64,000 bases of DNA, taken from assembly GCA_025716855.1 (NCBI GenBank), contig JAIXMQ010000001.1, forward strand, positions 957,501-1,021,500, given 5' to 3'. The notes beneath the pieces were generated by a model that worked only from the letters and a program-made list of their open reading frames with translations, did no database searches and was not told the DNA's origin. Position 1 is the stretch's first letter, and every line of letters begins with the position of its first letter. The translations under genes and the position numbers were made by a program. Origin of the DNA: Pilaira anomala (taxonomy: Eukaryota; Mucoromycota; Mucoromycetes; Mucorales; Mucoraceae). Shown piece after piece: positions 1 through 64,000 of the stretch.

Positions 1-543
1 TGTAAAAAAAAAAAACTGAAATAAATATGAAAAAGTGACCAAATGAACTTCCAAAAAGTGATCCAATTGACATCGGAAATTCAGACCAAACATTTGACTA
101 ATTGGACATGTTCCCAAATGGTGTGAGAAAAGCTCTGTGACACACTGCAATATTTTGCATAATTTTACTTTCCAAATCGAATGATTTGCTTTGTTTATAG
201 TGATTTGCACACAAAAGTATTAAAGTACAAGGGTGAGAATGTTTGTAGAGAGAGAAATCAGATGCATGTAAAAGAAATAAAAAAGGAACTTAAAAAGTGC
301 TATGAAGTTGCAGATGCTAAAGATTTAATCGATGAGGGGTCTTCTTTGTGTACTATTCTAGATTGTTGTACCAACAATAGTAGATGTGATATATGAGATC
401 TATAAAAAAAAAAAACTGCCGATAAATTATTTAGGATCAGATAAACAAAATAAAAAAAGTAATATAAAAGGGAACAATTAAAGCTGCCATTTTAATCAGA
501 TTATCCTTTACTTTTAACAACAAAGCTAAAAAAAAATTACAAT
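1..543. other. left-edge spacer
   Basis: AT-rich sequence. A 71-codon open frame at 181-396 has no recognisable motif or splice signals and is probably chance. The last ~60 bases are the leader of the small gene at 544. Nothing else is visible. Confidence 0.5.
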
Positions 544-817
544 ATGAGCGAACCCCATCCTATTCACGACATCTTGGAAAAGTCCCACGAGGTAAGTAAT
601 ATATAGTTTGGTTTTAAAAAAAAGTGGGATTATACTGACACATTTTGTCGCGTATTATTAAAAAAAAAAGGTTAAATCCGAAGAAGAACGTATCAAGTTA
701 GCCGAAGAAGCCAACAAGATCCACGAAAAAGCTACTGGTCATGCCATGAAGATTGATGAACATGGTAACGTTGATACCACCAGCGAAGAAGCCAAGGGCT
801 GCCCTGCTCTCCATTAA
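544..817 (+). CDS. small hypothetical protein, 64 aa
   Basis: Two exons, 544-591 and 671-817, joined by a GTAAGT...AG intron, give a 64-residue hydrophilic protein. It starts MSEPHPIHDILEKSHE and ends EEAKGCPALH. It has one cysteine and no signal peptide or membrane segment. The Lys/Glu-rich middle (about residues 17-45) could form a single amphipathic helix. The start follows an A-rich leader (aaaATGA). Coding is supported by clean codon use, the consensus splice sites and a T/A-rich 3' region. I do not recognise the family and infer no function. Confidence 0.72.
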
Positions 818-1042
818 ATTCTTCCTTTTGGTTGAATGATATTTATTTATTTATTCGTTTATGTAATTTCACAAAAGTTTATGTATTATTATGTAATAAA
901 AAAAGAAAACTATTATTTCAATGAATTACTTTGATACCACTATTTTAATGCAAATATAAGATAATAAAAAAGATGGGGTGGGGGATGAATGTGGGATTTT
1001 TTTATGATACAAAAAGTTAGAAGATTAAAAGTGGTTTAGTAC

Positions 1043-3592
1043 TTATCCACTACAGCTAACACAAGCTTCAGGATTCTCAAGAGAACAGGCAATGGCAGCT
1101 AAATCATCAGCAGTCTTTTCAATTTCTTCTTCAATATCTTCCTTAGCCTCTTCACCCATAGTTAATCTCATAGCTTCAACAGGACTAGTCTTGAGGAATT
1201 GCATACCAGTCTTTAAGCCTCTGTTCCAGCTATAAAAATGCATGGAGGAAAGACGGCTATAGTTAGGTTCGGCAGAGAAAAGGTTGAGTGATTGAGATTG
1301 ATCAATAAAGGCAGCACGGTCAGCAGACATATCAATAATAACACGTTGAGAAATATCCCAAACTGTCTTATAAAGTTTCTTGAGATCATCAGAAATTGAA
1401 GGAAGCTTTTGAACACTACCATTAGATTGAATCAACATCTCCTTAACCTTGGGGTTCCACATACCACGTTCGATCAAATTCTTAAGCAAATGAGGGTTTA
1501 CTGCTTGACATTCACCAGTGTGAGAGCGGTAGGTGAAGATCATGGTTTGGTAAGGTTCGAAACTATCATTGTTGCCAAGGAATTGACTGGTAGTAGTAGT
1601 GGGCATAGGAGCAAGAAGAACAGAGTTACGAACACCATGAGCCTTGATATTAGCACGAAGGGTATTCCAGTCAAGACGATCAGAGCCTTGAACATCCCAC
1701 ATATCGTGTTGTAAAATACCTTGGCTAATAGGAGAACCTTCATAAGAAGCATAAGGACCAGACTTTTGAGCTAATTCGTTTGATGCTTCAAGAGCAGCAA
1801 AATAAACAGATTCAAAAATGTCCTTATTCAATTCACGAGCTTCAGGAGAATCAAATGGATAATGCATCATTAAAAAGACATCGGCTAAACCTTGTACACC
1901 TAAACTAAGAGGTCTATGTTTCATAGCACTAGTTTGGGCTTCTTCAATAATATAGTTATTGACATCTATCATCTTATCCAAATTCTTAATAGCAACTTTG
2001 ACAACATCATGAAGAGCGGTAAAATTGAAAGTACGAGTTTTTTCATCTACACACTTGGGGAGAGCAACAGAAGCAATATTACATGAACCAACTTCGTTAA
2101 TATCAGAATATTGCATAACATCAGCGTGCATGTTGGAGCCGGAAATAACACCCAAATTCTTTTGATTGTTCTTCTTATTAACAGAATCCTTATAACACAT
2201 GTAAGGCATACCACTTTCCATTTGTGCATCCAAAATAGCGAACCAAAGCTTTTGAGCGGAAACGATCTTTCTAGACTTTCCAAGCTTTTCATATTTGAGA
2301 TAGAGTTTTTCGAAATCTTCACCGAATGAAGTATCAAGTCCAGGACATTCGTTAGGACACATTAAAGACCAATCACCGTTACCCTCAACACCTAATCGAG
2401 AAACAAAAATTAAACTCTGAAATAACTTTTTAATTTTAGAAATATTAACTTACGCTTCATGAAAATATCAGGGATCCAAAGACCAAGGTTGAGGTGACGA
2501 GCACGAAGATTTTCTTCACCAGAGTTCTTTGAAAGATCAATGAACTCAAAGATATCGGCATGCCAAGGTTCCAAATAAACAGCATAAGTACCCTTTACCT
2601 TTCTAGCACCAGGAGTGATAAAACGAGCAGCATCGTTGAATACACGAAGCATAGGAACAATACCGTTAGATGTACCATTTGTACCAGCAATGTAGGAACC
2701 TGAGGCACGAATCTTTTGGAAACTCATACCAACAGATCCACAGGCCTTGGATACACGAGCACAAGTAGCTACTGTATCGTAAATACCTTCAATACTATCT
2801 TCCTTCATTTGAATTTCAAAGAAACTGGAGAGTTGACCACAGTTGGTACCAGCATTTAAAAGAGTGGTTGAAGCGTAGGTAAAGAGTTTGCGAGAGGTAT
2901 AGTCATAAGCCTTGAAGGCACTTTCCAAGTCTTCTCCGTGAATGGCAAGAGCGACGCGCATCATCATGTGTTGAGGACGTTCGACGATCTTTTCCTTGAC
3001 CTTCAATAAAAAGTTTTGTTCCAAGGTTTTAAAGCCAAAGTAGTTAAAGTCGAAATCACGTTGGTAATCAATGGTCTTATTAATGACTTCTTTGTGCTTT
3101 AAAACATGGTTTAAAAACTTCTCAGAAATCAAAGGGTTGGGGGTTCCTGTCTTAGGATGGACATTGTCGTATAATTCTTGCATAACATCAGAGAAATTAT
3201 CGTGTGTTTGTTTTTGGAGATTAGAGATAGTAATACGAGCAGCTAAGATAGCATAGTCAGGATGAATATTGGTCATGTCAACAGCGATCTCGGCAGCCAA
3301 TTCGTCCAACTGAGAGGTAGTAATACCAGGATACATGCCAGAAACAACCTACACATTATTCAGCATTAATGTATGCTCTATTAAAAAAGCTTGATACATT
3401 GACTCCTTACCTTTTGAGAGATTTTGGGAGGGTCAACATAGTTTTCGTCAAGCCCTTCACATAAAATATTGATACGAGAACTAATCTTATCAAAGAAGAC
3501 CTTTTCTTGGGTTCCGTCTATAACAAGGTTAGATAAATCATGTTGCAATATAATTATAACTAAAATACGCTACCTCTCTTTACAACATACAT
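1043..3592 (-). CDS. ribonucleotide reductase large-subunit homologue lacking catalytic residues
   Basis: Exons (minus) 3592-3574, 3517-3411, 3348-2454 and 2391-1043 give 789 aa, the usual class Ia R1 length. The family reduces ribonucleoside diphosphates together with an R2 subunit. The N-terminal ATP-cone region starts MYVVKRDGTQEKVFFDKI. The R1 barrel is recognisable throughout (NAGTN, SYIAGTNG, MCPNECPGLD, RPLSLGVQGLADVF, PMPTTTTSQFLG, SMHFYSWNRGLKTGM) and the tail ends SLENPEACVSCSG. Key positions differ from human RRM1 at almost identical numbering. Phe218 replaces redox Cys218 (codon 2821-2823). His429 replaces thiyl Cys429 (codon 2126-2128). Asp431 replaces Glu431. Gln738-Phe739 replace the radical-transfer Tyr pair (1196-1201). 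Cys444 and the tail CxxC (784/787) remain. Specificity loop 2 is also diverged (GARKVKG). There are no stops or frameshifts, so I infer a maintained, probably non-catalytic R1 paralogue. Family assignment is certain; loss of activity is inference. Confidence 0.93.
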
Positions 3593-4544
3593 CTTTTATT
3601 GTTATTTTTATAAAGAAAAAGAAACTAAATGAATAAAAAAATTTCGCGACTTGATCACGTCCCTTTTTTTTTTTATCATAGCGCTATTAAAAAACGCGAC
3701 AAGCGAAATCGAAAGTCCTGTCAGAACGCGATTTGTTTTCAAACATAGTCTGCGTTTGAAAGATTAAGAATGGATTTTTAAGCATTTGCATGTTATGTGA
3801 TACAGTATTCAACAATAGGGTGATAGTTTTCTCTCAGTAACTTACTTAAAATCAGTTAGTTAAAAAACCAGTAACGAAATGGACTGCAATAAAATAAATT
3901 TATTTGACCAGGCCTTTGGATATTATATCTAAAAGGAAGAGAGTGCCCCTTCAATTGTGAAAAGTACTATATACTTGTGATAATTATCTGCTATTAATAT
4001 ATGTATGTAAATTTGTCAATAAATTGAGAATTGCTTATATAATTTAGTTTAAACTCGTTTTGTAAAACCTCCGAAATAAGACATATCGTCAAAAAGTGAA
4101 CGAATAAAGCTTTGACAGCTACCGAACTAAGCATGGTGCTTATGTTTATATGTAGGCAGGATCTTATAATTTCAATCAAAAGAAATTGTTTCTCCGTAAA
4201 AGAAATAGTCTTCGCATAAACTATTACTCAACGTATACTAGTAAAACGTTTTTAAATATTAACGATTCAAATCGTTTACTTTGTGCAATACCTTATGATA
4301 ATAGCTCCAAATGTCTGTCTCTGGTTAATGACATCAACTATGCATCAAATCTAGGGTTTCTAATCATTTTAACCTACCTAATTCTGTAATAAAGTGAAAA
4401 TTTCCCGGAAATCCGAGACTTTCGGTTTGAGTAGCCAATTCAAACCTGCTTAATAAAACCTTTGACACTTTATCATATTTTTTTTTATCTCTTTTTAACT
4501 TTTTTTATTTTTATTTTAACAAACAAACATTAGCAGAAAAAAAA
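3593..4544. other. divergent spacer between RNR homologue and SUR7-like gene
   Basis: About 950 bp serving as the 5' region of both divergent genes. It carries the CGCG cluster next to the RNR start and a pyrimidine-rich tract (about 4474-4515) before the ATG at 4545. Short open frames at 3994-4179 and 4186-4389 show no homology cues and are rejected. Confidence 0.5.
3640..3735 (-). promoter_or_regulatory. cluster of E2F/MBF-like CGCG sites upstream of the RNR homologue
   Basis: Three CGCG elements lie 50-140 bp upstream of the RNR ATG: TTTCGCG at 3642-3648, ACGCGA at 3694-3699 and ACGCGA at 3726-3731. They resemble E2F (TTTCGCG) and fungal MBF/MCB (ACGCG) sites, which drive G1/S transcription of RNR genes in yeasts and animals. 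CG-rich heptamers are rare in this AT-rich spacer, so the cluster stands out. Function is inferred. Confidence 0.45.
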
Positions 4545-5528
4545 ATGTGTTTCCCTACTTTAACAGCAGTAGGATCTCTCTTCCTTCTTTTTAGTTTCAT
4601 CATAGAGTTGTTTATTCTCATAGGCAATAGACCAAGTACATTTTTGCCTAACATTAATTTTGCAAAAATATGGAATAGGCAACAAGATCTATCATACACT
4701 TTTGGTTTATGGTAAATTTTTTTTATTGTTTTATTAGTAGATTTGTTTGTTTGTATTAAAAAGCTTAAATCACTTAGGAATTACTGTTCCGGAGCCGGAG
4801 ATGGTGTCATAACAAGCTGTGGACCCTCACATGCCGCATATAACTGGGGAACTACGCCCAACATTTCTGATGCAGTACCACAAACTCATAGTCATCTTGC
4901 AACTGGTCTCTTCTTGGGTATATTCATTCTCCTTTTCCTTGCTTGCGGTTTTAGTTTTGTGTTCTGGTGTTTCAGTCTTCCCATCTGCTGTTTGAAACGT
5001 AAAGGTTTTGGATATTCCATGTCTTCGCTTGTTTTAATTAATTTTTTGATTCTGTTTACTGCCTTCATTTTATCACTTGTGGCTGTCTTTTTGGGTATGA
5101 AGATAGTTACCAGTCTGGAAACAGGATGGAGTGTTCAAGTTGGTAATATAATCTGGATGACTATTGGTGCTCTCGTTTCCCTTCTTATGTCGTTCCTTTG
5201 TTACACTGGTGGTGTTACTTGTGGTGGAAGGAAGAGAAGAAATAAGAATGCGATTGATCCTAATTATAATAGTAAGTATAACAACATGACTACACAAGAA
5301 TTTTATACAGCCTCTCCTGTTTTCGCTTCTCAAGAAGCAAACCATATGCCAGGACAACAAGGAGCTATGTTACAGCAACCGTATGCTGTATCTCCAAATG
5401 CTGGTAATCAAAACTTAAATACTCGTCCAAATCAAGGTTATGATACCACAACAGGACAAAATCATGAATCTGTTCCCATGCATGGCTACCAGACTCCCAC
5501 ACTTCAACCCTCAAACGCTCCTCGCTAA
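4545..5528 (+). CDS. SUR7/PalI-like four-pass plasma membrane protein
   Basis: Exons 4545-4711 and 4778-5528 give 305 aa. Hydrophobic segments lie near residues 8-27, about 99-120, 130-155 and 160-185. The first extracellular loop holds LWNYCSG at residue 55 onward, which resembles the claudin-like W...C signature of SUR7/PalI proteins. SUR7 members mark eisosome domains, and PalI/Rim9 members take part in ambient pH sensing. The cytosolic tail (from about residue 188) opens with a basic GGRKRRNK stop-transfer and continues as a Gln/Asn/Pro-rich disordered region. The splice junction restores the conserved Trp codon (TG|G), which supports the intron. Assignment to SUR7 versus PalI is not resolved. 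Confidence 0.75.
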
Positions 5529-6365
5529 AGAGCTTTCCCTAAAAAAAAAAAGAACGATACTTACCTACATAACATAATTTAATAAATAATTAACAAACTT
5601 AATACAATTATATATTCTCTTTGACATCGGCTGATGCATTCAAATATTACTACATAGTTAGAAAATTTAGTAACGTTAATGTCCCCATCAAAATTCATAA
5701 CCAGAAATTAAACAAAAATCTTTGTTTGTAATATTGCATTAGTTTATATTTATATTAGAATAAAAGGATTTAATGTTATTTAACAGAAGAATAGTCTTGT
5801 GAGACCAAAATATTACCAAAAATTTCATTAATTATAAATCATTCTCAAAAGACAAAATAACAAATTCATGCAAAAAAAAAGAGATAGCTACGATGCCTTC
5901 AGTTTGGGTTTTGTTTTAGTTAGACTATTTAGTCTGTTTTGATTAAATTAAATAGGACCTCAGATTAGATATATTTGCGCTCCAAGTCAGCTGACTACTG
6001 ATACCTCATTACAAATCAACAAAGGTATCAGAATGATAGTAGTTTCTAATACATTTATAAACTGGTTAATAAATACATCTTAATGAAAAGGTTAAAAGTA
6101 GTTCATGTAACTCATGTGAATTTGATGCACTTTTAAATCTCTGTTTAAAGATTGAAACAAGCTCCTTTTCTTTACCCTCATATATTTCAATGATACGAAT
6201 CTTACCAAAACAAACGACTTTCACTTCAGTATTCTCGCTACATAACATCTTGCATATTGCACAAACTGCGGCACAAATTGCAAAATAGTCACATTTTTCC
6301 AACTGAAAAAGAAAAAAAATCTTTTTTTTCGATTTTGACATACCCTTTTCTTTGTAAAATAAAAA
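5529..6365. other. intergenic spacer
   Basis: AT-rich spacer between two plus-strand genes, containing the 3' region of the SUR7-like gene and the promoter of the SET gene. Open frames on the minus strand (6066-6513) overlap the first exon of the SET gene and look like shadows. No RNA gene or repeat was seen. Confidence 0.45.
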
Positions 6366-8525
6366 ATGACTGCTCAGCAAAACAAGTTGGAACTTTTATT
6401 GAAGTGGTTCGACGAGAACAAGATAGAGTGGGATAAAGAAGCTTTGGAATTGAAAGAAACCAATGGATCTTTCGGTGTCTATGCCAAAAAGAACATGAAG
6501 AAAGACAAACCAAGTAAGCAAAAATAAAAAATTAAACCAGACTATCTACACACAAATAGTAGATCTAACCATGCCGATTTAGTTGTTAAGATCCCTAAAA
6601 ACTGTATTCTTTCTATTAAGACTACTGGTATTGCTAATATCTTGGATGAAGCTAACCTCGAAGGCGGTTGTCCCCTTGCTTTAGCTGTATTATATGAAAT
6701 TGCTCAAAAGGAACAGTCTCCTTGGTACGGTTATCTCCAAGCTCTTCCTGATCATGGTGAAGACCTTCCTATCTTTTGGGAAGAAGATGAAAAAGATTTA
6801 TTCAATGGTACCGAAATGGAATCTGCTGTTAGAAATGATTTGGTAATGTAGCGACTTTTTGAATGTTACTGGATTTATCTATTGGTTACTAACACATTTG
6901 ATAGAATGATCTTGAGGATGACTATGCTGAGTTAATTGAACCTCTTTTGGAAGATTATCCTTATATTTTTGACCGTGGAACTAATGAGGATAATGACCCT
7001 TACTCTTTCGATAAATTCATCAAAATTTCTACTTTGATTTCTTCTCGTGCTTTTGAAGTTGATGCATTCCATGAGAACGCTTTGGTTCCTTTTGCTGATA
7101 TTTTCAATCACAAGGGAGAAGGAGAACAAGTTCATTTTGAAACAGAATTTGAAGTTTGTGACGCTTGTGGTGCTCTTGAATATTGTGAACATCAGTATCT
7201 TGATTTCCTCGAAAACAGCGATGAAGAACACAGCGACGATGAACATAGTGATGAAGAACATAGTGATGCGGAAGGAGAGAACGAAGAAAACGCTGAAGGT
7301 GAATGGGAAGATGCCGAAGACCTCAGTGAAGGAGAAGACGAAGATGAATTGGACGAAGAAATGGCTTTGGATACTGAGTTACCTGATTTAGAGGAATTAG
7401 AGGCTGCTGGTGTCAACTTTTGGGATGCTGAAGAAGATGAAGATAAAAAGGACACCTGTGACATGGTCCTCGACCGTAATGTTAAGAAAGGTGAAGAAAT
7501 TTTCAACACTTATGGCGATCATCCTAATATTGCTTTATTAAGTAAGTACGGTTTCTGTTATGATGATAACAAAAACGATTATGTCTCTATTGGCGAAGAA
7601 TCTATTGTTGATTGCTGTCTTGCTATTACTTGTGAAATTTTGAAGAGTAAGATGCCCGAGGCTTCCAACGAAGAAGTTGAAAAGGCTGCTATTGAGCTCA
7701 CTAGACCTAGATGGGAATTCTTCTTGAAGAATGAAAAGACTTTATGTCCTTCCGCTGAAGGTGAAGAGGATCAAGAGGATGATTTCGACAACGGTTGTCA
7801 AGACGACTGCTGTGGCTCTGACGATGAGGGACATGGTCATGAAGGCCATGATCACGCTGGCCATGGCCACGGACACGAAGGTCATTCTCATGGTGAAGAC
7901 CACGATGATGAGGAGCATGATGATGAAGAGCACGAACATGATCCTGAGGGTGGATGTTGTGGTAGTGATGATGAAGAAGGAGGAAAGGGTCGCCCTTACT
8001 TTATTAATTCTGAGGGCCTTTTCGAAGACAAGCTCATGTGTTTACTTCATATCATGTTTGTTAGCGAGGAAACTTTCGCTAAGTTTGCCGAAGATATTGA
8101 AAATGCTTTATCTTATTTCGAAGATCTTTCTAACAGCCAAGGTGAAAACAAGACTAAGGCTATTGTTGATGTCAAGCGCATTATTTATCAAGTTTGTCGT
8201 GCACTCTGTGAGTTCAGACGTTTAGAATATCTTGAAGATGGCGAATGGAAGCCCATCGAGCAAGAAATTGAAGAGCGTAAAAAGGTAACTTTTGCTTATT
8301 AATAATATTACCAAAAATCAAACTAACTTTGTATTATAGATTACTGATAACATGAGAAAGTACTACGCTTTAACTTGTCGTATTGGCGAGAAGAAGATTA
8401 TCGAAAGAGCCATTAAATATTACGGAGATTTAGTAGAGGAATACTCTGCACCTGTTGCTGAAAAGAAGAAATCAGTTGCTAATAAGAAGAAGCCCGCTTC
8501 CAAGAACAAGAAACAAAAATTGTAG
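6366..8525 (+). CDS. SET-domain protein lysine methyltransferase (RKM/SETD6 type) with acidic and His-rich inserts
   Basis: Exons 6366-6513, 6583-6842, 6905-8284 and 8340-8525 give 657 aa. Intron 2 has a TACTAAC-like branch site. The split SET domain includes NGSFGVYAKKNMKK near residue 31, SRAFEVD at 183-189, FADIFNH at 199-205 (the NH SAM-binding motif) and NTYGDHPN from 337 (catalytic Tyr region). A Rubisco-substrate-binding-like helical half follows. This is the layout of ribosomal-protein and SETD6-type lysine methyltransferases. Two inserts are unusual. The first begins with a CDACG knuckle (221-225) and runs into about 90 Asp/Glu-rich residues. The second (about 438-490) is a Gly-His-Asp-Glu tract of roughly 18 His, bounded by CCGSDDE motifs at both ends. 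It resembles a metal-binding loop. The C-terminus is Lys-rich (KKKPASKNKKQ-like), perhaps nuclear or nucleolar. The substrate is unknown. Confidence 0.85.
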
Positions 8526-8653
8526 ATAAATTTTTTTACCCATAAATACACCCCCCCCCCCCTCAACTTCACGCACACACATGTTATAAAGAATGATATG
8601 TATTTTTATTAGATTATAATTAAATTATATAAAACTAGCATTATATTTAAAGA

Positions 8654-10600
8654 TCACTGATTACTGGGTATTTTTTTATTAATCCAGTTTTGAAACATGA
8701 GCAAAGAGTTCCCTGGCTGATAATATGGAACTTCATGACCTGCTTCATACACTCGGACAAACGTCAGTTTATCTGTAGTCATGTATTGGCCGACTTCTTC
8801 ATTATGGAGAACCCAAGGCTTTAAACTTTGATTGTTAAACTGTTCACTCCCATTAAATTGTAGCTTCGACATAGTCTCGAAATTTCCATACTATTAAAAA
8901 TATTATTAGGACCCAATTCAGTTTTTGTACTTTTTTGTATATATTAATAATGTGTATACCCAGTTGCATAAGTAGTCAGCATCTCCTACATAATTTAGAA
9001 CTCTTATTCCGTTATTCAACAAGGAAACCAAGGCTGGGGACGAATCACGAGCGCTAAAATAGAAATGTTACTTAAATATTTCCTCAATAGTTTTTTAATG
9101 TCTTATATACCCTTCACCCGAATAGCTCATCGCTTCATACTGTTGATAAAACAAAAGTTAAAAATGTTGTAACTTATACGGTATTAGTATTCATACAACT
9201 TACAGGTTTATCAGCACATTGTTTAAAAGGAATAGACTCAACACCAATTTCTCGTTGAATTTTAGGATTATTCAAAATAAATATATAGTCCTCCGGTGGG
9301 TCAATCACCTCATATCCAACTCTAACATCATAGAAATTTCGATTGGAGGTCTGGAAAAGACCGTCTATATTATCTGTACAGTATCTATCCGCTGCCACAC
9401 AAGCACGTTTATCATCCGTTTTGTAGCATTCTTCGACTTTTTAAAATATATTTAGTTTCATCGGCCGAAGTTTAAAGTTGAATCTTACCAAGTTTTGCGC
9501 AGCGCAAGTAGTTCCCTTTCATCATTTCACAGACTTTCTGTGTTACAAGTGGCCCATCTTAATAAGTACAAGTGTCAGAACGATTAGGCTTATAATATGT
9601 GTGGTAAAAGAAAAACTTACAGCTGGAATCACATGCCATATTTGCGGCACTTTTGCTATAAGTTGTAATTAATCAGTAAATAATTAGATGCCAGTTTACT
9701 AAGCGCTACTTACAACTGTAAAAGAGGGTTAATCCAACCATTCCCAATTCCAACAGAGTCAATAGGAATATGTTGTTTAGTACCGGATGATAGCTCGTAA
9801 CTACTATTTTCGATTGAAAGCTGCGAATTTTTTTGAATAATATAATCCGCATAGTGTGGTATGTAACGTCCTGCATATGATTCCCCAAATATGTGGAAAG
9901 GAAGTTTGCTATATTTCGGAAAAGCTTTGTAAAATAATTGAATTGCCTCATAAAACAAGACTGCACCTTCTTTGACATTATATTGTAATTTATCTCCATA
10001 AGAAAATCCAACTCCATTTGGCTAAATAATATAAACCCAAGTCAGTTACTATCATTGGTCAAGCATATTTACGACTAGACCTGATCGATAAATAACATAT
10101 TTGTGTAATGTGTCCAAGTAGATGGATTGTATGCGATACGTGTGCCATTGTCATAGCTTCGGCACGGCCCGTTCTCTTGCCATAACCCACTTTATATATT
10201 ATATTACTATCATTAATAAAATATCATATAAGTGTATATACGAAGACATACATCATACTGGAACATCCAGGTCCACCATTTAACCAAGCTGTTAACGGAC
10301 TTTTATCAGGATTACTCTTACTTTCGAAAAACCAAAAGAAATAATGGCCATTCGAGCCCATATCCAAGTACCCAGAATGCTGTAATATACACTTAATAAT
10401 AGTCAAATCATAAAATGATAATGATTCTATACCTGTACAACATCTGGATCGCATAATTTTGGCTCTACAAATCGGACACTATAACTGGGATCACTCGGAC
10501 TCTGGAATACTTTGTAATCGACGAGATTGTTTATTGCAGCGGCGGTGACCTCTTGATGAATAAATAGTGCAAAAACTGCTATATAAATAGGTTTAAACAT
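8654..10600 (-). CDS. serine carboxypeptidase (peptidase S10), vacuolar or secreted
   Basis: Ten exons (minus): 10600-10433, 10379-10252, 10189-10081, 10021-9714, 9655-9621, 9557-9489, 9436-9204, 9139-9111, 9053-8960 and 8890-8654, giving 469 aa. The N-terminus [20 protein letters not shown] looks like a signal peptide. Family motifs are all present: [36 protein letters not shown] with catalytic Ser183, [21 protein letters not shown] with Asp384, and [10 protein letters not shown] with His443. The enzyme should remove C-terminal residues from peptides at acidic pH in the vacuole or outside the cell. Exon phases agree throughout; the 29- and 35-bp exons are unusually small but keep family residues in frame. 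No propeptide is apparent, so it is shorter than yeast CPY and nearer plain S10 enzymes. Confidence 0.93.
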
Positions 10601-12760
10601 TACTAATCTCTTTCAGCCGAATTAGTTTCCAAGCAAAAAGAAAGGTAGTTAAGATAAAAAAAAATCACAATTATTTACAGCAAGGTGTTATATAATATTA
10701 CCGAAATATCTTCTTTAAGCTTTATTTCGATGCTGCTTTTTTTTTTTGGTTTTAATACAAATTCATTTTAATTTCAGTAAACACACGGGAATTTTAAAGG
10801 AAAGTTATCTATAAATTTTGCATGTGTGGCAATAATCTCTTTTGATTTCTTTTAAAGGCCTAGTACTTTTTTTGTCAAATGTCGTGCACATTTAACAATA
10901 ACCGCCACTTCGAAATCCGAAGCGGAGAGATCGAGTAGTTACGTAACGATAACAACTTTACAGTGCAAGCTTGTTTTGAAAATCCGGGGGATCTTCCTAA
11001 GTGTGCATGTCGAACTTTAAAAAAAATGAAGTTTTTCTCTTGGAAGGGTAATTCGTAAAAGCTTGTCGCTCATTCCTTTAAAATAAAACCAAAACTGTAG
11101 TTGGCGACATTGTCCCTTTTAGTATTCCCAAAACTTACTATTTTTGAAACAGCAAACTCGGAATGGTAGGTAAGGTACTTTTCAGGGCTATAGATGTTGA
11201 TAAGGTTAATTATATCAACTATCATACCGATTCGCTTTTTCATTTTTAAATTTGGAGTGTTCTGACAAAATTAATTTATCTTTTCAAGACCAGTATAATT
11301 ATGAATCGGTAGTGACAAATTGGACATGTTTAAATTGAAAGTAAATTGTGTTGAAGAAGATAACTATCAATATCATTGAATATCATATGAAATTGGGCGT
11401 ACATTAATCGAATGAAAGTTGATTTGAACAGATTGGGTCTCTTTTAAAACAAAGTCCTAATAAACATTCGAATTTCTTTGTTAACTATACATGGTACTTC
11501 CTGTATCTTGATTTCTAATAAATTTTTCTCTTCCCTAATGTGAAGAACTCTTTATCCCTTATAAATACAAAAACAGTTTTTCAGCTAACGTCTATGTACT
11601 TGTTAGTTCTCTTTGAATATTACTTGAGTTATGGAAGAAGATGAATAGCTTTTTCAAAGCTTCACACTGAGTTCATTATTTGGAGGAATCCCACATACCT
11701 TTATGATTTGTTATGTTTTAGCACGTTTTTAGAATATATTTCGATTGAGTGGTTAGATCTGTTTGTGTGTGTATCACACGAATTTATTGAGAAGAAAATA
11801 ACATTCGACCACTGGTTTTAGTTTAATATTAATATTGTGGCAGAACATTTTTTTCTTAGAATTTTTTTTTCAGAAACTTAATTTAAAATTGTCCAAATTT
11901 TAAAATAAACAAAATGAGATATATGCACTTATTAATTTAAGCTATTTCTAAGTAATTGCTAATAGAATTAGTAAATTTGTAAACCAATTTTACGAACAAT
12001 GAGTTTTCTGTTAAAAACTGCATTCAAGTTACACAGATTTCGGTTTGATGTCATTTTTCCATCACACAAGAGCGGTTGTAGAAAAATCCATAAATTATCC
12101 AATCAAAGAAAAAAGGGGCCTGTATGATATCATCCTCGTTGTCAACAAATCAAACAACTCTTCTCACAGACTGACGTCGGCTCATGGAACACGAAAAGAA
12201 AGAAAATTTCTATTGTAAAAAAAAGTTACGAATAATTGTAGTTTTTGATATGGCGATCTTCTATTTGTGCGTGAGAATTTTTAGAAAAAAAAAAGGTACT
12301 TAAAAGTAGATTTGTAGAGATATTACTGCTTTTTTTGGATTATTTGTCCAAATACAGAATATATGTTTTTGAATACATGCATCCATATATTTGACATTTT
12401 GCGTTCAGGGACAAAACATTAATTATGCTATAACATCATTAAATGTGAGCATAACTGTTCAAATTTCGATTCAGATCAAGATTTAATCACGTAGTTTAAA
12501 CAGTGGAGTGACAGTTCTTTTTGTAGGCAAAAGAGGCGATTAAAAATTAAGCTTTTCATTCAAAATGACGTAAAATGGCTTCTGTTTGCTCAAGTTTCAC
12601 TCATTGCCCAGCGCTATTGTCCCTATTTTGGGTTTTCATAACCCTCACTTAAAATAAATCGGAAAATTTCAATTACCGTTGTTTGTATATAAATGAAGAA
12701 AAAAAGAATAAAATAAATCCTTTTTTACTTATCTTACACAACAATTAATTTTTTTTAACA
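10601..12760. other. long divergent spacer (2.2 kb)
   Basis: AT-rich DNA between the carboxypeptidase (minus) and the amino-acid transporter (plus). I find no spliced coding potential. Visible elements are a near-perfect inverted repeat CCACTTCG/CGAAGCGG at about 10901-10922, and a CRE/ATF-like TGACGTC at 12172-12178, about 590 bp upstream of the transporter ATG. A T-rich leader precedes the ATG at 12761. Confidence 0.45.
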
Positions 12761-14565
12761 ATGGAAAATAATAACGAAAAAATAAGAGGCACAGCTAACC
12801 TTGCCGATATTCGTAGTCAATCATATAGTCACCCAAGACATAAATTCAATTCTGATTCTCCTCGTATGAGCTATGCAAATTTCAACAACAGTACTGATAG
12901 GCTTCCTAATCACAACGAAAGACCACCCATAAACAGTCGTACGAACTCTTCTGCTAATGTTCGTGGTACCCCAAGACCTGGTGTTTCTAGTAGAGGCAAT
13001 TCGTTTGCAAATGCAGCAAAAAGAAGATCTATGGTCAGAACACTCTCCTCTGTCTCCATGTATAGTAACTTTGCTGGTGAACGCTTAGATGGTAGTCGCC
13101 GCCCAAGTTTGATTGATGAGGAAAAAAGAAAAAGTTTTGTTTCCACCAGATCTTCTGTCGCTAAGCATGAAGAGTCTACTGTTGGCGAAGAATTTGTAGA
13201 AGACACTGAAGAGTTAGCCCCTAAGGCATCAGTTGGAAAAGCTATGTTCATGTTCTTGAAGGCTTTTATTGGCTCGGGTGTATTATTTTTACCTAAAGCG
13301 TAAGTTGCTTATACATGTGTTTTAATTTATTTTATCTAACTTATATCTGTTTTTTTTCTTTAGTTTCCAAAATGGTGGTTTAGCTTTATCGATTGTGTTA
13401 ATGATTGTGATTGCTTTGATCTGTTTATTTGCATTCTTAAGATTAGTAAATACTCAACATATTGTTGGTGGTTCTTATGGTGATATGGGTGGATTATTAT
13501 ACGGCAAAGCTGTTCGTTATATTGTATTGTTCTTTATCGTTATATCTCAAATTGGTTTTGTATGCTCCTATTTCATTTTTATTTCGGGTAATCTTGTTAG
13601 TGTCGTAGATGTTCTTTCAAATTGTACTGCTGGTATTGAGCAGAAATACTATATCTGGATGCCTTTGGTTATCTTGATTCCTTTAGCTTTAGTCCGTCAC
13701 ATCGCCAAGTTATCTTTCACTGCTATTATTGCCGACGTTTTCATTTTGTTTGGTTTAGTTTGTATTATCTATTTCAGCGCCGATCAATTGAGCACTCACG
13801 GTGTTGGACCCAATATTGCCGCTGTTAATCCTGCTAATTTTGCCTTGATGATTGGTACTGCCACTTTCTCATTTGAAGGAATCGGTCTTAGTAAGTATTT
13901 CAATATGTAAACTAGCTATATTTATCATATTAACCATTCTATTATTATTAGTTATCCCTATTGTTGAATCTATGGAACGCCCTGAAAGATTTCCATTCGT
14001 TCTCACTTTGGGTATGTTGATCGTTTGTGTTATTTATATCCTTATTGGTACTATTTCCTACATGGCCTACGGTGATAGAGTTCAATCTGCTATTATTTAC
14101 AACTTTCCTCCTGATAATAAGCTTACCATCGCTGTTCAATTATTGTACTCTTTGGCTATCTGTTTGACCGCACCTTTAATGCTTTTCCCTGCTTTGAAGA
14201 TTATCGAAAATGGTCTTTTCAGTAGATTCAGATCTGGTAAAGATAGCATTGCTGTCAAGTGGTCAAAGAACTTTTACAGAGTAGTTTTATGTGTGCTTTG
14301 TGCCGCAATTGCATTTGGTATTGGTGGCGAAAATCTTGATAAGTTTGTTTCGTTAGTTGGTTCAGTTGCTTGTGTACCTTTATGTTTCATTTTCCCTGCT
14401 ATGTTCCATCTTAAGATCTCCAAGAAGATTAAGGACAATATTTTAAATTATGCTCTTATTATCTTTGGAGTTGGTATCATGGTTTATACTTTATATGTTT
14501 CCATCGACTCCTTTATTAATCCAGCTGAAGCTGGCGAAGCTCCTGCTGCTTTCTGTCCTGCTTAA
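12761..14565 (+). CDS. amino acid/auxin permease family transporter (vacuolar AVT3/4-like)
   Basis: Exons 12761-13299, 13364-13890 and 13952-14565 give 559 aa. Residues 1-160 are a Ser/Arg/Asn-rich cytosolic extension. The transporter core begins at GKAMFMFLKAFIGSGVLFLP, the typical first-helix motif of the AAAP/SLC36-like family, and continues with about eleven membrane segments. GTATFSFEGIGL|IIPIVESM, split by intron 2, is the conserved mid-protein motif. The long N-terminal tail and sequence resemble fungal vacuolar amino-acid exporters of the AVT3/AVT4 group, which release neutral or basic amino acids from the vacuole. Substrate and membrane are inferred from family likeness. Confidence 0.88.
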
Positions 14566-16368
14566 ATTGAAAGCACATTTTATTTCCTTTTGTATATTAC
14601 TATATTTATCATAATACTTCCCTATTCTTTCTCATCATGTATATATACCAAACAAATTATTTTCCTATTTTTTATAATAAATAATCTTGTTATCAAATAA
14701 ACTTTCATATTCACTACTCATATTTTAATAGAAGACTATCATTTAAATACAACCTGCATATTAAGATTAAGGTTTTTGAATCTAAACTATAAATCTTTTT
14801 TTTAAGCAGTTAAAAAGGCAAATCTCTATATGATGTTTATGACACATGAAAAGACTTTAACAATTTTATTAATTCTTAAATCAAAATTTGATAGAGATTG
14901 ATAAATGAAAAGACAATTATGAATTTGACGTTATATTGATGGTGAAATCGCATCAGCATCGAATAGCAAAAAGTATAAATGTTACAATAATGCTCTTAAG
15001 TTTGCATTATCCACAAAACAGCGCCTTAATCACATTCTATTTACATTACATGGCTACATTCAAGGAATATCTCATAGTATCAAGCTCCCAATTTTCCAGT
15101 TAATGGGTATAGACTGCCATAATAGCTTGTTAAACATTATTGACAAGGATGTTTATGCACTCCATGAAGTTTACAAGTTTAGCTTCCCAAGAACAAACTA
15201 AGAATACTGCTATTACAAAGTACAGACAGCCAACAGCGGTGCCATTAATGGAGTTACTACTGGTCTTCAAAGTATGGGGGTAACACTTGGTTGTTACATT
15301 GCTTCTAGGAGCAATTGTAATGGATCGAACTAAAAAATTCTGTTTTATTTTTTGCATAATTTAGGATATAGCCAAAGCTGTAAACGATATAGATATATGT
15401 TAATATCTCTTAAGACATTTCCAATTTCATTAGTATAATAAAAAAACAGCAAAAAGAAAAATAAAGACAAAGGAAAATCAAATGTATGTAGCTCACACAT
15501 TTCGCCTGGAGTGGATGAGGGATGATGATGAATAAATAGCATACTGATATATATCACAGTAGTCTGTGAATAAAGAAACATAAATACCCTCTCAAATAAT
15601 AGAATAGATACAATATCTCTCACATTTTTACTCTTCACTTTTTACATTTTAATAAACACTTGTAAATAGTCTCAAACAGATTTTAAAGCTTTTCTCTTTT
15701 CATTGTAAAATCATAGCTATCACAATATGAAAATTGTAGGTAGTTGATTATCAGCACTTTAATAGACTAAGTTATAATTTCGTTAACTATAGTTTCATCA
15801 AAGTAATTAAATCATGCAATAAAAGAATAAATTGTTCCAGATCATGATCTTCCTTAAACTAATAATTGTCAAACTAGAATATAATGTAGTACAAAGCATT
15901 GTTTCCTTATCGGATCTTTATGTAACCATTGTTGAGTTACTGACATTTTTATTGTCATAAAAATGTATTGAATGGTAAATTAAATTTTTACTTACATGAT
16001 CTATCAAGTGATAGGTATATTTCATATCGATACTTTATAATAATTGATCTATTTTGTATATCAGATTTAATGTTCACATCTATCCCCTTTAAGTCTTTCG
16101 TGTTCAAGTATAACATCTGTCATTGTCCAAATAAAGATAAGAAAAAAAACGCAATGACCTCATCATTGTTTTGTTGTTTTTCAAATAGAAGAAAAGCGTT
16201 TCATCATGTTTTCTTTTTTAAATCTTGTCTTCTTACGCAAGGAGAAAGAGTGACTGCACTTCAATTGATTCAAACTGTATTCTTTTATCTTTTAATATAA
16301 TTCAATTTCTTTATTCTATTTATACTCTTGGAATTGTCAATGTTCAACTTTGACATTACTATAATATA
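14566..16368. other. intergenic spacer (1.8 kb)
   Basis: AT-rich DNA between two plus-strand genes. Short frames at 15130-15638 and 15968-16300 have no motif and no splice-compatible extension and are taken as chance. No tRNA-type box pair or repeat was found. Confidence 0.45.
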
Positions 16369-19300
16369 ATGGATAATACACAACGCAGGTCCAGTCTTAC
16401 TAGTTTCAACTTTCAGACACCCGAAAATAACATAAATGAAGAAGGTGTTTTATCAAAAATATTCGATAAAGTCAAGAGTGCCGTGTCTGGACAGCCTCAA
16501 ACACACGATAATATTTCAGTTCGTACAACCAGTATTCATAATGACAGAAAACCTTCCGCTGTTTCTTCTTTGAGTGGCGATCATATTGTTGCTACCGATT
16601 CGAATCACATTGAACATCAACAATTGACTTTACCTAACTCAATAAGCACTAACTCAAGCTTGAGCAGACATTTGACTACAGCTTCGTCTTCTACTACTAT
16701 TGCAACCACAACTTCTAATTCACATAAAGATCAAGCTCTCGCTAACTTTCCAACCTCCATCAATCCTGAAACAGTCCCGCGTCCTTCTAATTCGACTACA
16801 GCAACCACAACCACTACGATTACTGTGGGAAATCAAAAAGATGACAATATTATTGAACCCAATAATAATTCTACTGTTCAATTTCTCATGCCTACGAACA
16901 GGGTATCACAAGACGATAGTCGCGCATCTCTCGATTACTTATTAGGCTCTCCATTAATTAAAAGAAGATCTATTGATAGTGATACACAATCAGTTGCAAC
17001 TAATTTCTCTATATCCAATTCTAATTCACTTTCAAAGATTTTGGCTCGTTTAAGAGGCCAGAAGAACGATAAAGAATTTTGGATGCCTGATGAGCAGTGC
17101 AAAGAATGTTACAAGTGTAGAAAAGCTTTTACTTTATTAAGAAGAAGACACCATTGTCGTACATGTGGTAAATAATAAGGTTCTTTCAAACAAATTGATA
17201 ATTAAACAATCAAATGATTTGCATTTTTTTAGGTCAAATTTTTTGCGGTCGGTGTGCTTCTCACGTTATATCTGGAAAGATCTATAAACAGAAAGGTCAA
17301 TTTCGAGTATGTAATTTCTGTTATGCTGAGCAATTGTTGCAATTAAAAGAGAATACACCTTCTTCAAATTCGGATGTTCATGATTATTCCACATCAAAGA
17401 ATCCATCATCCGCAGCAAATACAACGACAACTACTGGAAGTAATGCAGACACCGATACTCAACAACAGCAACAATTAGAAATACAGAAACAAAACCAACA
17501 TTCCGGTAGTACCTATAATTCAAACATTATACCATCCCAAAAACCACCTTTAGCTGCTCCTAAAATGCAAATACCTGCAACTGCATTGAGGCATACAAGA
17601 AGTACTTATGGAAATGATGATACCACTATGTTTGCATTAGAAATACCTACCCATGGATCTGATAATTACTTAAGTGGCTCGCCTCAAACTTCTTTCTTAC
17701 TTGAAAGGCCTCATTCTTCAAATACTTCCCATACCTTGGAACCATCTAATAACCCAACAAGCGATTCCCCAACGTTGCCAAACAGCAACATGGTAACATC
17801 TTCTGGTATAATTCCTACCATCACAACCACAGGTGTTTCAACTAATGAATTAACAACAGCTAGTGGAGGTTTGAAACGTTTACTAGATGCCGGAACCTCC
17901 TTATTAAAATCAACTACATCGTCACGCCCAAGATCGAATACGTCATCATCCGCTCCTATGGAAGACACAAGGTATCCCGTCATGACACAATACGGATCAC
18001 CCGGAACATTTAGAGGAAACAGTAATTATCCATTGTCACCATATTTGTTAAACCGTGGTGGTGGTACAGTATTAGCAGAGAGTGAATTAAGCCCATTTCC
18101 GGATAACAATAATGAAACGAATGAATTCTATCAAGATCATCTTCATCATCAATTTCATCATTATGATAGACCTCAACTCATACCACCCCCTCCACCACCA
18201 CCACCACCACCACAACCACCAATCTATGGCATGTTTCATACAAACTCTAATCAGATGCTACCAAAGTCTACTTATGGGGAACAATTACCTCCTAACTTTA
18301 ATTATGGCTCCAGTAATGCAATAGCTACTATAGGAAGTGATGATGAATCCTATGACCTTCGTCTTCGTATGAAACGGACAGAAGAACTTCGAGGTAAAGA
18401 ATTATACTTTTTTTTTTCATAATTCTCTAACAAAATCAGTAATTTTCTGCAGGTAACACAGGTACAATCAGTGCAGGTAATAATAAAAAGTTATTCAGGA
18501 ATAATTTGATTCGAATCAATACCTCAGGATTACCTAAATATGACTTTGGATCTCAACAAATGAGCGAAAATTGGTCACCCAATCCTTTTATTAATGACAG
18601 TACGCAACAAAATCAGCTTCAATCTTCTCAACAAGAATCTAGTACTTCTAGTTTAAATAGACTTCGAATACCACCCCGTCAAAGACGAATATCTGGTCCA
18701 CCTCAAATTGTAGAATTAAGTTTAAGTGCAAGAACACATGCTCGAAGAATTTTAAGACAATTAATGGAGGAAATTACGTTAGAAGATACAAATAAGCATG
18801 ATTGGGAAGAAGTTATTATGGGTATCCTATTAAAGGTGGCTCATAACGTACAACCTGATATTCGTGCTGGCGACGATATGGATGTTCGACATTATGTTAA
18901 AATCAAGAAAATTCCTGGTGGTTTACCATCCGATAGCTTCTATGTAAAAGGCGTCGTATGTACAAAAAATGTGGCTCATAAACGTATGATGCATAATATT
19001 TCAAACCCTCGTATCTTGATTTTGCTATTCTCTTTAGATTATTCTCGTATCGAGATGGAGAATCAATTATTCTCTATTGCACCTGTTATTACTCAAGAAC
19101 GAGAACACATTAAAAAATTAGTAGGCCGTATTGTTGCCCTGAAGCCCTCTTTGCTAGTAGTTAAATCCACTGTATCTCGTTTGGCGTTAGAGTTTCTGTT
19201 AGAGGCTAATATTCCCGTGATCCATAATGTTAAACATAGCGTGATTGAAGCTGTAGCAAGATGCACCCAAGCTAGTATTGTGACTTCAGTTGATAAATTA

Positions 19301-22300
19301 CATCATGGATTGTCGTTTGGTCGATGTGGGTCTTTTGAAATTCGGACAGTCATACATGAATGGATTCCAAATCGTAGAAAGACTTTTTTGGTATTTGATG
19401 ATTGTGCTCCTGAATTAGGTGGTACCATTGTATTGCGGGGCGAAAAGAATGAAACTTTACGTGTAATAAAACGTTTGATCGATTTCATGGTATTTGTTGT
19501 GAATAATCTGAAACTAGAAACTTCCTTCTTATTAGATTCATTCGCCAAAAGTCGTGGAAGTACGGAAATTCATGTTGGTCCAACGCTACCAACATCTTAT
19601 TTATCTGAAAGAAATAGATCTCCGTTAGTGTCTGCTGGAGCACCTGTATCAACATCGATAAGATTAATAAACCAGTCTACGGAAAGTGTCTGCACGACAT
19701 CTGTTGTCGAATATCAAGAAGAAGACGCTCACACAATAAATAGTCAATACACAGCAAGTCTATTACAGCTTTACCAAAACACCATACTTTCTGTATCTCA
19801 ATTTGTCGTTTTCCCTCCCCCATATCTTTTAGTGGCTTTAAAAGAGACCGAAGATAAGTTGGCTTTAATTAATGATCAAAAACGCCGTAAATCAGCTTCT
19901 GGATCTTCCATATTAACTACAGCAACAACAAGGGATTTTACTGCTCCCTTATCTGCTTCACCAACTCGCTCAACATTTGAGAAACAATCGATACATAGTA
20001 CTGATCATAGTACGCTTGTAGCGAAAACAGATTCTTTAGATCAACATTACCATCACCTACACTGGCACGAAGAAGATGTAGAAATTGAAGCAGAAAATGA
20101 CTTGATCACAAAATACCGACAAATTTCAAGAGCTTGGGAGGCTTACATTGGTGAAAATCCTGAATTTATTAGTCCTTTCTATCACCAAAATATAGTCGTC
20201 TTGTTTTCAAGTGTATGTACTGTTACTACTGTTCCTTGTCAAGGACCAGAAATTCGAATCTTTAGTTTTTATCGATTTCCATCAGATAAAACTTTGGGTC
20301 AATACATTACTGATTTCTGTAATGATGCACATCAGCCATGTTCGTCATTAATGTGTGATAATACAATGTTGCAACATTATAGATCATATGCTCATGGGAA
20401 TGCACGTGTCAATGTCATGATAGAGCCTTTTGCCTGCCCTTTACCCGGTATGCAAGACAAGCTTTTAATGTGGAACTATTGTAAAGAATGTGATAAACCA
20501 ACACCTGTTTTACCTGTATCTGAAAACACCTGGAATTATTCATTTGGTAAATTCCTTGAAATATTTTTTTATCAAAAAGGAGTCTATTGCAGAGCAGATA
20601 TTTGCCCACATGAGATGAACCGAAATCATGTCAGATATTTTGGTTATATGAATTTGGCAGTAAGATTCCAATATGATTCGATTGATTTGCTTGAAGTGAC
20701 AGTACCGCCTATGAAGCTATTTATTCTTAGTAAAGTACAGATGGATATCAAAGATGCTGAACTAGCACTACTCCGGTCTAAAATTAACAAGTTTTATCAG
20801 TCTATTATTGAACGTAACAAAGCATTCCCTTTTGATTTGGTAGATCCGCATAAATTAGATAATTGTAAGGCCGAACTTCAAGAGATGTCGACAGTAGCTC
20901 AAGGAGAAAAGAAAGATGCCTTACAACTTGTTCAAAATGTTTACGCTCATTCTGACCCTTATGATACTTTATCAATCAATGGTGTTAGAAGAAATCTGTT
21001 CCAAGTGGTTAACCATTGGGATGCTGTATACGCTGATTTCGTTCGATATTACTTACAACCTGAACGCGAATTGAAGAAAATTACAACAAACCAGTTACGA
21101 AAAATGTTTCCTGCTGAACTTTCGGAATATGCCATCTCTAATATGAATAACGAACGTACAAAACGTGCCACTGAATTAACAGATTTGCCTCTTCTAGATA
21201 TTGGTCTTGATGGTGAAACGGATGATACACTGATAGGTCATAACTACAAGCGGAAATATTCTGCAAAAGGTGACGAAAACAACACAAAGAAGAATACTCA
21301 AATGATATATCCGACGTTATTATCATCTCCTTCCGAGAAAAATAGTCTTACAGGTACTATTACGGATGATCAGTCTTCAAAAGAAGATAATTCTACACTG
21401 GTTGATTCAGATCATAAAGGTTCTTTCTTGAGACCTGAAATTAGAAGAAGATTATCACTGGAATTATTACATGAATTGAATGCAAAGCTTAAAGTAGATG
21501 AAGGAAGAGCTACAGGAATTGAAGCATTGAATCAAATTACGTCCAACAAGTTTTTAAGACTTAAAAGTCCTGGCTCTATATCTGCTTCTTTTACTCCTTC
21601 ACGCATTCCAATTCCACTCTATAGTAACAATGGAAAGGGAAGTATTCCTTCAACTCCACCTTTGTACCAGTTATTCAATCGAAGACAAAGAAACAATATG
21701 AATTCATTTGTTGTATCAACACGACCATCTTCAACTATGGATACAAATTATTCAAGCTCACGTCACACTGAAAAGAAGGAAAAAAGGACTAAGAAAGACC
21801 AGACGAGTAGTATTACTCTTCCTGTAAAGACTACAGATAATAAGATGCCTAGATCAGCTACTTCTATTAACGTGCAACAGCGAGGCCGCCATCTTCGACA
21901 TCACTCTATTGGTCATAGTCAACACTTAAACCATAAAAGCTTATTTGAACAGTTGAGAAGCAGAAACAATGAAGATACTGAAGATGATATCAATGAAGAA
22001 GACGGTCTTAATAATTTTCTTCAAAAAAATACCACAACTCGTAAATTTAGATCTCGATTACCAAGAAAAAAGACGTACATTCAAGTCTACAGTCGAGCAA
22101 ATGATCTTGTCGAAGAAGATATTGATGACGAGTTTTATGCAAGTGGTGATTTACCTGAAGACTCAGTCTCTATTGATTCAACAGTTAAGCAAAGAAAAAG
22201 TTATTATCAAGATAGAAGTAATAGTGGTAAAAAACGAAATACGATTGACCACTCATACATCAAAAGACGAGGTACGCTTCCGGGTAAATTACCTTTGAGA

Positions 22301-23473
22301 CATCTTAGTAGTAATGGCGATGAAGCTGATAACGATGATAATGATCTTTCAGACGACTCTGCAGACGCTTCTGATAGGGATCAAATTGATTACTTCTCTT
22401 CATTGGCGCCTTATACTCATAAAGTAATCGAAGGTGCAGCCGCTGTCCTGGCAGCAAGTAACGACAAAGCATCTGTTGAAAACCAAATCATACCGACCAA
22501 TATTGTCAACAGTGAACAGCAGCAATACCAATTCGCTAGAACCTACTTTCCTTTTAGTGATGGTCAATTAGATATGTCCTCTGGCATGTCTGGAGAAGAA
22601 GAAAATGATCGTGATTTACCTGCTGCTTCGGATCTTTTAATGGATCAACAAGCGAATGTTGATAATATGAGTCTTGGTGATTTACATAATATTCATCCTG
22701 GCATTATAGCAGATAGTTTACACGAAAATAGTCCATATTATAGTCGTGCTACTATCGTTGAAGCTTTAGAAGATTCTCGTCATTCTCCAGAAAAAATATC
22801 TTTTATGAAGACTTTGACAAACTTTTTGACAGACAGTGGTTTAGGTAACTTACTACCTTTGGAATCACCTTTGTACGTAACTATATTGCTTATTTTTTTT
22901 TTTAGTTTTGATTTACTAACTTTTTTTGAGCTATAGACAACCTACTGAGTACCTATTCCCGGATTCTTATGTTGTTGTACGAGAGGATGAACCAAGCACG
23001 ATTATTGCTTACACGCTTAGTTCAGAAGATTACATTGAAAAAATGCACGATATTCAAGAATGTAGTAGTGATAATCAATCAAATGATGGAACTATAAAGC
23101 CTGGTAATGTATCTTTAGCCGATTCAAAGGCACCATCCGAATTGACTGTAGACAACGGTAATCATCCAGCTCCATCTGTTGATGATATCCAAGAAACGCT
23201 TCTAAGAGAGTCTGGTACTCATATGAGATATAGTATGTATCAAGCTTACTGAACAACAATACTTAAAAAAAAAAACTATTCTAACCTTATATCCTGATAT
23301 TAGACTTTTCCACTGGTTCTACAAAGTTTTTCTGTAAGATATTTTTCTCTGAACAATTTGATGCACTTCGTAGAAACTGCGGTTGTGATGAAAGTTACAT
23401 TATGTCATTGGCGAGTTGTATTAAATGGGATTCATCTGGTGGAAAATCCGGATCTGCTTTCCTTAAAACGAAA

Positions 23474-23522
<49 letters not shown>

Positions 23523-24422
23523 AGCCTATTTATATTAATTTTTATATATTTTTAGACGATCGTTTATTAATGAAACAAATGTCAAAATATGAACTGGATG
23601 CGTTCCTTGGATTTGCACCTGCTTATTTTCAATACATGTCTGAAGCTTTCTTTAGTGAATTACCCACTGTTCTTGCGAAAATATTTGGGTTTTATAGTAT
23701 CGGTTATAAAAATTCAGCTACTGGTAAATCAATGAGAATGGACGTATTGGTAATGGAAAATTTGTTCTATCAACGAAATATTAAAAAGGTAGGCATCTAA
23801 AAACAAATGAAAAAAAAAAATTCATATATATATATATTAAAGACTGTAATTTATTAGATTTTCGATTTAAAAGGATCCATGAGAAATCGTCATGTGCAAT
23901 CAACTGGAAAACAAGATGAAGTCTTGCTGGACGAAAATCTAGTAGAACGTAAAGTATAAATTCAACAGATCAATTTTTTTTTTTTTTACATTCACTAATA
24001 TTGTGACTTTAGTTATCTATCAATCACCATTATTTATCCGAACACACTCTAAAGAAATACTTCGAAGTTCACTTCACAACGATACTTTATTTTTATCAAA
24101 CAGGAACGTCATGGATTATTCTTTACTTGTTGGTATCGATGAAGAAAGACAAGAATTGGTAGTTGGTATTGTAGATTTTATTCGTACATTTACCTGGGAC
24201 AAGAAACTTGAAAGTTGGGTTAAAGAGTCTGGCATATTAGGAGGTGGAGGCAAAGGACCTACCATTGTTTCGCCTCGTCAATATAGAATTAGATTTAGGG
24301 AAGCAATGGAAAGATATTTCCTCATGGTTCCTGATTATTGGGCACTTACTAGACAAAGCCAATCAAGTTACGTTGCTTTACATCATCATCAATTACCTCA
24401 ATCCGAATCAGATGAAGAATAA
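16369..24422 (+). CDS. FAB1: 1-phosphatidylinositol-3-phosphate 5-kinase (FAB1/PIKfyve)
   Basis: Eight exons: 16369-17167, 17233-18393, 18453-22872, 22937-23232, 23304-23474, 23556-23788, 23858-23948 and 24013-24422, giving 2526 aa. It makes PI(3,5)P2 from PI3P on endosome and vacuole membranes. Domain order matches the family. A FYVE finger at about residues 238-292 shows [21 protein letters not shown] and RVCNFC. A proline run lies near 584-596. A TCP1/chaperonin-like region spans about 743-1005, followed by the Cys-rich Fab1-specific region and long disordered Ser/Asn stretches. The C-terminal lipid kinase starts [14 protein letters not shown], with GGKSGSAF at 2271-2278, [31 protein letters not shown] from 2424, [13 protein letters not shown] and the activation-loop-like SPRQYRIRF. 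All lysine and Asp motifs look intact. Intron 5 is mostly a 44-A run. Its partners (VAC14, FIG4) are not in the window. Confidence 0.96.
23477..23520 (+). repeat. (A)44 homopolymer inside FAB1 intron 5
   Basis: An uninterrupted run of 44 A begins directly after the GGT donor of the intron at 23475-23555, so the donor reads GTAAAA. It ends at CTAGCC. The run lies between kinase-domain exons and is likely length-polymorphic. Confidence 0.95.
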
Positions 24423-24508
24423 ATATATAATATCATGTAAATTCAGTTATAAACAACTATAAGTCAAGTGTAAATATGTAATTAAAAATAAATCTGGCAA
24501 TAGTTTAT

Positions 24509-25618
24509 TTATTTCTCATTGATTGATTTTACTACATATGAAGGATAATCAGTATATCCTTCAGCCTCATGAGTGTAAAAAGTACTATAATTAGATCGAA
24601 CTACTGAATATCCATGACTGATACGTTCAGGAAGATCAGGGTTTGCGATGAACAATCGCCCAAAAGCAATCAAGTCACCCGTCTTCTCAGCGTATTCGAC
24701 AGCATAATCTACGCTACATGACGAAAACCCGCTTGAAATAATAGGTCCCTTCCAGAGCGAACGATAAGGACTAGCGAGATTTTCACTGATACTTTCCTCT
24801 GTGCGATACTCCATAAAATGTACGTAAGCTAATTTTGGATAGTTTTCTTGTAATTGGGTCATCAGGTAGCTACATGTTTTGATTGGGAATTCTTCAGTCG
24901 CACTATGAATTTCACCACCACCTGGAGAAACACGGATGGCAGTACGTTCAGGGCCGATAGCGTTTACAATGGATTTTACAACTTCTAAAGTAAAGCGACA
25001 TCGATTGATTACAGATCCTCCGTACTCGTCTGTTCTTTGATTGCTAGAAGTATTGATGAATTGATCCAAAAGATATCCGAAAGCACTATGAATTTCTACA
25101 CCATCGAATCCAGCTTCTATAGCATTGAGTGCAGCTTGTTTGAAGTCATTGACGATATCCTTGATTTCTGTAATTTCTAAAGCACGAGGGGTTTCAAATG
25201 GGTCACCAAGGATACCGTTACCCGATGCAGTAATAGCGGATGCGGACACTACTTGTTCTTCATTCGGATGTAATGCTTTCTTACCGGTACGACCACTATG
25301 CCAAAGTTGTAAAAATAGCTTGCCTTCTTTTTTATGAACTGAGTCAGTAATCTTTCTCCAGGCTTCAATTTGTTTCTTGTTGTATATTCCAGGACCTTGA
25401 GGGTATCCTCTAGCGGTAGGACTTACTGCAGTACATTCAGTGAGTAAAAGTCCACCTTTAGACGCTCTTTGTGTATAATAATCTAGCATCATGTCTGTAG
25501 GTACAGCATCTACTGAAGCTCTTAATCTAGTTAAAGGAGCTAAAACTACTCTATGGTCTAAAATAGTGTTTCCAATTTTGATGGGGGATAAAATCGCTTT
25601 CTTTGTATTAGCTGTCAT
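24509..25618 (-). CDS. old yellow enzyme family flavin oxidoreductase with HxxF active site
   Basis: Single exon, 369 aa from the ATG at 25618 (MTANTKKAILSPIKIGN). An in-frame ATG at 25696 would add 26 Lys-rich residues translated from the T-rich leader, so I prefer the inner start with aaaaATGA context. This is an FMN-binding TIM barrel: VLAPLTRLRA, LQLWHSGR, a flavin-proximal DGVEIHSAFGYLLDQF, and RTDEYGGSVINRCRFTLEVV. OYEs reduce activated C=C bonds with NAD(P)H. In OYE1-type enzymes the substrate carbonyl is held by His191 and Asn194 (HxxN). Here the pair is His177 and Phe180 (codon 25079-25081), while the following Gly-Tyr182 proton-donor position is kept. The usual SPWG-type loop reads SPGGGEIHSATEE. 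Substrate preference is probably altered. Confidence 0.92.
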   Translation of the reverse strand: MTANTKKAILSPIKIGNTILDHRVVLAPLTRLRASVDAVPTDMMLDYYTQRASKGGLLLTECTAVSPTARGYPQGPGIYNKKQIEAWRKITDSVHKKEGKLFLQLWHSGRTGKKALHPNEEQVVSASAITASGNGILGDPFETPRALEITEIKDIVNDFKQAALNAIEAGFDGVEIHSAFGYLLDQFINTSSNQRTDEYGGSVINRCRFTLEVVKSIVNAIGPERTAIRVSPGGGEIHSATEEFPIKTCSYLMTQLQENYPKLAYVHFMEYRTEESISENLASPYRSLWKGPIISSGFSSCSVDYAVEYAEKTGDLIAFGRLFIANPDLPERISHGYSVVRSNYSTFYTHEAEGYTDYPSYVVKSINEK

Positions 25619-26648
25619 TTTTGGGCAGCACAAATTTGTTAAATCAATAAGAAAGAAAGGGATTTTTTTTTCTAGCATTCTCTTTTTTTTTTTCAAAGAA
25701 AATTTCTTTTAAAAATATTCTGGCTTTTAATCAAAATAGACCGAGAACTGTCCTTGAAAAAAAAAAAAAAAAAAAAAATACCCTCCACCGGGTTGAAGTA
25801 AGTAATGTAAAAATCGATCGCGACCAACAAAACAACCAAATTGGCAAACAGCAATGATGCAAAAAGATGTATGAATGTATGTGCTAGTAAACTTATTAAA
25901 GTAGAAATATGATCAAGGAAAGTGAGCTACTTGTGGCATCTGTATAATTTGAAGACAAATAGATATACATGTCTTTGATTATTTCAAGTTTGTCTCATAA
26001 TTTGACAAAGTCGAGATTTCACAGCCTCCTCCTCCTCCTCCTTCTCCTCCTCCTCCTCCTTCTCCTCCTCCTCCTCCTTTATCTATATCACGGACGAAAT
26101 GTACGAAAACAACAATCACTTGCTTTGCCTTCTTTGCCTTTATCGTTTTTAATTGTACTAATGTAAATTGATAATGTCTTTGGAAAAATAGTGATATAAG
26201 TATCGCTAACAGATTTAGCTAATCGTACTCCAAATCATGCAAAAAAAAAAAAACTGAATCTGTTAGTTCGATCCATTGTAATTGCATTTGGAAAGATAAC
26301 TATTTAGCAATCAAGTGTAACCTCACAATAATTTCAATACAAGAACAAAGTTCAGAACTTGAATTGGAAGATGCAGATGAAAGGATAATACATAATGGAT
26401 TGGGTACTCTCCTATTGAATATAGAAGGCCTTTTTTTTTTTTTTAATTCATTTAATATGGAATATGTCTTTCTTGACGTCTGCAAATATTTGGTTTATTC
26501 GAATATGTAGGTTTTTACAAATCATGAATGATATGACTGGAGCAGAAATTCACTGATTTTTTACCCCCGCCCATATAAGTTTTTTTTTTTTTTCACATGA
26601 AATCCCAATTTTTATTTATTACCCCACTTTTTCTTTTTATAATTACTA
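25619..26648. other. divergent spacer between OYE and PEX3
   Basis: Shared 5' region of two divergent genes. It holds a 22-A run near 25759-25780, the CTC microsatellite at 26025-26078 and several shorter homopolymers. Open frames here are products of the microsatellite or of low complexity. Confidence 0.5.
26025..26078 (+). repeat. CTC trinucleotide microsatellite
   Basis: About 54 bp of CTC/CTT units with two CTT interruptions. It lies in the spacer upstream of PEX3 and is not part of a supported coding exon. Confidence 0.9.
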
Positions 26649-28394
26649 ATGACGATTTATACATCAGTTAAAGATTACGTGAAAAGACATCGTAACGGGC
26701 TCTTGATAACCGCTACTATTGCAGGAGGTAGTTATTTTGCAGGAAAATATGCTACTTCAAAAATAAGAAATATCCAAGAAAAGACAACAGCAGATAGACT
26801 TGCTAAAGAAAAGTAAAAAAAAAAAAAATTATTAGGTGTTATTCATACATACTTACTTGTACACATAGTCTTAAACGTCGTTTCCAACAGAACCAGAATG
26901 ATTGTGTATTTACCGTCTTATCACTTTTACCCACTTTAGGAGAGCAAATTTTACACGAAATGAATATTGAAGAAGGGTGGGCTAAACTTCAAGAGACAAG
27001 AAAGTTGGAAAAGATTGAGGCTAGACTTCGAAAGGAAAGAGAGGTAGCTGCTTCCTTAAGAGAGGAAGAAGAGGCTATGGAACAATTGAGGGAACAAGAT
27101 ACAAGTGAATCGGTTGTGATGGTAGAGCATGAAACAAGTGAGGATAAAAAGGAACAGGTTGAGAGTAAGAAGACAACCGAGAAACCAAGACAGGAGATGG
27201 ATTCAAGTGTAGGTAGTTTATCTACTTCAGTGATTGAAGAACAAGAGACACCACTTCCACCTGGTATTTTGAGTAAAAAAGAAAAGAACCTTCTTTGGGA
27301 TGAAATCAAGACAATGAGTAAGTTTTAGGTATATACATATGAATGATGGCAATGGATAACTAAAAAGACAGAATTATATAAGGTTTCACACGTACTTTTA
27401 CATCGATTTATTCTGTTACTTTATTGACGATACTTACTCATATCCAGTTGAATTTGTTGGGTAGATTTACTTATATTTGGTCAGTATCGATTCTTAATAA
27501 AAGTGAACCTACTATTCGATTACAACAAGAAGGAGCAGAACCCGATGTTGGATTTTTAGATCCAAAGATTGAACGTATGTATCTTAGTGTGAGCTGGTGG
27601 TTACTTCATCGTGGATGGAAAAAGTGTGCTGCTAGAGTACAAGAAGCAGTGGATGAAATTGTTTCTGGGTAAAGTATATAATATTATAAATATATATATA
27701 TATATATATAAATCACAAGTAAATTTTAATACAAAATAGTATACCAATCAAGGGATTCTTGAATTATGAGGACTCAAAGCAATTGATTGCAAAGCTTAGA
27801 AGACGTATTGAATTTGAAATAGATGGTAAACCTATTAATTATCGTGAATTCATGTTACCAGATACAAAAGAAGAAGAATTAGAATTTATTCGTGGAGCAG
27901 GATTTGAAGAAGAAGAAGAAGATGTAGTAGATGACGAAAAGACAAGTTCTATTTCACTTTGTAAATTATTAGATGAGACAAAAGATTTTATTGATAGTCC
28001 AGATTTTAATCAAGTTTTAACGAGTTGTTTGAATGAAGTGTTTTCAATTTTTGATCAACATGCGTTTGTATCGACTTTATTACCTAATAATGATCCTATG
28101 ATGGGATCAAGTATTCAAGAAGTGACTCATGCAGAAGCTTTGAAATTACAAGAAGAAAAGAAGGTGATTCTTGCTAATCTTTTACCTACCATTAGTAGAC
28201 AAGCACATTTAATTATCGCTGGTAACGAATATCTTAATGTAAGTTTTAATATATATATATATATATATATATTTATTTTTACATTTATTCTTAACTTTTA
28301 TTCATTTTTTTAGGCGTTTGCTCATATGAAGGAATTACAAGCTTTTTCTGCTTTAATTTATACTCAATATGGAGATGAAATGAATAAAGCATAA
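26649..28394 (+). CDS. PEX3: peroxisomal biogenesis factor 3 (peroxin-3)
   Basis: Exons 26649-26812, 26869-27317, 27383-27668, 27740-28238 and 28314-28394 give 492 aa. PEX3 sits in the peroxisomal membrane and recruits PEX19 loaded with membrane-protein cargo. The N-terminus carries basic residues before a membrane segment (KRHRNGLLITATIAGGSYF, residues about 12-30). The family motif NLKRRFQQNQNDCVFTVLSL spans the first splice junction, followed by LLPTLGEQI. SFTRTFTSIYSVTLLTILT and IQLNLLGRFTYIW follow the second intron. Residues 110-150 are a charged Glu/Lys insert with coiled-coil character, longer than in many PEX3 proteins. The last short exon ends FSALIYTQYGDEMNKA. All splice phases are consistent. 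Confidence 0.92.
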
Positions 28395-29202
28395 AAAAAA
28401 ATGTTTTTTGTATTTTTTTTTTGGCATCTTGTCTAAAAATGCTTTTTTAAGGTGGATCATGCAGGATGTTTAATAAATTTAGTAGGAGAAGCGTGTATTT
28501 TATTAATAACACTCTTTTTTAATTATGGGGGGAGGGGGAGACAAAAGTTCTTTTATGACGACACACATGCATAAAATGTGAATATACTTACACTCATTAT
28601 GTGATATAGCCAAAACAAGGTAAAATAGTCATTGCACGTTCTTTATAAATATAGCATATTTCCGATTTCTTGGTAAATCTTAAACAGTTTTTTTTTTTAC
28701 GATCTATATTTACGCGTTATTTTTGCGATTCAAAAAAAAAAGACGTTGCACATAAAGAACAAATGTTGTCAATGAAAAAGCGTGTTTTTAGATTTTTCGC
28801 CTACTAGTTACTATTTTAGTTTCCGTGTGTTACATTTAAAATGAATTCATTTTACATTTTGTATTGACAGTGTAGCTAATAAATGTGTGTGTGGTTAAAT
28901 AGACTTGATGGGGTCTTTTTTTGTTTTAAACTTCAAGTATTGGGACGAAATTTTTTCTATTTAAGGTACAATGGTAATAATAAGTCAAAAAGATTCGGAT
29001 CGTACTTTTTTCGTTGTTGTGTGGTTTTTTATTGTACAACCCATATGTTTTATTTTGTACAAAAATGTTACCAATTTAATACTTTATTTGACATGCCGTG
29101 ACTGGGATTCAACAAAAGTATTAAATGAAACTTTTTTTTTTATTATTGTTATTATTTTCCATTTCCTTTTAATATAACACATACACACATATATATAATA
29201 TA
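28395..29202. other. intergenic spacer
   Basis: About 800 bp with a G-rich tract (near 28526-28540), homopolymers and one ACGCGT at about 28711, an MCB-like hexamer some 490 bp before the next ATG. Overlapping frames at 28883-29177 are low in information and rejected. Confidence 0.4.
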
Positions 29203-29824
29203 ATGGAATCTCTCTCATTCACAAAATTTAAAACTTGGTAAGTTTTCTTATCAAAAGAACATGAAAGAAATATATATTAAACAAGAAAAAACGTACTTTT
29301 TTTTTTTTAGCTTAGATACTTGGGCCAAATATAATGAAAAAGGTGTACAGTGTCTAAACGCTCAAACACTGGGTAGTCCCTCAGAAGATTTGAATGATAT
29401 TGTAAATAACTGTAAGTTAATAAAGCATCTTTTTTTTTTTTTTTTTCTAAAAAAAAATTATTATGAATAGTAAAACAGGTGCTGGACATTATGTTTGAAG
29501 AATATTCTGGTGCCGTGAATTTATTAGGCTTAGAAGAAGTGATACAAGATGAAAACCACAACGATATACCCAAAGAATTAAATTATATGAGAAATTGTGT
29601 TGAAATGTATGATCAAGAATATATGGTCAAGGTAAAATAAAAAAGACAAAGAAAATAAAATAACAAATTTACTAAAATTCCATGTGTTTTATTAGGAGTG
29701 TATAAGAGGAACAGTATCTGGTGACGGATTCGCGACACGACAACATTTATCGGGCTGTATTGCATTATGGAAATCTGAATCTTATCTTGACGATGAATTA
29801 CAGGAAGAAATAAAAAAACTTTAA
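29203..29824 (+). CDS. small helical protein, possibly AIRIM/C1orf109-like
   Basis: Exons 29203-29237, 29311-29411, 29471-29631 and 29696-29824 give 141 aa. All four junctions are GT-AG with consistent phases, so the gene model is good although the first exon codes only 11 residues plus part of a codon. The protein is predicted helical: LDTWAKYNEKGVQCLN, then LKQVLDIMFEEYSGAVNLLG, then ELNYMRNCVEMYDQEYMVKE and a C-terminal HLSGCIALWKSESYLDDEL. This spacing (helical start, Tyr-Glu helix followed by a VxLLGL-like turn, then a Tyr-rich helix with KxxxL) loosely resembles AIRIM/C1orf109, which binds AFG2-type AAA ATPases in 60S ribosome maturation. That resemblance is from memory and weak. No membrane segment or signal is seen. 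Confidence 0.6.
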
Positions 29825-30515
29825 TTTTTTTTCCTTTTTCTAATCACGTGCTTGTTTTTATAACTTCCCTAAAAGAAGGCACACACAATATAGATAATCT
29901 CGCCAAGAATTTAGACTTTTTTTATCACTATTTCTTTTAAGATTTATAGTTGTGGCGTAAATTACCTTAAATTTCATCTGTTTTTGGTAAATGTTAAAAT
30001 CACAAGTTGCCCAGAAATTAAAAGTAGAAAGGAATTTACCTTTTTATATTTATGCTATAAAGCACTGTACATTTTCTTTTCTTTTCGAAATCCATTTTCT
30101 TTTTTAGGGCAAGTTTTGAAGTGTATTTGAATTTGGGAAACTGACCGAAAAGACTCCAAGTAGTTTTAAAAATATTCGAGTAAGACATGTTTATTTGGAA
30201 ATACAGATGGTTGACAGGAGGATACATTTGCTTTAAGTACCCAGATTTGACGGCTAGCCACTATACACTATCTACATTATGTAAATAAATTGGCTGTTTA
30301 CTTAGCTTAGTCTTTGTTGACTTTTTAATGAGCAAGAATATCATTTTAAAATCTGATAAGTTTGATGTATCGAAACATCATTATAAGTATCTACAACAAC
30401 ATGCGTACCAAATCAGATAAGTATCATGTAAAAACTATGAATACATGTACACATTAAACCTTCATAAACAAATATATCAAACGTACAACGACATCTTTTC
30501 TAAGTTTTAAACTTC

Positions 30516-30560
<45 letters not shown>

Positions 30561-30629
30561 TATGTATTTAAAGGGAAATAACTAAATGTACCACCCACTT
30601 GTTATTAGCAATAGAGGTACTAATACTGA
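29825..30629. other. convergent spacer with (A)35 run
   Basis: 3' regions of the AIRIM-like gene (plus) and the unknown gene on the minus strand. An uninterrupted 35-A run lies at 30522-30556. No coding signal. Confidence 0.5.
30522..30556 (+). repeat. (A)35 homopolymer
   Basis: Uninterrupted 35-A run in the convergent spacer between two small genes. Confidence 0.95.
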
Positions 30630-31341
30630 TTACTTTTTGGCTTGATTTGAAGAAAGACGAAGAGTGGCGAACTTATCAACAAGTTCCAAGGCTTTCATTG
30701 AGTACTCTTCACATTCTTCTCTCATATCTGCAGGAACTTTGGGTACAATATTTTTAAAAGTGCTCAAAGGAGCTATTTTAAAATAAAATAAGAAATACTG
30801 CAAATATGTAAAAATGTCATATGCAATACACTTACATACAAGGTCCCATAACTTCTCAAACTTCTTTTTAACTAACTCTAAAGGAGCGTTGACAATTACA
30901 AGGTCTTTATTGTAGTAATTGTTGATTGCATGCTTATATAAGAGTAACAATAAAGGCTGATCATATTTTTCTGAACAACGGTTTATTATTGTAGCGTTAA
31001 CAATCTTACCATATTCCTCATGGTTATTAACCTCCCTAAATAACTCTTCTATTAAATCACCTAATATATGAGCATGTCGGCAGAAAGAAATGGATAACTA
31101 GATATTAAAATAAAGTCATAATAACATATTGACCATGTTGCTCATAACTATTACCTTTAACATCACACAATTCATGTATTTTAATTTTTAATAACTTTTC
31201 CATCAACGTTTCGTTACTGGTTTTTACAAGTAGAAAGCTTCCATTGCAGTTTTTGAAAACAGCTTGAGCTTGTAATGTACCACATATTGTAATAATTAAG
31301 TTTGGGGCAAATACAGCTTCTAAATCCTTGTAAGTAACCAT
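30630..31341 (-). CDS. hypothetical protein, 184 aa
   Basis: Exons (minus) 31341-31155, 31060-30836 and 30772-30630 give 184 aa. I chose the GTAAGT donor at 30835 over an upstream GTATGT because only it keeps the last exon open. The protein begins MVTYKDLEAVFAPNLIITIC and contains LLLLLYKHAINNYYNKDL and a C-terminal helix DMREECEEYSMKALELVDKF. No signal peptide, clear membrane helix or known motif is visible. The fold is probably mixed alpha/beta then helical. The reading frame, splice consensus and T-rich polypyrimidine tracts support a real gene. Function is unknown to me. Confidence 0.68.
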
Positions 31342-32167
31342 GATAAAAATCAAGAAATATATAGGTAACGAAAAAGCAAAAGAAAGAAAGAAGTTGCCTT
31401 TTTATATTTATTACAATAATCTGCCAATTAACATCGTAGGCTGCTAACTATATATATATATATATATATGTATATTTGAAATATCAAAAACTGTATTGCA
31501 CATTATAAAATGCTTATGGCATCAATTGGCGTAAAAAAAATCAAATAATTAACTAGCATTTTTTTTTTTTTGTCACTTGATAGTATAAACTGTTTTGGCT
31601 ACAGTTTCTTTAGCAATGTAGCTTATGGCTTTCCGTTATTCTCTATAAATATTTCTATCTTAGTCATTATAATACTAAATGAAAGATCATACTCGTGTTG
31701 AAAATTAGAAATTAAAGGATAACTAAACAAACCGCCCATCGATTACATATATCCTTTTTAAAAATCCACTTGAGAAAAAATAAACGGATTAGTTAGAAAA
31801 GAGGCAATGATGATTAAAAAATATTTACAGATTGACATTGTTGTTTCAGCCTGAAATACAAACGTAAATGTAAACTCAATGTCCAGATATGATTAGTATT
31901 GTTCTCCAAGATAATACAAGTTTTCAAAGGCTTAATGATAGGTAAAATTATCCAGGGAATATAACATAATTCAATCTCTCCAAGAAACTCCTTGATAAAG
32001 TCGGAGCTTTGCTATTTTTTTTTTTTTTTTTTTTTTTTTGGACCAACAGTTTCAGTGTTATTACACACTTCTGCCGAATACTAGTCTTTGATATAATATG
32101 TTGTATAATATTTGGTAGGTGGAAGCAATAAAGAAAATCAAACGTGAACGCTAAAAATACTTATAGT
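31342..32167. other. divergent spacer with (T)25 run
   Basis: Shared 5' region of the unknown minus-strand gene and PIG-A. It contains a TA dinucleotide run near 31449-31468 and a 25-T run at 32015-32039. No gene seen. Confidence 0.45.
32015..32039 (+). repeat. (T)25 homopolymer
   Basis: Uninterrupted 25-T run about 130 bp upstream of the PIG-A start codon. Confidence 0.9.
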
Positions 32168-33841
32168 ATGGTATCTGATTTTTTCTACCCAAATATGGGT
32201 GGTGTCGAATCTCATTTATACGAATTATCTCAAAGATTAATTCAAAGAGGTCATAAGGTAAAAAGGTACCCTAAAAACAGCAATGTCGAAACCAACCGTT
32301 AGCGAATGTTAAATTTATTTTTTTAAAAAATAAAAACTAGGTGATTATAGTGACTCATGCTTATGGTAACAGAAAAGGCGTGCGGTACCTGACAAATGGT
32401 CTTAAAGTTTATCATATTCCCGCACAAGTCATTTATGCTGAAGCGACATTACCTTCATTTTACGGCTTCTTTCCCATCTTTCGACATATTTTGATTCGCG
32501 AATCGATACAGATTGTTCACGGTCATGGAGCTTTTTCTGCACTTTGCCACGAAGGTATTTTACATAGTAAAACGATGGGTTTAAAAGCAGTGTTTACAGA
32601 TCATTCCTTATTTGGATTTGCTGATGCTTCTTCTATTTTAACCAACAAACTGTTAAAGTTCACTCTAAGCGATATTGATCATGTTATTTGTGTATCTCAT
32701 ACAAGGTAAGGGCATAAATCATTGTTTTCTTGCTTGGAGTATATCGAAATTAATGGTCTTTTTTTTTTTAAAAAAAATTAGTAAAGAAAATACAGTATTG
32801 AGAGCAGCGTTATCACCGAGAAATGTGTCAGTTATACCCAACGCAGTTGTTGCATCTCAATTTTTGCCCGACCCAAGCGTTCCAGATCCTAACTGGATAA
32901 CGATTGTAGTGATTAGTAGATTGGTGTATAGAAAAGGTGTAGATTTACTGGTAGCGATTATACCACGTATTTGTGAATCTTACAAACATGTTCGCTTTAT
33001 TATTGGGGGCGATGGACCTAAACGAATTGATTTGGAACAAATGAGAGAGAAACATTTATTACATGATAGAGTAGAATTGCTAGGACCCATTAAACATCAT
33101 GAAGTACGTAATGTACTGGTACAAGGGAACATATTTTTAAATACCAGTTTAACTGAGGCTTTTTGTATCGCCATTGTTGAGGCCGCATGTGCCGGGTAAG
33201 ATGTGTACAAAAAAAAAAAAAAAAAAAACGAGGCGCACATATTTGTCCGAATGCTAAAATCAATTTGTGGTATCCAGATTAATTGTGGTAAGCACAAAAA
33301 TTGGAGGTGTGCCAGAAGTTTTACCCAGCCATATGATTCATTATGCAAGTCCCGAAGAAGATGGTAAGACTTTTAAGTTTTGTATTAGTACACCCTTTCT
33401 TTTGTACTTAACTGTATTTTAGACCTTGTGATTGCAGTATCAAAAGCCATCCATACATTTAAATTCGGGCAAATAGATCCTAGTCAATTTAATGATCAAT
33501 TAAAAGAAATGTATAACTGGTCTAACGTTGCTGAGCGTACAGAAAAGGTGTATGCTTCGATTTATCAAACAAAGAATTCGCCGTTGATCGAAAGATTGCG
33601 TAGGTATTATGGCTGTGGTATGTACGCTGGTAAAGTATTTTGTATGATTGTTGCGTTGGATTATTTAATTTGGAAGTTTTTGGAATGGTTATTTCCTGAC
33701 GATACAATTGAAAAAGCCGTAGTGTTTCCATATCAAAGGTATCGCAAATATTTTCAACAAAATCAGGATACCCCAACAACATACAATTTAAGCCATATTG
33801 GAACTTCTGTTATAGTGGAGGAAGAAGAGTTTGACGAATAA
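32168..33841 (+). CDS. PIGA: PIG-A/GPI3, UDP-GlcNAc:phosphatidylinositol N-acetylglucosaminyltransferase catalytic subunit
   Basis: Exons 32168-32257, 32341-32705, 32782-33195, 33278-33363 and 33423-33841 give 457 aa. It catalyses the first step of GPI-anchor synthesis on the cytosolic ER face, as part of GPI-GnT. It is a GT4-type GT-B fold: [20 protein letters not shown] at the start, [46 protein letters not shown], and the EX7E motif at Glu277/Glu285 ([11 protein letters not shown]). A C-terminal hydrophobic segment ([20 protein letters not shown]) is the membrane anchor. The N-terminus is short: an in-frame stop lies 39 bp before the ATG, and homologues usually have a few residues more, so a small upstream exon is possible. 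Confidence 0.93.
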
Positions 33842-33987
33842 ATAGATTATCCGTATTATTAATTAAGAAAAAAATATCAGATTGAGGCACAGCCGTCAGA
33901 TGTTGCACACACATTTGAATAAGTTGTTTTTAATCAAAATAAACCAAAAAAAGAAATGAGAACAAATAGTTCTGTTTTATTTTATTT

Positions 33988-34905
33988 TTATTTCTTATAA
34001 ATTGCTATGTCAGGACTTATTTTTATATCTGAGTTTCTTCTTATTTGTTCCTGTAAACATTTGCGCATAAAGATATGTTCAGTGATTACGACTTGCTGTG
34101 CTGCAATATAAGCATTTAAGCTTATTTCGATCCAGCGTAAAGCATTCTTTTGATCATTTAAAGGTTCAACTGTAACCCATTTACAAGCAAGCCTCCAACA
34201 CTCTGCCAATTGTTTCGTCATTTGTACTTTACCAAATAAAATCTTGAGTAGACTTTCTCGAAAAATAATTGCATTTACTATGTTCCCCAATTTCACTTCC
34301 AGACGCAACTTCTCAAATTCATTTAAAAACAAGCGGGGTGCATTCATTGTTTTAGTTCTACTACAATAACGCATAATTCTCACAAATATTCCACATAAAA
34401 CTTTGAATGATTGTATGTCTAAGTTACTGTTTTTGCTGTAGGTTGTAGGGATAATTTTATAATTAGTGGTGTCAACTGCCGCGGCAACGTCAACGGGTAT
34501 ATCTTTGTGTATGGTTTCATCTTGCTCTTCCTCGGTTTCCTCCTCCTCATCCTCTTCAAAGTCATCATTATCATTATACTCATCGTCATGTTCATCGTTC
34601 TCTTCTTCTTCATCATCATCTTCTTCATCGTTATTTTCATAGTCAAAGACTTCTTGGTCACTGAATATAGGAAGTGGTGGCGGTGCAACACGTAGCGGAT
34701 CAAGTACTCTTGTATCTTCAATAATTGCAGTTAATTGTTCATAATTTACACAGTGCCTTGGCTTAACATCTTTTTGTATACGGTATAGTTCATGATTAAT
34801 CCATTCAGTGATTGTGACAACTGTATTGGTGATTGTATCCATCACTCTGCAAGCATCTGGTGGACAACTAGCAGGTGGAGCAAGATCCTTTAAAAATTGT
34901 GTCAT
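33988..34905 (-). CDS. hypothetical protein with acidic central region, 305 aa
   Basis: Single exon, 305 aa. Residues 1-75 are globular (MTQFLKDLAPPASCPPDACR...). About 88-135 are almost only Asp, Glu and Asn. From about 160 a helical domain follows (FKVLCGIFVRIMRYC, FLNEFEKLRLEVKLGNIVN, AECWRLACKWVTVEPL). It could be a spectrin- or alpha-solenoid-like helical fold, but I recognise no family. The ATG is followed by a clean frame and preceded by an A-rich leader. The gene converges on PIG-A, with only about 146 bp between their stop codons. Confidence 0.72.
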   Translation of the reverse strand: MTQFLKDLAPPASCPPDACRVMDTITNTVVTITEWINHELYRIQKDVKPRHCVNYEQLTAIIEDTRVLDPLRVAPPPLPIFSDQEVFDYENNDEEDDDEEEENDEHDDEYNDNDDFEEDEEEETEEEQDETIHKDIPVDVAAAVDTTNYKIIPTTYSKNSNLDIQSFKVLCGIFVRIMRYCSRTKTMNAPRLFLNEFEKLRLEVKLGNIVNAIIFRESLLKILFGKVQMTKQLAECWRLACKWVTVEPLNDQKNALRWIEISLNAYIAAQQVVITEHIFMRKCLQEQIRRNSDIKISPDIAIYKK

Positions 34906-35196
34906 GATTTGAATAAGGAATACAAAAACAAAATAATAATAAAAAAAAAAGTTTAGAAAAATAAAGCACTTTTTATATCAAAAAAGTTAAAACGGTCGAT
35001 GGAGGAAAATGCCTTAGAAAGGAAATTCTAAAGATTACCATATCTAGTTTAGCTAGACTTAAAACATTGTTGCATTTTGTATTACTAAATCAGTTTATAA
35101 AAATTCGGGACATCTATTTAAAATCAGAAACTATCAAAATATTTGCAAGGTACAGCCACTCTTGCTTAATTAATAATAAAAACAAGTTTCTTTTAT

Positions 35197-36719
35197 TTAT
35201 TCCTGATAGTCATCTTGAATTGGTTCATAGCTACAGGGGTAAATAGAGTAACCGGAACGGATAACATTCTCTGAACTACGCCCTTTTGTTTCAGGTAAAA
35301 TAAAGAAAGCGATCACAATCAATACGAATAAACTAAATCCAAACAAATAGAAAACTTGTCCTTTGCCAATAATATCACGAAGCATTAAGAAGGCAGAAGA
35401 TATGGCAAAATTGGATATCATGTTGACTGATAAACCAACAGAACAAGCGCTAGATACTGCTTGGGTCTCTACTAATTCCGGAATCATTAAAAAAGGGATT
35501 GGTCCAAGACCGATTGCAAAAGCGGCAACAAATCCGATAATAGCAACCGCAGAAGTTTGATCATGTCCGCCTTCAATACTCCAACCTAGGAGTAAACCCA
35601 TGATTGTCATTAAAGATGCAGACCATAAGAACAATAAACGACGACCGACTTTATCCATAAGAATAGCTGATAGGATGGTCATAATCAGGTTCACTATAGA
35701 TATATAAACCGTAATGGTTCCAGATGATTCAGGGAAGACGGTTGACATAATCGATGTAGAAAAAAAGATGACAGCATTAATGCCTGAGAGTTGTTGTGAT
35801 AATTGTAACAGTAACACAATGTAGAGTGGCTTACGATACTGCGTGGAACTTAGGAAATTCCAAATGTTAACATTTGTGGTTGTTTGTTGTACAATTGCCT
35901 GCCCATCCTCTAGCGTGTGAGAACTGTTCGCCCAGTCTCTGCGCCATTCGTTGATTTCATTTTCTACTTGATTTACTGATGTACCACGTAGTCTCAATAA
36001 AGATTCTCGCGCTCTATTAAACCCACCAGGCAATGAAGCTAAATAACGCGGCGAATCTACACAAAATGGCAGTACGCATGATTGAACTACAGCTAAAATA
36101 ACACCAACACCTAGAATGTATCTCCATCGACTAATAGTGGACCAAGATAAACTTATGATTTGAGCTGCCATAATACCAACCACGATAGCAAGCTGATTCA
36201 ATGTACCAAAAAAGCCGCGACTCGATTTGGGCACACACTCGGCCAGATAGGCTGGAACAACAACTGTAACTACCCCACTACCTAAGCCGGATAGAAATCT
36301 TCCCATCATCATCGTTTGTGGTGTAGCTGCTAAAGTTGTAATCAATGATCCAATACCTAATAATCCATTTGTACCAAACAATGTTAATCTTCTACCAAAA
36401 CGATCGTTAAAATAAGATGCACTAAGTGCTCCTATCAATCCTCCTGCCGTTAACACTGAGACCACCATAGAATATTGTGAATCCGGCATGGGTATACATG
36501 GTGGTAACCCATTCAATCCTAAACTCGGGTTAGAACATTTTGAAATGACGGCTTGTGGAGTATTTAGTTCCCCATTGTGGTAACCATATTGAAATGCACT
36601 CTACTCTAATATAGTTAAATCTAGCTTTCTCCATCTTTTTAAATAAAACACGAATATATTACCAATAAGATCGAAATCACAACAAATATTAAGTATGTGG
36701 TTATTTCTGTCTTGGACAT
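35197..36719 (-). CDS. MFS sugar transporter (SP/GLUT family)
   Basis: Exons (minus) 36719-36663 and 36600-35197 give 486 aa. The first exon (MSKTEITTYLIFVVISILL) completes helix 1, and the junction yields SAFQYGYHNGELNTPQAV, the family's first-helix/loop motif. Other signatures are DRFGRRLTLFGTN, VDSPRYL, QQLSGINAVIFFSTSI (helix 7 sugar-binding Gln), DKVGRRLLFL, GLGPIPFLMIPELV and PETKGRS. Twelve membrane segments fit. The sequence is closer to GLUT-like fungal carriers than to classical HXT proteins because of NGELN and the GPIPF motif. The substrate is probably a hexose; direction and membrane are unknown. The start at 36719 is inferred from homology since the second exon alone lacks helix 1. 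Confidence 0.88.
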
Positions 36720-36913
36720 ATATTTTATTTATGTACTATTTATTTACGATTGAAAGTTGTTATACAAAATAAAAAAAGTTGTTTTTGTTTTGTGTGATAA
36801 AATAATGTAAAAGCGTGAGGTATAAAAAGTAGGGTTGTTTGTGATTGACTCTTTGTGATCAGTTGCTATTCTATAAAAGGTAGTCGTGGTAGGGAGAGGC
36901 AAAAAAAAAAATA

Positions 36914-38604
36914 TTACTTGATTTTTTTATTTTGATATCTCTTTGAGGATTGCATAGGAGACCGATGACTATTATTGTTATTATTTGATAATTTATTTAA
37001 GCTGACGGCGATGGATATCGCTACCATAGGATCGCCCTTTGCTTCATCCAGAGCATTTTGTAGTATACTGATATCAATCTGTGGCAAAATATTAATCATA
37101 TAGTTTAATTCTGTACTTCTACTCGTAAATTCGCCTTGACTATTAATTGTAGTCGTGCTACCAAATGAGTTTGGTGTGCTGGAACTAGATCTTGGTGTGC
37201 GAATTAAGCTAATACTTCTGTCGTGTCCATAATTTATACACAAAGGTGATAATGATGAATTTGTTTTTCTCGGTGATGATATTTGTTTGTTGTACATACT
37301 TCTAGATACTACTGGTGTATAAATAGGCTGTAATTGATTATCGTAACGGGGGACTTGAGTTGAGCGCGAAAGGTTCAATCTACTCAAAGATTTACCGAAC
37401 AGACCACTACTTGATATATATGGAGAGCTATAATTGCTACTAGACACTAGCAAAGACTTGTTATCAGGCCTTTTAGGGGCAGAGTGGGAGCCGCCAGCTT
37501 TCTTTAAAAACATAGAAATCGACCCACTAAATGTAGAGCTCATGTTTCCGAACCCATTATCAGACAAGGGTACTTCGGGTGATAATGAGCGTACTGGAGG
37601 TACATACCCTTCCAACATGGGCTGTGGCTTTCCTTTCTCTTTGTTTAAATTACACCAGTGGGCAATAGGTGATTCGGCTTTTAAACAAAGATCCAACGTC
37701 TTTTCGTAAAAAGCCAATCTTTCGTATATATCGGGAATTCGCATCATTTCATCATACGATCTTTCCACGTATTTTTGAGGTTGATGTTGTTGCTGCTGCT
37801 GTTGCTGTTGTTGTTTATATTGGAGCTTTTTTTCGTTTTGTCTTCTAGCGCTTTTAGCGGAACGTTGTGATTTTTTACTGGATATAGACGTGCGTCTAGA
37901 CTGGGACTTTGGGCTAGCGCCGCTATTTGTAGGATTCTCATTTAGAAAGGAAGAATCGCTAAATTTAGGTGTGCCTGTATTAAAATTATCTATTATGATC
38001 GGGTCCAGTTGTATTTTTTCTTTATCATCGTCGCTAAAAATATATTGAGGCTGTGGTAGCTTGACTTCAACAGGAGATACTTTAATTTCATTGAATTGGG
38101 TAAGTAGAGATGAAAAATCGGCGGATAGATTCAAGTCATAGGATAACATAGAAAGTGGTTGGTCAACAAGTACTTTTTCTTCTACAGGTTCCTCTTCAGC
38201 TGTTTTATCCTCAATAATTTTTCTGGATTCCACAATAACTACATCTTCCACTTCATCAGGCTTATGTAACATGGTGTCTTTTGTTAATGGTTCAGGTATG
38301 ATCAACTCTGTTTTTTCTTCTGGTGACAGTGGTGGTGGTGATACAGAAGTTGGCGATCCAGCTACATGCATTTACAAAAAAAAAAGCAGGGTAAATTCTC
38401 CGATTTTTATATATATTTTTTTAAACACTGTTTTTCATTACCATCAGCAACAAAGTCATCAATAAAAGACTGCAAGTCGCGAATTTGGTCCAGTACGTCT
38501 ATATTTTAAGAATTAAAGCAATTTAAAATCTGTTAATTCATATTTCATAATTTGATAGAAAAGGAAGTTTTGTATTCATAAAATTTAGTACCTTTCGAGG
38601 CCAT
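36914..38604 (-). CDS. hypothetical Ser-rich protein with UBA/CUE-like C-terminus, 505 aa
   Basis: Exons (minus) 38604-38592, 38498-38442 and 38361-36914 give 505 aa. The first exon encodes only MASK plus one base; both introns are in phase. The N-terminus (DVLDQIRDLQSFIDDF) may be a short coiled coil. Acidic and Pro-rich low-complexity follows, then a basic stretch with a Gln run (about 37787-37813). The most ordered segment is PDIYERLAFYEKTLDLCLKA...SPIAHWCNLNKEKGKP, and a second is the C-terminal helix set PQIDISILQNALDEAKGDPM followed by VAISIAVSLNKL, which resembles a UBA/CUE fold. The rest is Ser-rich. It may be a fungal adaptor; I cannot name it. Confidence 0.75.
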
Positions 38605-40578
38605 CTTTGGTATGTAAGAGCTGAAGAAAGATGAAATAATTATATATCACAAAAAAATTAGTATTCAGTCCATCAAGAAAGTTATTGAATATGTTTTTTT
38701 TAAAAAAAAAGTCCCTTACACTATCATCTTAAATTTCTTCTTCTCTTGTATAATTAGACATTTAATAAAAAATATTAAGGTTTCCCATGTTTGTTTGTAT
38801 CACTTGAATAATAATGATAAACAAAGGGGGAGAAAGACATTCCATTCAGTCTAAGAAAAAATAGCAAATGTGGCACTCAAAGAATAAAATAATTTATCAA
38901 GATTCAAGATCCTTAAAATACCGTAAATAGGCAAGTTTATCTTAGTAATAATGAAAGAAAGTTATGTAGTAGACATCAAAAGAATGGGGCTCTGATCTTT
39001 CAGTCTCATTACATTAAAGTAGTTTCATTCATAGTAAAACCATCTAGCAACTGTCGGCACGAAATAGATTTAATTAAAATAATTGTAGTGCTATTTGCTT
39101 TGTGTAATGAAAACAACATATCTGATCAGCTTTGTTTTATAAAATAAATGCAAACTTAAACAGTTTTATAGCATTATAACTACATTTCAAAATATACCTG
39201 AGTTGTTCTCTGAATGTTGAAACCTTTCAAAAAGCAATGAAGAAAACAGAGTGGTCATATCGTCTGATATAAAAGAATGTTTTGTTTTAATGTTATTAGT
39301 GGAGGCAATCACCAAAAAACTTTAAAAATCAATATCAGTTTCAAAAGTTATATCTCTTGAACCAAAAAACGACGATATCAAACTATCTATGTGCTGAAAA
39401 TTAATTGAAATCCTATGAATAAAGATAACACTGGCGTCAGTTAGTTAGTTAATAGACTTTGGAATAAGGTTCATCAAAATTCAGATAGGCTTATAATTTT
39501 ACATGCAAAGTCAATTTTTTTAATGTGATCAAACTACTTAGTTTGTGGCCAAGTTATTTAGTCCAAAATAAGCAATTCGATCAATGACTAAAAATAAAAC
39601 GCAACTCTATAAAATGGATTTGAACCCGAGGAATCATGGTCAGTCACACAAGGTGAAACCTGTGTTATCAACAATGAGGCTGAGCTTTCACCAAAGTCTG
39701 CTGAGGTAGAAAGTAACATCTTCTGTTGCATTTAAAATTAATAATAATAAACGATGATCATTATTTTACCAACAAGCGCTAATAGAAAACATTCACAGTA
39801 ATACATACATTAATATCTACGTGTAATATCTTCTTTTTTTTTAATTCAGTTTATAGTTAGTTAGGAAAAATACATGATTTTCGGCGTAATTTCAAGAGCG
39901 ATTTAACTTGACCTTTGTTTGACAAGGTCTATATATATATCCCTTTTTTATTATAAAGTTCATGTTATATTGACACAAGTATGGTACCTCCAACACCGAC
40001 TCTGATTAAATGGGGACCTTCAGGGATATTTTGAAATCTCAAGTAAAAAAAAAACGTGGTATACATCTAACTAGCATGTAATTTAAAATGGCAGAATTTT
40101 TCTGTAAATTCCAGTCGACTATAATCCTTATATAAAATAGAGCGATCGCGAGACTTACAATCGTACATGCATCTGTATATTCATAAATCGAAAATATTAA
40201 ACAAAAAAAGTCGTACGTGGGATGATTTACTCATTGGTCAAAGTCATTTTTTATTCTACTGCAAACGCGTGATTATGGACTCAATTCCTAAAAATAAAGG
40301 GGATAGATACGCGCACCCTATTTGCGCACCACATTTTTTCGCGCACCATTTTTAATCTTAAAAGTAAAAAAGAAAAAGACTTGAATGACGTCTGGTCTTA
40401 TATATTACAGTATCTCATTAAGGGCTGATTGTTACTGGATTCCCATTAACCACTCACTTGATTTGTTATTGATAACATAATCTTTTTTTTTTTAGTTTTA
40501 TATTTTTTTTTTCTTTTTCTTTCTTTATCTTTCTTTTTTCTTTTCTTTCACTTTCTTTCTTTTTAAATACATTTCAAA
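38605..40578. other. gene-poor spacer (2 kb)
   Basis: AT-rich DNA without a supported gene. A B-box-like GGTTCAAATCC occurs on the minus strand (about 39608-39618) but no tRNA folds around it. The right part contains the GCGCACC inverted-repeat arm at about 40300-40353 and a long CT-rich tract (40485-40562) that looks like the core promoter of the decayed gene starting at 40579. Confidence 0.45.
40300..40353 (+). repeat. left arm of GCGCACC inverted repeat
   Basis: The arm reads GGATAGATACGCGCACC and then two further GCGCACCA blocks separated by T-rich spacers. The reverse complement of 40852-40905 has the same order: GGATATACGCGCACC, then AGCACCA and CACCA blocks with T runs. The arms are roughly 500 bp apart and imperfect. 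Confidence 0.5.
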
Positions 40579-40851
40579 ATGAATCTTCCTTTCCTACCCC
40601 TTCTTACTCTCTTCTTTGATCACGTACGTTATCCTGATAAGGGACCGTTTCAAAAACTGAATAAGACATGTTGTCAATGGTATGATATATTATAGCTCTA
40701 ATAATTTTATCACAAAAAAGTGATTCATTATTTAATAAATTTCAATAGCAAATGCTCTTTTTTTTTGTGAAGAGTGTGCCTATCTAATACAGAGAGTATT
40801 TCGTCCAAACCTGTTAGTGGTGAGGTGGTCAACTCGTTTTTTTTAAAAAAA

Positions 40852-40905
40852 AATTGGTGTTGGTGAAAAAAAAATGGTGCTTAAATATGGTGCGCGTATA
40901 TCCTA
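40852..40905 (-). repeat. right arm of GCGCACC inverted repeat
   Basis: Reverse-complement partner of the arm at 40300-40353 (GGTGCGCGTATATCC end). It runs directly into the GGTGCACC minisatellite to its right, so the arm may be a diverged minisatellite unit rather than a transposon terminus. Confidence 0.5.
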
Positions 40906-41093
40906 AAAAAAAATGGTGCACCAGGTGTGGTGGGTGTTTGTAGAAAAATTGGTGCACCGGATATAGTATTTTTTGAAGGCAATGGCACACCGAATGTGGT
41001 GTTTTTAGAAGGCAATGGTGCACCGGGTGTGGTGGGTGTTTATAGAAAAATTGGTGCACCGGGTGTGGTGTTTTTAGAAGGCAATGGTGCCCG
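40906..41093 (+). repeat. GGTGCACCGGGTGTGGTG minisatellite
   Basis: Five diverged units of about 30-38 bp, alternating two tails: GGGTGTTTATAGAAAAATT and TTTTTAGAAGGCAAT. Read on the plus strand they keep one open frame coding GAPGVVGVYRKI and GAPGVVFLEGN modules. A similar phrase (EPGVVSVAPK) recurs at about 41428-41455 of the decayed gene, so the array probably arose from coding repeats. Confidence 0.8.
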
Positions 41094-41240
41094 CTAATCC
41101 TCCTGTCACCACTACTCTCGCCAATCCTCCTGTCACTACTGCTCTCGCCAATCCTCCTGTCACACTACTGCTCCCGCTAATCCTACTGCCACTACTGCTC
41201 CCGCTATTATTTCTCCTGTCACAACTGCTTCCGCTATTCC
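41088..41240 (+). repeat. Pro/Thr-coding tandem repeat
   Basis: Repeats of about 27-30 bp based on GCTAATCCTCCTGTCACTAC, coding (A)NPPVTT(T/A)LA units. The frame slips near 41162 and then continues as TTAPANPTATTAPAI. Downstream, three APPPTS...KLPNFFL units occupy 41270-41425. Confidence 0.8.
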
Positions 41241-42645
41241 TCAAGTCATTCCTCCCGCTTCAACACCTATTGCACCTCCACCAACCTCAACAAACGAACT
41301 TCCGAACTTTTTCCTTTCCGCACCACCACCAACTTCGACAACAACTAAACTCCCAAACTTCTTCCTTCCCGCACCACCACCAACATTAAAACCGACTAAA
41401 CTCCCAAATTTCTTCCTTTCCGCCGAACCGGGTGTGGTATCCGTAGCGCCAAAATGGTTCGCCCTTATAAATGGAATTGTTTCACTTTGGCACTTCTTTT
41501 TCAAAAAGTAATTCAGCATCAAATACTGAATATCTAGCATACGAAAAAGGTCAACGAACAAACAAGTGTCTTAAATCACTTAATTTATTAGACCATTTAG
41601 TCTATTTGCTAGAAGAAGTAGACTACAATCAATTTAACGCTACTCTTTGGTTAAATAACGTCGATCCAACATCTTTCTTGATATCGTAAGATATACATTA
41701 TGCTCTTTCCATTTGGTTAGTAATACTGTCCCTGAATATATGAGTAATCATGAGCGAGCGTATTTCATTGAAGGTATTATCCCTTCAATGTTGTCTTTAG
41801 CAAAAAATACAGGCTTTATCGAATTTAAATGGTATGGAAGAAAAAAAAAATCAAAAAATCAAAGTTGTACTTACGTTTCTATTATATCTATCTACTACAG
41901 GTCTGAAACGCAGTTTTACTCTACAAAGACCTTAAATTTAGCTAATTACGATTACGATCTTCCTGAAGCTCTTCCTTGCAAGAATATCGACGCTTTAAGA
42001 ATTTTATCAACCCAGAACAATATGGAATTAATCGTGATTGAATCCTCTAGGTAAGTTACTACATCCAAATAAGATAAGACAAAATAAAAATTTACTCTTT
42101 TTTGGTTTCATAGTGGAAAATTAAAGGAGCATACCACCCATACCATCGAAAATATTGGAATGCGGAGTAGCGGCATTGAAGACTTACTCACAGTTCCAAG
42201 GCAATGCCTCTTTCATATTCACAAATCTCGCCGATGAATATATCAACAATTATAATCCATATTTGTTATCACTTTTCAGAGGAAATATGGATATAAAATG
42301 AAGGCCGTTCATTATAAGAATGCGTCATTGAGTATATTCAAGAAGCTGAAGGTTTACTCTGTGTTCAAATCATAAAGACACAAGTAACCTTATCAGAAAT
42401 CTTCTTGTATAGTGAATCACTTTGGAAACTCGTTGAGAAGCGCTTGGCAGGCTCGAAATTATCCAGTACCTGGAATTACTAGCCACATTGTTTGTATGTA
42501 ATCGGTAATATGAAGGATATTTATATTACAATCATTATACTTGTATGTTTATTGTGTTTATTTAGGATGACGTATTGAATACGCAAGTAATCCAAAAAGA
42601 GTTCATCATAGAAAATCTTGGTCTTGTTGACATTTGTGGCCCTAC

Positions 42646-42810
42646 TACTGTGCCCGCTCTATTTAAGGCTGCAAAAAATTTCAGGCTTCTCTGGCCTCAA
42701 ATCGTGTCATAGCCTTATTTCTGACTTGGGAAAATTAAATATAGCCAAAATTTTCAGAAAATTGCGGCCTTAAATCGGAAACGGCCTTAAATCGAACGGC
42801 CTGTACTGTA
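42646..42810 (-). mobile_element. pogo/Tigger-like MITE, copy 1
   Basis: 165-bp non-coding element with imperfect terminal inverted repeats and TA at both ends. Read on the minus strand it starts TACAGTACAGGCCGTTCGAT, continues with TTTAAGGCC-type repeats and ends in AGCCTTAAATAGAGCGGGCA then CAGTA. Its ends and interior match the copy at 60430-60623. CAGTA-type termini and a TA target are typical of pogo/Tigger (Tc1-mariner) elements. No transposase is present. It is inserted next to the decayed gene. Confidence 0.78.
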
Positions 42811-44631
42811 TCGGCTCAATTTCGGAAGCATCCTATTTTAATTCGCCTACTCTTACTCATATAATTCGTTAATAAAAAAAAATAATATTCAAAACGTAAA
42901 ATAAAATCTTCCTACTTTTTTTTTTTTTTTTTTAATATGTTTATAAAGCAGTAGTCGTAAGTGAGAGCATATGGCTTTTTATGTTTCCATATTTTGGAAG
43001 TAGGCCAATTAGGACTTAAAATAAAACCGGATCATCGGATCCCATACAAAAAAAAAAGAAGTAGGTCAATTTCGCAAGAGAAAATTTACAGGTCTACTTC
43101 TAAGATTGACTAAGACTAAAGAAATAAAATAAACTATCTAAAAGCTATTTTGAAGGTCGAATACAGATTATAAAAAGGGCTATGCTATCTTCTCGAATTT
43201 TATGTAGTTCCTAAATTTTATATTAACTTGAAACTAATGCAACAACTAAAAGATCCAATTAGAAAAGAGGAGAAGGGACAAACAACTAATTTATTTAAGG
43301 GAGGTTATTGGGAAGCCGATAAGGCGACTTTCTTAACTTCATCACAATCTACTGTTGGTTTAAGTTCGATCCAGAAAAACCATACCGCATTAATGAGTTA
43401 TAATGCTTTTCAAGAAAAGGCCAGTAATTATATTCACAGCTGTAGTGTATTTTCTAAAGTCCTGGAGTGAAAGCCTAGAGAATGGTATGCGTTTAGCCAC
43501 AAAGGGACCAGAAGGCAACTGCTGCACAAGACTCTGATCTGATAGTTTTGATAAAGGGATGTTCTTCTTTACAGTCTAAAAATATAAACAAACATTTAAA
43601 GCATCTTGTTTTTTTATCTATCTTTTTATTTTACCTGAATTGGCAAAGCTAATCAGAGCAATACAGCAACTGCTTGATTTTGATGGCATAGACATATCTT
43701 GATTAAACCGCATATAGTTGACAAAAGGTAAATGGATTGTGACCCGAACTGTCACTAGTATAGTGGTAGCCCGCAATTCCACACTTTCCGCAATGTTGAA
43801 ATGGAAATCAAGAAACACAAGTCTAATAACAAAGATTCAACAGATGATTAACATTTTAATCAACTAACCCTGGGTAAAAAAAAAAAAAAGGTACATAAAC
43901 TGCGTTTTGAATGACGTATTAATAAATCATAATAAAAAAAAAATAGCATTAAACCACTCATCTGGTGGATATCGAATGTAGAGCAAATCAGTTTCCTGTA
44001 GTTACTTAAAAATAGGGGTATATATTTTACCAGGCCATGGCCATTTATGTTATGATGCCAAATCACCTAAATTTACCAAACATTTGTTTAGGAATATTCG
44101 ATAATATTATACATCCTGAACATCTTTTAACGTAAATAAACTTACACCTCATCTGAGGTGTTTTAATTCTATAAAAAAAAATATCAACTGACTGTTGTTT
44201 GAATGTTTTTTTTTTCACTCATTATTTGCATGAATAATGTTCTCGGGATTGCTTTATTTAGAGTTACACATATTACACAAGTTATTAGTTAATTGAACTC
44301 AGTACATAGTAAGTATTGATATGTAGTTGGTTTTAAAGAAGACTTTCAGTGATAGATGTACTATTACTCTGCATTTATTCAGTCATTATTCAATTTTAGA
44401 GTTTAGCATTGCGAAATATATGATCGAGTTTATTACGATCACTTAAACTCAAAAAAAGATTGGAAAATACATTTCATGGTTAGCGCGAATTTTCATTCTT
44501 GCGGAGTAAATATCATCGACGTCAATTTTATTATAGCACCATTAATTTTTTGATATAAACACTACATCGTTTCAATTCTCTTTACGATATCATCTTTTTC
44601 TCTTTTTCTTTTCTTTAAAATAATAATTAAA
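42811..44631. other. gene-poor spacer with possible gene remnant
   Basis: An 80-codon frame at 43228-43470 (MKLMQQLKDPIRKEEKGQTT...) has protein-like composition, and after its stop the same frame continues KPREWYAFSHKGTRRQLLHK. This may be a relic, but I cannot name it. The rest holds homopolymers and no clear gene. A CT-rich leader precedes the gene at 44632. Confidence 0.4.
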
Positions 44632-47034
44632 ATGCACAATAACCATCGAAGCTTGAAGTCTTTGGAGGATGTATTGATTGTTTCTCAAAACTACATGAAC
44701 ATATTCGATATATTAGATATCAAACGTCAAGGATATTTGGATGGTATGTAATACACTTTTTTTTTTTTAAAAAAAAAAGAAAAGAGAAGAACTGATTTCA
44801 TTTAACCCATCATTTATTATTTTAGGTAATCAAGCCCAATTATATCTCACTTCAATTGACTTTGGTAAAGAGTACCGTATTATTCATGATGCTATTCCTG
44901 ACATTAAGGAAAGTGATTGTTTAATTATGAAGCAATTTGTTCTCATCATGTATATTGCACAATACAGACATAAAGATATCATTGCTGAAGAAGGTAAGCC
45001 TATAACAAATGAAGCGGCACACTTTATAATAGATTTACTGATAAATCATGCTATTTAGTTGACTTCAATTCTTACTTGGCTGAATTTAGTGATTGTTTAC
45101 GTCATTGTGAGGAGGCTCTTCAAGCAATCGAACATTACAAGTTCTTTTCTTTAGTAACACTTGCAGAATTAAAAACTAAATTCTCTCAAGCATTCAGTAA
45201 ACTTGAATACATCTTGAAACAAATCGTCAACACAGATATCCAACAAAAACCGGAATTTAATTGTTAGTATATTAGGTTTTTTTTTTAGTTTATTTACACA
45301 CACGTCACAGTGACATGATTTGTTTATTTACCTAACTTTATATCATTACATAATAGTTTCTCATGAAAAGCAAGGTATCCCTTCACCCCCTCAAGAAAAG
45401 GTTTTGCCTGGATCTTTTGATGATGATGAGCATGTAAAAAATATTGAAAGAGAAGTCCGTGATGACTCTGACAAGATGTCTGTACCTCAAAGTAACCCCG
45501 GATTCCTCGGACAATCTCATCAGGAAGCTTCTACTTTAACTTTAAGATCCCAGACTCCTTCCCCAGAACCTCATTCTGTATCAAAGAGAAACTCTAGTGA
45601 AGTCCATGACGACATCACCTCTGATACTAACTCTGAAAAGCAACAACAACAACAACAACAACAACAAAAGGAATCGGAAGATGCAAAATATTCTTATGAT
45701 TCTCATTTGGCAATAACTGATGTTATTTCAAATATTACTACAAGCGTTACAGGTATTGCAAGTTTGGTTGGTCTTTCCAACTCACCAAAAGGAGAAACTC
45801 GAGGTTTAGATGTGGTTCCAGAGACAAACCAAGATATTGTTCAACCTATTGAAGCTAAAGATGTAACACCTTTACCCATCAAACCTGATAATGTAGATGA
45901 TTCAATTCCCATTGATGCACCTATTGATTCCAAACTCAGAGACAACGACAGCAATGAACATCAGAACTTAACTAAAGAAGAAATTAATCAAGGTGCTGAT
46001 GCTCTTAAGGAAATTGCTCATTCTATACCCGTAACTAATACCCCTGACAGTCCCAGATCCTCCCACTTGTCTGCAGTCTATGATGCCAAAAGATTAGCTG
46101 AGGCTTTGGATGAAAAGACTGCTTTGGAAATTCAAGCAATGAATGAAAAGAATAATAATGAAAATAATAATGACAAGCAAAATTATGGTGAGAAGAACAA
46201 CGCTGATTCTTCTGATAAAAACTTTATGTCTGATGTTGCTGATACTGTCAAGTCTGTCATTGAAGAACCCATTTCAAGAGTTGTCAAGCCATTGGATACC
46301 GGTATGAATACTGATCTTGACTCTTTAAATGATCATATGGATGGAGCTATGAATGATCGACCTGCTCCAATGGAGAATAAAGAATCTTTTGGAGAAGCTA
46401 TAATTATTGTGCCTGTAGAAGATGATTCTGAAGATAAGCAACATTTTAGCTCTTTAGATCATGATGGAAGAATTAAAGATCATCCTGATGATTTTTATAA
46501 CAAAAAAGACATGGTAAGTTTTCTTTATTGAAATCCTCTTTTTCTATATAATTTGAGCTAAAACCAACAAACTTTTTTTTTTTTTTTTCGTTATGGATGT
46601 AGGTTTCTCCAGTTATTGATAGTAGTTTCAAGTCCGGTGACGGAAATACCCGTGCAGTCCCTACGAATACAACAACGACAGGTACTGTTCCACGACAATC
46701 AGACCAAATTGAAGAATTGGAACGAGATATTGAAGAACAATTGGACATTATGTCAACATCGCCTAGTAGCCAAAGTGGTAGTGAAATTAGTTCTCATAAG
46801 CCTGAGCAGACAACTCATTTGAGCCCTGCTCAACTCCAATCACCCTTCTTCCATGATAAATCTACAGCCGAAGTCATTGAAAGTTTGACGAGAAGATCAT
46901 CACATATTGGTAAAAATAGTAAACGTGCATCGATGATGGGTGGAGATGGAGTGTTATATGTACGTCATGGATTTGAAAACTTTGCAGGTATTGGCGTAAA
47001 ATGTCTTTCTAAAGATAAGCCTTCCAGCATCTAA
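44632..47034 (+). CDS. hypothetical protein with EF/EH-like N-terminus, 690 aa
   Basis: Exons 44632-44743, 44826-44993, 45059-45262, 45357-46513 and 46603-47034 give 690 aa. One donor is GTTAGT, a GT variant. The first ~160 residues are ordered: YMNIFDILDIKRQGYLDGNQ resembles an EF-hand/EH helix-loop with Asp and Gly, followed by helices up to LEYILKQIVNT. The remainder is largely disordered and acidic/Ser-rich, with a Gln run coded by CAA repeats (45642-45667) and alternating Asn-rich stretches. Near the end QIEELERDIEEQLDIM is a short coiled coil, and the tail holds LTRRSSHIGKNSKRASM and VLYVRHGFENFAGIGVK. EH-like plus disordered tails suits an endocytic or cytoskeletal adaptor, but no family is recognised. 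Confidence 0.75.
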
Positions 47035-47160
47035 ATGCTACAAATTACTTTTACTTTAATAAATTTTAACTTTTTAAAGTCGTAATATTTGTCTATTATT
47101 ATTATTTTTTTTTTTTTCTGGTTAGCATCGTTTTCCCTTTTAGTAATTATATAAAAAAAA

Positions 47161-48931
47161 ATGACTTCGTTAGATACGCAAGGTGAAAACCAAGCAGAAG
47201 AGCCTCTATTACAGCACGAGTCGACTGAACAAGAACCTTCAGAGGTAAGAGGCAACGAAAGAAGCGAATGTCAAGTTTTCACTTTAGAATGAACTAATGA
47301 ATATTCATCAGTATATAAAAATATAGTCTATTCGAGACCCAAGACAAGAGGAAAAAAGAAAGGAAACGATACAGTTTTATGTTGACCAGTTAACTTTATT
47401 GTTTTATCCTTTAATATTGACATTTGCACTCGTTTGTTGGATCGAGATCACTTTAAATATTGACAACTCGGTCATCAGGTAAGTTGAAACAAGAATTAAT
47501 AAAACGTTTTTTTTTTTAACTTGGGCTGTATTAGCAACCCTTTAATGTTTTATGATGAATCAGCTTCCGACAGTACCGGCGTCCGACTCGGTGGAAGTGT
47601 ATTAAATGCTATTTTGGTTGTATGTGGTATTACCACTATGACATTTTTATTTGTCCTTTGTTTTAAATATCGTTTATACAAGGTAACCTAATCTGTTTGC
47701 AGTAAAAGAGAACATAGCTTGTTAAATTACTCTCTTTCTAGTTTATATTTTTTTGGTTGGGACTATCAGTTCTTTCAATTCTTGGTGTGACAACAACTAC
47801 ATTATGGATGTAAGGTTACAAAAAAAAAAAAAAAAAAAAATCGCATTATTTAGTTATTGACATTTTTTTTTTCTTTTTATTCATACATAGTGAGATGATG
47901 ACAGTTTATAGAATACCTTTAGATTATATCACTATGTTAGTATGCAGCTGGAACTTTTCAATTGTTGGTGTCATTGCTATTTTTTGGAATAGTCCTCTTT
48001 GGTTACAACAAGCGTATCTCATTATTGTTAGTACAGCTACAGTAAGTAATGCGATTCTTTCCTTTATTTTAGATCCTTACTTTTTCTTTTTCTTTTTGTA
48101 TTGTATAGTCTATTAGTATGTTAAGAATGCCCCCCTGGACTACATGGACTGTTTTAATAGCTATTTCAATCTATGGTTAGCAATTTCTACTTAAAAGCAT
48201 GAACATACTTATACTAAACCTTAACCTATAGATTTATTTGCAGTGCTTTGTCCTTCTGGTCCTTTAAGGCTGTTGATTTCAATGGCAGAAGAACGACAAG
48301 AAGATATTCCTGCATTAATCTATTCAGCAGGTATGGCGAGTTTAGACGCAGAAGATGATCCTATTGGAGGATATAGAACACAAGAATCCAATAGTAGTAA
48401 AAAGATCAACTGGTCGTCTTGGTTGCCATTTTCCTCTAAAAGTAAAGGTTATACCACGATAGAAAATGAAGACCAATCAGAGGGAAGCTCTCATATGTCC
48501 ATAAATGAACTGGAAAATCTTGCAGAAACAGGTCGCCGGTCAGTACAACAAGGTCATGACTCTGATGATGAAGATGGGGATGAAGATGATATGAATGCTA
48601 TCAAATTAGGTCTGGGTGATTTCATCTTTTATAGCGTGCTTGTAGGAAAAGCATCTCGGACTGATTTAGTGACGCTTTGTCTTTGTGTTATAGCTATTCT
48701 TACTGTAAGTTTTATAATAATTTGATGATATATATATATATATATATATTCAAATCTAACATTTTTTTTTTCCAGGGATTGTCATTAACTATTCTTATAT
48801 TAACACTGAATAGAAAAGCACTTCCTGCATTGCCTATATCTATCTTATTTGGCACTGTTACTTATGCCATTGGGTATTTTATGACAAACAACATGATTTC
48901 TGTTTTATCTATGCAAGCAATTCAAATATAA
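47161..48931 (+). CDS. presenilin, catalytic aspartyl protease of gamma-secretase type
   Basis: Eight exons: 47161-47244, 47327-47478, 47535-47682, 47742-47809, 47891-48041, 48109-48175, 48232-48704 and 48776-48931, giving 432 aa. Presenilins are nine-pass GxGD proteases that cleave transmembrane substrates. Diagnostic motifs are intact: YDLFAVLCPSGPLR with catalytic Asp224 (the codon is split by the sixth intron), LGLGDFIFYSVLVG with catalytic Asp353, and PALPISILFG at 398 onward (PAL motif). Other conserved parts are MFYDESASDSTGVRLGGSVL and LYKFIFFWLGLSVL. The loop between the two aspartates is acidic and Ser-rich. Presenilins are generally missing from Dikarya but kept in some early-diverging fungi, which fits the suspected lineage. 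Partner subunits (nicastrin, APH-1, PEN-2) are not in the window. Confidence 0.95.
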
Positions 48932-50258
48932 AAAGTTCAATTTCCACTACAACAACTGGTTATTTTTGTCAATCTACTTTTACTACACACACACACATCT
49001 GCCAATAAAAAAAAAAAAAGTTATTTACTATGTATTATATAAATATCATTTACTCGTAAAAAGCAGTATACATAACTACCTATAAATATACACACTCTAA
49101 AACAGGTTTTTATCTTGATTATAGTTATTGACTCAAAATAATTTTTTAAGAAGGAATGGAATATGTTCGCATTTTTTAATCAGATATATTTTTCGATAAA
49201 AATGGTCAATACACAAAGTACACGTTTTTATTTATATGTTTTTATTGCTGATAAAAGCTCCAACTATGTGTTTGTGAATGTCAAAAAGATGCAGAGTCAT
49301 TTGAACAAATAACGATTCTGAAGTTAACAATAGTTAACGTGATAATAGTTACTAATTTTTTGGAGGCGTTTTTATATAAATATATATAGCATAGGTGATG
49401 AATTGGTAGTTATTGATATACAAAATGCATAGAATATGAAGTAGTTTCCTAAAAAATGATTATTATCCCTTGATTTATAAACCTGTAGCACGAATCCGGG
49501 AAACAGATTAATCTTTTTGATGCAAATAAAGTATATATCTCAATTATTTCTTTTTTTGTAACTAATAAGCATAATAATGTAATAGAATAAGAATTGCAAA
49601 TAAAAGATGAAGCGATATGATGAGAAAAAAAAAAGTAGTATGATCTTTTAAAAAGAATGATAGTAAAAGAGGGAATGGCACACAGGTTTTGTGTGATATG
49701 AGAGAGAGAGAAAGATAAACTTCTTTTGAAACACACTCTCTGATTTGCTTTTTGCATAATTTATATATAGAGTAAATAAATATTTATTTCCTGAAACTGT
49801 TCTGTCGAATGATTATAAAATCAGTGATAAGAAATTCGATAAGATTACTCTTTTTTTTTTTTTTTTTACGGGTTACACATATCATCCAGAGATTAATAGT
49901 GGTTCTAGATGAAGAGATATGCATATATATATATATAAAAAAAAGACCAATGATGTGAGCGCAACAGTTTTTTATAGGTTATAAAAGCCATATAAGTTAA
50001 TGATGAGATGATAAAAGATGAATGCATGAAAGAACAAAAATAAGAAAGGGGGAAGTCGTATTATAAGATTAAATAAAATCCAAAACATGAGATAGGGCAA
50101 AATGATAAGTGAAATCTTTTACCAATTTTGGCTATTTACTTTAACTTTTATATATCAATATATGTACACATGACTTTTTTATTTGACTTATATAAAAATG
50201 TAAAGGAATAAAACCATAATTTTCCATCTCTTTTGTTTCCTCTTACATATACTTAAAA
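48932..50258. other. intergenic spacer (1.3 kb)
   Basis: AT-rich DNA between presenilin and glutamine synthetase, both plus. It contains short TA and A/T runs and a GA-rich patch (49698-49714). Stretches near 50100-50245 form the glutamine synthetase leader. No GATA-site array or gene was identified with confidence. Confidence 0.45.
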
Positions 50259-51329
50259 ATGGCTGTTGTTTCTAACCCTACAATTCTTCAAAAATATCTT
50301 TCTCTTGCTCAACATGATAAGGTTCAAGTAGAGTATATTTGGATTGATGCTAAGAATGGTTTAAGATCTAAGACACGTACACTCGATTTTGTACCCAAGA
50401 CACCTAGTGAATTGCCTGAATGGAATTACGATGGTTCATCTACAGGTCAAGCAGAAGGTCATGATTCAGATGTACTTATTCAACCGGTTGCAATCTTTGC
50501 CGATCCATTCCGTGGTGGAAACAATAAACTTGTACTTTGCGAGACTTTTAATAATGATGGTACACCCCATGCAACCAATTACCGACACGCTTGTAAAAAA
50601 ATGATGGATTTGCATGCAGAATCCAAGCCTTGGTTTGGTATTGAACAAGAATACATGTTGTTTGATCCAGAGACATCCAAGCCTTATGGTTGGCCAATGC
50701 ATGGGTTTCCTGAAGCCCAGGGTAAGTACTATTGTGGTGTTGGTGCTGGTAAGATCTTTGGACGTGATATTGTTGAAGCCCATTACCGTGCCTGTTTATA
50801 TGCTGGAGTGAACATCTCTGGCGTCAATGCAGAAGTAGCACCTGGTCAATTTGAGTTCCAAGTAGGACCTTGTGTTGGAATTGATATGGGAGATCATCTT
50901 TGGGTTGCTCGATATATTCTTGAACGTGTGTCAGAAGACTTTGGAATTATTGTGTCGATTCATCCTAAGCCTATTAAGGGAGATTGGAATGGAGCAGGGT
51001 GTCATACGAATTTTTCTACAGAGGAGATGCGTCAAGAAGGTGGTATTGCTGCTATTGAAAAGTCTATCAAGAAATTAAGTGTACGCCATGCAGAACATAT
51101 TGCAGTTTATGGAGAAGATAATGATCAACGTTTGACGGGCCGACATGAGACTGGACATATTAATGATTTTAGTTCAGGTGTTGCTAATCGTGGTGCATCG
51201 ATTCGTATTCCTCGTCATGTCGGTATTGAAGGAAAAGGATATTATGAAGATCGTCGTCCTGCTTCTAATATTGATCCTTATCGAGTTACGGAAATTATTA
51301 TTGAATCTACTTTTATGCCTGATGCTTAA
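50259..51329 (+). CDS. GLN1: glutamine synthetase, type II
   Basis: Single exon, 356 aa, the usual eukaryotic GSII length. It joins ammonia to glutamate with ATP in the cytosol. Conserved motifs are complete: [17 protein letters not shown] (Glu/Ser substrate region), [12 protein letters not shown] (metal-binding Glu pair), [38 protein letters not shown] (ATP-binding), RLTGRHETG and [15 protein letters not shown], then [17 protein letters not shown]. The C-terminus ends MPDA, shorter than in yeast. It is the only long intronless, strongly codon-regular gene in the right half, which fits high expression. Confidence 0.97.
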
Positions 51330-51699
51330 TAAGAAAAATAATCTTTATCTAATCTTTTGGTAATATCAACCCCTTTTTATTTTTGTATATGAACACTTCT
51401 CCCCCCCTTTTTTTTATGATAAAGAATAATAAAGAAATAAATTAAAACATTTTATTATCTGCGTCACTTATAGAAGATTCATTATACTAATTAAAGTGTA
51501 AAATAAGCTTTTTAGGTGACTTGTTTAAAAAAAAAAAAAAAAAAAAAAAAAACTCGGGTGAAACACTAAAAGGCACACACAGATTCAAAAGAGGAAGAAT
51601 GAAATTTAAAATAAAGCGTATAAACGACGCAAAAATATACATAAAGGGTTTTTCTCCTTTTCTTTTCTCTCTCTCTATCCATTTTTATACATATTATAA
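51330..51699. other. intergenic spacer with homopolymers
   Basis: About 370 bp: glutamine synthetase 3' region, a 28-A run near 51525-51552, and the A/T-rich leader of the next gene. A 60-codon frame starting at 51521 is made from the A run and is rejected. Confidence 0.5.
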
Positions 51700-53433
51700 A
51701 TGAGAAGAGGTACGTTGCGTTCAGCAACTATCAGTATTGGATTCATCCTATTTACTTTTTTCATATTACGTCTTTTAAGTCAACCAAAAGAAGAAATTAA
51801 AACGAAACCAAGAGTGGCAAATAAAAATCCAAGCGAAAAGTTCATGTCGTTTTTTCCTCACGGGTAAAAAAAATATATATATATTATATAAGCTACAAGA
51901 AGATAAACTAATTTTTTTTTTTTTTTGAAAATATAGAAACTTTGCTACACAACATGAATCGGTTAGAAATGCTTTACGTATTGCGTTAGAAACAAACCGT
52001 ACTTTAATATTACCTCAACTAAGACTTGGTAAAAATAGAGATTGGGCACCTTTCCCCATCTTGGCAAAACATTATGAATCGCAAGAAAAGGCCATATTGA
52101 AGATTACGTGTGAACGCAAAGAAGGAAACTGGATGACTCAGTTCCAGCCCTGTATTGAATTAAATGAATGGATAGAGTTACCTTGGTCTACTTTTTATAA
52201 TTTGGATAGACTACGTAAAGAATTCAAGTTGCGTATTATTGAACGTGTCTATGATCATGGATGGGGAAGTAATGATAAATTGATACCGTTTATAAGCGAA
52301 GAAGAAGTGATTGTAGTAGATCCAACTAGTTTTCCAAGTAATGGATCCGATTGGGAGAGCATGGGACAAGCAATGGTTAAATCTAATAGCGAAGGATTAT
52401 TTTCTAGATTCTTTTCAGTTAAAAAAAATGAAGAAGGAGAGAGTCTAAAGTTAAAGAGTGGATTAAAAAATGTAATTCGATCTGAAGATTTAATGGGTAT
52501 TGAAGAAAAGTATATTCAGTTTGGATCTTTAGTATACGGATTACGATTTCTGACTAGTCTTAGCCCACAGCAGACTGCATTACAACAAGGACTAAAAGAT
52601 ACTGGGGTATTTTTGATACCGGATAGATTTTATGCAGTGAATCAGGTTGCACAAGCGATAACTGAAACTTTGGGTGGAGAAAAGAAGTTTAATAGTATTC
52701 AATTATCGTTTGAACAATTGGTGATGACAGAATTGATCAATCAAATGAATATGAAACGAGAGAATGCGGTGATTGAAGGACAAGAGTTTAAGGATGATAC
52801 AAAGTTTAGTTTTGAAGATGGAAGAGCTTATGGTGGGAAAGAATTGTTGGATCAATTGAGTTCAATAGGGCAAACAGAACTGATGTCTGCAGTCGTAAGA
52901 GAATTGAGTGGAGATATGCCAATCAATCAAGCGATTTCAGCTGGTTTACCATTGAAAGAATCGTTATTAAAGGAATTGATAAATAATAAGCAGCAAGTGA
53001 ATCATAGTATTCAGAATCGACATGAATTATTGTTGGCTTGCATTGATTATAGAAAAGCAGTAGATGCACGATATCCGATTTATTATTTATCTAACGATGT
53101 TTATAGTGATGATATCTATGCACATTTGGAATTATTTGGTCCGATGATAAAATCCTTTCCTTGTACTTTTACAAAACATGATATGTACAGTTGGAATAAA
53201 ATTGATAAAGATTGGACAAAGAAAGTGAGTGTCTTTAGAGATCCTGAGGTTGACTATGAAAAATTGATTTCACCAATTATTGATATTTTGGTAGCAAGTA
53301 AAGGTAAAACAATTACAAAAACAGATACATATAAACAAATAATAATAATATTCTCTCTTTATTATTTTAAATAGGTTATTCTTTCTTTGAGGTACCAGTG
53401 ACAAAATTAACACGTCTACTCTCATGGAATTAA
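51700..53433 (+). CDS. type II membrane protein, O-fucosyltransferase/CigA-like glycosyltransferase
   Basis: Exons 51700-51863, 51937-53303 and 53375-53433 give 529 aa. A short basic tail (MRRGTLRSAT) precedes one hydrophobic segment (about residues 10-26), the layout of a Golgi type II enzyme. Right after the first junction, HGNFATQHESVRNALRIALE followed by TNRTLILPQLRLGK resembles the start of GT-B O-fucosyltransferase-like folds and of fungal CigA-type proteins, where a Gly-x-x-Asn/Gln loop begins the nucleotide-sugar fold. Later parts are less recognisable: VYGLRFLTSL, RFYAVNQVAQAI, and a C-terminal SFFEVPVTKLTRLLSWN in its own small exon. The long middle (residues 180-420) is Gln/Glu-rich. 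The donor sugar and acceptor are unknown; the family call is moderate. Confidence 0.62.
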
Positions 53434-53766
53434 AAAGAGAGAGAGAGAGAGAGAGAGACGCCTTTTTTATTTTGCATTCCCAGTTTTATTCAACTCTTGA
53501 TCCCTTTTTTTTATATTCTTATTATCCTATATCCAAGAGATAAAAAAAAAGAAAAAAGAAAAGAACCCCTTGCATTTTTTTTTTATTTATTTGGCTCTGA
53601 ATATATATATATATTTATATATTTTTTCTGTATATAACGTAACAAAGGTCATTTATTTATTTATTTTTCTTAAAACGTTGACTTTTTGTTTATTTCACTC
53701 TTATTATTCTTTTCTCTTTCTCTTTCTCTCCTTTTCTCTCTTTCTCTTTATTATATATATATATAA
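53434..53766. other. pyrimidine-rich leader and spacer
   Basis: A GA dinucleotide run (about 53434-53458) follows the stop. Long T-, CT- and TA-rich tracts (53505-53765) run up to the TBC gene ATG. No gene seen. Confidence 0.5.
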
Positions 53767-56546
53767 ATGCTGTCTACAAAAGAATACAATACACAAATAC
53801 CAGAATTAAAAGATGATATCATTCTTGTTTACTCTTTACCTGAAACGATATTAAATAAACCTCAACCACCTATTCCCAGTATAAATTCATCCTCTACCAG
53901 GACCAGTTTAGATGATAATTTCAATGACGATTTATTCTACAGACTTGAAAAAGAAAATGCTCGTTTACCACCCCAAGTAAATATATATATATGTATATAT
54001 AAAAGAGAGTGAGCAACTCATCATCTCCTCCCCCCTTTATTAAAATTATATTTCTTCTTCTGCCTCTCCTCCCCCCTCCCCCTCCCCCTTTAGGATTCCA
54101 CAGCATTTATATTAGCACAAATTGAACGTCAAAATGCATTATTAGAAAAAGATCCAAAATCAATTTATATCCAATCGAACGAACTCAAAGCACATTTTTC
54201 AACGGTACAACGATTAGTGAAAGATAATATAGAGGAAGAAGGAGGAGAAGAAGCAACATTAGAAGAAGAGATTGATTGGGGATTTTGGGAAGCGGTAATT
54301 CAGGATTCAGAGCAAGTGGCAGTGAAATTACCTCACTTGCTATCATTAAAGTTAAGATCGGGTATTCCTGCACGCGTCAGAGGATTAATGTGGCAGGCCA
54401 TGTCGAAATCCGCCTCACTTCATTTAGAAACAGTGTATGAACAATTGTGTAAAGAGAAATCACCCCAGGAAAGAATCATTCAACGTGATCTGGCTAGAAC
54501 GTTTCCTCGTATTGATATGTTTAAACAGGAAAATGGACAAGGACAGAGTTCGATGAGACGGATTTTGGAAGCGTATAGTCTGTATGATACTGAAGTGGGG
54601 TATTGTCAAGGATTAGCCTTTGTTGTAGGACCTCTTTTGATGAATGTAAAAAGAAAAAAAAAATGAGATAGTGTAGATGGGGTTTTTTTTTGTAGTTGTT
54701 GATTTTTTTGTTTTTTGTTTATGTAGATGCCAGAATCACAATCATTTTGTGTATTTGTTAGGTAGTACCTAAATAAATAAATACAAAAAAAAAAAAGCTA
54801 ACCACGGATTTTTGTTTTACTAGGTTGATGGAGACGTACGAAATGAGATCGATGTTTACACTAAATATGGAAGGACTTCAATTAAGATTATATCAATTCT
54901 CTAGCTTACTACAAGAGATGATACCTAACCTATCCGACCATCTATCTAAATTGGGCGTACATGCAGCGATGTATGCCTCACAATGGTTTCTAACGCTATT
55001 CGCCTATGTATTTCCTATGGACTTGGTGACACGTATCTACGATATCATCTTTGCAGAAGGAGCAGCGGAAACGATTATGCGAGTAGCGATAGCCATGTTA
55101 AAACGATCATCAGAAACGATCCTTGGATTTGACGAATTTGAAGATATTCTTGATTTTGTTACAACAAAAAAATTGTGTGGACCTTATGCAGAGAATTATA
55201 GTCATGTGATAAGGGATGCGATGGCACTTTCGGATATGATCACAAGAGAGAAAATGGATCAACTTTCAAGCGAGTATAGTACCGTAGTGACAAGTACGAC
55301 TGCAGAAGCAGCAGCAGCAGCAGGAAGATTTGGTGCGTTTTGGAAAAAGAGAATGATAAATAAACCAGATATGAAACGATCTGTGAGTAATAATAGTCAT
55401 GATAATAATCCAGTGACACAACATGTTACAACTACTTTACCGGTTCCTGTGCTAAAGAAACGATGGTCTTCTGTTTCTTCTCGACAAGATTTAGCCTATC
55501 GTCATGCTGCTGCTTATGAAGAAGATGCAATGCAAGAATTGATTATACAACATAAAAAGATGGTGAATGAATTGGTTGAGTTGAGATATGATAAACAAGA
55601 TTTAGAATCAGAAAGAGATGCATTGAAATTAACTATACTTGAGTTAGAACGTCGTCGGTTAGATAAAAGAAGATTTTCTGCAGATAAGGAAGCGAAGTTG
55701 ATCTTTTTATGTGATGGTGATTCGAATCATGGTGGCGGTGGTGGTGGTGGTGGTGGTGGTGGGATAGATAGTTCTAGGTCATTTAGTGATTTAGCTATTG
55801 CTAGTAAAGAAGAAGAACATTTGATGTTGATGAGTAGCAGTCGAGAGAATTCAATACATATGTTGAGTAGTAGTAGTAGTCAGAGTTATACTACGACCGA
55901 ATTTGAAGATGAAGAAGAAGAAGAGCGATTATCACTTTCTTTAACAACGAATGGAGCGATTTTTGGAGATGAAGAAGAACTTTCAACCCAAATTGTTCAT
56001 TTGAAAGTCAAGAATTTTGAATTAGAGCAACAGATTGAGAAATTGAATTCGGATATTGAACAAATTACATCTAAATTTGATATGGTGAATGAAGGACAGA
56101 TTGCATTAATAGATAAATTGATGGTGATGAAGACGGAGATGGATGAATGTTTAACAGAGGTACAGAATAAGAACAAAATTGTGGCATCCGTCAATGAAGA
56201 GAATCAAGAATTAAGACAAGAAATAGAGAGGTTAAAACAATCTTTATCGAATTGTCGTATTGAGAATGGAGTACTAAATCAAGACTTGGCTTTATTGAAA
56301 AGTAAAAAAGATGATGAATTGACACGGCTTGTGAGGTCGAATCCAATTCGAATGCGTCGACATAGTACTACATCTTCTTGTATGTTGACTATTGTCAAGA
56401 ATAAACGTATTCATCAGTTGGAACAGTCTTTGGCTGCGACCAAAGTCAAGTTGGCAGAATATGAATCATCTGCAAGTACGAATAGTAAAAAGAAATCTAC
56501 TATCTATGGTCGTGTATTACATGCGATGAAATATAATAATAATTAG
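53767..56546 (+). CDS. TBC-domain Rab GTPase-activating protein (GYP5/EVI5-like)
   Basis: Exons 53767-53976, 54094-54645, 54727-54761 and 54824-56546 give 839 aa. Rab-GAPs speed GTP hydrolysis on Rab proteins during secretory and endosomal traffic. The TBC domain starts at SGIPARVRGLMWQAMSK (about residue 159). It contains the Arg-finger motif RDLARTFPRID with Arg205 and the Gln-finger motif GYCQGLAFVVGPLL at 239 onward, so it should be active. Exon 3 is only 35 bp but codes the expected MPESQSFCVFV stretch. WFLTLFAYVFPMDLVTRIYD closes the domain. The C-terminal half has a poly-Gly run (about 569-580, coded by GGT/GGC), acidic patches and a long coiled coil (about 660-770), typical of the GYP5/EVI5 group. 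The target Rab is not known. Confidence 0.92.
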
Positions 56547-56799
56547 TTGGATTCATATTGATGTTGTTTTGTATTTGTTATTTAAATTTTATATACATAT
56601 TAAAAAAAAAAAAAAATGAGATCTTTATACGACAGTTACTGCTTCTTATTGTAAAATGAGTAATAATGTACACCATTCACTTGTACTTGATTTCTTTCAC
56701 CCTGCATATATGTGTGTATTTCTGTACCACAGCAAAAGAAATTATGCACGTGTGGATAAAAAGTTAGTAAGCACCTTTTTTTTTTTCCTTCCTTTTTTC

Positions 56800-56839
<40 letters not shown>

Positions 56840-56844
56840 CAACC

Positions 56845-57436
56845 ATGTCTGTTAGTAAAAGACGTCTTGGTCAAATTGCTTCTCAATTAGCTAGCTCCAG
56901 TCCAAATACAACACGTACTTTGACTACGAAAGTTGTCAAGGAGACTTTTAGAAATAAACAAGATTATAAATACTTTTTACCTATTCAAACCAGGTAAGAT
57001 ATATATATATATATATGTTCCAACTAAAGAAAAATATTAACCAACAATAAAAAGATGGAGTGATATGGACTGTTATGGCCATGTCAATAATTCAATTTAT
57101 TATCATTATTTTGATACGGTTATCAATGAATATTTGATTAAAAATTGTGGATTAGAACCAAATAGTACGACGAAACCTATTGGATTAGTAGTAGCTAGTC
57201 AAGCTAATTTCTACGCGTCTGCTTCGTATCCTAACATGATTTCAGCAGGATTAGCAGTTACAAAAGTAGGGAAATCCAGTATTACGTATCGAGTTGGTAT
57301 ATTTGAATCGAATGAAGCTTTAGCTTGTGTTGTAGGTGGATTTACACATGTGTTTGTGAATAATGATGATCGTAGACCAGTGACAAAATTACCTGATGAA
57401 ATTTTGCATGGTGTCAAAAATGTATTAATAGAATAA
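56845..57436 (+). CDS. hotdog-fold acyl-CoA thioesterase (4HBT family)
   Basis: Exons 56845-56993 and 57055-57436 give 176 aa. The signature WSDMDCYGHVNNSIYYHYFD (residues 51-70) is the 4HBT-type active-site motif, with Asp55, Gly58-His59 and the Asn pair, and the family hydrolyses acyl-CoA thioesters. The rest has the expected strands: KPIGLVVASQANFYAS, AGLAVTKVGKSSITYRVGIF and ACVVGGFTHVFVN. Residues 1-45 are basic, Ser/Thr-rich and nearly free of acidic residues, so a mitochondrial targeting peptide is possible. The start at 56845 sits after a TA/T-rich leader in aaccATGT context. The substrate chain length cannot be told from sequence. Confidence 0.88.
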
Positions 57437-57644
57437 AAATATTTATTGATACAATTAAAAAAAAAAGGTATAATAATGAACATTAAAAAGAGAGAGAGAT
57501 TGTGTGTGTTTCCCGAAAGAAGAAGGAAGAAAGGGAATATTAAAAAATTAGTTTGTGAGTTTCTTTTCTTTGCTATAAATATATATATATATATAAAAAA
57601 AGGTGTTTAGTTTTTTAAGCCATAAGAAAGTGCTTTAAATGACT

Positions 57645-58982
57645 TTACCTAGGCTTAGTGCTTCTTTTAACAACTGTCTCACCCTCCTCATCTTCATCAT
57701 CACTACGAGGATCATCGGTACCACTACCAGTAAACAACTTTGTGATGACCTTTACGATCATCATGAACCAATAAGCCATGATGACGTTCAACGTCACCAA
57801 AAGACCAACATAAACTCTTTGTGTATTAGCACTGAAATACTTTCCTTCCTCAGGTATCCATTCTAACTTGAAATAACGAGCAGGTTCAACTATAATTAAA
57901 TAAAGTTTAGATTTTCAATCTATTTGTATGTTTTTTTTTTCTTGAATTATTTACCTGCAACACTCCAGGTGACAATAGAGAATAAGACATGACGTGTAAT
58001 AGGCCATGCGATAGCAAAAAGTCCGAATGCAATATCACATACATTGGTAAATCCTAAGTACTTTAAGATCTTGGCCATCTATTTTTGACAAATTTTTTTT
58101 TTAGTGAGTTTTACCAATTATACACAGATAAAGTTTTTTTTTTTTTTTTTTACTTACAGATAAGAAGATATCACAAAGATCCATACAACAGAGTACACCA
58201 TTACCAACACGAGTCAAGTTGACATAGTAACTAGAACCGACAAGAATAATGGTAATAATATGATGTGAAAGCATAGCAACATGATCATTTCTACGTTTTT
58301 CGGTATGAAGACTATAAATTTGTTGGAACCAGAAACCGAGTTGCATCAAGTAATAATATTTCATGTCTCTTGAAATAAGAATATGAGGATAATCGATCCA
58401 GTAATAAGAAGTATTTAACCAATGAGGGCCGTTGTACATAACATACTATTGTTACCATAGTAAAATTTAATATGTTGTGTATAACCAAGAAGAAAAAAAA
58501 AAAAAAAATACTTACCAAACCAGCACCACCAAAAACTACATAATAAGCAAATATATACAATTGTTCAGCTACTCTTTGTCTTTTAGAAGGGTCTGCAATA
58601 TTGAAATAATTAGCAAGAGGAAGGTAACCATATTTAATGAAGGAAGCACGAAGGAAGGTAAACATGATTGCCCAAAAAAATACAAAATAAGCATCTCCAA
58701 CACCTTTATCGAATTGATCAGGTCCGACTTCATATGAAATGAATAAAAATTGACTAGCAATAGGATATCCAAGTAAATAATAAATCACAACACTTAATAC
58801 AATAGAGCCAGAAAACTCTTTAGAAAAAAAAAAAAAAACTATATTAGCCTTTTTTTGATCCCCCTTTTTTTTTTTTTCCTCTTGTATTTACCTGCTTCAT
58901 ATTCTAAAAACATTTTTTGAAGTGATTGAGATCGTTTTTTAGGTGGAGTGACCACAGAATTCTTTTCTTTTACCGAAGTCAT
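57645..58982 (-). CDS. LAG1: ceramide synthase, TLC domain (LAG1/LAC1)
   Basis: Exons (minus) 58982-58892, 58817-58516, 58445-58158, 58078-57955 and 57889-57645 give 349 aa. It N-acylates sphingoid bases with fatty acyl-CoA in the ER. The TLC core is intact: FWAIMFTFLRASFIKYGYLP, KRQRVAEQLYIFAYYVVFGG, NTSYYWIDYPH, MQLGFWFQQIYSL followed by HTEKRRNDHVAMLSHHIITI with the catalytic His192-His193 pair, and NGVLCCMDLCDIFLSMAKIL. About seven hydrophobic segments are seen. The cytosolic tail is acidic (DDPRSDDEDEEGE), as in yeast Lag1/Lac1, where such sites are casein kinase 2 targets. All five exons splice in consistent phase. The gene converges on the thioesterase with about 200 bp between stops. 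Confidence 0.93.
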
Positions 58983-60429
58983 TTTGTTTTGTTTTTTTTA
59001 AAAAAAAAAAAAAGAAAAGAAAAAAGAGGAAAAAAGAGAACAAAATAAGAATTTCTTCCCCTTTTTATAATATACTCACAAAATATAAGCCCACGCGAGA
59101 CAATTTAATTCGGTAGTCCTTTTTTTTTTTTTTTTTTTTTTTCAATTACAACTTGAAATGTATCACAGAAATATTCTTTTTTTTCCTTCTTTTTTTCTCT
59201 TTTTATTTAAAACTCAAATTTCCCGGGATCAATGATTTTTTATTCTAGATGTTTTTTGTTTGATGATTATAAAACAAAAAAGAAGAATCTTGTGTTTTAA
59301 CACTGTGTTGCTATGACAATTTTTTTTTTTTTTTTTTTACAATAAAATAAAGTTCGAACCTAATATAGCGTGTAATCTATTTTGTTTTTTTTTAAAGCGC
59401 CATTTATTCATTTTTTTGATCTCTTTTTATTTGTTTAATGCAACTATTACACAAAATCGAAATAAGATAGTTTATTTATTTCTTTTTTTTTTTTTTTTTG
59501 CAGATCAAAATGTGGTACCATGCTCATTTGTTTTTATCTTAATATGGAGTATTATAAAATCCATAAACATCAAACTTGGATTTGTTAATTGCTTTTTCTC
59601 CCACAAAATGGCGGAGACAAAAATAATACCTAAAATCATATGAGTAGTTTAAATCTTTTTTTTTTTTCTTTGTTTAGTGGAAATTTAGAGTTGACCGTAT
59701 TGGGTATCGCATATCATTGTTTGCCCTCTGCTCGATCCAAAGGATCAACCGTTTGTGACAGTTGCTGACACTCTCTAATGAGAAAAGAAAAAAAAGTCAA
59801 TTTAAAAAACAATTGTACCTGAGCTAATATATACATACCTTGGCAATAAAGAAGCGGTGGTTTTTATGCCCTACTCACTTTCCAATAAGGATGCTGTTTA
59901 TAAAAGGGACAACTTACAAAAAAAAAAAAGTGGATATATGTATTTTTATGATTATTGGTAAATTTGCAGTTCAATTTAAGCTTTCTTCAACTTATAGGTA
60001 GCAATAGCATTTATACGACTAAACGTAGACTCTGCTGTTGTTAATATACGAAATAGAAGTAAAAGGAGCTATTTCTAGCCTTACTGCCGCGGACATACCA
60101 ATTACTATCAGCTGACAGATTATACTGTTGAGTTATAGTTAATTAAACAAGAAACATCATTATTGTGAGAGATGTTCTGTAAAAGGGACTAACTTTATTT
60201 ATTTACAGTTTCATCATTTATTTATACTCACGTTGACCACTGATACAGAGGTCAATGATAATATTTTTGACTTTAGGGAGGGGTTTGAAATTTGGCGCAC
60301 ACCACATGATGTATACACATATATCATCACAAATAGGTTTATTTCTCTCTCTCTCTCTCTCTCTTTCTTTTATATATATATATATTTTCTTTTCTAAATA
60401 AGATATGAATACTCTTGCTGCTTTCACTT
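58983..60429. other. gene-poor spacer rich in T homopolymers
   Basis: Region upstream of the ceramide synthase. It contains a 23-T run at about 59120-59142 and other T runs near 59320-59338 and 59482-59500. A CT microsatellite lies at about 60345-60366. Short frames are low-complexity. No gene is supported. Confidence 0.45.
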
Positions 60430-60623
60430 TACAGCACCTATTTAAGGCCGTTCGATTTAAGGCCGTTCGATTTAAGGCCGTTCGATTTAAGGCCGTTTCC
60501 GTTTTAAGGCCACAATTTTCTGCCATATTTCAAGTCAGAAATAAAGCTATGACACGATTTAAGGCCACAGAAGTCTGATTTTTTTTTTTTTTTTTGCAGC
60601 CTTAAATAGAGCGGGGTACTGTA
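60430..60623 (+). mobile_element. pogo/Tigger-like MITE, copy 2, with internal tandem repeats
   Basis: 194-bp element related to the copy at 42646-42810 but in the opposite orientation. It starts TACAGCACC, then carries four GGCCGTTCGATTTAA-type units (only one full unit in copy 1), then the shared interior (AAGTCAGAAATAAAGCTATG, ACACGATTTAAGGCCACAGA). It ends GCAGCCTTAAATAGAGCGGG and GTACTGTA. TA lies at both outer ends. A T-run of 17-18 lies inside. No coding capacity. Confidence 0.8.
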
Positions 60624-61869
60624 CTATCTTGTTTAATTACATATAATAGAGATGGTATCAAGAAATGAGCAACTTTAAAACGCGTATTATGCATGTTGTT
60701 GTCAATGGTAAGAAATAGCAATACTTTTATCACAAAGAAAGTAATTCATCGTCTGATTAATTATATTATAAACATTCTTTCTAAATTAGACCTGTATCTA
60801 TATTATGGAGTATCAAAAATTTGCTATTGCACCTTATGTCTTTGGTATAAACCTTTTTTTTTCTGTCGTTGCAAAGGAGTGAGAAGAAGAAAAAAAAAAC
60901 CCCGGTTGATATGGACTCAATCATCTTATGTGATCCATACCCCTTTTTTTTCATTTTTTTTTTTCATTTTTTTTTTTTCATTTTTTTTATATTTATATTT
61001 ATATTAATCTCCCTTTCTTTCTTTACTATGCTCGATTCAAGAGATGAACTTGGTCACTGAGCTCTTAGTAAGGAAGTTTGGCGAACCAAAGGTGTGTTGA
61101 TGAAAAAGTTAACGCTGGTACTGGTGATAATGATAATACTGGTGATGATGCTGGCACTGATGATAATGCTGGTGTTACTGTTGTTGTTTTAATATATTTT
61201 AAAAGAAAGGAGGGCAAACCCTTGTTTTTTTTTCTCAATTTCTTTCTCTCTACTAAAGGTAGGTGTTTCCTCTCTTGGAACTATTGTATGATGGGAAATA
61301 GTTATGACATTTGAGGTTGCAATTGAAAGACGAGAAACCTAAACATAGATCATTTGGTGTTGGCGTTAGAGTAAGTATAGTTGTTTATTTATTGAAAAAC
61401 AATGTCAATAAACTTCTTTTTTTGTTTTTTGTTTTAAAACTGATTTTGAGTTGCTACTACTACTACGAGTTGGCTATCTGTCTCCTTCTCGTGAGTCGTC
61501 CGTGCAGTTTAATTTATGTGTACTGGCACGTTTACTCTACGGTTAACTATTGAAGGGATGATAGTAGGTATTATTACAAACTTTAATATGACTGGCTCTT
61601 TTGTTGGACATTGTCAGTTCAGGTCATTGGCTTGTAAGAATAATGACCAACTTTTAATGATTTCGTCATCTGGCGAGCGTATTCTGCGTTTGCCTCGTTT
61701 ATGAGCCATTTGACGGATCAAGCTCAAAGAGTTGTACTTTTGGTGTACTTTTTAAGCTGGTGTATCAGATACTTATTGTTTGAGCCCCCCACTACTTTAA
61801 AGCTCAGAGAAATTCAAAAAATAGTAAAAAAAAAAAAAATCAAATAAAGACTTTCTTCAGTTATATACA
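60624..61869. other. spacer with fragments resembling the decayed gene at 40.6 kb
   Basis: The sequence around 60687-60760 (TGTTGTCAATGGTA, then TTTTATCACAAA, AAAGT and ATTCATC) matches 40668-40733, the first-exon end and intron of the decayed gene. No intact gene follows. A GGTGATAATG-type repeat at 61115-61180 codes Thr-Gly-Asp-Asp units on plus. A 62-codon frame at 61516-61704 has no recognised motif. CT- and T-rich tracts lie at 60950-61030. Confidence 0.45.
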
Positions 61870-63980
61870 ATGGGTTATCAAATAAGTCAACAAGTTCCTT
61901 TTACCACGCGTGTCACCATAAAAATCAATAACAAGACACCTCTTTCAACTCGCTTTCATGAGGCGATCCGACGTCGTTTAGTTGGACTTGTTGTAAAGTA
62001 TTTTCCAATTGCAAAAGAATAACATATATATATTGATCGTCTTTCCATTCACAGGTATCTATAGGCCAAGAAATCCACTGGAAACTATGTGGAAGAGAGA
62101 TCCACTTGACGATCATGACCATGGAATTTTCTAAAAGTAAAATACATGCTCATAATACTTTGATCGAGTTTGAAACCAGTCGTCTTGTACTTCCTTTTTC
62201 TTTACAAGAACAACAAGATATTTATTTAACAAGTTTAGCAGATATGATCGGTATGTTTACATAAAGATAACACATACATGCTTTTTTTTTTTTTTTTTTT
62301 TTTTTTTTACTCAAATCTTTCTGTCAGAGAGCTCCTTTATCAATTCAGAAGCTTATAGAAAATTAAGTATCCCAGTTGCAAAATCCATTTTAATTCATGG
62401 TGTCTCTGGTGTAGGCAAGAACCACCTCGTCAAGTAAATTGAAAATACATCATACACATCATACATTACAAACTAACACTTTACTAAAAAAAAAAATAGA
62501 CGTGTAAGTGAATCACTTGGAACTCAATTATTCCATCTGTCTTGCCATAACTTACTTTCTTTCGAAGAAGAAGAATACGATCTACCCGAATTCAAAAGCT
62601 ATAATCCACTTCATTTAATCATCACACAAGCCATTCAATACGCGCCTTCCATTGTCGTCCTGAAAGATTTAGATACTTTAGGTACTGGAGGAGGAGGAGG
62701 AGGAGATAAAACTCGAAAAATATTGGAAATCTTGTCAAAAGAAATTGACAGATTAGGTGATACAGATCAAGTATGTGTTGTAGGTTTAGGACGTCATTTG
62801 AAATCCATACCTGAGCCATTGAAAAAGACGGATATATTTAGACAACATATGACACTACCTATACCCACCTTGTACGTACACATCTGAATCGAAAACCCCT
62901 CTTTTATTTATTTATTTAATTCTTATCTTTATTGTAGACCACAGAGAAAGACATTGTTGAAAGAGCTATTAAAACCATTTGATTTACAAAGACCTAGCGA
63001 AGAAGTAGATACGATCGAATATTACGCTACACAAATTAGTATGGTAAACATAATCATCCTACTAAACAAAAAAAAAATGAAATAATTGACTTATTTTTAC
63101 AATAGAGAACATCAGGTTACGTCGTACGTGATTTAATTTTATTATTACGACAAGCAAGATTAAAATCTATGCGATCCATTACTCAAGACATTTCTCACCA
63201 ACTCGAAAAACTAAGCTTAACAGAACCCAACACGGCCACAACTTCAATTCAATGGTCAGATTTCGAGTACGCTCTAGATACTTACCGACCTTCACAAAGA
63301 ACTCAAATCGAATCAAAATTACCGAAACGAGACTGGACCGAACTAGGCGGATACAAATCCATTCAAGATCGAATGAAACAAGCAGTATTATTACCTCTTT
63401 TCCAACCTCAAGTATTTAAAAAGCTAGGTATCAAACCACCTTCAGGTTTATTACTGTACGGTCCATCCGGTTGTGGCAAGACCGCTTTTGTTCAAGCACT
63501 TGTCTCACAATCCATGATGAACATCATTTCCATCAACGGACCCGAGATCTTTTCGAAATATTTAGGAGAGACTGAAAACAAGTTACGGACCATCTTTGCT
63601 ACAGCCAAACGTATTTCTCCTTGTATTATCTTTATAGATGAAATGGATGCCATTGGATCAAAAAGAGGAAAAGATATTGATGGAAATGGTGTGAATGAAC
63701 GTGTTCTGAGTACTTTATTGAATGAAATGGACGGTGTAGAAGAAAGAAATGGTGTGGTCGTGATCGGTTGTACAAATAGACCAGACCATATTGATGATGC
63801 TATTCTTAGACCTGGAAGATTAGATCAATTAATCTACGTAGGCTTACCTACCAAACAAGATAGATTGGATATCATTCAAAAGTTAATGAAAAAGATCAAA
63901 GTCTCTCATCAAGTTGATCCAAATCTTTTAGCCGAACAAACTGAATTTTGTACTGGTGCTGATTTAGAAAATTTATTCAG
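61870..63980 (+). CDS. tandem AAA+ ATPase, AFG2B/SPATA5L1-like (3' end outside window)
   Basis: Six exons in the window: 61870-61992, 62055-62250, 62328-62433, 62500-62871, 62938-63043 and 63106-63980. They code about 592 aa, and the last donor at 63981 leads out of the window. A ~100-residue N-domain precedes two AAA modules. D1 is degraded: the Walker A region is GVSGVGKNHL (131-140, Asn replacing the Thr/Ser) and the Walker B region is SIVVLKDLDTL, without the DE pair. D2 is canonical: DWTELGGYKSIQDRMKQAVL, GPSGCGKT at 420-427, IIFIDEMDAIG, NERVLSTLLNEMDGVE, TNRPDHIDDAILRPGRLD and FCTGADLENL. The D2 wording is closest to SPATA5L1/AFG2B, a ribosome-maturation ATPase; PEX1/PEX6 or another CDC48 relative is the alternative. 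Confidence 0.85.
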
Positions 63981-64000
63981 GTAAAAACTTGCTTATATAG

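Follow-up and report, generated by a model that had tools for sequence, protein, structure and literature searches.

Ribonucleotide reductase (RNR) governs the supply and balance of DNA precursors, and much of what its large subunit (R1) needs for activity has been described. The PMC-numbered sources used here are cited from excerpts of their texts, and statements resting on them extend that far. Cys429 is the thiyl radical carrier and Tyr737/738 are essential to radical transfer, and the Arg298Ala variant (the E. coli number for Arg293) retains negligible activity (PMC5819950, PMC4728125). In yeast, Arg293Ala is lethal when it is the sole R1 (PMC4728125). At the dimer interface both loop 2 and loop 1 touch the bound effector, and the neighbouring subunit contributes to this contact (PMC5819950). 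The active site of R1 is re-reduced by the tail of an adjacent R1 subunit (PMC3618301). In a class II RNR, a mixture of active-site-dead and tail-dead proteins is active, and intersubunit electron transfer is efficient only in tetramers or larger assemblies (PMC5704485).

Some described subunits depart from this pattern. Yeast Rnr4 is a cellular RNR subunit, a dead R2, that lacks the catalytic ligands and has an active paralogue as its partner, a partnership that was shown experimentally (PMC3267527). The betaherpesvirus proteins UL45 and M45 are R1 homologues without most catalytic residues, kept for other roles, and act on RIP1 signalling (PMC5469499). UN-24, the single R1 of Neurospora, has a role beyond catalysis, with a variable C-terminus for nonself recognition (PMC3618301). 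Full-text searches of an open-licence library turned up no fungal R1 of the dead type.

An R1 gene lacking key catalytic residues

The window, a 64-kb stretch of Pilaira anomala DNA on a 1.3-Mb contig of this fungal genome, carries a four-exon R1 gene on its minus strand (the window R1). Retranslation and alignment with human R1 bore out the coordinates and splicing given in the initial annotation, its substituted residues (F218, H429, D431 and Gln-Phe), and its claim that the gene is intact and free of stops: the frame runs for 789 codons plus TAA, and all three introns (56, 62 and 62 nt) are GT-AG. The features are listed by window position.

3574..3592, minus strand: exon 1 (splicing model), a 19-nt micro-exon encoding MYVVKR
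3411..3517, minus strand: exon 2 (splicing model)
2454..3348, minus strand: exon 3 (splicing model)
1043..2391, minus strand: exon 4, including the stop codon (splicing model)
3202..3592 including introns, minus strand: ATP cone with the overall-activity site, residues 1-91; Asp57, Phe15 and Asp16 kept
2821..2823, minus strand: Phe218 in place of redox Cys218 (alignment)
2620..2808, minus strand: residues 223-285, spanning the helix at the dimer interface, the ligands of the specificity site, and loop 1 (row comparison)
2590..2619, minus strand: residues 286-295, forming loop 2, whose altered form is new and fixed (alignment)
2120..2134, minus strand: N-M-H-A-D, residues 427-431, with thiyl Cys429 replaced by His and Glu431 by Asp (alignment)
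2081..2083, minus strand: Cys444, the second redox Cys, present (alignment)
1196..1201, minus strand: Gln738-Phe739 in place of the human radical-transfer pair Tyr737-Tyr738 (alignment)
1052..1063, minus strand: C-terminal CxxC (Cys-Val-Ser-Cys), found in 16 of 16 clade rows
3645..3730, no strand assigned: upstream cluster of three CGCG boxes (MCB/ACGCGA-like), at most 140 nt from the start codon

The alignment with human R1 is gapless to residue 444, and the Tyr pair is offset by one residue. At the positions concerned the window R1 has S217, F218, H429, D431, C444, Q738 and F739, and Asn427 is kept. The change claimed for loop 2 is also real: the loop reads RFITPGARKVKG in the window R1 and RYVDQGGNKRPG in human R1, with Gln288 replaced by Pro and Arg293 by Val. 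Because there are several independent lesions, nucleotide reduction by the window R1 is very unlikely, and a protein of this sequence would be expected to carry out none. The ATP cone, all-alpha and barrel domains all score above their Pfam cut-offs. In residues 223-285, whose roles are taken from PMC5819950, the window R1 keeps Asp226, Lys243, Arg256, Ala263 and Gly264.

A second, canonical R1 was sought in the same genome (G000; 34.25 Mb, 225 contigs), and three were found, on contigs C215, C154 and C153, all with C218, Q288, R293, C429, E431, C444, Y737 and Y738. The window R1 is therefore not the sole R1 gene, and the three paralogues are probably catalytically active. Its identity is 61% to the C153 protein and 54% to each of the other two, and its first-intron position is similar in all three genes. 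We found one R2 gene, whose spliced product ends in FTLDADF. Since the C154 and C215 proteins group in the tree as a second R1 lineage, three catalytic R1s of two lineages stand alongside the one R2 gene found. The C154 protein (L002), a catalytic R1 by its residues, has TGQYYLR in place of TGMYYLR, a change just before the Tyr pair. Mucorales are said to have a B12-independent class II nrdJ in an excerpted source (PMC7928374), a statement that does not agree with the class I genes found in this genome.

Three other loci in the window were noted. Consecutive plus-strand frames at 16354-22936 match FYVE and Cpn60_TCP1 and resemble an intron-interrupted gene for a Fab1-type phosphoinositide kinase. 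A single-frame, glutamine synthetase-like gene lies at 50220-51329 (plus strand; modest Pfam scores of 58.7 and 36.4 bits), and a plus-strand frame at 6905-8302 has long acidic and His-rich stretches and no Pfam match.

One clade across Mucor-group fungi

A protein search and a second search with a 15-row profile yielded 16 clusters resembling the window R1 (P0001-P0016; 149 member sequences) among the best 120 of 8,000 scored matches listed per search, so that dead R1s may also exist elsewhere. The lowest score in the clade was 1,301 bits, from a damaged model, and the next lowest 1,471; the best catalytic R1 among the matches listed reached 1,259. Named species are Mucor mucedo, M. lusitanicus, Mycotypha africana, Cokeromyces recurvatus, Benjaminiella poitrasii, Rhizopus microsporus, R. 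arrhizus, R. stolonifer, Choanephora cucurbitarum and Gilbertella persicaria. The closest named relative of the window R1 among the matches listed is that of Mucor mucedo (89% over 743 residues), and P0004 and P0005 are near copies of one another. For residue counts, 16 clade rows (the window R1 and 15 clusters) were set against 106 catalytic rows (the 117 or so listed, minus rows set aside, plus the three paralogues of the same genome). The damaged M. lusitanicus gene model P0015 and P0036 (968 aa, named Cocos nucifera) were dropped beforehand.

C218, Q288, R293, E431 and Y737 occur in none of the 16 clade rows and in 106 of 106 catalytic rows. C444 and Y738 are likewise present in every catalytic row, and C429 in 105, with one gap; in the clade, C429 is missing from 15 rows, C444 from 12 and Tyr738 from 11. 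The further matches P0121-P0146 have the canonical residue set in 26 of 26 cases. The loss of residues across the clade is far beyond chance. All 15 other rows examined are broken at the catalytic centre, and with the loss shared in this way we reject sequencing error as a reading. As for the parts originally described as retained, the ATP cone (by Pfam) and the C-terminal CxxC stand, as does Cys444 in the window R1 itself; Cys444 is not a feature of the clade, being present in 4 of 16 rows. A class I R1 lacking its catalytic residues thus forms one conserved clade, wider than earlier observed.

Across the clade, position 429 is taken by H, N, Y, S or C, position 431 by D, N or A, and position 444 by A, C, T or V. 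In loop 2, P288 is fixed in all 16 rows, and 15 rows have Val at position 293 where the remaining one has Ile; this loop is not free to vary in the dead clade. The Rhizopus stolonifer protein (P0016) has Cys429, yet also F218, T427, N431, V444 and H737, and its Cys429 may reflect drift or reversal.

Altered but real catalysis, whether through a different chemistry or by restoring a radical route within the same pocket, is very improbable. It could draw on the Cys429 of R. stolonifer, on the retention of Ser217, Thr604 and Thr607 (16, 16 and 15 of the 16 rows) and on the R1 fold, which is kept in a predicted model of P0001 (86% identical to the window R1; mean pLDDT 78.6, pTM 0.83). Against it, no substitute catalytic motif appears at the variable positions 429, 431 and 444, and each of the 16 rows has either Gln or His where Tyr737 would be. 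Confidence in the P0001 model is low in loops 1 and 2 (257-271, 280-294) and in the tail, so the model is uninformative on loop 2 geometry.

Models in half of the clusters (P0002-P0006, P0009, P0010 and P0014) start at Met47 (MYPGITT...); the most likely cause is that gene prediction overlooked exon 1, with its 19 nt, and exon 2. The ATP cone is therefore missing from databases for these eight; M. lusitanicus P0015 and others show it.

In a 56-row tree made by a quick method, the 16 dead rows form one group (SH-aLRT 100) nested within Mucoromycota-type R1s (SH-aLRT 100 and 99). The stem of the clade is 0.65 changes per column long and is followed by shorter branches. It joins the Mucor-Rhizopus catalytic clade with a support of only 13, and an alternative tree that places all Mucorales catalytic R1s together without the dead clade is not rejected (p-AU 0.54). 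Catalytic relatives have an altered loop 2, TQGGGKRNG or similar forms, from which the TPGARKVKG of the dead clade would most simply derive. A horizontal or viral origin has no support from this tree, which contains no viral rows and places the dead rows inside the Mucoromycota R1s.

Regional constraint and possible roles

Divergence was compared in seven matched dead/catalytic pairs, five of them drawn from the same species or genome. In the other two, the partners are close species: M. lusitanicus was matched to M. circinelloides, and R. microsporus to R. azygosporus. The dead/catalytic ratio is 1.53 for the whole protein, 9.4 for the Cys429/444 segment (425-447) and 13.5 for the Cys218 segment (201-222). 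The phosphate-binding loop diverged by 0.25 in dead and 0 in catalytic R1s, and loop 2 by 0.105 and 0. Ratios are 2.3 for residues 610-700 and 3.0 for 701-736, which adjoins the Tyr pair. The ATP cone has a ratio of 1.19 (from matched cells, the value used; 0.82 in unequal cells), the segment of dimer helix, specificity site and loop 1 (223-285) 0.73, and the last ten residues (783-792), including the CxxC, 0.56.

The region borders were chosen by us, partly from papers and partly after the first rate table. In a control with contiguous stretches of equal length, only 425-447 is extreme, with 0.7% of stretches as high. The corresponding figures are 6% for 201-222, 13% for 601-609, 18% for both 610-700 and 737-745, 25% for 746-782, 37% for loop 2 and 39% for 701-736. 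Stretches as low amount to 10% for 223-285, 18% for the CxxC end and 20% for the cone, and none of these three is singled out.

We also scored the 320 sites that are at least 98% invariant in catalytic R1s for retention in the dead rows reaching them. Retention is 60 of 76 sites in the cone and specificity region, 15 of 47 in the catalytic regions and 122 of 197 elsewhere. The difference between the first two (Fisher p 3.9e-7) is a guide, as sites are non-independent, borders were chosen and 6 to 8 dead rows cover the first 46 cone residues. D57, D226, K243, R256, A263, G264, C787 and C790 (human numbers) are present in 16 of 16 clade rows, and the hexamer-interface residues F15 and D16 in all six that extend there. 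The tail before the CxxC (746-782) diverged by 0.38, and the CxxC beyond it stays invariant. With the specificity- and activity-site ligands in place, nucleotide binding by the dead R1 is predicted.

This pattern bears on whether the gene was repurposed outside dNTP synthesis, in the manner of UL45/M45 or of UN-24 in nonself recognition, a role for which there are excerpted viral (PMC5469499) and fungal (PMC3618301) precedents. Such a protein would have little reason to hold nucleotide-site ligands and a redox tail invariant while its pocket drifts, and Pfam found no added domain in the 789 residues. We regard repurposing as improbable.

The same data make it scarcely credible that the window R1 is a decaying pseudogene, or an artefact of gene modelling or assembly. 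The long stem and the overall excess of divergence could be read that way, yet the frame and splice sites are intact, the loss is common to orthologues in ten named species and the degree of divergence depends on the region. Simulated neutral drift to 11%, 15.7% and 28% protein difference introduced on average 4.2, 6.0 and 10.1 stops, leaving 4, 0 and 0 of 300 runs stop-free. Orthologue models are intact except for P0015, in databases that favour intact frames. Simulations and region-specific conservation together make neutral decay unlikely, and Mucor-group fungi have very likely long maintained this R1 in a catalytically dead form.

There are hints of expression. P0001, from a contig set whose longest member has 2,698 bases, is one uninterrupted 789-aa frame that spans an intron position present in all four R1 genes of the Pilaira genome. 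This continuity suggests a cDNA origin, an indirect hint of transcription. The three CGCG boxes upstream of the window R1 compare with a window average of 0.29 per 600 nt (Poisson 0.003); 2.4% of 600-nt intervals in the 64-kb window hold at least three, and these lie at the promoter in question and at two further sites. In the 600 nt upstream, the R2 gene has four boxes (Poisson 0.0002), the C154 R1 five (1e-5) and the C153 R1 two (0.03); the C215 R1 has none in the 650 nt examined. ACGCGA is not enriched across the whole window (5 matches, 7.04 expected). MCB-like boxes in yeast bind a cell-cycle factor.

At a probability of roughly 0.6, we favour the reading that the dead R1 is a selectively maintained regulatory partner in mixed R1 oligomers, acting in trans. 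It would have originated by duplication within Mucoromycota-type R1s, in the lineage of the C153 gene, and been kept in Mucor and allied genera. Its sequence shows that the residues on which radical transfer, the thiyl and disulfide chemistry and the latching of substrate depend are gone, and that the cone, the ligands of the specificity site, the dimer helix and the CxxC of the tail remain. The resulting subunit, termed alpha-prime, would assemble with catalytic R1 into mixed dimers or hexamers; there its loop 1 and cone would bind nucleotides and its flexible tail CxxC would re-reduce the active site of the neighbour. It could thereby tune how much work the catalytic half does and which nucleotide signals govern the output.

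The nucleotide-sensing, oligomer-modulating role proposed in the initial annotation would fit the conserved parts. The CxxC is invariant although Cys218, a target of re-reduction, is gone from every row and Cys444, the other, from most; as this motif normally re-reduces an adjacent subunit, its retention points to service in trans. In keeping loop 1, the cone and the CxxC, the dead subunit appears to keep just those parts able to serve a neighbour. A further point for the partner reading is that the promoter carries boxes like the ones upstream of R2 and of two catalytic R1s. Points against it are the altered loop 2, which makes it unlikely that the subunit's own specificity site signals to its own pocket, the raised change in 701-736 and 610-700 (3 and 2.3 times that of catalytic R1), the C215 R1 promoter without boxes, the contiguous-stretch control that singles out none of the specificity segment, the CxxC end and the cone, and the class II precedent, in which efficient electron transfer between subunits took tetramers or larger assemblies.

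Most of this conservation would be just as compatible with an inhibitor. This next most likely role, itself unlikely, is that of a built-in brake that joins catalytic R1 in rings stabilised by dATP, or that binds R2 yet transfers no radical, and so reduces RNR activity at times of abundant nucleotides or halted growth. In its favour are the cone, whose Asp57, Phe15 and Asp16 are retained in the rows that cover them and belong to the dATP ring elements (PMC5819950), and the loss of Arg293, given the yeast lethality (PMC4728125). A pure poison needs no tail CxxC, yet every clade row has the motif. It would also be odd for a brake to have promoter boxes of the kind found at R2 and two catalytic R1 genes.

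Within the partner reading, a more specific form can be put forward tentatively, at somewhat less than even odds: a heteromeric R1 of the Mucor group in which alpha-prime pairs with a catalytic alpha and gives half a specificity site (loop 1), a dNTP-sensing cone and a CxxC reductant in trans. If true, regulation would be separated from chemistry within the RNR large subunit.

Comparison with known systems

A conserved cellular R1 that lost its chemistry and kept its allosteric ligands would be a natural separation-of-function subunit, making R1 allostery and tail reduction in trans directly testable within class I RNR. It may add a layer of dNTP-pool control in a fungal group that includes laboratory models. 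A 'ribonucleotide reductase' annotation in Mucor-group fungi does not always denote a reductase.

The window R1 shares with class Ia R1s (human RRM1, yeast Rnr1 and the C153 protein of the same genome) the R1 fold, made up of ATP cone, all-alpha domain and barrel; unlike them, it lacks Cys218, Cys429, Glu431, Gln288, Arg293 and Tyr737/738 and has loop 2 in its new fixed form. Yeast Rnr3 is also an R1 paralogue and is called a minor catalytic subunit, whereas the dead clade is without catalytic residues. By the title of Domkin 2002, as listed among the references of PMC6545439, Rnr3 activity is very low and is stimulated in a cross-talking Rnr1/Rnr3 complex.

UL45 and M45, compared here by description, share the loss of catalytic residues; they are viral, whereas the dead clade lies among fungal R1s and keeps its allosteric ligands and redox tail. 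UN-24 is likewise a fungal R1 with a role beyond catalysis, but, by the excerpted account, not a dead paralogue (PMC3618301). Rnr4 offers a parallel: here too, catalytic residues were lost in a paralogue of same-genome subunits with intact residues. The differences are that Rnr4 is an R2 whose partnership was demonstrated and alpha-prime a large subunit whose partnership we infer; alpha-prime would be the R1 counterpart of Rnr4.
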